A stretch of 30,467 nt of DNA from a virus. A program made the translations under genes and the position numbers. The notes beneath the pieces are model-generated. The model did no database searches. It was given only the letters and a program-made list of their open reading frames with translations, and was not told the origin of the DNA. The stretch spans positions 1-30,467 of IMG/VR virus record IMGVR_UViG_3300042981_000030. One strand, written 5' to 3'. Below, piece after piece: positions 1 through 30,467 of this stretch (position 1 is its first letter; every line of letters begins with the position of its first letter).

Positions 1-531
1 TGAGCCTAATGCCGGGCCAACTGCACTACCAATTCCCGGAGCTAAGAATGGAGCAGCAGCGCCAGCAAGACTAGTAACACCACCAATTAAATTAGCGCCA
101 AAGCTTGGCGTTTGTACTAACTGAGCCTGTGGCGTGCCTAATCCAAATGCTTGCTGGTATGCAGGTAAGATCATACTTAATGCTTGTGCAATATTTTGTG
201 ATTGAATATTTGCAATCTGCGGATCAACATTTGCACGATACTGTGCTTCAGCAGTTGCAGTAGGCGTACCGTAACCTGTACCACCTAAACTATAACGCTC
301 TCTTAAGTCGCCAATTGCTTTCTTCTTTGCAATCTCGGCTTGTGTCACCGCACCTTGAGCGCCCTGCCCACTAAGTAACATCTGCAAATATCCACCTAAT
401 CCACCACTTGCACCAGCTTGTCCGGGTACAGCACCAAATCCACCTTGTAATCCTTGCAATAACATTTTACCAAACTCACTTGCTACTGGCTTAGCACTAC
501 CACCGCCCATCTCTTTTGTGTTAACTCCCAT
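1..531 (-). CDS. Gly/Ala-rich probable virion protein, 3' part cut by window edge
   Basis: An open frame of 177 codons starts with ATG at 531 and runs off the left edge. An AGGAAG ribosome site lies about 9 bases before the start, inside the end of the upstream GNAT-like gene, with which it overlaps by 11 bases. The visible protein is rich in Gly, Ala and Gln, has a short charged middle (EIAKKKAIGDLRERYSLGG) and then a hydrophobic Gly/Ala stretch (SLAGAAAPFLAPGIGSAVG). That composition is common in internal or ejected virion proteins of short-tailed phages, and its place after the tail genes agrees. I do not recognise a family; the virion role is inferred from position and composition. Confidence 0.7.
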   Translation of the reverse strand, partial: MGVNTKEMGGGSAKPVASEFGKMLLQGLQGGFGAVPGQAGASGGLGGYLQMLLSGQGAQGAVTQAEIAKKKAIGDLRERYSLGGTGYGTPTATAEAQYRANVDPQIANIQSQNIAQALSMILPAYQQAFGLGTPQAQLVQTPSFGANLIGGVTSLAGAAAPFLAPGIGSAVGPALGS

Positions 532-1069
532 TTTCGACTTCCTCTCTTAAGATGCCGAAATGAATCGTATCATACCATTCGCCGTTGTAGTAAGATGATT
601 TCCGCTTACGTCCTTCCTTCTTAAATCCTACTTGCTGCACAAAGTTAACAGCAGCAGGAACTACGAATAAAGGAACATGAGCAGTTAGTCGTCTAAATTG
701 ATAATGATAAAACACATACCTTAACATTGCTTGGGCTAATGGTGCCCGTCCTTTAACTCTACCATCGAAGAAAGTAAAGTGAACAAGTGCATCTTGCTCT
801 GGCTTAATATCTGTTGCGTAAAATACACCAACGAAATCATCTACTACCCACAGTAATCCGCGCGATACAATTACTCCATCCTCTTCTCCTATAAACACAT
901 CAAGGAACTTATCAAAGTCTCCCTTGATTTCCTTTGTAAATAATGTTGGATACTTTCTAGCCTTCTCCCAAAATTTGAGTAAGTTTTCCCTAGTAAGCTT
1001 CATAGGATAAACATTGCGCGTAACGACGCTCTTGACTTCATCACACTCAACACTTAGAATTGGATTCAT
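521..1069 (-). CDS. GNAT-fold acetyltransferase-like protein in the virion operon
   Basis: The 182-residue protein resembles the GNAT N-acetyltransferase fold: an N-terminal helix pair, a central strand region (GVIVSRGLLWVVDDFVGVFY), then the helix RAPLAQAMLRYVFYHYQFRR, where acetyl-CoA normally binds, and a late strand-helix-strand (LTAHVPLFVVPAAVNFVQQVGFKKEGRKR) typical of GNAT motif B. The classical Q/RxxGxG/A pyrophosphate loop is not clear; GRAPLAQAM may stand in its place. ATG at 1069 overlaps the stop of the large tail gene (ATGA). GNAT-like proteins are often found in podovirus tail operons, but their substrate is unknown. It may be structural rather than catalytic. Confidence 0.7.
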   Translation of the reverse strand: MNPILSVECDEVKSVVTRNVYPMKLTRENLLKFWEKARKYPTLFTKEIKGDFDKFLDVFIGEEDGVIVSRGLLWVVDDFVGVFYATDIKPEQDALVHFTFFDGRVKGRAPLAQAMLRYVFYHYQFRRLTAHVPLFVVPAAVNFVQQVGFKKEGRKRKSSYYNGEWYDTIHFGILREEVENGS

Positions 1070-2643
1070 CGCTTAGATTCCCCAGAGATAAAAGCATGAA
1101 CTTCGTACTTCATAAATGAAAACTTACCACCCGTTCCTGTAATCTTAAAGCTAAACTGTCTTGCCTTAAACTGTTTCTTGTATTTAAACAATACTGTCTT
1201 TTCAAGTTCGTTGATTGTGCTAGTGCGAAGTAGTTGGTAATCTCGCTTGTTCTTTGAGATGTATAATTTCAACTCACATTGCTTGATAGCATAAATCTCT
1301 GCTCTGATCTCTACAACTACAATATCATCTTCTGGAGCTTCAAAGAGCTTGCTTTCCAATTCTGTAACAAACTCAGTTCCTGCATCATCCGTTGCTGTTG
1401 TCAACTCTTGTAGAATATCACCATCAGTCTTACCTAAAATCCTGCTTGAGATCGTCTTGTTAGTGGGACTAAGTTCGTCTATTGTCCCAGTAAGGTTGTT
1501 AATAATACCGAGAAGATCGTCAATAGCAGTATAGCCAGCACTAACATCAGGGTCATCTGCACAACAAATATCAGCAACTTCATCATAAGACCAAGACTTT
1601 GTGCGAAAATTAAAAGTCCAAGCCTTAACAAGATCTGACCCCACAACAGGAATGAAGACAATATACTCGTTTTCGATAGGATTGTACGATCCAAAGATGT
1701 TTTGAGGATCGTCAATATTCTTCGATAACTCTTTATCAATGGGCCGACCAATACTTTCTGGTTGCCCGCCGATAGGATATGCCCAAACTGTACTAGTGCG
1801 TGGGTCGAAGAAACATAAGCCGCCTTCAAATGGCGCTGAACTATAAGGAGCATTGCATCCTATTCCAGGGACTGCGTTATAAAAATTAAATGGATTGGAT
1901 GCAACTGGATTGCGTGAAGCAAGCCATATGCTCCTTTCTCTTGTAATGACTAGTGCGTTATTGATTCCAAAAATTCCAGTAATGTGATCTGCAAAATCAC
2001 TAGGAGACTCAGCCAATGGTGTGGAACCTGCGCTGTTATCATTAGCACTATCCCACTCTGTAATTACTCCGTTGCCACACCAGCCAATGTCCACAGCATG
2101 AGAGCCGCCATCAGTACGATAAGCACCAACGATGCGATTCGCAAAGCCAGTGATAAACTTGTACTTGGGCGCATTGCCTAGCCTATCATATGTTTTAGCT
2201 ACAGGGTCAACAAGCTGAATATAATCAGCGCCGTTGTTTGAGAACGCAAACTGATTATTGATTACAACGGTCTTGTATCTATCTGTATTCCCGCCACTAA
2301 CTGCTGTAGTAACTGGCGTAACTTCTACCCAAGCGCCAGAATCAAGTAAGTAAACTTTGCCCGGAGATAGGCGAAACGTATAAGCGTTACCTTCATTGTC
2401 CTTAAGCGTTGCAACCTTAAGAACGTGTGTCGAATCTGCCTTTGGTACTTCTGTAGTATCGTCAGACAAATCCGTTCTGAATAAAACGTAGCCGCTTCTC
2501 CGCTCAGTCTTATCATATCTAACGCGGGCATTGAGAACTTTTTGAAGTGCGCTCGTAGGAATATCGGCTGCATCAATACTGGTAATCATACCTTGATTGA
2601 CACGAGCTTCAACCCATTTGCCAATACTAGAGCGCGTAGCCAT
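1066..2643 (-). CDS. Large tail protein (tail tubular/stabilization type, beta-rich)
   Basis: The 525-residue protein has no signal peptide. It is beta-rich with repeated Trp/Gly/Asp strand-turn patterns (WVEVTPV, ADYIQLVDP, RSIWLASRNP, GGLCFFDPRTSTVWAYPIGG, NPIENEYIVFIP, WTFNFRTKSWSYDEV), which looks like a beta-propeller. The N-terminus (KWVEARVNQGMITSIDAADIPTSALQKVLN) resembles podovirus proteins of the T7 gp12 or P22 gp10 type, which extend the tail tube. The C-terminal part (about 440-525) looks like a small separate beta domain. It starts at ATG 2643 and shares one base with the stop of the preceding gene (TAATG). The tail role is inferred from architecture and context. Confidence 0.7.
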   Translation of the reverse strand: MATRSSIGKWVEARVNQGMITSIDAADIPTSALQKVLNARVRYDKTERRSGYVLFRTDLSDDTTEVPKADSTHVLKVATLKDNEGNAYTFRLSPGKVYLLDSGAWVEVTPVTTAVSGGNTDRYKTVVINNQFAFSNNGADYIQLVDPVAKTYDRLGNAPKYKFITGFANRIVGAYRTDGGSHAVDIGWCGNGVITEWDSANDNSAGSTPLAESPSDFADHITGIFGINNALVITRERSIWLASRNPVASNPFNFYNAVPGIGCNAPYSSAPFEGGLCFFDPRTSTVWAYPIGGQPESIGRPIDKELSKNIDDPQNIFGSYNPIENEYIVFIPVVGSDLVKAWTFNFRTKSWSYDEVADICCADDPDVSAGYTAIDDLLGIINNLTGTIDELSPTNKTISSRILGKTDGDILQELTTATDDAGTEFVTELESKLFEAPEDDIVVVEIRAEIYAIKQCELKLYISKNKRDYQLLRTSTINELEKTVLFKYKKQFKARQFSFKITGTGGKFSFMKYEVHAFISGESKR

Positions 2644-3248
2644 TAGTATGTATTCCTTGCGTCGGGCGTATTATAGGTAATACGTACACCGTAGAACTTA
2701 AATCTACCACTGGAGCCAGTTAGCTTAGCGTAATAATAATCATTTGCTCCCACCTCAATGCTAAGCCCGCTTGCTTCCACAATTGCAGCACCAGCACCAG
2801 CAGTTGAAGCATTTGCAACGCTAACAGCAGCGGCAGGCGTGGCGGCAAAATTCATCTCCATTAAATCACAGCTAACTGACGCTGAACCACCACGATCAAC
2901 TAACCATTCAACCTTGGTAATTGTAACTCCAACAGGCAATGGACAGTTGATTCTAATTGTATGATTTGGCCCATCGTCTGATAAGAAATAATCGTCGCTC
3001 CAATTTACATCGTCGTCTGTCTCAACGGTATTTAAGCTAAATGGAGCAAACGTGATCGTCTTACTGTCCTTCTTACCCGTGATATTGTCAAGTAAAGTTA
3101 GAGGGTCAGCAGTGTACGGAGTGTTAAACAATAGTGCAAACACTCTTTCCTGTAGCTGCAACCTTAACTTCTGAATCTCAGTGTCAATTGTGTTTGCTGC
3201 TACACTACCTGACGGGTCAGTAGTATTCCAAGCATTTGTATATGGCAT
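2643..3248 (-). CDS. Fibre-like tail protein with N-terminal trimerisation-type segment
   Basis: The 201-residue protein begins MPYTNAWNTTDPSGSVAANTID, followed by a short amphipathic helix (TEIQKLRLQLQERVF). I have seen this layout at the N-terminus of many phage tail-fibre or appendage proteins, where the helix probably drives trimerisation. The rest is beta-rich and Ala/Gly/Ser-rich (ASTAGAGAAIVEASGLSIEVG) and ends in aromatic strands (YYYAKLTGSSGRFKFYGVRITYN). ATG at 3248 overlaps the stop codon of the 50-residue gene before it. The exact virion position is unknown. Confidence 0.65.
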   Translation of the reverse strand: MPYTNAWNTTDPSGSVAANTIDTEIQKLRLQLQERVFALLFNTPYTADPLTLLDNITGKKDSKTITFAPFSLNTVETDDDVNWSDDYFLSDDGPNHTIRINCPLPVGVTITKVEWLVDRGGSASVSCDLMEMNFAATPAAAVSVANASTAGAGAAIVEASGLSIEVGANDYYYAKLTGSSGRFKFYGVRITYNTPDARNTY

Positions 3249-3400
3249 TAATCATTTACTCCCCGAGGCCAAATTTGTCCCGTTGTGGGTACAGTACCAC
3301 CACCACCAATAGTTGCATTATCTAATCTTGGAATGATTCCAAGTGTACCTCTAGAAACTTTGGCTGTTGCTTGCGGTGCCGTCGCTCCATAGTTTGTCAT
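3248..3400 (-). CDS. 50-residue microprotein between tail genes
   Basis: This frame is below 60 codons. It starts with ATG at 3400 and ends with TAA at 3248-3250. Both ends show TAATG junctions: its ATG shares a base with the stop of the upstream gene and its TAA shares a base with the ATG of the downstream gene. That makes translational coupling likely and is the main reason to call it. It begins MTNYGATAPQATAKV, has a run of four Gly near residue 32 and ends QIWPRGVND. There is no signal peptide or membrane segment. It may be a small virion linker; no family is recognised. Confidence 0.65.
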   Translation of the reverse strand: MTNYGATAPQATAKVSRGTLGIIPRLDNATIGGGGTVPTTGQIWPRGVND

Positions 3401-4266
3401 TATTCATATCTCATCATAGCATAAACGTTTGAGATAGCCATTGGATTGCTTACAGCAGCAGAGCCAAGCGCAATGAACGTATGGTTTATGGCATAAATAC
3501 TAACAATAAGGGTCGCACCTGTCACAAAATCCGTGGAATTGTAGAAACCTAAACACCGAGACGGATTTAAATTCTTACCTTTATTCGGCAGCCATGTTCC
3601 TACACCTAAATCAGAACCATATATTGACTTGTCAGGTGGTGTAACACCTGAGAGACGAGTTGTTGATCTAGTTGTTGGCGCGCCTAATCCTGACGTTGGA
3701 GGAACAAACTGTTCTGATTTAGTCGTTGTTGCCCAACAAGCAACGGCTATTCCATTTCCGTTATCAGTGCCATCATCATCATGGTCACGTTCAGTGACAA
3801 ATCCAAAACTAAAGCTACTAGTTCCAATGAACATTGCAACACAAATACGATTGGTGTCTGCGCTTACATAGCAATTTTGAGCTAAAATCGCAGAGTTATT
3901 TGTTGCCGGTATTTGAACTCTGTCACTGATTTGCGTACCAGTTAACGTTCCAGAGCCATCATGCACAGTACCTACAGTTACCCACAATGACGGTCTTGTT
4001 GCTGCTGTGCCAGAACCATATTCAATTTTAACAAAGATAGGAGCAGTAGCTTGTAGTGTATCAGCAAATGCCCAAACTTCAGTGACTTCAGTATCATTAG
4101 CGAGTGTTGGAGCTGATACATCAGTCCAATCTGTTCCAGTCGCAAAGTTAGAATATGCTAATGTTAGCCCAGCAGCTACTAGTGCATCATGAATATGCTT
4201 GCCCCATGCACGAAAATTAGCTGCGGTGCTGTTATCTGGAAACAAAGACGCAGATGAAACGCTCAT
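3400..4266 (-). CDS. Probable tail or appendage structural protein
   Basis: The 288-residue protein is beta-rich, with many Thr, Ser, Gly and Asn and few charged residues. The N-terminal helix (NFRAWGKHIHDALVAAGLTLA) precedes a sandwich-like domain (about 40-150: ADTLQATAPIFVKIEYGSG, PSLWVTVGT). A middle Asp-rich loop (ERDHDDDGTDNGNG) could bind metal. The C-terminal domain ends FIALGSAAVSNPMAISNVY. This N-terminal pattern recurs in phage appendage proteins of unknown role. It sits between fibre-like genes and shares TAATG-type junctions with its neighbours, so a virion role is likely but inferred. Confidence 0.65.
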   Translation of the reverse strand: MSVSSASLFPDNSTAANFRAWGKHIHDALVAAGLTLAYSNFATGTDWTDVSAPTLANDTEVTEVWAFADTLQATAPIFVKIEYGSGTAATRPSLWVTVGTVHDGSGTLTGTQISDRVQIPATNNSAILAQNCYVSADTNRICVAMFIGTSSFSFGFVTERDHDDDGTDNGNGIAVACWATTTKSEQFVPPTSGLGAPTTRSTTRLSGVTPPDKSIYGSDLGVGTWLPNKGKNLNPSRCLGFYNSTDFVTGATLIVSIYAINHTFIALGSAAVSNPMAISNVYAMMRYE

Positions 4267-5006
4267 TAGAACTCCGTTACAGCACGATTGAATGTAACAG
4301 CCACAGTCGAGGTTGCACCGCTTAAGTTGGTTATACTATAATATATCGTGTCTGTTACTGGCGAATCTTGATTGTTACCTGAGATTCTAGGAGACGTTAC
4401 AATTTCAGTAAAGCCGTCAAATACAAGATCACAAATAACTCCTGCGGCTGAGTCAGGATCAGTCCCAATGGCCCTTGCAGCATCAGCAGTTCTATCTGCA
4501 CTAGTTTGATAAAGTCTGACTCTGCAATCTCTATCTACTGTAACTTTGAATAACTCAAACGATTTACCTAATGTGACTGTTCCAGTTGCACTAGCATTAT
4601 CAGCAATGGAAGCTGTAGTAACATCAACATTACCTCTTGTCATTCCAGAGCTTCCACTACTAGAACCGCTTCCACCAACTTGATACCATACATCATCCAG
4701 CAGCACAAACTCATAAACAGTCGCACTGGCTAATAACGTATCACTTCCGGCACTTAATACAATATTCGTCCCATGTTCTAACGTAGTCGCGCCATCACCT
4801 AAGATGCTAAGATGCTGACCCTCTTGACCATCATCAAAGTTAGTGATAGTCACAACGTCGCCAGCACATTTCCAAGTGCTACAATCCATTACACTTGGCG
4901 TAGCATCTCCAGCTTTGAACGTGCCTACAAATTCTGTCGGAAGCTTCTCTTGGATTTGAGAAGTTTCAATAATAGCTTGTTGCTGTACACGAGGATTGTT
5001 GGTCAT
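4266..5006 (-). CDS. Tail fibre/appendage protein with Ser-Gly linker and C-terminal beta domain
   Basis: The 246-residue protein has two parts joined by a Gly/Ser linker near residues 112-122 (GGSGSSSGSSG). The first half contains a beta pattern common in phage fibres (VVTITNFDDGQEGQHLSILGDG, then HGTNIVLSAGSDTLL). The second half (GNVDVTTASIADNASATGTV... to the C-terminus) has the pattern ADRTADAARAIGTDPDSAAG followed by ITNLSGATSTVAVTFNR. I associate this with a small beta domain repeated in many phage appendage proteins. The gene overlaps the coiled-coil membrane protein gene by four bases. Its receptor or ligand is unknown. Confidence 0.65.
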   Translation of the reverse strand: MTNNPRVQQQAIIETSQIQEKLPTEFVGTFKAGDATPSVMDCSTWKCAGDVVTITNFDDGQEGQHLSILGDGATTLEHGTNIVLSAGSDTLLASATVYEFVLLDDVWYQVGGSGSSSGSSGMTRGNVDVTTASIADNASATGTVTLGKSFELFKVTVDRDCRVRLYQTSADRTADAARAIGTDPDSAAGVICDLVFDGFTEIVTSPRISGNNQDSPVTDTIYYSITNLSGATSTVAVTFNRAVTEF

Positions 5007-5590
5007 ATCTTGCCTAAGACAAATCCCGCAGCGAGAAATGCTACTTTGGTACTAAGGCTTGAGCCCGTTGACTTTGCATTTAGCTCTCTATGCAAATCAG
5101 CGTTGAGCTTTTTGAGTCCAGCAATCTGATTATCTCTTGCACCAATGATGCTATCTTTAATCGCCAATTGCTCAGTGCTTAATGCGTTAAGCTTACCTAA
5201 GCGTTGAAGCTCTGCCTGAAATTGATTACGTTCGTTTTGAATTGAGCTACTCAGTAATTCTCTTTCAGCATCACTAACATTGATAACCTTGACAACCGAA
5301 TCAGTTAATATGATGGCGCGCTTTCTAATTGTACTTAATTGTGCGCTCTGTTTAACCAATGAATCCTTAGCAACTTGAATCGTCGAATCCTTAGTGTTAA
5401 GCTTCGTAACTAAATCATCGTTTGCTTTGTTTAATTGCTGAATAGCTGTATAAGCAACGTTAAGAGAATCGCGGCGAGCATTGAACAATGCGGTATCCCG
5501 CACTTGCTTGTCGTGGATTTTTAGCCAAATAAATGCACTAAGGACAAGCACCGCAATTCCCCAATACTTCGCCGCGAATCCTTTCATCAT
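5003..5590 (-). CDS. Membrane-anchored coiled-coil protein, candidate inner-membrane spanin
   Basis: The 195-residue protein has an N-terminal transmembrane helix (about 9-23: YWGIAVLVLSAFIWL), a long heptad-rich helix (about 40-175, for example NKANDDLVTKLNTKDSTIQV and LLSSSIQNERNQFQAELQRL) and a second hydrophobic segment at the very end (VAFLAAGFVLGKI). The single N-terminal anchor plus coiled coil, next to a lipoprotein gene in a lysis cassette, fits an i-spanin, which spans the periplasm to fuse the two membranes. The C-terminal hydrophobic segment is unusual for that family. It overlaps the lipoprotein gene by four bases (ATGA). Two adjacent ATG codons make the start uncertain by one residue. 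Confidence 0.7.
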   Translation of the reverse strand: MMKGFAAKYWGIAVLVLSAFIWLKIHDKQVRDTALFNARRDSLNVAYTAIQQLNKANDDLVTKLNTKDSTIQVAKDSLVKQSAQLSTIRKRAIILTDSVVKVINVSDAERELLSSSIQNERNQFQAELQRLGKLNALSTEQLAIKDSIIGARDNQIAGLKKLNADLHRELNAKSTGSSLSTKVAFLAAGFVLGKI

Positions 5591-6384
5591 TCACCCCATT
5601 TAAAATTAGGATGACTCGACCTGTACGCTGCAATAGCAACATTCTGAGCATCACTAGCAAATACAAATGTATCTACAGTAACACTAGGAATATATGCTAC
5701 GCTCATAAATACCTTTGGAAGCTCGACGGTGGACGGTGGCGAACTTCGCCAAATAGAATCCTGTCTGTTCGTCCAAGGATAACCAGCGTTTATTGTCTCT
5801 ATAACCCTAGCATTGTCAGCTAGAATTTCATTGTTAAATACGCTGGCACAATTCTCACTCTGGTTACCTCGCGGTACAATTAACATTCCATTACGATAAT
5901 CTCGAAGTTCAGCAGGACACATTTCGCCAGTAGTCAATGCAACTAACGCTGTATCAAGAAACTTTGAGTTCAGAATTGCAGCCTGCACAGCAACAGAATC
6001 AACTACGTTAGGTGGTGCAGTTACGGAACGAGTGAATGTCTTAGTAATCGTAGCTTGGGTGAAAGCCTGCCCTGCCTTATATGCAATGGGCTTGATACTA
6101 ACCGTATCCGTTTCACCTTCAGCCGGGCCAAGTAACATAAATACTAAGTTACCCGCTTGTGACTTACCAACCTTACTGATTGCAGGCTGACCATTCGTAG
6201 AACTTACAGTAAACTTAGCTGAATCAGCTGTACGCAAAGTGTAGTACACTGTGACCTGTAACGAATCACCGCTCTGAGCTAATGCAACCTTAGCACCAAG
6301 ACTTGATGTGTTTAAATCGTTAGGCTGGCAAGCCAACACCAACAAACAAGTCAGGGTGGTTAATAGCGTAAAGATTGTCCTCAT
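5587..6384 (-). CDS. Predicted outer-membrane lipoprotein in lysis cassette
   Basis: I chose the ATG at 6384 (265 residues) rather than an upstream in-frame start at 6459. GGAG lies 8 bases before it, and the protein then begins with a classical lipoprotein signal: MRTIFTLLTTLTCLLVLAC, with lipobox LVLAC and Cys-19 as the lipidated residue. The mature part is soluble and beta-rich with many Asp-Ser-Leu/Val pairs (GDSLQVTVYYTLRTADSAKF); two Cys near the middle may form a disulphide. It overlaps the end of the endolysin gene by 65 bases. Position and lipobox suggest an o-spanin role, but it is much longer than usual o-spanins (about 60-150 residues), so another surface role such as superinfection exclusion is possible. 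Confidence 0.75.
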   Translation of the reverse strand: MRTIFTLLTTLTCLLVLACQPNDLNTSSLGAKVALAQSGDSLQVTVYYTLRTADSAKFTVSSTNGQPAISKVGKSQAGNLVFMLLGPAEGETDTVSIKPIAYKAGQAFTQATITKTFTRSVTAPPNVVDSVAVQAAILNSKFLDTALVALTTGEMCPAELRDYRNGMLIVPRGNQSENCASVFNNEILADNARVIETINAGYPWTNRQDSIWRSSPPSTVELPKVFMSVAYIPSVTVDTFVFASDAQNVAIAAYRSSHPNFKWGE

Positions 6385-6856
6385 AAGTTTTTCTCCATGA
6401 TGCGTAATCTCTCCATCTATACCGCTCAATGTGTGGCCAATCACCAAAGCTCCAACCACTATGGAGTCTTGGGTGCTTCCAAATTGTAGCTTTTAACCAA
6501 AGCCAACCAGCAGCTTTAGTGTTCCAATCCATCTGTAATCCGGGCTTAACATCATCACCATCTAAAACAACGTCAATCGCCATACCATAATTATGTGCGC
6601 TTAGTCCACCAATTGCTGCCCTTGGGCCTTTCTTACCTCTTTTAATATTACCATTTTCATCTCTAAGAATCTTTCCGCTTGCGTCTCTTAGAACAATTCC
6701 ATGCTTGTATTCATCCCACAACATGTTGCTTCTAGCTATTGAACGATAGCCTTCTGTAACGTACCAAGTGTACTTTGATTCATCAAGCAATCTGTGTACG
6801 TCAAAGCAAAATTGAGAATCTAGACTGCTTTTATTAACCGTCCGCCACTGAATCAT
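6320..6856 (-). CDS. Endolysin, M15-family peptidoglycan peptidase
   Basis: The 178-residue protein carries the zinc peptidase signature of the M15 (D-Ala-D-Ala carboxypeptidase / L-Ala-D-Glu endopeptidase) family. EGYRS is at 36-40, SAHNYGMAIDV at 87-97 supplies His-88 and Asp-95 as zinc ligands, and FGDWPHIER supplies His-142 as the third ligand. This is the usual set for phage endolysins that cut peptide cross-links of the cell wall. There is no signal peptide, so release needs a holin, and a candidate lies just upstream. An insertion around residues 53-80, rich in Lys, Arg, Asp and Gly, is longer than in minimal family members. Start ATG 6856 overlaps the holin-like gene by 23 bases. Confidence 0.9.
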   Translation of the reverse strand: MIQWRTVNKSSLDSQFCFDVHRLLDESKYTWYVTEGYRSIARSNMLWDEYKHGIVLRDASGKILRDENGNIKRGKKGPRAAIGGLSAHNYGMAIDVVLDGDDVKPGLQMDWNTKAAGWLWLKATIWKHPRLHSGWSFGDWPHIERYRWRDYASWRKTYEDNLYAINHPDLFVGVGLPA

Positions 6857-7040
6857 TGCTGATAATCTCCTTCAATACATCTGGAAGCGAACGACTTAGC
6901 GCAGTAACAATCGTTCCTACTACGATCATTACGCCAGCCCACTTAGTAGGAAGCACAGCTAGAACAGGAGGCCCCATCATTGCACCAGCTAAGGTTCCTA
7001 AACTGCCCCAAAACGAACCGCTCAGCAATAATTTCTTCAT
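6834..7040 (-). CDS. Small membrane protein, candidate holin
   Basis: The 68-residue protein has two hydrophobic segments (about 7-30: SGSFWGSLGTLAGAMMGPPVL; 35-49: AGVMIVVGTIVTALS), a short basic start (MKKLL) and an acidic end (KEIISNDSVADG). Two transmembrane helices, small size and a place immediately before the endolysin gene fit a class II-type holin, which opens the inner membrane at the time of lysis. Assignment rests on context and topology; holins share little sequence. It starts at ATG 7040, sharing one base with the stop of the preceding gene. Confidence 0.65.
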   Translation of the reverse strand: MKKLLLSGSFWGSLGTLAGAMMGPPVLAVLPTKWAGVMIVVGTIVTALSRSLPDVLKEIISNDSVADG

Positions 7041-7351
7041 TATTTTCTCGGAGTGTATGTCATCCCCATATCTTGAAATAGTTGTGAACAGTTTAGTTGC
7101 ATCTTAGCTGCCTCTATATAGGATCTATCGAGGCACTCTCCAACAGCCAATGCACGAACATAACGAACGAATGTTGAATCAATGTAAGCACTTCTATCAT
7201 CAAATGCTTGCCTATTCCTTACTACTTCCGCTTCTAGGTCTTTGATTACTGTAGAGTTTGTTCTAAAATCACCGCCTGTCATGGTATAAAGCTGAAAGAG
7301 TAAGATGATAATGAGCATGATCTTATCAATATTCTTAATGACTGTGCTCAT
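7040..7351 (-). CDS. Single-pass membrane protein in lysis cassette
   Basis: The 103-residue protein has an N-terminal transmembrane segment (about 11-24: IMLIIILLFQLYTM) after a short basic head, then a mostly helical, charged tail (STVIKDLEAEVVRNRQAFDD) with two Cys (about residues 77 and 88). It lies just before the holin-like gene. It might be an antiholin, a second holin component or a small spanin-like protein; the sequence does not decide. Its ATG at 7351 overlaps the stop of the DUF3008-like gene by four bases (ATGA), so the two are probably translationally coupled. Confidence 0.6.
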   Translation of the reverse strand: MSTVIKNIDKIMLIIILLFQLYTMTGGDFRTNSTVIKDLEAEVVRNRQAFDDRSAYIDSTFVRYVRALAVGECLDRSYIEAAKMQLNCSQLFQDMGMTYTPRK

Positions 7352-7494
7352 TTCTTCTTCCTTTCCGGCAACTTCTTACCCTTACTTGCATGGACAAACT
7401 CAGCAGCTTCTTTCTTTGATAATCCTTTCTTTTTAATATCACCAGAAGCTACTGCCGCCATGTAGCGAAGTTGCGCCTTTGACTTCGCAGGCAC
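7348..7494 (-). CDS. DUF3008-like microprotein (48 residues, GTG start)
   Basis: This short frame starts with GTG at 7494 and stops at 7348-7350. A strong ribosome site (GAGAGGAGTGA) lies a few bases before it, overlapping the end of the preceding gene. The product begins (M)PAKSKAQLRYMAAVASGD, continues KKGLSKKEAAEFVHASKG and ends KLPERKKK. That is the pattern I know from the small DUF3008-type family in phages and bacteria: PAKSKAQ start, SKK-A-EF centre, LPE/LPER end. It is strongly basic, has no membrane segment and its function is unknown. Its neighbours are a virion gene upstream and lysis genes downstream. Confidence 0.8.
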   Translation of the reverse strand: MPAKSKAQLRYMAAVASGDIKKKGLSKKEAAEFVHASKGKKLPERKKK

Positions 7495-7500
7495 TTTGAA

Positions 7501-7881
7501 TCACTCCTCTCGGCAACATTCTTCAATGTCGCTAAGTGCCACAGGATCAGGACATAGAGTAACGGTTACAATTGGATTAAATGGAACTTCAGGCTCCGGT
7601 GGAATAATCTCAAGCTCTGGAATTGTAACAGCATCGAGTAACAGTGCATTATAAACTGCTGTTTTGTGAATCTCTAAATTAAATCCAAGTACATTCCCAC
7701 TGCGATAAACAACGTCACCAAAGCTATAATGCCCGAAAGCCCGCACAACAGGACTTAAACTTTCGTCAATAACATCGCCAACAATTCCATTTGAATACAG
7801 CAGAATGTCAGGAACTGGCAACAATCTCAACTCAGGTAACTGATCTGAGTTATCAACTTCATCAAGGAATCCAGTGAGCAT
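7501..7881 (-). CDS. Hypothetical protein of the tail region
   Basis: I place the start at ATG 7881 (126 residues), where GAGG is 5 bases upstream and the ATG shares a base with the TAA of the preceding gene. An in-frame TTG at 7896 would add five residues. The protein is acidic and beta-rich in its first 85 residues (LLPVPDILLYSNGIVGDVI, FGDVVYRSGNVLGFNLEI). It then has a Pro/Glu-rich stretch (IIPPEPEVPFNP) and an acidic end with a Cys pair (DIEECCREE). No family is recognised. Position suggests a small virion or assembly protein. Confidence 0.6.
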   Translation of the reverse strand: MLTGFLDEVDNSDQLPELRLLPVPDILLYSNGIVGDVIDESLSPVVRAFGHYSFGDVVYRSGNVLGFNLEIHKTAVYNALLLDAVTIPELEIIPPEPEVPFNPIVTVTLCPDPVALSDIEECCREE

Positions 7882-8888
7882 TAGTGCCTCGCCCAAGATA
7901 ACCTTGTTACTAGGGTCAAACGCTTAGTGTTGTCCTTTGTAAACTTCGGACTCCAGCTAGTTTGAAACATTGGAACCCTTGCGCCTGTATTGAAAATATT
8001 AACAGTAGTTGCGCCAATACCAGTTCCAAAGTTACCAGTTGCAGGTTCCCACTTAGAGGTTTTATCTCGGTAGTAATTGCCTGCACTATATGTTGAGAAA
8101 CTTAATGAATCCGCAGTAGCATTAGTGCCGCTTGGAGCACCAGCCGTTGTTCCTAGTGTGGCAGTTTCATATGCGTCGTCAAATTCAGAAGAACTCCAAG
8201 CAAATAAATTCTTGCTTGCTTGGAACATGCTTGCAAAACTCCACGGTGATGCCCCGATGTTTGCTGCTCTATGCGTATAAGTGTAAAGTGTTCCACTAAT
8301 TGTAATCGTATTCACCACATCGGCTGATGGTGGATAGATTCGCATTTCATAAATGATCTTAAGTTGATCGCTTGCAGTCTTTACTACAGTTGTTGGTGTG
8401 CCAGTTCCGTCTTTAAACAATTGACGCATCCACATTGTACCTGACGTAGATGCTGTGAAAAATCCAAGTTCAGTTAAATTTCCATTTGACTGTGCTTCTG
8501 TAAAGAGCCTTGTATGCTGCAAAAAAGCATAAGCATTTGCAGGTCCAAATCCGGTTACATCGGCAAAGCCTCCATTACTATTAGTACGAACTCCAGTTTC
8601 AGATACGAGTCCGGCGTCAGTATTTGCTGGAGCTGTTGAGCCTGTACCAACTGCAATGTAATTTAAGAAGGTTGAACTAAGAGAAGTTGAGTTTGAGCCA
8701 AGCAAATCTAGCCCGCCATTGACAATGAGATTCTTAAACTTCAACTCCCTCAATATAATCGGCGGGCCTTTCTTTCCATCCAAGTTTCTTCCTAACTGTA
8801 CAGTTACCCAACCTTCAATCCGCATAGGTGCCGCTTCAAGCTCAAGCACTCTATTACGGGGAATCTTATTGTTAAAAAGCAATGTCAT
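7881..8888 (-). CDS. Probable tail fibre or receptor-binding structural protein
   Basis: The 335-residue protein has an N-terminal beta segment (MRIEGWVTVQLGR; LRELKFKNLIVNGGLDLLG). Next comes a Ser/Thr-rich region (NSTSLSSTFLNYIAVGTGST, then PANTDAGL) that is a frequent signature in phage appendage proteins, where the phrase YIAVGTGSTAP often marks an N-terminal fibre domain. The rest is beta-rich with many Ala, Thr and aromatic residues. The start ATG at 8888 overlaps the stop of the repeat-containing gene (ATGA). It may attach to the adaptor or tail, but no enzymatic or lectin motif is visible. Confidence 0.65.
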   Translation of the reverse strand: MTLLFNNKIPRNRVLELEAAPMRIEGWVTVQLGRNLDGKKGPPIILRELKFKNLIVNGGLDLLGSNSTSLSSTFLNYIAVGTGSTAPANTDAGLVSETGVRTNSNGGFADVTGFGPANAYAFLQHTRLFTEAQSNGNLTELGFFTASTSGTMWMRQLFKDGTGTPTTVVKTASDQLKIIYEMRIYPPSADVVNTITISGTLYTYTHRAANIGASPWSFASMFQASKNLFAWSSSEFDDAYETATLGTTAGAPSGTNATADSLSFSTYSAGNYYRDKTSKWEPATGNFGTGIGATTVNIFNTGARVPMFQTSWSPKFTKDNTKRLTLVTRLSWARH

Positions 8889-10108
8889 GCTAATGTCCCC
8901 GATTGGATTTGCTGTACAATATCTAACGAATCTATATCGAACAGCGTATGGACAATTACAATTGCTACAAGAGTTCCACTTTGGATCTGTTGTATTATAT
9001 CCATTTCGTCGTTGTCGAAAAGATCATGTACAATAACAACGACTGGAAGTGTGCCACTTTGAATTGCTTGAGCTATATCAAGTGAATCTTTATCAAACAA
9101 TTCATGAGTTATAACAAGTAAAGCCAGCGTGCCACTTTGGATTAACTGACTTATATCAAGAGATTCAATATCGAAAGTCGTATAGTTAATAACAATAACA
9201 TCAAGTAAGCCACTTTGAATCAGTTGCTCAATGTCTAGTTCATCTTCTGGTAATACAAAAGGATAGAGTGTTGATTCAAGCCTACCAAAACTATACTGTC
9301 CTAATGCCGTGTTTCTAATTGAATATAAAACAGCAATACGATTATCAGTTGTTCTAAACACATCTTCCAAGAAGTAGTTTACATCCAAACCTGTTACTGG
9401 TGTAGCATAGGCTGGATCGTATCTGTCTCTCTGCTGTCTATACTCAAGCGTATTGCCATTGATATAAAACAACAAAACGTCACTGTTACTTGTATCGTCT
9501 AAGTCATCAAGAACTAAACGTGGTGTTCTACCCGCTGTAAAGTTTGTCAAGGCAAATGCGCTGATCGTAGAATCGAACCAGTAGAGCCAAACTCTACCAG
9601 CAATTTCTAAACAAACGACAGCGCGAGCAGCTTGCTCAAATGCTAAATCAATCTCAACAGCTTCACCAGTGTAATTAAATAGCGCGACCTCTGCTTCCCA
9701 ATCATTGTTGGCTGCATTAGCCCTTGATAAGTAAACAATGCCATCAATTGCTCTTGCTCGCCAAACTCTAGCTGTTGGTCCAAGTGATACATCAGCAATA
9801 TCCTCTGGGCCGATACTGTATGCTGTTAAGTAATCAAAACTAAGAGCATCTGGACGTTTGGTGAATGAAGCATTATCACTAACAGTTACATCACTAGCGT
9901 TTAATTCTGCTTCAAACTCTCTCAATCCTGCGTCACTAGTAACTGGTTCGTTTCCTTCTACAACTGGCGGGTCTTGGCCCGGAACTTCAACCACTTCAAA
10001 TGTATGACAATCCTTCTTAATAATAACAGGACGGGCAGGCTGATCTTCTATGCTTACATTCACAGCGCTAGAACTTTCAGCCGTAACCTCAGTCCTGCAA
10101 TCAGACAT
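8885..10108 (-). CDS. Virion protein with five C-terminal 26-residue repeats
   Basis: The 407-residue protein has an acidic N-terminal region (about 1-85), a beta-rich centre (about 90-285, with motifs GIVYLSRANAANNDW and CLEIAGRVWLYWF like propeller blades), and a C-terminal array of near-identical 26-residue units from about residue 287. The unit is D-x-D-S-L-D-I-x-Q-x-I-Q-S-G-T-L followed by a hydrophobic V/I stretch and H-x-L-F. Four full copies are followed by a fifth that stops after GTLA. No signal peptide is present. It lies between the adaptor and a fibre gene, so it is probably a tail or head-tail protein. The repeats may form stacked strand-helix units; no family is recognised. Confidence 0.75.
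   Translation of the reverse strand: MSDCRTEVTAESSSAVNVSIEDQPARPVIIKKDCHTFEVVEVPGQDPPVVEGNEPVTSDAGLREFEAELNASDVTVSDNASFTKRPDALSFDYLTAYSIGPEDIADVSLGPTARVWRARAIDGIVYLSRANAANNDWEAEVALFNYTGEAVEIDLAFEQAARAVVCLEIAGRVWLYWFDSTISAFALTNFTAGRTPRLVLDDLDDTSNSDVLLFYINGNTLEYRQQRDRYDPAYATPVTGLDVNYFLEDVFRTTDNRIAVLYSIRNTALGQYSFGRLESTLYPFVLPEDELDIEQLIQSGLLDVIVINYTTFDIESLDISQLIQSGTLALLVITHELFDKDSLDIAQAIQSGTLPVVVIVHDLFDNDEMDIIQQIQSGTLVAIVIVHTLFDIDSLDIVQQIQSGTLA
8888..9250 (-). repeat. Coding tandem repeat, 78-bp period (26 residues), 4.6 copies
   Basis: Read on the minus strand, the codons for residues 287-407 of the gene repeat every 78 bases. The core encoding DIxQxIQSGTL is the best conserved part at both protein and DNA level (on the plus strand, forms of cactttgaat recur near 9056, 9137 and 9211). 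Bases differ between copies mostly at third positions, so selection on the protein seems to hold the pattern. The last copy is cut by the stop codon. Confidence 0.85.
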
Positions 10109-10754
10109 CGTAATCTGGCCTCATAGCGTTTAGTGCCGCATAGTGCGTATCTACTTCTTCCTTGGATTCGACAGGCTTCAGGCCAGAAAATAATGAAGTC
10201 CAGAAGCCTTTAATTTCTTTTGCCTTCTCTGTATCACCAAGCTTAATCCATCCACGCCATACAGCACCATAGAGAATTATTTCATCCCACTGGTGAGGTA
10301 AGTTACTTGAAGCGTTGTCGTCGCTTAAATCTTCAAGAACTGTATTATACTTAATTGTGATGGTGTAAACATCATCCGGCGTAGGCCAGAGCTTTACATT
10401 ACAGCCTTCACGCACATAGTTGGTAGGGAAACCATAAGCATCAGAATTGTTAATAATATTCTCTTCGTAATCCCTAATGTCCCACTTACGAAGATATGTA
10501 TGCTCATTGGTGTCAGGATTCTCGATAGAAAGTTGTCTTAACGATTCAAATGGTGAGGGTACGCCGTATAAAGCTGTGCCCTCAACAGTAGGAAACGTAG
10601 CTGAAACTTCTTTCTCTCGAAATGGAAACTTATCTAACAGTTCCCAATAGGCACGATTTAATAATAAATCTGCCGCATCATCATCTAATTCAACATCGTC
10701 TTGACCAAGGTGATCTCTTAATTCATCACGCATAGTCACTAAGTCAATGCTCAT
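10101..10754 (-). CDS. Phage head-tail adaptor protein
   Basis: The 217-residue protein opens with a helix (SIDLVTMRDELRDHLGQDD), an acidic loop, and LLNRAYWELLDKFPFREKE. The centre is a beta domain (ATFPTVEGTALYGVPSPFESLRQLSI), and the C-terminal helices carry LPHQWDEIILYGAVWRGWIKLGDTEKAKE. This order of motifs matches the podovirus adaptor family (gp11 of T7 / gp4 of P22 type), which forms a ring below the portal and carries the tail tube. ATG 10754 overlaps the stop of the preceding small gene (ATGA). Confidence 0.8.
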   Translation of the reverse strand: MSIDLVTMRDELRDHLGQDDVELDDDAADLLLNRAYWELLDKFPFREKEVSATFPTVEGTALYGVPSPFESLRQLSIENPDTNEHTYLRKWDIRDYEENIINNSDAYGFPTNYVREGCNVKLWPTPDDVYTITIKYNTVLEDLSDDNASSNLPHQWDEIILYGAVWRGWIKLGDTEKAKEIKGFWTSLFSGLKPVESKEEVDTHYAALNAMRPDYDV

Positions 10755-10990
10755 GCTACCTTCTCGGCATAAACTGAGATTCTTTCCTCAGTAGGTTCTT
10801 TGACAATGATCGAAATGTAGCAAGGCCCATTCACAATTTCTTCGACGCCCTGTTCAATATTGTTAACTCGGGCAGCGAGCTTAGTATCGCTACCCGAGCT
10901 AACAATACGAAACTTTCCAGCACCCAAGAAGCTAACATGCGACTCCTTGATTACTTTTGCAGGAGCTTGGATTAAGAGTGCCAGCTTCAT
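10751..10990 (-). CDS. Small beta-rich protein upstream of adaptor gene
   Basis: The 79-residue protein is predicted to be mainly strands (MKLALLIQAPAKVIKESHVS, KFRIVSSGSDTK, CYISIIVKEPTEERISVY). There is no signal peptide or membrane helix. It lies between a capsid-decoration-like gene and the adaptor gene and is coupled to the latter by ATGA. A minor capsid or connector role is possible; no family is recognised. Confidence 0.6.
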   Translation of the reverse strand: MKLALLIQAPAKVIKESHVSFLGAGKFRIVSSGSDTKLAARVNNIEQGVEEIVNGPCYISIIVKEPTEERISVYAEKVA

Positions 10991-11000
10991 TGTTACATCC

Positions 11001-11510
11001 TTAGTGAACGTTGACTAAGCAAAGGATAATGTCGCCACCAGCAGCAGCCGTTTCTAATGCGGTTCCAACTAAGCTACCAGACTGTCCAGCAGCTAAGTCA
11101 GTAGTAATAGCACCTACAGCAGCCGCACCAGCAGTAGTACCACCGCTAGTAAGCTTGTCACCAAGCGTAATAGCATCATCGGCAACTACCTTTGCCTTAC
11201 CGTGCGTACAAACTAATACAACTTCGTTAGCCGCAGCAGCCTGAACACCAACATCAATATCATCCTGCAATACTTCATAGTTGGTGGTCTTACCGCCGAC
11301 AACTACACCAATAACAGCATCGTAATCAGCAACATCAGCAGACTTATTGACAGTATGAGCTGCGCTTAAGTAAACAATGTCACCGATGTTTAATGCCGCA
11401 CCAGCCTTAAACTTATGGATAATTCCACCCGGCGAATCACCATCAACTAAATTATCCGGGTCTTCATCACCAGTAAGCCACGGCAGGTTAGTCGCTCTAC
11501 GCGAACCCAT
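11001..11510 (-). CDS. Capsid decoration or head-fibre-like protein
   Basis: The 169-residue protein is rich in Ala, Gly, Val and Asp. It has the pattern HKFKAGAALNIGDIVYLSA, then DYDAVIGVVVGG, then DDAITLGDKLTSGGTTAGA, which is typical of small beta-barrel capsid decoration proteins (DUF2190-type) where a capsid surface protein stabilises the shell. Gene order (just after the major capsid gene) agrees. The Gly/Ala-rich end could be flexible. It starts at ATG 11510, with an AAGGAGG ribosome site immediately upstream. Confidence 0.7.
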   Translation of the reverse strand: MGSRRATNLPWLTGDEDPDNLVDGDSPGGIIHKFKAGAALNIGDIVYLSAAHTVNKSADVADYDAVIGVVVGGKTTNYEVLQDDIDVGVQAAAANEVVLVCTHGKAKVVADDAITLGDKLTSGGTTAGAAAVGAITTDLAAGQSGSLVGTALETAAAGGDIILCLVNVH

Positions 11511-11521
11511 TGAATACCTCC

Positions 11522-12433
11522 TTAAGAGGGATTAGCGCCAACCCAACCACGCGGGTCAACACCCCAAATGAGGAATCGCGTAGTAGTCTTGTACAACGCA
11601 GCACCAGTGTTAAAGTCGAAATCATCCTCCATCTTCACAGGCCGACGCACGAGTAAGTGTGCATCATTATACCGATTATTGACCATGAAGTAAGACTTCA
11701 AGGACGACTTATAGCGAGAAGTAACAACCTTCATATTACCAAAGCGACGCTTCACAGCATTGTCCTGATTTTCAGCAGTAAACGGTTCCTTGTCACTACC
11801 AAGAATCTGCATAGCACGGTGCATATCACCCGTGTTATTACCGATAATTAACTTATCGGGGAACATCTTAATCGGATCGCCATTGTGGTCCTTCAGCACA
11901 GCGAACAGATCAATCATTGCAGTAAAGCCAGCCATCGAAAATCCGACTTCCTGACTTAAGCGATTAGCCCAAGTGCCAGCAGCATTGAGGAACGTATGAG
12001 AAGTAGAGCACCACGCCAGCCCATCAATGCCCTTATAGGTGTTACCAGTAAAGGCATCGTCAAGGAAACCAGCAGCGCGATATTCATACGTCATACGAGC
12101 TGCATGAGCTAACCACTTTGCAGCCTGCTTCATCTTACTATACTGGTCATCTTCAACAATCTTACGACCAATCTGAACACCGATACCATATTCCTTATCA
12201 ACGCCCATTACCTTCGGACCAATCTTGGGCGATTCATAAGTAATAGCTTCGCCATCATCAAGTTCAATGAGGCGAGAAAGACCAGTCATGATCGTAGCAG
12301 AAACTTCCGGTAAAGAAGTACTGCCAACATTGAGGTAGTCTGGATATTCCGTCTCAAATGCGTCATATTCCTCACGGAAGTCAGAACGCATACCGGGACG
12401 GAATAACAGATTAAATGCGCCTTGAGTCTGCAT
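11522..12433 (-). CDS. Major capsid protein
   Basis: The 303-residue protein looks like an HK97-fold capsid subunit related to Mu gpT-like proteins. Features include N-terminal FRPGMRSDFREEYDAFETEY, a P-loop-like strand (VMGVDKEYGIGVQIGRKIVEDDQY), a long spine helix (MKQAAKWLAHAARMTYEYRA), the exposed segment FTGNTYKGIDGLAWCSTSHT, and a C-terminal strand region (PVKMEDDFDFNTGAALYKTT, then WGVDPRGW). The size is normal for an uncleaved shell protein with a separate scaffold, and a scaffold-like gene lies upstream. It has a good AGGAGC ribosome site. Many copies would assemble into the icosahedral head. Confidence 0.85.
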   Translation of the reverse strand: MQTQGAFNLLFRPGMRSDFREEYDAFETEYPDYLNVGSTSLPEVSATIMTGLSRLIELDDGEAITYESPKIGPKVMGVDKEYGIGVQIGRKIVEDDQYSKMKQAAKWLAHAARMTYEYRAAGFLDDAFTGNTYKGIDGLAWCSTSHTFLNAAGTWANRLSQEVGFSMAGFTAMIDLFAVLKDHNGDPIKMFPDKLIIGNNTGDMHRAMQILGSDKEPFTAENQDNAVKRRFGNMKVVTSRYKSSLKSYFMVNNRYNDAHLLVRRPVKMEDDFDFNTGAALYKTTTRFLIWGVDPRGWVGANPS

Positions 12434-12435
12434 TA

Positions 12436-12939
12436 TTAAGCTCCTGCCGCAATTGCGTCGGTACGGAACTTAACGAAGACAACATTTAAGTCTGCGTCAA
12501 AGTCCACAATGTCAAAGATCTTAGTAACGGTCTCTGTAGTATCAATATACCAAATACCATCAGCATCCTTCACAACGCCGTACTCTTCGCCAACATGAGT
12601 CTGTGCAGCAGTAGTGATCGTAGCCCCACCATCACCAGTAAGCTGAGCACTAAACACAGTCTCAAGATCAGCAACGACGTAACTAAGCTCCTGCTTCCGT
12701 CCCGTAACTACAGTTGGGGAATTAGCAGCATCAAAACCCGGTCGTGAATCAGCCGCTTCCAAGGCAATACCAACGACAGCCTTGTTAGTACCACCAAGGT
12801 GAAGAATTAACTCACCATTCGCATCTTCAGCAAGCAAGGAGCCCTTAATAATTGCTTCGCCAGTCTTATACTTCTGAGACTGAATTAAGGGTACTCCAGT
12901 GCCGCCTCTGCGTGCAAATTGAATTGCACGAGCACCCAT
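12436..12939 (-). CDS. Probable capsid-associated or decoration protein
   Basis: The 167-residue protein has a basic start (MGARAIQFARRGGTGVP) followed by strands (KYKTGEAIIKGSLLAEDANG, NKAVVGIALEAADSRPGFD) like the DUF2190-type protein two genes downstream. The middle resembles small beta-barrel decoration proteins, and the end is acidic-hydrophobic. It lies directly before the major capsid gene, two bases apart. The AAGGAG ribosome site at its start is strong, which suits a protein needed in many copies. The specific role is inferred from context. Confidence 0.65.
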   Translation of the reverse strand: MGARAIQFARRGGTGVPLIQSQKYKTGEAIIKGSLLAEDANGELILHLGGTNKAVVGIALEAADSRPGFDAANSPTVVTGRKQELSYVVADLETVFSAQLTGDGGATITTAAQTHVGEEYGVVKDADGIWYIDTTETVTKIFDIVDFDADLNVVFVKFRTDAIAAGA

Positions 12940-12951
12940 CGTGATAACTCC

Positions 12952-13452
12952 TTAAGTGTTGTTAAACAATTGAGCCGCGATTTCCTGTCCCTGCACACTA
13001 CTTGTTGAACTTTCATTAATTACTGGCAAAGGACTTCCCTGCTGAATTTCTCTTTCCTCTGCCACTGCGGCGCGATTATCACGATTAGCCTTGCCGTGCA
13101 TTTGAATAAACTTCTCATTCCTAATTTCGTCAATCAGTTCCTTAGTCTCTCTCGATGTAGTCATAAAAATCACATCAGCAACTCTACCCTCTCCACTACC
13201 ACTACCATGCAAGGAGCGCTTAGGTGAATACTCCTTGTCAATTTCAAAGCCTAACGTTTCCATTCTTGCAATTTCACCCGGATCATTAGGCACCCACTCG
13301 CCATAAAGTTCTGGGGGTAAATCAACTTTAAGCCTGTCAACAGTAATGCCACGGTCAAGAACTTCAACTAACTTTGCCTTCTTCTGGGACCGTGTTAAGA
13401 CTTCAGGATTGTCAGTCTTAACATCAACTTCTACTACCCGTTGCTGTGACAT
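12952..13452 (-). CDS. Conserved-type head-module protein of unknown function
   Basis: The 166-residue protein is soluble and charged. The central part (RGITVDRLKVDLPPELYGEW, then PNDPGEIARMETLGFEID) and the following ETKELIDEIRNEKF are patterns I associate with a small protein encoded between scaffold and capsid genes in podoviruses. The C-terminal third is low-complexity, rich in Gln, Ser, Glu and Asn. It starts at ATG 13452, sharing a base with the scaffold stop (TAATG). It could be an assembly co-factor. Confidence 0.6.
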   Translation of the reverse strand: MSQQRVVEVDVKTDNPEVLTRSQKKAKLVEVLDRGITVDRLKVDLPPELYGEWVPNDPGEIARMETLGFEIDKEYSPKRSLHGSGSGEGRVADVIFMTTSRETKELIDEIRNEKFIQMHGKANRDNRAAVAEEREIQQGSPLPVINESSTSSVQGQEIAAQLFNNT

Positions 13453-14198
13453 TACTTAATCCCCTTCCACGTTCCTACATCCGGATCAGCCTCAAGATAA
13501 TTAATATACTGCTCTGGTGTCATATTAAAGCGCCGTGCAATATCACGCTCAGCTTCAGTTAATTCACGAGTCTTAGGTTGATTGTTATTAGATGCCCTCG
13601 GTGGTGCTGGTGCTGAAGGCGGTAAATGCGGAGGATTAGGATTGTTAGACACAGATGGCTTCTCTACAGGCTTAGGTTGTGAATTGGGTAACAATCCTGC
13701 TTGCTTTGCTCCATAAATGCTAAGAATAGCAGCCTGCATGTTCTGTAACGTCGGCTCGCTATTTCGCATTGCTTCATCTACATATGGAGCAATATCCTTG
13801 TAGATGTTATACAGATTCGGAACCTGAGCTAACTCATTCTTAAGTCTTTCATATGCTTGCTGCTTCCCATATTCTTGACGAAACTCAAGCAATGGAGCTA
13901 CGATTGACGAGAGTTCCTCACGAATTAACTTACGCGGATCTTGGAATAACAGCTTTGAATCTTCTTCTGGACTATGCTGAGGCGTTTTATTTTGCTCAGC
14001 TAACTTCGCTTGTAATTCTTGATTCTGCCTATGCAAATCAGCTAAGGCTCGACGATTTAATTCAGCAAGCTCGGCCTGAAGATTATTAGTAGGGACTTCT
14101 GTACTCTTCGGCTGGTCTTGCGGCTTTGGCTCTTCCGTGCTCGTCGGTGGAGAATTGTTCGGGTCTTCCTGACTGTTCAACTCTTCGTTCTCCGGCAT
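13452..14198 (-). CDS. Scaffold-like head assembly protein
   Basis: The 248-residue protein has the layout expected of a phage scaffold: an acidic, Pro/Glu/Gln-rich disordered start (about 1-40), a long charged coiled-coil (about 42-75: QAELAELNRRALADLHRQNQ...), a helical middle (LIREELSSIVAPLLEFRQEY), a Pro/Asn-rich linker (about 175-212) and a small C-terminal helical unit (LTEAERDIARRFNMTPEQYI, then EADPDVG) that probably contacts the capsid protein. Such proteins guide capsid assembly and then leave the head. No protease gene is visible in the window. Confidence 0.75.
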   Translation of the reverse strand: MPENEELNSQEDPNNSPPTSTEEPKPQDQPKSTEVPTNNLQAELAELNRRALADLHRQNQELQAKLAEQNKTPQHSPEEDSKLLFQDPRKLIREELSSIVAPLLEFRQEYGKQQAYERLKNELAQVPNLYNIYKDIAPYVDEAMRNSEPTLQNMQAAILSIYGAKQAGLLPNSQPKPVEKPSVSNNPNPPHLPPSAPAPPRASNNNQPKTRELTEAERDIARRFNMTPEQYINYLEADPDVGTWKGIK

Positions 14199-14448
14199 TA
14201 GAAACCTCGGGCTTAAAATGGTTTAGACTTTCCAACGAATTAACTACTAAATCAATTCCTCTTATTATTCCCCGCTTTTCATAAGCATCTTGTGGTTGAG
14301 AAAAACTGATTAATGCTTCTGCTGCGGACTTTCTAAGGTTGAGCAATAGGCGCCGCAGATGGGGCCAGTAATCCGTTGCCGGAAGGTTGGATAATTCCTC
14401 CACTTCCGCCAGCGTTAGGTATTGCGTTAGATCCATTGATGGCTGCAT
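14086..14448 (-). CDS. Small portal-adjacent protein overlapping both neighbours
   Basis: The 120-residue frame starts at ATG 14448 with AAGGAG ten bases upstream and overlaps the portal gene by 116 bases and the scaffold gene by 113 bases. Only about 134 bases are its own. Its core (ATDYWPHLRRLLLNLRKSAA, then SFSQPQDAYEKRGIIRGIDL) matches the helix-rich small protein often encoded between portal and scaffold in podoviruses, with the typical W-x-x-L-R and RG-I-RG-I pattern. This, rather than length, is why I accept it. Its C-terminal tail, which overlaps the scaffold gene, is low-complexity and basic. Confidence 0.65.
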   Translation of the reverse strand: MQPSMDLTQYLTLAEVEELSNLPATDYWPHLRRLLLNLRKSAAEALISFSQPQDAYEKRGIIRGIDLVVNSLESLNHFKPEVSNAGERRVEQSGRPEQFSTDEHGRAKAARPAEEYRSPY

Positions 14449-16189
14449 TTTCGATTAGCTCCTTAATGATTATACGATCAATGTTCTTAATCTTATAAGA
14501 TTCAAGAATTTGCTTCATGGCTTCGGTACTAGCAACAAGACCCTTACGAGTGATGTTCTGCACCAACTGTCCATCGCCGCTAAGCTGAGCTAATTGCAGC
14601 AGACTGGTGTAGTATTGTGTAATCATTCCTGCAATTTGTACCCAATTCTGCCGATCTACAATATCGTTCTCTTGTTCACCAGTAAGGCCGAAATGAAGAA
14701 TCAATCCATCTCTAATCAGCTCTTGAGGCAGCGTGAGCATTTGTTTTACTAATGGCCCACCCGAAACTAAATCAAAATACTCAAGATTGTGTGGCCCATA
14801 CTGCTGAATGTTTACTGCAATATCAATTACGATTTCATTAAGGAAACTCTTAATGTTGCCAAAGACATAATCGAACTTCTTTCTTCCTTCTTGAATACGC
14901 TGCAAGTCTCCGGTAGCTGTACCGGGAGTGCCAACTTGTGGCATACCAAGAGTAACTTCGTTAACGCTAGTTCTTTGTTGACTATAGATGAGCGATTGCT
15001 GTTCATTGTTGTATGCACTTGGATAAATCTCGCCTAATTGTACGGATTCTAAGTGCGTCATGTCATCAAGGAACCACATCTTGCCCGGAAAAATTGGTTC
15101 ATTCGGGCCATAACCGCTCATTCTACTTACTTTAAACATTCGCATATTAGCGAGCGTTGCATTATCCAAACGCTGCCTATGCTGCGTCGTAATCTCCTTT
15201 TGGAATTGCTTATTCTGTTTTATAATGCCAATGCCAGTCCAACGATGTTCAATTGGAATATAGACACCAACACGATATGGTCTGTGTAAATCTTCATACC
15301 AATTATAACGAATACTAATGATCTGTCTTGATTCTTTATGGTAATGAACTACGATTTCTCTAAATCTTCCATTGTTTGCTACATCGTAGCTTAGCCAAAT
15401 TTCTACAATGGTAAATCTCTCTGGCATATGAGGAACACGCTTCTCAAGCTCTTCTTGGCTTCTCTCATATGCTGCGCCAGACGAGTTATCGAACGATTCA
15501 GTGTTGTAATAACTCTTTAAATTCTCATAAGCTTCAGGCTTAAACAGCCCACTATCGCAATGAAGCCTAATTTCATTTGCTGTAAAGCTATGCTCTTCGC
15601 CACACCAAGGAGCTGTTTGAGGATCTCGTGATGTATATGGCATTAAGAAGCGACTAAGAGGAACTGTATCAGCAGTTGCTCCCTGTTTTGTGATTACAGG
15701 AAACTCCATTTCCTCTTCACCTACCTTGCGAACGCCATACTTAATGTACTTACACCATCCCGCTTTAGCAACACCAGTTCCAAGCTTTTCAATTTCCATA
15801 ATTGCGGGTTCAATTTGCTGCCTAAACTTCAAACGGTCAAGTTCATCACTCATGAACGTTTCAAACTTAGGAGCAACGTCAACCCACATGTCATTCTTCG
15901 GCTCTGCACTAATTTTCTGCTTCAGGCCAAACAACTGAGTCATCGCCCGAGCGTGAATAGCCTCAAAAGCGATGGCAGAAAGAGGAATTATGATTGTAGC
16001 AGCACCACTAAACGGAAATGAACGCTTTTCTGACTTAGGTTCTGCCCAATAATCTCGCTGCGCTGAAATTAATTCATCAAGGAAGGCACCACGCTCTGCA
16101 TAGTGGTTAAGTAATTCCTCGTCAAGATACATTTTCAGCGCATTTTCTATCTCTTCACCTAAATTAAGCTGACGAGGATAATCTGGCAC
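14333..16189 (-). CDS. Portal protein
   Basis: The 618-residue protein starts with GTG at 16189, two bases after the terminase stop. It has a podovirus portal pattern: an N-terminal helix (LGEEIENALKMYLDEELL), KRSFPFSGAATIIIPLSAIA, a wing region (FRQQIEPAIMEIEKLGTGVA), strands with Trp/Tyr (IRYNWYEDLHRPYRVGVYIP) and IEHRWTGIGIIKQNKQFQKE, then stem/crown helices. The segment GTPGTATGDLQRIQEGRKKF is typical of the portal wall region. Twelve copies would form the ring through which DNA enters and leaves the head. It lies directly after TerL, as usual. The C-terminus is Gly/Pro/Ala-rich. Confidence 0.85.
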   Translation of the reverse strand: MPDYPRQLNLGEEIENALKMYLDEELLNHYAERGAFLDELISAQRDYWAEPKSEKRSFPFSGAATIIIPLSAIAFEAIHARAMTQLFGLKQKISAEPKNDMWVDVAPKFETFMSDELDRLKFRQQIEPAIMEIEKLGTGVAKAGWCKYIKYGVRKVGEEEMEFPVITKQGATADTVPLSRFLMPYTSRDPQTAPWCGEEHSFTANEIRLHCDSGLFKPEAYENLKSYYNTESFDNSSGAAYERSQEELEKRVPHMPERFTIVEIWLSYDVANNGRFREIVVHYHKESRQIISIRYNWYEDLHRPYRVGVYIPIEHRWTGIGIIKQNKQFQKEITTQHRQRLDNATLANMRMFKVSRMSGYGPNEPIFPGKMWFLDDMTHLESVQLGEIYPSAYNNEQQSLIYSQQRTSVNEVTLGMPQVGTPGTATGDLQRIQEGRKKFDYVFGNIKSFLNEIVIDIAVNIQQYGPHNLEYFDLVSGGPLVKQMLTLPQELIRDGLILHFGLTGEQENDIVDRQNWVQIAGMITQYYTSLLQLAQLSGDGQLVQNITRKGLVASTEAMKQILESYKIKNIDRIIIKELIENAAINGSNAIPNAGGSGGIIQPSGNGLLAPSAAPIAQP

Positions 16190-16191
16190 AG

Positions 16192-17787
16192 TTAATATCC
16201 CGTTTCTGCGTCGCGTTCGGCAAGCAAAATCTGCTCTGCTTGCTTAAATGAGTCCCAACGCTCTTGCGTATAAGGTTTCGTCCATACTTGCGGGCCTTGT
16301 GCAAGCGCATCGAGCATATGATAGTCTTCTGTGGCTCCAAATTTGTTAAATTCTTCTTCAAAATCTACTTGGGTAATGTGGTGATATATGCAACCAGCCG
16401 CCCAATAGTTAGTCAAGCCTCTAACTCTTGCATCTTTTGCCTTGCCGCCCGTCTTAATAGGCACTACAATGAATCTGATTCCTCTTAATTTCATCTCAGA
16501 TTCCAACCAAGGCTTAAAAATAGCGCTAAAAAGCACATCTTCAATAGCTACAAGCCTTGGTTGCCAACGTACAACAGCTTTAAAAATGTAATCTACAAGC
16601 TCTGGCGGACGCCAATCATTCTTTGTAGCCTCTAGAATGAAGATTTTTTCGTCAGAAGCAGAGCCAGTAACAATGAAACCCGACTTACCAACAGTTGCAG
16701 GGTCAATTAAAATAACTCTATCGAGGTTCATTATGTTATGATACATCCAGCTTTCACCTACAGCATAACGTAGCTTATTATAACCTGCCCATTCATAGTA
16801 CCTTTTCCACTGCGGAAGTAGTTCATTTGCTCCCGCAGCAGGATCATTTGCATATTGTGCTGACCAAATCTTTGGATTCTTTTTAAGAATAGCAAAAGAT
16901 TCAGTTGTAAAAGCTTCTGGAAAGATTGGTTCTAACTCTCCAGTCGCTTCATTTAACTCTTCTGCCGCCCGAATATACTTTAATAATGACGGCCCATAAG
17001 TGATATGAGCATGATTGTACAAATCTTCATAAGCCCAGCGCGTACCAACAAGATCAAACTTGGCCTTTAAAAATTCTGTAAAGAAGGCTTGAATGTTATC
17101 AAACCAATCCTTAGCAGTTTGCATTTCAGCTTTAGAATCACGAGCTTTATCACCAATTAAGTCGTCTAGCTTTAAATAATCATAGTGCTTACCCTGACTT
17201 TTCCCACCTACGCCCATTGTATCGTAGGTGGCTTCATTCCAAATTTCAGACCTTGGTAATTCTAGTTCGTACTTATTAATTCTCTGCTTCTTAGCTGTAG
17301 GTACACATTCTGGAAATAATCCCATTAAGAGTGGATTACTTAGAAAGTGCCCAGCAATTGAAACTAAGAAGCGTGATGCCTGCTCAGCCGTTTCGTGCCC
17401 GATCAATAATCTAACATTCGTTCCAAGATTTTCAGGCCAAGGCGCAATCCCACTTTCATCGGGCAGTGGAATTTGTATGCTATGACCAATGGTAACGATT
17501 GTTGACTTATAGTGGGAACGAGGGAGTAGTATTTCTTTAAATCTCTGCTTCCAATTTCTCATAAGCCACCAGCAAAGCTCTCCGTGAAGCTTTGATGATA
17601 ACTTATTATATCCAAGAATTGCAGTACACAGAAAAAATAAATCTAACTTTGCGCGCTTACGAAGATACTTATACTGATCGGTTGTAAGCGATTCCATCTT
17701 CTTATCTGATAGCTTACGAGCTTTAGTTATGTTTTCTTCACTGATTAAGCTCGATATAGCAGCGTCTAAATCTTGATTAAGTTCCAT
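16192..17787 (-). CDS. terL: Terminase large subunit
   Basis: I use ATG 17787 (531 residues); an in-frame TTG at 17796 is the alternative and neither has a good ribosome site. The ATPase half has a variant Walker A (LPRSHYKST, about 88-96), adenine-contact region LLIGHETAEQASRF and Walker B (YLKLDDL, acidic pair near 208-209). The nuclease half has the RNase H-like acids: VILIDPA (Asp near 362), LVAIEDV (Glu-Asp near 416-417) and EDYHMLDALA (Asp near 488 and 493). It pumps DNA into the head and cuts concatemers, acting with the small subunit and the portal. Confidence 0.92.
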   Translation of the reverse strand: MELNQDLDAAISSLISEENITKARKLSDKKMESLTTDQYKYLRKRAKLDLFFLCTAILGYNKLSSKLHGELCWWLMRNWKQRFKEILLPRSHYKSTIVTIGHSIQIPLPDESGIAPWPENLGTNVRLLIGHETAEQASRFLVSIAGHFLSNPLLMGLFPECVPTAKKQRINKYELELPRSEIWNEATYDTMGVGGKSQGKHYDYLKLDDLIGDKARDSKAEMQTAKDWFDNIQAFFTEFLKAKFDLVGTRWAYEDLYNHAHITYGPSLLKYIRAAEELNEATGELEPIFPEAFTTESFAILKKNPKIWSAQYANDPAAGANELLPQWKRYYEWAGYNKLRYAVGESWMYHNIMNLDRVILIDPATVGKSGFIVTGSASDEKIFILEATKNDWRPPELVDYIFKAVVRWQPRLVAIEDVLFSAIFKPWLESEMKLRGIRFIVVPIKTGGKAKDARVRGLTNYWAAGCIYHHITQVDFEEEFNKFGATEDYHMLDALAQGPQVWTKPYTQERWDSFKQAEQILLAERDAETGY

Positions 17788-17792
17788 AGGAG

Positions 17793-18062
17793 TCAATCAA
17801 ATAAATTCTTGATGCTCCGAATTGGATGCTTAATTCTTTCCTTTGCCTTATCCGCAAATGAAGAATCCGACGCTTCCTTATGGTGCATCCTAGCATCAGC
17901 TTCACCAAATACCTTTGCAGTCTTACGAAGCGCAGCGCCCTTCTTACCGTAAGCCTCAATCAATAAAGAATCTTCCTGTGTCATTTCATCCCGACGCTGA
18001 TTCCTATACTTATCTCGTGGAGTTTCAAAACCTTGAAGCTTACGAGGATCTTGATCGCTCAT
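17793..18062 (-). CDS. Small charged helical protein upstream of terL
   Basis: The 89-residue protein is hydrophilic, rich in Lys, Arg, Asp and Glu, and predicted helical (RDEMTQEDSLLIEAYGKKGA, KERIKHPIRSIKNLF). It has no membrane segment. Its ATG at 18062 overlaps the stop of the preceding gene by four bases, and it ends six bases before terL. It may be a packaging or head accessory protein; no family is recognised. Confidence 0.6.
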   Translation of the reverse strand: MSDQDPRKLQGFETPRDKYRNQRRDEMTQEDSLLIEAYGKKGAALRKTAKVFGEADARMHHKEASDSSFADKAKERIKHPIRSIKNLFD

Positions 18063-18322
18063 TTTGGTTTCATCCTCTTCTTAGCGTTTCTAACCATACG
18101 TCTATACTTAAGTGCCTTCTGATAAGCTTCATCACTTTGGTCTGCGAGTTCCTTTGCGTGCTGAGTACGTCCAACATCACCTTCGTTAATTGAATCTATA
18201 AAAGTCCGTGATTCAATTTTATCGTACTTCTTCACGGAATCCGCAGGACTAAATTCTCCACCATTATCAATATGCTTTTGCATCCGCTTACTATGACTCA
18301 TCGGCCCGACTGGATCACTCAT
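18059..18322 (-). CDS. Small basic protein upstream of terL
   Basis: I choose ATG 18322 (87 residues, MSDPVGPMSHSKRMQKHIDN...). It has GGAGG nine bases upstream and overlaps the stop of the gene before it, while a longer frame from 18373 lacks such a site. The protein is basic at its C-terminus (KYRRMVRNAKKRMKPK), which could bind nucleic acid, and otherwise helical and charged. It is coupled to the next gene by ATGA. The function is unknown. Confidence 0.6.
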   Translation of the reverse strand: MSDPVGPMSHSKRMQKHIDNGGEFSPADSVKKYDKIESRTFIDSINEGDVGRTQHAKELADQSDEAYQKALKYRRMVRNAKKRMKPK

Positions 18323-18542
18323 CTTCTTCAACCTCCAGCGGAAAAGCTTCACATAGAGTTTGTTCAATTTCATGGAGCTTAAACACTTGTAATGCTTCTG
18401 CTAGTGTTAAACCCTTTTCCTTGAAGGGTGGATAGTAATGCTCAATAAATTCATCTAAGTCACGAACTATCTGCTTACGAGCCTTCTCCCTATCTGCATT
18501 TAATGCGGCTTCCTCAAGAAGCTGATCCACTGTGTTTTTCAT
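18315..18542 (-). CDS. Small acidic helical protein downstream of terminase small subunit
   Basis: I choose ATG 18542 (75 residues, MKNTVDQLLEEAALNADREK...), which follows AGGTAAGA. A longer frame from 18584 has no clear ribosome site. The protein is helical and acidic, ending EAFPLEVEEDE. It overlaps the terminase-small-like gene by 29 bases and the next gene by eight. It might assist terminase or the HTH protein; no family is recognised. Confidence 0.6.
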   Translation of the reverse strand: MKNTVDQLLEEAALNADREKARKQIVRDLDEFIEHYYPPFKEKGLTLAEALQVFKLHEIEQTLCEAFPLEVEEDE

Positions 18543-19074
18543 CTTTCTTACCTGCTGGTAAGGTTCTGACTTCAACATTTCCATGAAGCATCATTGCTTC
18601 GTTAGCTTTTTCAATTCCACTAGCTAAAGCTGCTGAATGTTCGGCAGGGATGTTGAAGATGTTAGTTTGATTTACAGGAGTATCAGCACCCCTAAGTTTA
18701 CCAATGCCCTTGAGAATATCCATACTGCGATCAAATATGGCCAACGGCTTACTCTCAAGCATACCTTCATCTGAGATCACGCGTTCAATATTCTTAATTG
18801 CAGCAAGTTCGATTTTCTTAAGTCTATCTCCAGTATCTTCAAGCTCGCTTAATACCTTCCTATGAACAAGCTCTTTGATAATCTTTGCTTGTTCTGAGCC
18901 TAAGATATTACAAACTTGCTGCGGTGTATAATCAAAGCGTTCAGCAATTGCTTTATTACTTTCTCCTACACAGTGCATTGCAACCATTTGATCGTAAATT
19001 GGTATCCACTTCTTTGGTCGCCAACGCTTGCTTGGCTTAAGTTTTGGTGCCTTTCTTACTAATTCGTCCGGCAT
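18514..19074 (-). CDS. Terminase small subunit-like HTH protein
   Basis: The 186-residue protein has a basic start (LVRKAPKLKPSKRWRPKKW), then a helix-turn-helix (about 29-58: YDQMVAMHCVGESNKAIAER, FDYTPQQVCNIL), a linker and a long helical part (ELEDTGDRLKKIELAAIKNI, then ERVISDEG) that could form the oligomer. HTH plus helical oligomerisation domain, four genes before terL, is the usual plan of small terminase subunits, which recognise the packaging site. A general DNA-binding regulator is the alternative. The start is ATG 19074. Confidence 0.7.
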   Translation of the reverse strand: MPDELVRKAPKLKPSKRWRPKKWIPIYDQMVAMHCVGESNKAIAERFDYTPQQVCNILGSEQAKIIKELVHRKVLSELEDTGDRLKKIELAAIKNIERVISDEGMLESKPLAIFDRSMDILKGIGKLRGADTPVNQTNIFNIPAEHSAALASGIEKANEAMMLHGNVEVRTLPAGKKDEKHSGSAS

Positions 19075-19168
19075 AGGTCTTGCCTTTGTAATTAACCTTT
19101 AGACGTTTAAGCTGAGCCTTGAGAAACTTTGCTGCATATGAATTAACCTTCGCATATTTCCTTGGCAT
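19037..19168 (-). CDS. Possible 43-residue basic protein
   Basis: A short frame from ATG 19168 to TAA at 19037 encodes a strongly basic protein (MPRKYAKVNSYAAKFLKAQL, KRLKVNYKGKTYAGR...). A GGGTGA-like site precedes it and it overlaps the terminase-small-like gene by 38 bases. Basic composition and position fit a small DNA-binding protein, but size and the weak ribosome site leave doubt. Confidence 0.4.
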   Translation of the reverse strand: MPRKYAKVNSYAAKFLKAQLKRLKVNYKGKTYAGRISKKGTKT

Positions 19169-19235
19169 TTCATTTCACCCATAGGGCCGTGCTGCAACCC
19201 AGATAAATGCGATGAGTAACTTTCCGTCTCGCATG

Positions 19236-19616
19236 TTAGCAACTTACTAACTTGTAAATCTTAAAAGTATGTTCAGCGGCGGCGGCGCTTGCAACCTTAA
19301 TTCGCCATGCAGCACAAGGAAAGTTATCAAGCATAACTGCTTCTCCGGCCCCGCCTAAAGCTACGGCAGTGCCAGTTAAATCAACTAAATCTGCCCACGT
19401 AGCAGCAGCAGTCGCAGCAGCAAGTGTCAAACCGTTCTTGGCATAATTTACATCAAAGTCATTGCTAATTTGAATTGTTGCTGCCTCGGCAAGAACGGCG
19501 GGCGATTGAATGGTAAGCAACTCAGCATCGCCAAAGGACAATTCATCAATAACGGCAGTGCTTACAGTTCCACCATTTGCAATAACAATATTGGGACATT
19601 GAATTGAAGATCGCAT
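19236..19616 (-). CDS. First late gene, probable small virion protein
   Basis: The 126-residue protein is Ala-rich and beta-prone (NIVIANGGTVSTAVIDELSF, AATIQISNDFDVNYAKNGLT, CAAWRIKVASAAAAEHTFKI). The pattern resembles small capsid or tail decoration proteins rather than an enzyme. There is no signal peptide. It is the first gene after the candidate late promoter at 19661-19689, so it may be strongly expressed. A 67-base gap follows before the next small frame. Confidence 0.6.
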   Translation of the reverse strand: MRSSIQCPNIVIANGGTVSTAVIDELSFGDAELLTIQSPAVLAEAATIQISNDFDVNYAKNGLTLAAATAAATWADLVDLTGTAVALGGAGEAVMLDNFPCAAWRIKVASAAAAEHTFKIYKLVSC

Positions 19617-19660
19617 ATAGTTTACTCAAGCTGAGGTTGGCCCCGCCCACGATTGAAAAC

Positions 19661-19689
19661 AATATAATAAATGTGGAAAGAATGTGCAA
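19661..19689 (-). promoter_or_regulatory. Candidate late promoter, TTGCAC-N17-TATATT
   Basis: On the minus strand a -35 TTGCAC (19684-19689) and -10 TATATT (19661-19666) are separated by exactly 17 bases. Initiation would be near 19653, about 37 bases before the first late gene. It is the only sigma70-like site I found in front of the left block. It could be read by host RNA polymerase or be activator-dependent, as its -35 is weaker than those of the plus-strand promoters. Confidence 0.5.
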
Positions 19690-19876
19690 AGTTTACAATC
19701 CATTTGGACTGAACCAAAGGAGATTTGGAGTTGGTTTGGAGATTGATGTGAAATATTGTGCAATTATTGAAATTTTGGGTGATTAGTTTATAAGGGCTAA
19801 ATCCTATTTACAAATTGTAGAAACGTCATTTTCCGGCGCTCTGCGTCGCGTTTCCGGCTCACCCCTGCCATGTCAA
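19690..19876. other. Noncoding stretch with TTTGGAG repeats
   Basis: No plausible gene is seen. Near 19710-19745 the motif W-TTGGAG occurs in quick succession (GATTTGGAG, GGTTTGGAG), the same word that forms the inverted arrays around the candidate origin at 21446-21753. The rest, to 19876, is AT-rich then GC-rich sequence without clear symmetry. Confidence 0.45.
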
Positions 19877-20028
19877 TAGCTGTTTCAAATTGAAACATGT
19901 TGCAGATTGCAACGTAGCTGCTGAGACGTTCCAAACTGAAACACTATTGCAATACGCAAGACTTCATGCAAAATGCAATAGTAGCTGCCCGCTCTTGCAT
20001 TATGCAATACTTCGGGCATATTGCAAGA
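19877..20028. promoter_or_regulatory. Cluster of palindromes, candidate operator array
   Basis: Three modules each begin with TAGCTG (19877, 19915, 19982). The first has a perfect 17-base palindrome TGTTTCAA-A-TTGAAACA at 19881-19897; a copy with three changes sits at 19927-19943. Between and after them are TTGCA palindromes: GTTGCA-GAT-TGCAAC at 19899-19913, TATTGCAATA at 19945-19954, TTGCAT-T-ATGCAA at 19995-20007, and a longer near-perfect inverted repeat at about 19995-20027. This looks like binding sites for two dimeric regulators, or sites of a replication initiator. It lies between the late promoter and the early promoters, so it could control both. Confidence 0.6.
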
Positions 20029-20037
20029 TGTTGATAA

Positions 20038-20058
20038 TGTGGATAACTGTGTGGATAT
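20038..20058 (+). promoter_or_regulatory. Two DnaA boxes
   Basis: TGTGGATAA (20038-20046), the exact complement of the consensus TTATCCACA, is followed four bases later by TGTGGATAT (20050-20058). Both face the same way, one helical turn apart. They may be an extra DnaA-binding cluster about 1.4 kb from the main candidate origin, or a DnaA-controlled switch next to the early promoters. Confidence 0.6.
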
Positions 20059-20161
20059 GATACACAATCGTTACATTCTTGTGTATTGCGTTCACAAGCC
20101 TAGTATGTTAGCTTTCGATTGTAGTCAATAACGGTTGTTGCTGGCAGTTAAAGACGGGCTC

Positions 20162-20190
20162 TTGACAAATGGAGATGGATTAGCTAAGTT
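20162..20190 (+). promoter_or_regulatory. Early promoter P1, TTGACA-N17-TAAGTT
   Basis: A perfect -35 TTGACA (20162-20167) lies 17 bases before TAAGTT (20185-20190). It carries the CTCTTGACAAA context shared by the other promoters in this window. No gene follows before the next promoter, so it may make a short RNA or act in tandem. Confidence 0.5.
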
Positions 20191-20249
20191 ACAATCGTCA
20201 AGTTAAGCGATGCGCGGCGGGATAGTTAAAGCCTAGCAATCTGCAAGAC

Positions 20250-20278
20250 TTGACAAGGCAGAAGATGATAAGTACCTT
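20250..20278 (+). promoter_or_regulatory. Early promoter P2, TTGACA-N17-TACCTT
   Basis: TTGACA is at 20250-20255 and TACCTT at 20273-20278. The -10 is the weakest of the set. Just downstream an inverted repeat CTGTGAA...TTCACAG (about 20284-20312) would form a hairpin at the start of its transcript. Confidence 0.4.
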
Positions 20279-20371
20279 ATGCACTGTGAAGTTATTACTT
20301 GCAGTTTCACAGCGCCGGGAAGGTTTGGGAAAGTCTCTTCTGTTGTCATTGTAACGTGGCCCAGAAGGCTC

Positions 20372-20400
20372 TTGACAAAGTGCAGCAAAGCGATTAACTT
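20372..20400 (+). promoter_or_regulatory. Early promoter P3, TTGACA-N17-TAACTT
   Basis: TTGACA is at 20372-20377 and TAACTT at 20395-20400, spaced 17 bases. The CTCTTGACAAA context is present. It sits 38 bases before the ATG of the small basic gene at 20438. Confidence 0.55.
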
Positions 20401-20437
20401 GCATTATGCTCTTTCACAATCCAAAAGTGAGCCGAAA

Positions 20438-20698
20438 ATGTCAATGGTCGGCACAGACTTTAGCCACGGCGCAACAAGTCGCGCTAAGGTCAAGCGTGAG
20501 CGTAAAGTTACAATCTCACGCATCGGAAACTATCGTCGGAACGTTTGCCGTGCATTGCTGGATGGGAAGATAACATATCAGCAAGCGATTAAGCGAACGG
20601 GTGCGAGTCGTAGGAAAGCGCACAAGGCCAGCTGCACGTTTGACCCAATCAGCACTTGTGGCTTGAGCGTGTACACGAAGCAAGTTTCACGGGGCTAA
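20438..20698 (+). CDS. Small basic protein with possible HTH, first rightward gene
   Basis: I choose ATG 20438 (86 residues), because promoter P3 ends just before it; an earlier ATG at 20279 would place the start inside promoter P2. The protein is very basic (TSRAKVKRERKVTISRIGNY, RRNVCRALLDGKITYQQAIK, RTGASRRKAHK). The segment GKITYQQAIKRTGASRRKA has helix-turn-helix character. It could be a DNA-binding regulator or a small transcription modulator. The ribosome site is poor (GTGAG). Its last codons overlap the hairpin at 20693-20733. Confidence 0.5.
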   Translation: MSMVGTDFSHGATSRAKVKRERKVTISRIGNYRRNVCRALLDGKITYQQAIKRTGASRRKAHKASCTFDPISTCGLSVYTKQVSRG

Positions 20699-20733
20699 AT
20701 AGAGTAAGCGCGGGTGCGATACCCGCAAGCCCC
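20693..20733 (+). ncRNA. T-arm-like hairpin on an acceptor-like stem (tRNA minihelix remnant?)
   Basis: GCGGG-TGCGATA-CCCGC (20710-20726) has exactly a tRNA T-arm geometry: a 5-bp stem and a 7-base loop with only one change from the TTCGA core. It is followed with no gap by AAGCCCC (20727-20733), which pairs with GGGGCT at 20693-20698. No D arm or anticodon arm fits, either in the 11 bases between or in the 80 bases upstream. It may be a decayed tRNA, a minimal acceptor/T-arm RNA or simply a hairpin before promoter P4. It overlaps the end of the gene before it. Confidence 0.35.
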
Positions 20734-20762
20734 TTGACTTATGAAGGAAGCTGTATTAACTT
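20734..20762 (+). promoter_or_regulatory. Promoter P4, TTGACT-N17-TAACTT
   Basis: TTGACT (20734-20739) and TAACTT (20757-20762) are 17 bases apart. It would start transcription near 20769 and produce the CTAG-rich leader and the two tiny genes at 21127-21418. Confidence 0.5.
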
Positions 20763-21110
20763 AAGTGTAGGTGCAGTAAAAATAGCTCTTGGCAGTTAGA
20801 CTAGCGTGCGTGCATAGCGCATGACTCTAGGCAAACTAGTTTGCTCTATTGACAGAGCGGACAGGAACCTAGGCTAGGCCAAGAGACACAATGGCGAGAA
20901 AGATGCGTCGAGTTAGTCTAGTGCAGAGTCTGACAAACAAAGCATTTAGACTATTCAGGCCACAAGTTAGCTAGTGAACAAACCTAGACTAATGGAAGCC
21001 TATCGGCCCTAAGTCATTGGAGCGTGATAGCACGCTTTAGGATGGATTAGTCTAGGACGCTAAAGGTCTAGGACGTAATCTAAGCTTCGATGCTAACATC
21101 CTATTTCCTT
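20763..21110 (+). ncRNA. CTAG-rich, highly foldable leader or noncoding RNA
   Basis: No convincing gene lies in these about 350 bases. They contain many inverted repeats: CTCTTGGC (20786-20793) with GCCAAGAG (20878-20885), the palindrome GCAAACTAGTTTGC (about 20831-20844), GCTCT-N6-AGAGC (about 20843-20858), and CCTAGACTAAT (20983-20993) with ATTAGTCTAGG (21046-21056). The last pair encloses CCTAA/TTAGG and the tight hairpin AGCGTG-ATAG-CACGCT (21021-21036). GTCTAGGACG is repeated at 21050 and 21066. CTAG, usually a rare word, occurs about ten times. It may be a structured leader of the genes at 21127-21418, or a stand-alone RNA. Confidence 0.45.
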
Positions 21111-21126
21111 TAACGGAGTAGTTAAC

Positions 21127-21306
21127 ATGGCAAGGTTTAAAATTGAAATTGAAGCTTGTGATGAGAATGACGGTTTTGAGCCTTATGAAGGTGAAGTTGA
21201 AGTAGAAGCTGAAGACGCTTTTGATGCTCTCATTAAGTATGAACAAGAATTAGCTTATCCGGGCCGACATATCGCAATTCATGTAACAATGCTAGAGGAT
21301 AAGTAA
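21127..21306 (+). CDS. 59-residue acidic protein
   Basis: This short frame has ATG at 21127, with GGAG eight bases upstream, and stops at 21304-21306. The protein is acidic (MARFKIEIEACDENDGFEPY, EGEVEVEAEDAFDAL...) and ends in a beta strand (HIAIHVTMLEDK). The alternating strand-helix-strand pattern suggests a compact alpha/beta fold. No family is recognised. It follows the CTAG-rich leader, so its expression may depend on folding of that RNA. Confidence 0.65.
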   Translation: MARFKIEIEACDENDGFEPYEGEVEVEAEDAFDALIKYEQELAYPGRHIAIHVTMLEDK

Positions 21307-21307
21307 G

Positions 21308-21418
21308 ATGCAATACTATCCTAGTCTTGAGTCACTAAACATTGCAGTATGGGTATTCGTTGGACTCATGGTAATGTTGCTTATCTACGTTGTACGTTTG
21401 CGAATGAAGGATTACTAA
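21308..21418 (+). CDS. 36-residue single-pass membrane protein
   Basis: ATG 21308 comes one base after the stop of the gene before, whose end supplies AGGATAAG as ribosome site. The protein has one transmembrane helix (about 12-29: IAVWVFVGLMVMLLIYVV) and a short basic tail (RLRMKDY), so the C-terminus probably stays inside. It could alter the host membrane or block superinfection; this is speculation. Confidence 0.55.
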   Translation: MQYYPSLESLNIAVWVFVGLMVMLLIYVVRLRMKDY

Positions 21419-21445
21419 GCGTTAAGCGAGCTAGTAATTACTAAA

Positions 21446-21753
21446 CTCCAAACGGGCTCCAAAGACTCCAATTTTCCAATTGCTCCAATTCAGGGCAAGG
21501 AGTTTTCCACAGTGAGCTTAGGGAGTGTGGATAAGTGAGTGGGTATGTGGATATGTTACAATAATAAAAAAATATATAAATAACTTAACCACCTACCCTA
21601 CAGAAATCGAACACTAGCGGCTAACTTTCATACAGTGATTGTGGATAAGTCGCAGGAATGTGGAAATGTGGAAATGTGGATAACCCATGCCTCCTAGATT
21701 GGAGCATTTGGAGAAATTGGAGTTGTTTGGGAGTTGGGAGATTTCCCTTGGAG
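21446..21753. other. Candidate replication origin: DnaA boxes, A/T run, inverted iterons
   Basis: No gene fits here. On the left are five CTCCAAW-type words facing right (starts 21446, 21457, 21466, 21474, 21483; 8-11 bases apart). On the right are six WTTGGAG-type words facing left (21698, 21707, 21716, 21726, 21734, 21747). Between them lie DnaA boxes TGTGGATAA at 21526, 21640 and 21675, the variant TGTGGATAT at 21546, related TGTGGAAAT twice in tandem at 21659 and 21667, and TTTTCCACA at 21503. A 24-base run of only A and T (21560-21583) sits beside the second box, as expected for the unwinding element. Host DnaA plus a phage initiator binding the iterons could start replication here. Confidence 0.7.
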
Positions 21754-21781
21754 TTGCATTTGGCACTTACTAGGAGCAACA

Positions 21782-21949
21782 ATGCGACAGTATAATCTTG
21801 TCTTCTGGACAACGGAAGACGACGAATTAGACGATGGTACTATGATCTATCTAGGCTTCTGTAAGGATTGGACAGAAGCTCTTGAGATTGCCAAGGAAGC
21901 TCTTCCGGGCAATGCTGTTAGGTTGTCGCTGGAAGTCTTTGACTCTTGA
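21782..21949 (+). CDS. 55-residue small protein after the origin
   Basis: I choose ATG 21782 with AGGAG eight bases upstream; an upstream in-frame ATG at 21734 lies inside the iteron array. The protein (MRQYNLVFWTTEDDELDDGT, MIYLGFCKDWTEALEIAKEA) looks like a compact strand-helix-strand fold. The stop codon TGA lies inside the -35 box of promoter P5 (TCT TGA CA). The function is unknown. Confidence 0.65.
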   Translation: MRQYNLVFWTTEDDELDDGTMIYLGFCKDWTEALEIAKEALPGNAVRLSLEVFDS

Positions 21950-21974
21950 CAAAAGAAGCTGATTGTATTATCTT
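21946..21974 (+). promoter_or_regulatory. Promoter P5, TTGACA-N17-TATCTT
   Basis: TTGACA (21946-21951) contains the stop codon of the upstream gene. TATCTT (21969-21974) follows after 17 bases. Transcription would begin near 21981, about 24 bases before the tRNA-like RNA, which appears to be its first product. Confidence 0.65.
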
Positions 21975-22004
21975 TATCCTACATCGAAAGGAATCTAGTA
22001 AAAC

Positions 22005-22117
22005 GTGCCAAGGAGTTAAATGGATTGCTCCCCTTAACTCTTGAGCAAGTTAAGGTTTAATTAAACTCTTCACGGAGAGTTCTTAACTTGTGGTAGGTTC
22101 AAATCCTGCTTGGCACA
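22005..22117 (+). tRNA. Atypical tRNA-like RNA (about 113 nt), identity uncertain
   Basis: GTGCCAA (22005-22011) pairs perfectly with TTGGCAC (22110-22116), followed by discriminator A. Directly before the 3' strand is a canonical T arm, GTAGG-TTCAAAT-CCTGC (22093-22109). A D-arm-like hairpin GGAG...CTCC with GG in its loop spans 22012-22031, but the usual T8 is missing. The centre can form CCTTAACT/AGTTAAGG (22032-22039 / 22048-22055) with an 8-base loop containing CTTGAG, and a separate hairpin AACTCT-N6-AGAGTT (about 22065-22082) like a long variable arm. If the loop is an anticodon loop, TGA (Ser) is the best reading and GAG (Leu) the next. The total is longer than a normal tRNA and no CCA end is encoded. 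Confidence 0.5.
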
Positions 22118-22143
22118 TTTAACGTAAACAGAGGAAATGAATC

Positions 22144-22236
22144 ATGCTTTGCGAACAATGTAAAGTCAGAGTTGCACGCAAGGTGCGAGTTAGCGGTATC
22201 GTACATTGGTACTGTTACCACTGCTGGAGAAAGTGA
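22144..22236 (+). CDS. 30-residue zinc-ribbon microprotein
   Basis: ATG 22144 follows GAGGAAATGA. The product has two Cys pairs (CEQC at 3-6 and CYHC at about 24-27) separated by a basic strand-like stretch (KVRVARKVRVSGIVHWY), which is a minimal zinc knuckle or ribbon. It stops one base before the next ATG, whose ribosome site (GGAGAAAG) lies in its last codons, so coupling is likely. It could bind RNA or DNA. Confidence 0.55.
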   Translation: MLCEQCKVRVARKVRVSGIVHWYCYHCWRK

Positions 22237-22237
22237 A

Positions 22238-22429
22238 ATGTCTAAAATCATTGTTGTACACGATGCTCATGGACCTAATCGTAAGGTCTTAAGTGAGCAT
22301 GACAACGTGAAAGATGCAATCGAAAACCGTAAGGTGTTAGTAACGAAAGGCTGGCATCATTCAGAATTGGAGATTGCCAATGCTAATCCGATGGAAACCG
22401 GAAACGAAAAGGGAGAAGCAAGTCGTTAA
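22238..22429 (+). CDS. Hypothetical early protein, 63 residues
   Basis: ATG 22238 has GGAG eight bases upstream and is chosen over an upstream in-frame TTG. The protein begins MSKIIVVHDAHGPNRKVLSE and is mixed alpha/beta and charged. Its end overlaps the next gene in another frame by 50 bases. No family is recognised. Confidence 0.6.
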   Translation: MSKIIVVHDAHGPNRKVLSEHDNVKDAIENRKVLVTKGWHHSELEIANANPMETGNEKGEASR

Positions 22430-22562
22430 ACAGTTTGGTGATCTTTGGATATTGTCTGGTAAGCCTATGAATGGTAAAGTAATGATTACTTCTAGCTTTC
22501 TGCGCCCAGACTATGACATTCGATGGATTAATGAAAGTCAGATAGTCGAGCGTATTGAATGA
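22380..22562 (+). CDS. Hypothetical early protein, 60 residues
   Basis: I choose ATG 22380 with GGAG seven bases upstream, inside the preceding gene. The protein starts MLIRWKPETKREKQVVKQFG and continues with strands (LWILSGKPMNGKVMITSSFL), ending IRWINESQIVERIE. The long overlap suggests the true start could be later, but no better start with a ribosome site is visible. It overlaps the next gene by four bases (ATGA). Confidence 0.5.
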   Translation: MLIRWKPETKREKQVVKQFGDLWILSGKPMNGKVMITSSFLRPDYDIRWINESQIVERIE

Positions 22563-22774
22563 AAGTCTACATCGTTTCTCGGGGCTATAAGTACGAAGGT
22601 AGTTGCGTCGAAAGCGTCTTTGCTTCGTTAGAAGCTGCTTGTAAACAATATAGCCTTGATCCTACGCTTTATGATCTAAACAAAAACGAAAGCGGTTATT
22701 GGATCTTGAATTTAGATGATGTTTCTGGTGATGGACCTTACCTAACTATAAGTGAGCACGAAGTCAATGCTTGA
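22559..22774 (+). CDS. Hypothetical early protein, 71 residues
   Basis: ATG 22559 overlaps the preceding stop (ATGA). The protein (MKVYIVSRGYKYEGSCVESV, FASLEAACKQYSLDP...) looks like a compact alpha/beta fold with an N-terminal strand, a helix and a later Trp strand (GYWILNLDDVSG). Similar short folds occur in many phage early proteins of unknown role. Its end overlaps the next short frame by eight bases. Confidence 0.65.
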   Translation: MKVYIVSRGYKYEGSCVESVFASLEAACKQYSLDPTLYDLNKNESGYWILNLDDVSGDGPYLTISEHEVNA

Positions 22775-22922
22775 AGCCATCGAAGCATTAGTAAATACAA
22801 AATGGCTACGCACTGTGGAAAAGCGGGGAGTTTTCCACATAGCCCTATCCCGACCCCTTTATATCGGAATACTGCTGAAATTGGGGCTAATTTGGGACAA
22901 TCAGACTAACCGAAACTCTTGA
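22767..22922 (+). CDS. Possible 51-residue protein whose stop lies in promoter P6
   Basis: ATG 22767 overlaps the preceding gene, and the frame runs to TGA at 22920-22922. That stop is inside the -35 box of promoter P6 in the same TCT-TGA-CA arrangement seen at promoters P5 and P8, which supports the frame. The protein (MLEAIEALVNTKWLRTVEKR, GVFHIALSRPLYIGILLKLG) has an amphipathic start and a hydrophobic stretch. An inverted repeat at 22814-22839 lies within it. The ribosome site is weak. Confidence 0.4.
   Translation: MLEAIEALVNTKWLRTVEKRGVFHIALSRPLYIGILLKLGLIWDNQTNRNS
22814..22839. repeat. Perfect 9-bp inverted repeat TGTGGAAAA / TTTTCCACA
   Basis: TGTGGAAAA (22814-22822) and TTTTCCACA (22831-22839) are exact complements with an 8-base spacer. 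Both words also occur singly around the candidate origin (for example 21503 and 21659). It may be a DnaA-like or initiator binding site, or an RNA hairpin at the end of the P5 unit; no T-run follows, so it is not a standard terminator. Confidence 0.55.
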
Positions 22923-22947
22923 CAAAGGCACCCGATCATGTTATCTT
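22919..22947 (+). promoter_or_regulatory. Promoter P6, TTGACA-N17-TATCTT with extended -10
   Basis: TTGACA (22919-22924) and TATCTT (22942-22947) are separated by 17 bases, with TG one base before the -10 box. It drives the gene at 23010 and the structured RNA after it. Confidence 0.7.
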
Positions 22948-23009
22948 ATGTTCTGTGGGGATGGGATGGGTAACGTAACTAATCATTCACTAACAACGAG
23001 GGTAAGCAA

Positions 23010-23420
23010 ATGAAGTTCGGCAAGGTTAAGAAGAAGGTAACGCATGAGAAGTATGGTGAGCGTGAGATTACCTTCCTTGTTCCGCAGACTGAAAGTGTCG
23101 AAGAGCTGACGCAGTTTTACGGTAGTGCGGCGGAACATGTTTCACGCAATAACAAGTTGATTGGCCGTAGCGCACCACAGTCTAGCTTGCTCCGTCTCGG
23201 CAAGTCCAGTGCTGCAACGCTGGAAGATTTCGAAAAGGAAATTGCTGACGAAATCGAAAAGACTAAGCAGTACAAGCCTGAAACTACTGGCGGAATGAGC
23301 CGTGCAACTAAGGCTGAGAACGCTGATAAGATTCTGGCCCTTGCTACTGAGGATAAGGAACAGTTCCTTAAGATGACTCCTGAGCAGATTCTTGCAATGC
23401 TTCAGGGTAGCGCGGCGTAA
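23010..23420 (+). CDS. Hypothetical early protein, 136 residues
   Basis: ATG 23010 has GAGGG about 9 bases upstream. The protein starts with a basic strand region (MKFGKVKKKVTHEKYGEREI), then helices (SVEELTQFYGSAAEHVSRNN), a central loop and a second charged helix (LEDFEKEIADEIEKTKQYKP). It ends with a helical pair rich in Glu, Lys and Met (DKEQFLKMTPEQILAMLQGS). There is no membrane segment. It is the only gene in a short unit between promoter P6 and the terminator at 23544, so it is probably abundant. I recognise no family. Confidence 0.75.
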   Translation: MKFGKVKKKVTHEKYGEREITFLVPQTESVEELTQFYGSAAEHVSRNNKLIGRSAPQSSLLRLGKSSAATLEDFEKEIADEIEKTKQYKPETTGGMSRATKAENADKILALATEDKEQFLKMTPEQILAMLQGSAA

Positions 23421-23422
23421 GA

Positions 23423-23536
23423 GTAGCATTGCACGGTGAGGGCATTAAGAGTGATACTAGACTAGCTTAATGCCTGAAAGTCGCCAAGTGTCTAGCTTGT
23501 ATGGGCGGGTTTCCGTCCGCGACTGTGCAATGCTAC
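23423..23536 (+). ncRNA. Structured RNA: 12-bp closing helix, two hairpins, possible pseudoknot
   Basis: Starting three bases after the preceding stop, GTAGCATTGCAC (23423-23434) pairs perfectly with GTGCAATGCTAC (23525-23536). Inside, GGCATTAAG (23441-23449) pairs perfectly with CTTAATGCC (23466-23474) around a 16-base loop. GCGGGT-TTCC-GTCCGC (23505-23520) forms a second hairpin with two G-T pairs. CTAGAC in the first loop (23457-23462) is complementary to GTCTAG (23490-23495) in the strand between the hairpins, giving a possible 6-bp pseudoknot. An intrinsic terminator follows at once. No frame of note fits. This looks like a compact folded RNA released from, or attached to, the mRNA of the gene at 23010. 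Confidence 0.65.
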
Positions 23537-23543
23537 ACCTAAG

Positions 23544-23575
23544 GGCTAGTAGGGTCAAACCTACTAGCCTTTTTT
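23544..23575 (+). terminator. Intrinsic terminator
   Basis: GGCTAGTAGG (23544-23553), loop GTCAAA and CCTACTAGCC (23560-23569) form a perfect 10-bp hairpin followed by six T (23570-23575). It ends the unit starting at promoter P6 and separates it from promoter P7. Confidence 0.92.
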
Positions 23576-23621
23576 CTGACTAAGTTACAAGCTTTAGTTA
23601 CTAAAGCTTCTATTAGAAAAC

Positions 23622-23650
23622 TTGACAAACGGACCCGATTGTGTTATATT
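23622..23650 (+). promoter_or_regulatory. Promoter P7, TTGACA-N17-TATATT with extended -10
   Basis: TTGACA (23622-23627) and TATATT (23645-23650) are 17 bases apart, with TG one base before the -10 box. The spacer shares CGGACCCGAT-type sequence with P6. It should drive the long operon from 23688 to about 29165. Confidence 0.75.
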
Positions 23651-23687
23651 GGGTTTCGTGGCGGTTTCCTCTAAAGGTGAAAAGCAA

Positions 23688-24200
23688 ATGGCCCTTTTAA
23701 ACATGACTTCCGAACAATCCAAAGCTGTCAAGGATTGGATACATAAGGAATATGGAAGGAAGGCAGGGCTATTTCCTTATGAGTATGACGTGCAATATGA
23801 TGATGCAATGAAGAATGAAATAGAAATTAAATGTGGCAAGGTGATTCTTATATTAATTAAGTATCCACCTTGGCATGAAGAGTTTAAGCCTACATTGCGT
23901 CGAGTGTTTAGTCGGATTGACCTGCGCGAATTTCTTAGAAGTCAAGCGCTTGTTAAGTATGATCCAGAAGTAGCACGTTGGCGATCATTGAAGATGAATA
24001 GAATTGCCGACGATATTATTAAGCATGAAGATAAAACGTTTGGCGGAAAGAAGCTGAATAAGTACACTGTCCGCTATGTTACTGAGCTTGAAGTTGTAGA
24101 TAATAAAACGAAAGCAAGAGTTGCAGTTAAGCTAGATGGCAATGCGTTCACTGCGCTAGACAAGGCGCTTAAGATTCTCTATGGAGCTAAATCAGTATGA
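23688..24200 (+). CDS. Hypothetical protein upstream of SNF2 helicase, 170 residues
   Basis: I choose ATG 23688; an upstream in-frame start at 23622 would lie in promoter P7. AAAGGTGAAAAG precedes it. The protein is charged alpha/beta: MALLNMTSEQSKAVKDWIHK, a strand pair (EIEIKCGKVILILIKYPPWH), helices (RRVFSRIDLREFLRSQALVK), and a basic C-terminal part (KKLNKYTVRYVTELEVVDNK). It overlaps the helicase gene by four bases (ATGA), so the two may act together in DNA replication or repair. No family is recognised. Confidence 0.7.
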   Translation: MALLNMTSEQSKAVKDWIHKEYGRKAGLFPYEYDVQYDDAMKNEIEIKCGKVILILIKYPPWHEEFKPTLRRVFSRIDLREFLRSQALVKYDPEVARWRSLKMNRIADDIIKHEDKTFGGKKLNKYTVRYVTELEVVDNKTKARVAVKLDGNAFTALDKALKILYGAKSV

Positions 24201-26356
24201 CTAATCCAGCAATGAATGACGACGAGCTTGAGAGAGAGCTTGAACGGAAGCTTGCTGAGATTAGAGAACGTAAGCAAGCCAGAGAAACTTATCTTTATGA
24301 TTGGCAGTTAGCAATCGAAGAGAATGAACGTAGGCGCATTAAGCCTTGCATGATTAGTAATATTGAAATCATTAACGATGTTCTTTACTTTTCAGCAAGC
24401 GAAAGTCGTGCGGATGTTAACCTAACAATTAGAAATCACAAGACTACAAAGTTTAATTATCTCGACAACAAGTGGAGTGTAGACGTTCCTGAATGGTTGC
24501 CTTTGGCTGAAAAGCTTAAGCAATTGCCGTCCGTTTATCTCAAGTATGGTGAGCTAAACGAAAAAGGTATTAAGGCTTGGAAAGCTTCAGCACCATTTGA
24601 GATTAAACTACACAAGAATTATTTTGAAGTCAAGCTGGGACCGAAGGCTAATGCTTATCTAATTCGCGTTATCCCCGGCACCACATATGACAGTCGCAGA
24701 CTTCTGTATCTTGTTCCATTAACAGAAGGCTGGCGTTTGCCTAGCGCATTAAAGGAAGTTGAAGGTGTAATCTATAGTGAAGAAGCACAAGCCTATATCA
24801 ATGATGCGTTAACAAAGCGTGCCAAACTTGACGAGATTGCTACTAAGACTGAGCCAGCAGAGCATATAGAGTTAAATGGCTACAAGCTTAGAGATTTTCA
24901 GTCAATAGCTGTAGAGTTTGCAGAAGCAGCACAGACTCGAATGATTAATGCTCTTGAAATGGGATTGGGTAAGACCCCATGCACTATTGCAGTAATGGAG
25001 AGACTTGCAGAACGTGGTGAGGGTAGTAAGTTTCTAATCATTCCGCCCGCAAGTCTTATTCCCAATTGGGTACGCCAAGTTAAGCAGTTCACTGGCTTCC
25101 GTGCCTATGTGCTAAATGGTAGCGTACCTAATAACTATGACATTGCTCAAGTCCTTGCAGGCAAGCATCGTTATTACATCATTAATTACGATTGCCTTAG
25201 TGAGATTACTAAGATTCCTGCCAAGACAGAAATTGACAAGGCAACAGGCTTAAAGGTAGAAACTCCTGCCACTACCCGTCAAATGTGGGTAGAAATTCTA
25301 AACGCAGGAAACTTTGATGCCATTGCAGTAGATGAAGCGCATTACATTAAGAACGTGGGCTCGAATAGATCGAGAGCAGTTCGTGACCTAGTTTCTCCGC
25401 GTTGGATGTTGCTTACTGGTACTCCATTGCTTAACCGTCCTAGCGAGCTGTGGCCTCTTATTAAGGTACTAGACCCTGACTCGGCAGGCGCTTATGAGTC
25501 ATTCGTAAATCACTATACAATTGACGGTAAGCGAGCTAGGAATGTAGATGAATTGAGGGAGATACTCAAGCCTCTTATGTTCCGTAAGGTTAAGAAGGAT
25601 GTGCTTAAAGAGTTGCCGCCTATTAACCGAATTACTCGCGAATATACATTGTCATCCAAAGCGCAGGCACAATACAACAAGGTTGTTGAAGGTCTTTGGA
25701 GTGATGTAGATAAGTGGGATGGCAGCACGGACAACACTACAGTAATCACTAGTATCCTAGCACAGTTACTTAAGATGAAACAAGTCTGTGCGTGGGACAA
25801 GGTGGATTATATTGTAGAGCTTGCAAATGAATTATATGAAGAGTCAACAGATACACACAGGAAGGTACTGATCTTCTCACAATTCGTCAATAGCCCGGAA
25901 GTAGTTAAAGCTATTAGCGACAAGCTTAACGTAACTTCTAAGGCTACTGGTTCACCGAACGAAGCTATTTGGTTTAGCGGTGAAATGGATGTAATGAAGA
26001 GACAGCTTATTGTTAATGAGTTCCAAGCTAATGATAACCTACACTTCCTAGTTGCTGGAATTAAATCAGCTAGGGAAGGATTGGATATTACAGCAGCGGG
26101 AAGTGTAATCTTTGCCGATCTTGATTGGACTCCAGCAAATCATCATCAAGCAGAAGCAAGAGCATATGGGCGGTTGAACGATTTGCATAGCGTTAACTCT
26201 TACTATGTAGTAAGTGAGAATACAATCGAAGAAGATATTATGGGACTATTGCAAGCTAAGCTTGAGTTGTTCAATGAGATTGTTGAAGGCGCAGAAGCAA
26301 GTCGCGATAGTTCAATCGTAATGGAGCTTATTAAGTCACTTAAGGAGAGACGTTAA
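24197..26356 (+). CDS. SNF2-family DEAH helicase/translocase
   Basis: The 719-residue protein has an N-terminal domain (about 1-220) that is helical at first and then beta-rich, partly like the HARP-type region of SMARCAL1-like enzymes. The helicase core follows: Q-motif-like GYKLRDFQ (229-236), Walker A EMGLGKT (254-260), DEAH (379-382), TGTP (407-410), then a second RecA lobe with KVLIFSQF (about 556-563), GLDIT (about 628-632) and QAEARAYGR (651-659). SNF2 motors use ATP to move on double-stranded DNA. In phages, lone SNF2 proteins are thought to assist replication, recombination or fork remodelling. No nuclease domain is fused. The start overlaps the preceding stop (ATGA). Confidence 0.9.
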   Translation: MTNPAMNDDELERELERKLAEIRERKQARETYLYDWQLAIEENERRRIKPCMISNIEIINDVLYFSASESRADVNLTIRNHKTTKFNYLDNKWSVDVPEWLPLAEKLKQLPSVYLKYGELNEKGIKAWKASAPFEIKLHKNYFEVKLGPKANAYLIRVIPGTTYDSRRLLYLVPLTEGWRLPSALKEVEGVIYSEEAQAYINDALTKRAKLDEIATKTEPAEHIELNGYKLRDFQSIAVEFAEAAQTRMINALEMGLGKTPCTIAVMERLAERGEGSKFLIIPPASLIPNWVRQVKQFTGFRAYVLNGSVPNNYDIAQVLAGKHRYYIINYDCLSEITKIPAKTEIDKATGLKVETPATTRQMWVEILNAGNFDAIAVDEAHYIKNVGSNRSRAVRDLVSPRWMLLTGTPLLNRPSELWPLIKVLDPDSAGAYESFVNHYTIDGKRARNVDELREILKPLMFRKVKKDVLKELPPINRITREYTLSSKAQAQYNKVVEGLWSDVDKWDGSTDNTTVITSILAQLLKMKQVCAWDKVDYIVELANELYEESTDTHRKVLIFSQFVNSPEVVKAISDKLNVTSKATGSPNEAIWFSGEMDVMKRQLIVNEFQANDNLHFLVAGIKSAREGLDITAAGSVIFADLDWTPANHHQAEARAYGRLNDLHSVNSYYVVSENTIEEDIMGLLQAKLELFNEIVEGAEASRDSSIVMELIKSLKERR

Positions 26357-26547
26357 TGCTCAAACCCGGTCAATGTTGCTATCACATAGGTAAGGTTGGC
26401 AGCACAAATGATAGTGACTTCTGCCGTAGGCGCACAGACTATTATTACGAAACAGATGATGATGGTAATAAAGTAAGAAAGTATGACTCTTTCTGTTTCA
26501 TGCACACTCCTAGCTCGGATGAAGATATGGAGATCGAACCCGAATGA
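26356..26547 (+). CDS. Small Cys/His-containing protein
   Basis: ATG 26356 shares one base with the helicase stop (TAATG). The 63-residue protein has CCYH at 7-10, another Cys (FCRRR, about 22-26) and FCFMH (about 46-50), which could bind one zinc ion. It ends in an acidic tail (SSDEDMEIEPE). A helicase cofactor is possible, but only position suggests it. Confidence 0.6.
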   Translation: MLKPGQCCYHIGKVGSTNDSDFCRRRTDYYYETDDDGNKVRKYDSFCFMHTPSSDEDMEIEPE

Positions 26548-26777
26548 AAACAATTACGCTTATAATTGACGAAACAGAAGCCAACGAAGATTTGATTAAA
26601 GCTTTTGAAGGTAAGAAGATCGTTGGCTCTGTCGGTTGTGCAGAGCATGATGCTCACGTCCTAGTTATTGCACATGAATCAGTAACAAGTGCTGCCTGTA
26701 TCCTTAGTTCGCTTAACGCTCTAGCTAATATTGTCGTTAGCAGCTTTATACGGATGGATGTGCAACATGAGAATTAG
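26544..26777 (+). CDS. Hypothetical protein, 77 residues
   Basis: ATG 26544 overlaps the preceding stop (ATGA). The protein is a likely alpha/beta fold: strand MKTITLIID, helix EANEDLIKAFEG, strand KKIVGSVGCAEHDAHVLVIA, and a hydrophobic helix (AACILSSLNALANIVVSSFI). No family is recognised. Confidence 0.6.
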   Translation: MKTITLIIDETEANEDLIKAFEGKKIVGSVGCAEHDAHVLVIAHESVTSAACILSSLNALANIVVSSFIRMDVQHEN

Positions 26778-26818
26778 AGCAATCGTACAGTGTGGATACC
26801 CAAAAACGAGGAAGTAAA

Positions 26819-26965
26819 ATGAGCAAAGCTGAAGTTAAATGGATTAGCTGTCGAAAGTGCGGCGCTGACCTCATTAAGGATGAAGATAAAGTTTGCTTTG
26901 CTTGTGGTACGCCAGTAGAAGGGAGGCGTAAAGACAATGATTATGACGACAAAGAGAACGATTAA
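26819..26965 (+). CDS. 48-residue zinc-ribbon protein
   Basis: ATG 26819 has GAGGAAG upstream. The protein has CRKCG (about 10-14) and CFACG (about 26-30), a standard zinc ribbon with a charged middle, then an acidic, polar tail. It overlaps the next gene by 29 bases in another frame. Such ribbons often bind RNA polymerase or nucleic acid. Confidence 0.65.
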   Translation: MSKAEVKWISCRKCGADLIKDEDKVCFACGTPVEGRRKDNDYDDKEND

Positions 26966-27296
26966 ATGTTATTTTTGTGGACAATCTTACGAAGTTATAG
27001 TAGACTTTAGTGTAGCCACTAAACGAAACGAATATAATAAACTTATAGGTCATAACGATTTAACTTGCCCTCATTGTCAAGCACAACCTACTGGTCAACG
27101 TTACACTCTAGTAATCGAGCAACTAATGTGTGAGATTAATCCTAAGCATACTAAGATCTTTCGCTTGGAGTTCTTCACCAGCAATAGTAGCATGACTGAG
27201 GAAGAGTTTGAGGCTATTGTACTAGAACATGCACTGACAATGGAACAGTCAGCTAACAGCGATATGCGTATTCGCTGTCACATTCATGATGCGTGA
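26937..27296 (+). CDS. Zinc-ribbon protein A, 119 residues
   Basis: ATG 26937 (or the second ATG at 26943) follows GGGAGG. CYFCGQSYEVIVDFS near the N-terminus and LTCPHCQA (about 45-52) form a zinc ribbon. The layout (Cys pair, SYEV strand, spacer, CPHC) is shared with the gene at 27629, so the two look paralogous. The C-terminal half is helical and acidic (MTEEEFEAIVLEHALTMEQS). The role is unknown. Confidence 0.7.
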   Translation: MIMTTKRTIKCYFCGQSYEVIVDFSVATKRNEYNKLIGHNDLTCPHCQAQPTGQRYTLVIEQLMCEINPKHTKIFRLEFFTSNSSMTEEEFEAIVLEHALTMEQSANSDMRIRCHIHDA

Positions 27297-27314
27297 CTGG
27301 ATAAAGGGATTCAT

Positions 27315-27653
27315 ATGGCTATTAATCGTGTTCCTGCTGATTCTGATAACAAGCTAATCTACGAAAAAACTAGACTTGAAGAGTTAAGCTTTGTCATGCA
27401 GGAACAGCCAATGACTTTTCTTAGGCAAGAGGATAGAAAGTCTATTGAACGTTATCATAAAGAACACGAAGACCCCGGTTCATTCCTCAAAGCTTGTCTT
27501 GAAAATGATCTTATCTCAGCTATGCGTCTTGCTGATACATATCATGCAGTAACTATCTTTCCAATCATGGCATTTATCTATAACTTTCTGCCCATGAATT
27601 GTTATGGAAGTAAGGAGAAGGTAATCGCATGGCTACAGCAACGAGGGAAGTGA
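27315..27653 (+). CDS. Hypothetical protein, 112 residues
   Basis: ATG 27315 follows AAAGGG. The protein is helical and charged (EKTRLEELSFVMQEQPMTFL, RQEDRKSIERYHKEHEDPGS), with a hydrophobic C-terminal helix (VTIFPIMAFIYNFLP). It overlaps the next gene by 25 bases. No family is recognised. Confidence 0.65.
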   Translation: MAINRVPADSDNKLIYEKTRLEELSFVMQEQPMTFLRQEDRKSIERYHKEHEDPGSFLKACLENDLISAMRLADTYHAVTIFPIMAFIYNFLPMNCYGSKEKVIAWLQQRGK

Positions 27654-27874
27654 ATTGCGTAAACTGTTTCGAGTCTTATGAAGTTGAAGTAAATTACACA
27701 GTTGAAGATGACACTAATCCAATTGATCCATTTCAACGTAAGAAAATGTTCGTTGTAGTTTGGGAAGTTATACCTACTACTTGCCCGCATTGTCACTATG
27801 AGTCAGGCGAAGCGTTTGAAAAGCAATTGGAAGAAGAAATTAAAGAGGATATAATTAAAGATGCCCAAAACTAA
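27629..27874 (+). CDS. Zinc-ribbon protein B, 81 residues
   Basis: ATG 27629 has AAGGAGAAGG upstream. CVNCFESYEVEVNYTV and TTCPHCHYESG give the same zinc-ribbon plan as the gene at 26937 (C-x2-C, SYEV strand, C-P-H-C). The acidic helix at its end (EKQLEEEIKEDIIKDAQN) overlaps the next gene by 14 bases. It is probably a duplicate of protein A that diverged. Confidence 0.7.
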   Translation: MATATREVNCVNCFESYEVEVNYTVEDDTNPIDPFQRKKMFVVVWEVIPTTCPHCHYESGEAFEKQLEEEIKEDIIKDAQN

Positions 27875-28130
27875 ACACTGGACACAAACTCCAGAAGGCA
27901 AGCGCAAGCAAAGCTTGCGTATGAAGCGAGCATGGAAGGCTAAGAAAAAAGCTAATCGAAAGGAAATTAATCATGGAACAAGCAGCCCGCAAGTATTATA
28001 CATCTTCGGAAGGGTCGAAGGATTCATTGAAGCTTTCGCGGAAGGCTCAGGTATATCTAAGCGAGAGCTTACCGAAAGGGTGGGCGAGTTACTTCTTGCC
28101 AAGGCGCGCAGGGAAGTATTGGGGGCTTAG
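27861..28130 (+). CDS. Basic protein, possibly DNA-binding, 89 residues
   Basis: ATG 27861 lies in the end of the preceding gene. The first 35 residues are very basic (KTKHWTQTPEGKRKQSLRMK, RAWKAKKKANRK). TPEGK-K followed by a basic helix occurs in many phage and bacterial DNA-associated proteins. The rest is a helical part (VEGFIEAFAEGSGISKRELT, ERVGELLLAKARREVL). It overlaps the zinc-finger frame at 27973 by 158 bases, so one or both may be genuine. Confidence 0.55.
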   Translation: MPKTKHWTQTPEGKRKQSLRMKRAWKAKKKANRKEINHGTSSPQVLYIFGRVEGFIEAFAEGSGISKRELTERVGELLLAKARREVLGA

Positions 28131-28242
28131 AATTGAATGTCCTGTATGTGGTGAACGTCCTACTAAACTCAAGCAGCACCAGCGTTGGCGTTGGCTTGCT
28201 GCACATCTAGCTACCCACAAGCCTAGGTTGCATAGTAAATGA
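27973..28242 (+). CDS. Possible zinc-finger protein overlapping the preceding gene
   Basis: ATG 27973 has AGGAAAT upstream. The C-terminal part has CPVCGERPTKLKQHQRWRWL, then AAHLATHKPRLH: two Cys and several His spaced as in a C2H2 finger. The N-terminal part (EQAARKYYTSSEGSKDSLKL) lies over the basic gene in another frame. The finger lies mostly outside the overlap, which favours a real gene, perhaps starting later than 27973. It is joined to the next tiny gene by ATGA. Confidence 0.55.
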   Translation: MEQAARKYYTSSEGSKDSLKLSRKAQVYLSESLPKGWASYFLPRRAGKYWGLRIECPVCGERPTKLKQHQRWRWLAAHLATHKPRLHSK

Positions 28243-28331
28243 CTATGAAGCCAAGAAGTAGTACGTTCATAGCAATCATAGTCTATCTAATTCTTACAAC
28301 ACTTTGGTATTTCTTTACGCCACTGACTTGA
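28239..28331 (+). CDS. 30-residue membrane peptide
   Basis: ATG 28239 overlaps the preceding stop (ATGA). The peptide is a single transmembrane helix (about 9-26: TFIAIIVYLILTTLWYFF) with a basic start (MTMKPRSS). Its tiny size leaves some doubt; coupling is the main support. Confidence 0.5.
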   Translation: MTMKPRSSTFIAIIVYLILTTLWYFFTPLT

Positions 28332-28361
28332 GGTGTAATTAGTATAACCTTGGAGCTAATC

Positions 28362-28460
28362 ATGTGGTATGCTATTCTTGCAATCTTAATGCTGCTTGTT
28401 GGTTTTCTCATTGGAGCTGGTCCATCTGCACCAACTGGAACTAGGAGGCCCGGAGAATGA
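28362..28460 (+). CDS. 32-residue membrane peptide
   Basis: ATG 28362 has GGAG six bases upstream, a good site. The product is one hydrophobic helix (MWYAILAILMLLVGFLIGAG) with a short polar tail (PSAPTGTRRPGE). It overlaps the next gene by four bases (ATGA). The role is unknown. Confidence 0.55.
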   Translation: MWYAILAILMLLVGFLIGAGPSAPTGTRRPGE

Positions 28461-28915
28461 AGATGACCGAAGCCGAAATGCAGAAGGCCAAAGTACCAAC
28501 GTTTGATACTATTGAGCAGCTAACAGAGTATATTAATAACCTAGTTAATCAGCAGCATGACTATGGTACATGCGTCTATGCAATGAGTATGGCTTCTGTT
28601 GCCACATTTAATTTCATTGCTCATAAGCTAGGCGTTACTGGCTTTCAAGCTAGTTGTGCTGATCTTGATTTCCTTGCCCGCGTTAGAGACATGAAGCTTG
28701 GCTTCATTGTTCTTAATGGCAGAGATCTCATGTATCCACAATACGATTTGCATAAAAGGCTTGAAGATTTTATTGACCAAACTATGTCCTCACCAAATTT
28801 CTTGTCCGAAGTTCGTAAGAGTCTCAACGAAGATGGTGCAGTTCCAATAGTACGAGAACATTGGAAGTCTATACTACAGCGAGCTGAAGATGCTAATAAT
28901 AACCAAAAGCCGTGA
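28457..28915 (+). CDS. Widely conserved phage protein of unknown function
   Basis: The 152-residue protein has the motif string HDYGTCVYAMSMASVATFNF, KLGVTGFQASCADLDFLARV and YPQYDLHKRLEDFI. I know it from many phages (often annotated hypothetical) with almost the same order: YGTC, A-A-FN, KLGVTGFQASCADLD, YPQYDL. It is helical and soluble with three Cys, perhaps a metal or cofactor site. ATG 28457 has CGGAG close upstream and overlaps the preceding stop. Confidence 0.8.
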   Translation: MKMTEAEMQKAKVPTFDTIEQLTEYINNLVNQQHDYGTCVYAMSMASVATFNFIAHKLGVTGFQASCADLDFLARVRDMKLGFIVLNGRDLMYPQYDLHKRLEDFIDQTMSSPNFLSEVRKSLNEDGAVPIVREHWKSILQRAEDANNNQKP

Positions 28916-29165
28916 CCCGCAAGGCGACTTTGTAACATGCGATAACTGTCGCAAAGATATACTCATTAGTTACATGATACATTCTGATCGCGAAGATCTC
29001 TTTGCAAGTGAAAGCTTGCTGTTTTGCGGTAACTGTCTTAAGCGATTCGCTAAGATGTTGCCAAGAGCTGTTGAACAAGCATTGAAGATTGAAATTAAAG
29101 TTAATGAAGATAAAGTAATCAATATCTTCAAAGCTAGTCCAGCAAAGCGCAAACCTGCCTCTTGA
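28890..29165 (+). CDS. Zinc-ribbon-like protein, 91 residues
   Basis: ATG 28890 overlaps the preceding gene by 26 bases. CDNCRKDI (about 17-24) and FCGNCLKRF (about 45-53) form a zinc ribbon with a strand spacer. The C-terminal half is a basic helix-strand part (LPRAVEQALKIEIKVNEDKV). The stop codon TGA lies in the -35 box of promoter P8. The ribosome site is weak. Confidence 0.65.
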   Translation: MLIITKSRDPQGDFVTCDNCRKDILISYMIHSDREDLFASESLLFCGNCLKRFAKMLPRAVEQALKIEIKVNEDKVINIFKASPAKRKPAS

Positions 29166-29190
29166 CAAACCGGGGCAAATGTGTTATCTT
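29162..29190 (+). promoter_or_regulatory. Promoter P8, TTGACA-N17-TATCTT with extended -10
   Basis: TTGACA (29162-29167) holds the stop codon of the preceding gene. TATCTT (29185-29190) follows after 17 bases, with TG one base before it. It starts the unit beginning at 29232. Confidence 0.75.
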
Positions 29191-29231
29191 AGATTCATCC
29201 GAACCAATCACCCTTAATCCAATACAAAACT

Positions 29232-29579
29232 ATGAAAAAGCTTGATGCAATTTTCAAAGCACTAGACTTTGCTAAGTTTAGTGATCGTGCTATCGGCAAT
29301 CATTTTGTCAAGGCACTTAACGCACTTGAGGATGATCTTACCGAACGTGAGTATGAGCCCGGTTCGGAAGCAGAGGAAGCTTTCTTTGCGCTTGAAGCTG
29401 AAGTCAATGATGCACTAGAGAAGCAAGCAGAAGCAGAGCCGGAAGAGAGTGAAGATGAGTCTGATGAGGTTGAGAAGTCAATGGACGACGAGTTGATTAA
29501 TGAACTCGATGCTGAGGAAATTGAAGAGGACGATGAGGATGGAACTCTTGAGGATGAGGATGAAGTAGAACAGGAGTAA
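29232..29579 (+). CDS. Acidic protein, 115 residues
   Basis: ATG 29232 comes about 35 bases after the expected transcription start, without a clear ribosome site. The first 50 residues are mixed and helical (KLDAIFKALDFAKFSDRAIG). From about residue 45 Glu and Asp dominate, and the last 50 are almost purely acidic, ending EDEDEVEQE. Such tails occur in histone-like-binding, DNA-mimic or ssDNA-binding-partner proteins. It is the first gene of a unit with its own strong promoter, so it should be abundant. The function is unknown. Confidence 0.7.
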   Translation: MKKLDAIFKALDFAKFSDRAIGNHFVKALNALEDDLTEREYEPGSEAEEAFFALEAEVNDALEKQAEAEPEESEDESDEVEKSMDDELINELDAEEIEEDDEDGTLEDEDEVEQE

Positions 29580-29580
29580 T

Positions 29581-30000
29581 ATGCCGATCACTATTCCAGA
29601 AGTTTGTAATTGCTCTGTTGCTGAGATTACAACGCCAGATGGTACGATGTTTGTTACCATTCTTGAGTTAAATAACAAGCCTATTGGATTCCGCTTAGAA
29701 ATTGGCAAGTCTGGTTCCACGCTTCGTGCATGGTGCGAAGCAGTTGGACAGCTTGCAACCTTAGCTATTCAAGCTGGAATCTCTTTAGATGATATAATTA
29801 CAGAGCTTAGTAATTTGTCCAGTGATAAGCTTGTCTTTACAGGCAAGCAAGTACCAGTAAGAAGTGGCCCGGATGGCTTTGTCGTAGCTCTTATGCGCTA
29901 TCGTCAATCTAAATATGATGAAATGCTTGGCGTCCTTGGTGTAAATAATACGAAGCGGCGCCGTCCACCTAAACTGAATCAATTAAATGTGGACGATTGA
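29581..30000 (+). CDS. Stand-alone TSCPD-domain protein
   Basis: ATG 29581 follows AGGAG and the preceding stop. The centre (FRLEIGKSGSTLRAWCEAVG, QLATLAIQAGISLDDIITEL) matches the TSCPD domain, best known at the C-terminus of B12-dependent ribonucleotide reductases (NrdJ) and in separate small proteins. The G-K-S-G-S/C-x-R core is intact. Here it is not fused to a reductase. It may modulate a host or phage reductase encoded elsewhere. The C-terminal tail is basic (TKRRRPPKLNQ). Confidence 0.75.
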   Translation: MPITIPEVCNCSVAEITTPDGTMFVTILELNNKPIGFRLEIGKSGSTLRAWCEAVGQLATLAIQAGISLDDIITELSNLSSDKLVFTGKQVPVRSGPDGFVVALMRYRQSKYDEMLGVLGVNNTKRRRPPKLNQLNVDD

Positions 30001-30172
30001 AAGATTGTTCGTGCGCTCGGGTCAAGTTGTATTATCAGTTAATCATAACGATCAAGTAGTGGGTTCATTTCTTGTAGACGAAACAGATACAAAAAGTCTA
30101 GCACTTTGGCAAGAGATTAACAATCAACTAAGCAAAGAACAAAGTGCTGAAACTAACGCCAGAATTAATTGA
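29987..30172 (+). CDS. Hypothetical protein, 61 residues
   Basis: ATG 29987 overlaps the TSCPD gene by 14 bases. The protein begins with strands (MWTIERLFVRSGQVVLSVNH, DQVVGSFLVDETD) and ends in a polar helix. No family is recognised. It overlaps the next frame by 29 bases. Confidence 0.55.
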   Translation: MWTIERLFVRSGQVVLSVNHNDQVVGSFLVDETDTKSLALWQEINNQLSKEQSAETNARIN

Positions 30173-30467
30173 GCACTTAGATAAGTTAGCTCCGAGTCCA
30201 AAGGAGCTTGCAGCTAAGGTGTTCAACATCCTTAAGGCTCAGCATAGTGAGCTAACAGATTACGAAATCTCATGTTTCTGTGTTGAGTTCTTAGGGATGA
30301 TGGTGTTACAAGAATATGAATTTCTATTAGCCCCTGTCAAAACATTGTCTAAAGACTTCTACTATTCTCATTACCTGAGAACCTACGAACACATATGGGC
30401 ACAGATTGGGGAACAGGCGTTGACGAAAGAGGACACTATCAAGTCTGGCCCATCCGAAATTTCAAAC
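30144..30467 (+). CDS. Hypothetical protein, cut by the right edge
   Basis: A frame of 108 codons opens with GTG at 30144 and continues to the window end without a stop. The protein is helical (LKLTPELIEHLDKLAPSPKE, TDYEISCFCVEFLGMMVLQE, DFYYSHYLRTYEHIWAQIGE). The start is uncertain because no strong ribosome site is seen; the overlap with the preceding gene fits the style of this block. Confidence 0.6.
   Translation, partial: MLKLTPELIEHLDKLAPSPKELAAKVFNILKAQHSELTDYEISCFCVEFLGMMVLQEYEFLLAPVKTLSKDFYYSHYLRTYEHIWAQIGEQALTKEDTIKSGPSEISN

Follow-up and report, generated by a model that had tools for sequence, protein, structure and literature searches.

The xrRNAs known so far, ring-like pseudoknots from eukaryotic RNA viruses, halt 5′-to-3′ enzymes. 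In bacteria, small RNAs (sRNAs) derived from 3′UTRs form a class reviewed in PMC9438474, and phage sRNAs are reviewed in PMC12197685. The E. coli pre-16S rRNA is accompanied by a BoxA and a leader-trailer helix, and tethering of BoxA is thought to aid the formation of that helix (PMC10250234).

The window analyzed here is a complete phage record from IMG/VR (30,467 bases, 42% GC), and the RNA element under study occupies positions 23423-23536, directly behind an early gene, orf136 (23010-23420). Coordinates refer to the plus strand unless noted otherwise. The terminase large subunit (phrog_38, 16192-17796, minus strand) lies with portal and capsid in a minus-strand structural block, and an SNF2-type helicase (24197-26356) is found among the early-type plus-strand genes.

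Predicted fold and transcript context

RNAfold assigns −77.2 kcal/mol to 23415-23585, compared with −49.9 kcal/mol (sd 4.1) for shuffled sequences. With a z of −6.66 against dinucleotide shuffles, and 0 of 200 shuffles as good, the original prediction that such a fold is unlikely to arise by chance holds. The fold is closed by P1, in which GTAGCATTGCAC (23423-23434) pairs with GTGCAATGCTAC (23525-23536) over exactly the 12 bp first proposed, at pair probabilities of 0.99-1.0. P1 encloses the P2 hairpin (23440-23475; loop 23450-23465), whose 10 bp (23440-23449/23466-23475) consist of the 9-bp helix already recognized at 23441-23449/23466-23474 and an additional G-U pair, 23440/23475. It also encloses P3 (23479-23524), a 6-bp helix AGTCGC/GCGACT (23479-23484/23519-23524) that in turn contains two hairpins, P4 (CAAGT-GTCTA-GCTTG, 23485-23499; stem 23485-23489/23495-23499) and P5 (GGGCGG-GTTT-CCGTCC, 23503-23518; stem 23503-23508/23513-23518). 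P5 is the GC hairpin of the original prediction, which had placed it two positions off, at 23505-23520. A pseudoknotted three-way junction had been suggested, and a predicted structure with an intramolecular loop-loop ‘kissing’ pair is indeed what we find, but P3 and P4 had been missed, so that the architecture is one of two nested three-way junctions. Rfam 15 returned nothing above the gathering threshold for the element, and nothing on 23423-23536 up to an E value of 5, in agreement with the earlier remark that no named family matches.

The putative kissing pair joins CTAGAC in the P2 loop (23457-23462) to GTCTAG held by P4 (23490-23495), a complementarity that had been noticed before; it is read from complementarity, as the folding programs used give no score for such pairs. 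Shuffling the loops gives p 0.006 for any 6-bp loop-loop match in the window. P2 comprises 10 bp and P3 plus P4 comprise 11 bp, which places the two loops roughly level, as an intramolecular kissing pair requires. Full six-pair kissing needs the opening of three weak apical P2 pairs of the minimum free energy structure and of the terminal P4 pair.

The element appears to be the end of a short transcription unit. The predicted promoter of orf136 (TTGACA-17-TATCTT, 22919-22947) agrees with 10 of 12 consensus positions, carries a TG before the −10 and belongs to a repeated set, CTCTTGACAAA..TTATCTT. No internal promoter, sought as a plus-strand site with at least 9 of 12 positions, lies between it and the element. 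Behind the element, a stable hairpin and a U run, the hallmarks of an intrinsic (Rho-independent) terminator, occupy 23541-23575; the stem has 13 bp (23541-23553/23560-23572, −21.4 kcal/mol) and ends in six T (23570-23575), the 10 pairs originally described being its central part. The next gene (ATG at 23688) has its own promoter downstream of the terminator (23622-23650, 11 of 12 consensus positions), very similar to that at 22919-22947. Given a sole upstream promoter, a terminator just downstream and a separate promoter for the next gene, the element can be assigned to the orf136 transcript, and from the placement of these sites it is most likely the 3′UTR of a transcript about 620 nt long that carries this one gene.

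The ends of orf136 mRNAs across a diverged phage family

A search of 50,697 phage records with positions 20000-26400 of the window gave no nucleotide match, single-protein scans with orf136 and with the helicase as queries found no relatives, and a scan for the promoter pattern had no match. Among the matches listed from the phage and IMG/VR collections there was no near relative; terminase relatives in IMG/VR are 39-58% identical, and searches with terminase and helicase led to a diverged phage family in which orf136 recurs. All phage sequences compared are metagenomic, with no isolate among them. A genome scan with the terminase matched one contig, inside a Blastocatellia (Acidobacteriota) MAG, and a contig carrying orf136 (L153) comes from the same bin; resting on this one metagenome bin, Blastocatellia as host of the window phage is a hint, no more.

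Homologues of orf136 were identified by tblastn and profile in at least L002, L003, L007, L012/L013, L014-L019, L022, L055 and L057, as well as in L153; scans that used L055 alone, or else five relatives, as query yielded no further carrier. The AlphaFold model of the protein (pLDDT 85, pTM 0.50) is a beta-hairpin plus helices with no significant match among PDB and viral models, and searches of Pfam and PHROG gave no match. Reading the DNA after the orf136 stops revealed three kinds of 3′ end: a kissing-loop RNA closed by P1, in the window and L055 only; a clamp formed between 5′UTR and 3′UTR; and a plain terminator-like hairpin, in L002, L003, L022 and L057. The contig of L019 ends before this region can be classed. 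An Rfam search of the relatives gave nothing but tRNAs. Just upstream of the orf136 promoter, L002 (4430-4100, minus strand) and L003 (7330-7130, minus strand) contain a long, conserved and apparently structured non-coding stretch.

L055, whose helicase is 45% identical to that of the window, is the second carrier of the layout. Its P1 (TGGTGAGTA/TACTCACCA) begins 8 nt past the orf136 stop, and its two hairpins, GCGA-CTAGTCA-TCGC and GTAGG-CTGACTA-CCTAC, have arms of nearly the same length (4 bp and 5 bp) and 7-nt loops with 6-bp complementarity (TAGTCA/TGACTA; p 0.002 by loop shuffling). A kissing-loop junction, that is, a P1 closing two hairpins with complementary loops, is thus predicted in both phages. 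They have layout and position in common, whereas their sequences cannot be aligned and the junctions differ, P3 of the window enclosing P4 and P5 and L055 having a four-way junction. The L055 fold is moderately unusual (z −2.9), and no terminator was recognized after it. No convincing kissing pair was seen in L007 (p 0.27) or, by eye, in L013, L015, L017 and L153.

How often such a layout arises by chance was gauged with descriptors. A loose one (P1 of at least 8 bp, two hairpins, a 6-bp loop pair) matched 71 times in 421,652 bases of relatives, compared with about 38 times in shuffles; the window element has the longest P1 among these matches (15 bp including one G-U), tied with a palindromic site in L018. 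As the loose descriptor is too unspecific, a strict one was used, which matched 17 times in 2.77 million strand-bases against 5-14 times in shuffles, one of the 17 matches lying immediately behind the orf136 stop of L055. By arithmetic from the descriptor counts, the probability of a strict match within 20 nt of the orf136 stop at any of the 12 other loci is about 0.0015, although p values of this kind are optimistic since the descriptor was designed after L055 had been seen. With two RNAs that cannot be aligned and junctions that differ in detail, the evidence from L055 is fair, not overwhelming. That different letters carry the same pairing layout points to function by shape in cis.

Seven relatives (L007, L013, L014, L016, L017, L018 and L153) instead have a long helix between the orf136 5′UTR and 3′UTR next to a BoxA-like motif; motif and clamp are absent from orf136 in the window and L055. 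The clamp helix of L007, L013, L016 and L017 surpasses that of each of the 439 other open frames tested, and those of L014 and L018 are shown by duplex energy. Between L007 (23 bp, G-U pairs included) and L153 (24 bp) the pairing is kept while the sequences differ. The 5′ strand of the clamp sits immediately after GCTCTTTGAC or GCTGTTTGAC. In L014, L016, L017 and L018 the 3′ strand contains an inserted hairpin, whose loop has a conserved TCAA and whose stems vary, and then AAGAGC-like bases that pair with the BoxA-like motif itself. The insert of L013 resembles a small three-way junction, and a comparable junction is found at the equivalent position in L015, whose clamp is statistically unremarkable. 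UTR-UTR pairing at orf136 of the window was tried and rejected (z +1.5, with 277 of 439 background genes as good). The pattern CTCTTTGA[CA]AA, with at most one mismatch, occurs in 18 of the 22 Acidobacteriota 16S leaders examined, so that rRNA leaders of the suspected host phylum typically contain this form of the motif.

We consider the combination of BoxA and UTR clamp in the relatives a more surprising discovery than the window element. The relatives also suggest a testable idea, a phage mRNA that imitates the BoxA and leader-trailer helix of pre-rRNA, so that a phage protein gene might profit from antitermination or processing of the host's rRNA type. On a more speculative reading, which we regard as doubtful, the orf136 mRNA of this family would be built like pre-rRNA, with a host-type BoxA, a long leader-trailer helix around the gene and, within the trailer, a folded insert that varies, and in the window the clamp would have been lost and the insert turned into a stand-alone protective 3′ end. 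To our knowledge, and in the literature searched, armoring or processing of phage mRNA in the manner of pre-rRNA has not been described.

Several other non-coding features were observed. A tRNA-like RNA at 22004-22120, with its own TTGACA promoter (21946), has an acceptor GTGCCAA/TTGGCAC, a canonical-looking T-arm (GTAGGTTCAAATCCTGC) and a long insert with two mutually exclusive pairings; ARAGORN does not call it. A second promoter-led stretch at 20762-21110 is CTAG-rich, non-coding and highly paired, with a P1-like CTCTTGGC/GCCAAGAG at about 20786-20888, and L055 has a stretch resembling it at 2510-2860 with a T-arm-like hairpin at its end. An AT-rich core (AAAAAAATATATAAATAA and similar) at about 21540-21600, also present in L007, L015, L022, L057, L153 and L003 and bordered on both sides by inverted repeats in several relatives, is a possible replication origin. 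Between divergent gene blocks, 19940-20030 holds a cluster of inverted and direct TTGCAAT/ATTGCAA repeats, possibly a binding array for a regulator or replication protein.

Possible roles of the element

The sequence and its predicted fold, the excess of this fold over chance, the rightly placed promoter- and terminator-like sites and the independent layout of L055 are direct results, and from them a course of events can be proposed. RNA polymerase would start behind the promoter at 22919-22947 and transcribe orf136, and the P1-closed fold would form just past the stop codon. In it, the P3-P4 arm (11 bp) would lie alongside P2 (10 bp) and the two loops may pair (CUAGAC/GUCUAG), locking a compact body, behind which the polymerase would halt at the strong terminator. 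Body and terminator hairpin could then block 3′-to-5′ exonucleases, and may shield the stop-codon region, the outcome being a presumably long-lived early mRNA with a defined end. We tentatively favor this reading, with somewhat less than even confidence: the element would be a 3′ end specific to this lineage and acting in cis on the orf136 mRNA, serving protection plus termination, which we hold to be likelier than a conserved trans-acting sRNA. A trans-acting sRNA is expected to keep its seed and a protein-binding RNA its core. Here, only layout and place recur and sister lineages structure the ends of the same mRNA otherwise, which favors a cis role of shape in protecting and defining the mRNA end. 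The UTR-UTR helices that tie both mRNA ends together in those lineages would be another arrangement protecting the ends. A plain terminator-like hairpin suffices in L002, L003, L022 and L057, so there is no general requirement for the element. Should the layout be functional, it would represent a 3′ end of phage mRNA working through three-dimensional shape instead of sequence, encountered twice with unrelated letters.

Among the three functions offered originally, the nuclease-resistant end is thus the best supported, and the sRNA and the host regulator fare less well. Cleavage near the stop could release a stable RNA, about 115-155 nt long, with host or phage RNAs as its trans targets or with the role of a sponge for a protein, for example an RNA chaperone. 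3′UTR-derived sRNAs typically consist of a compact fold with a terminator directly behind a stop codon, and like them the element shares the terminator of the upstream mRNA, but it has no internal promoter, and no unpaired conserved seed is seen among the diverged relatives compared. Its sequence is common to no relative found, among which there is no close one, and the element is missing from almost every other orf136 locus; we therefore consider such an sRNA unlikely. Most relatives keep the gene without the stems, an outcome that the original prediction had itself named as counting against it, L055 being the exception with a version of different sequence. Less likely again seems a site bound by a protein, in the simplest case the orf136 product regulating its own mRNA: the gene adjoins the element in both carriers and elaborate UTR RNA surrounds it in much of the family, but the RNA is wholly different between the carriers and orf136 has no recognizable RNA-binding domain.

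The region could also be an ordinary terminator whose remainder is a chance or neutral fold, as the simple hairpin of four relatives and the small sample of one sequence and one look-alike might suggest; the shuffling statistics and the presence of the layout at the same place in L055 make this improbable. We give only a slim chance to a translation-coupled switch. Inside the end of orf136, TGCAATGCT (23393-23401) duplicates part of the P1 3′ strand, and may form a perfect 9-bp hairpin with 23425-23433 (−13.4 kcal/mol) before P1 does; ribosomes would clear this copy, so that P1 and the downstream fold would need orf136 to be translated to its stop. Yet the longer P1 wins at equilibrium, and as no counterpart of the copy was noticed in L055, the 9-base match is possibly due to chance. 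Equally remote is a trans-acting part of a phage RNA machine or a mimic, such as a packaging RNA, a host-defense decoy or a tRNA-like RNA. Kissing loops, a compact fold and other RNA-like elements in this phage, the tRNA-like RNA for one, speak for it, but the terminase gene is kilobases away from the element and belongs to a different transcription unit. Identity with a tRNA was rejected, there being no T-arm or acceptor, as was identity with a phi29-type pRNA, given no match to the pRNA covariance model, a terminase on the other strand and no phi29-type packaging locus.

Comparison with known systems

As in the three-way junction of purine riboswitches, P1 would carry two parallel arms with paired loops, but the element is larger, has an extra nested junction, sits at an mRNA 3′ end and has no Rfam match. 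With phi29 pRNA it shares phage origin, a three-way junction and, as predicted, loop-loop pairing, but it belongs to an early-region transcript away from the packaging genes, again with no Rfam match. The clamp phages recall pre-rRNA (PMC10250234) in that a BoxA-like GCTCTTTGACAA is followed at once by a long helix joining the flanks of the transcript body, although they enclose a protein gene, and the motif is partly paired in several of them. Bacterial and phage sRNAs from 3′UTRs resemble the element in being structured RNA after a stop codon with an intrinsic terminator at the end, whereas the element shows no conserved seed among the relatives compared, and its layout recurs where its sequence does not. 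It differs from xrRNA-type ends in showing no evident ring and no Rfam match, and is like them in its compact closed fold and in a putative tertiary loop pair at the RNA end, proposed here to act as an exonuclease stop.
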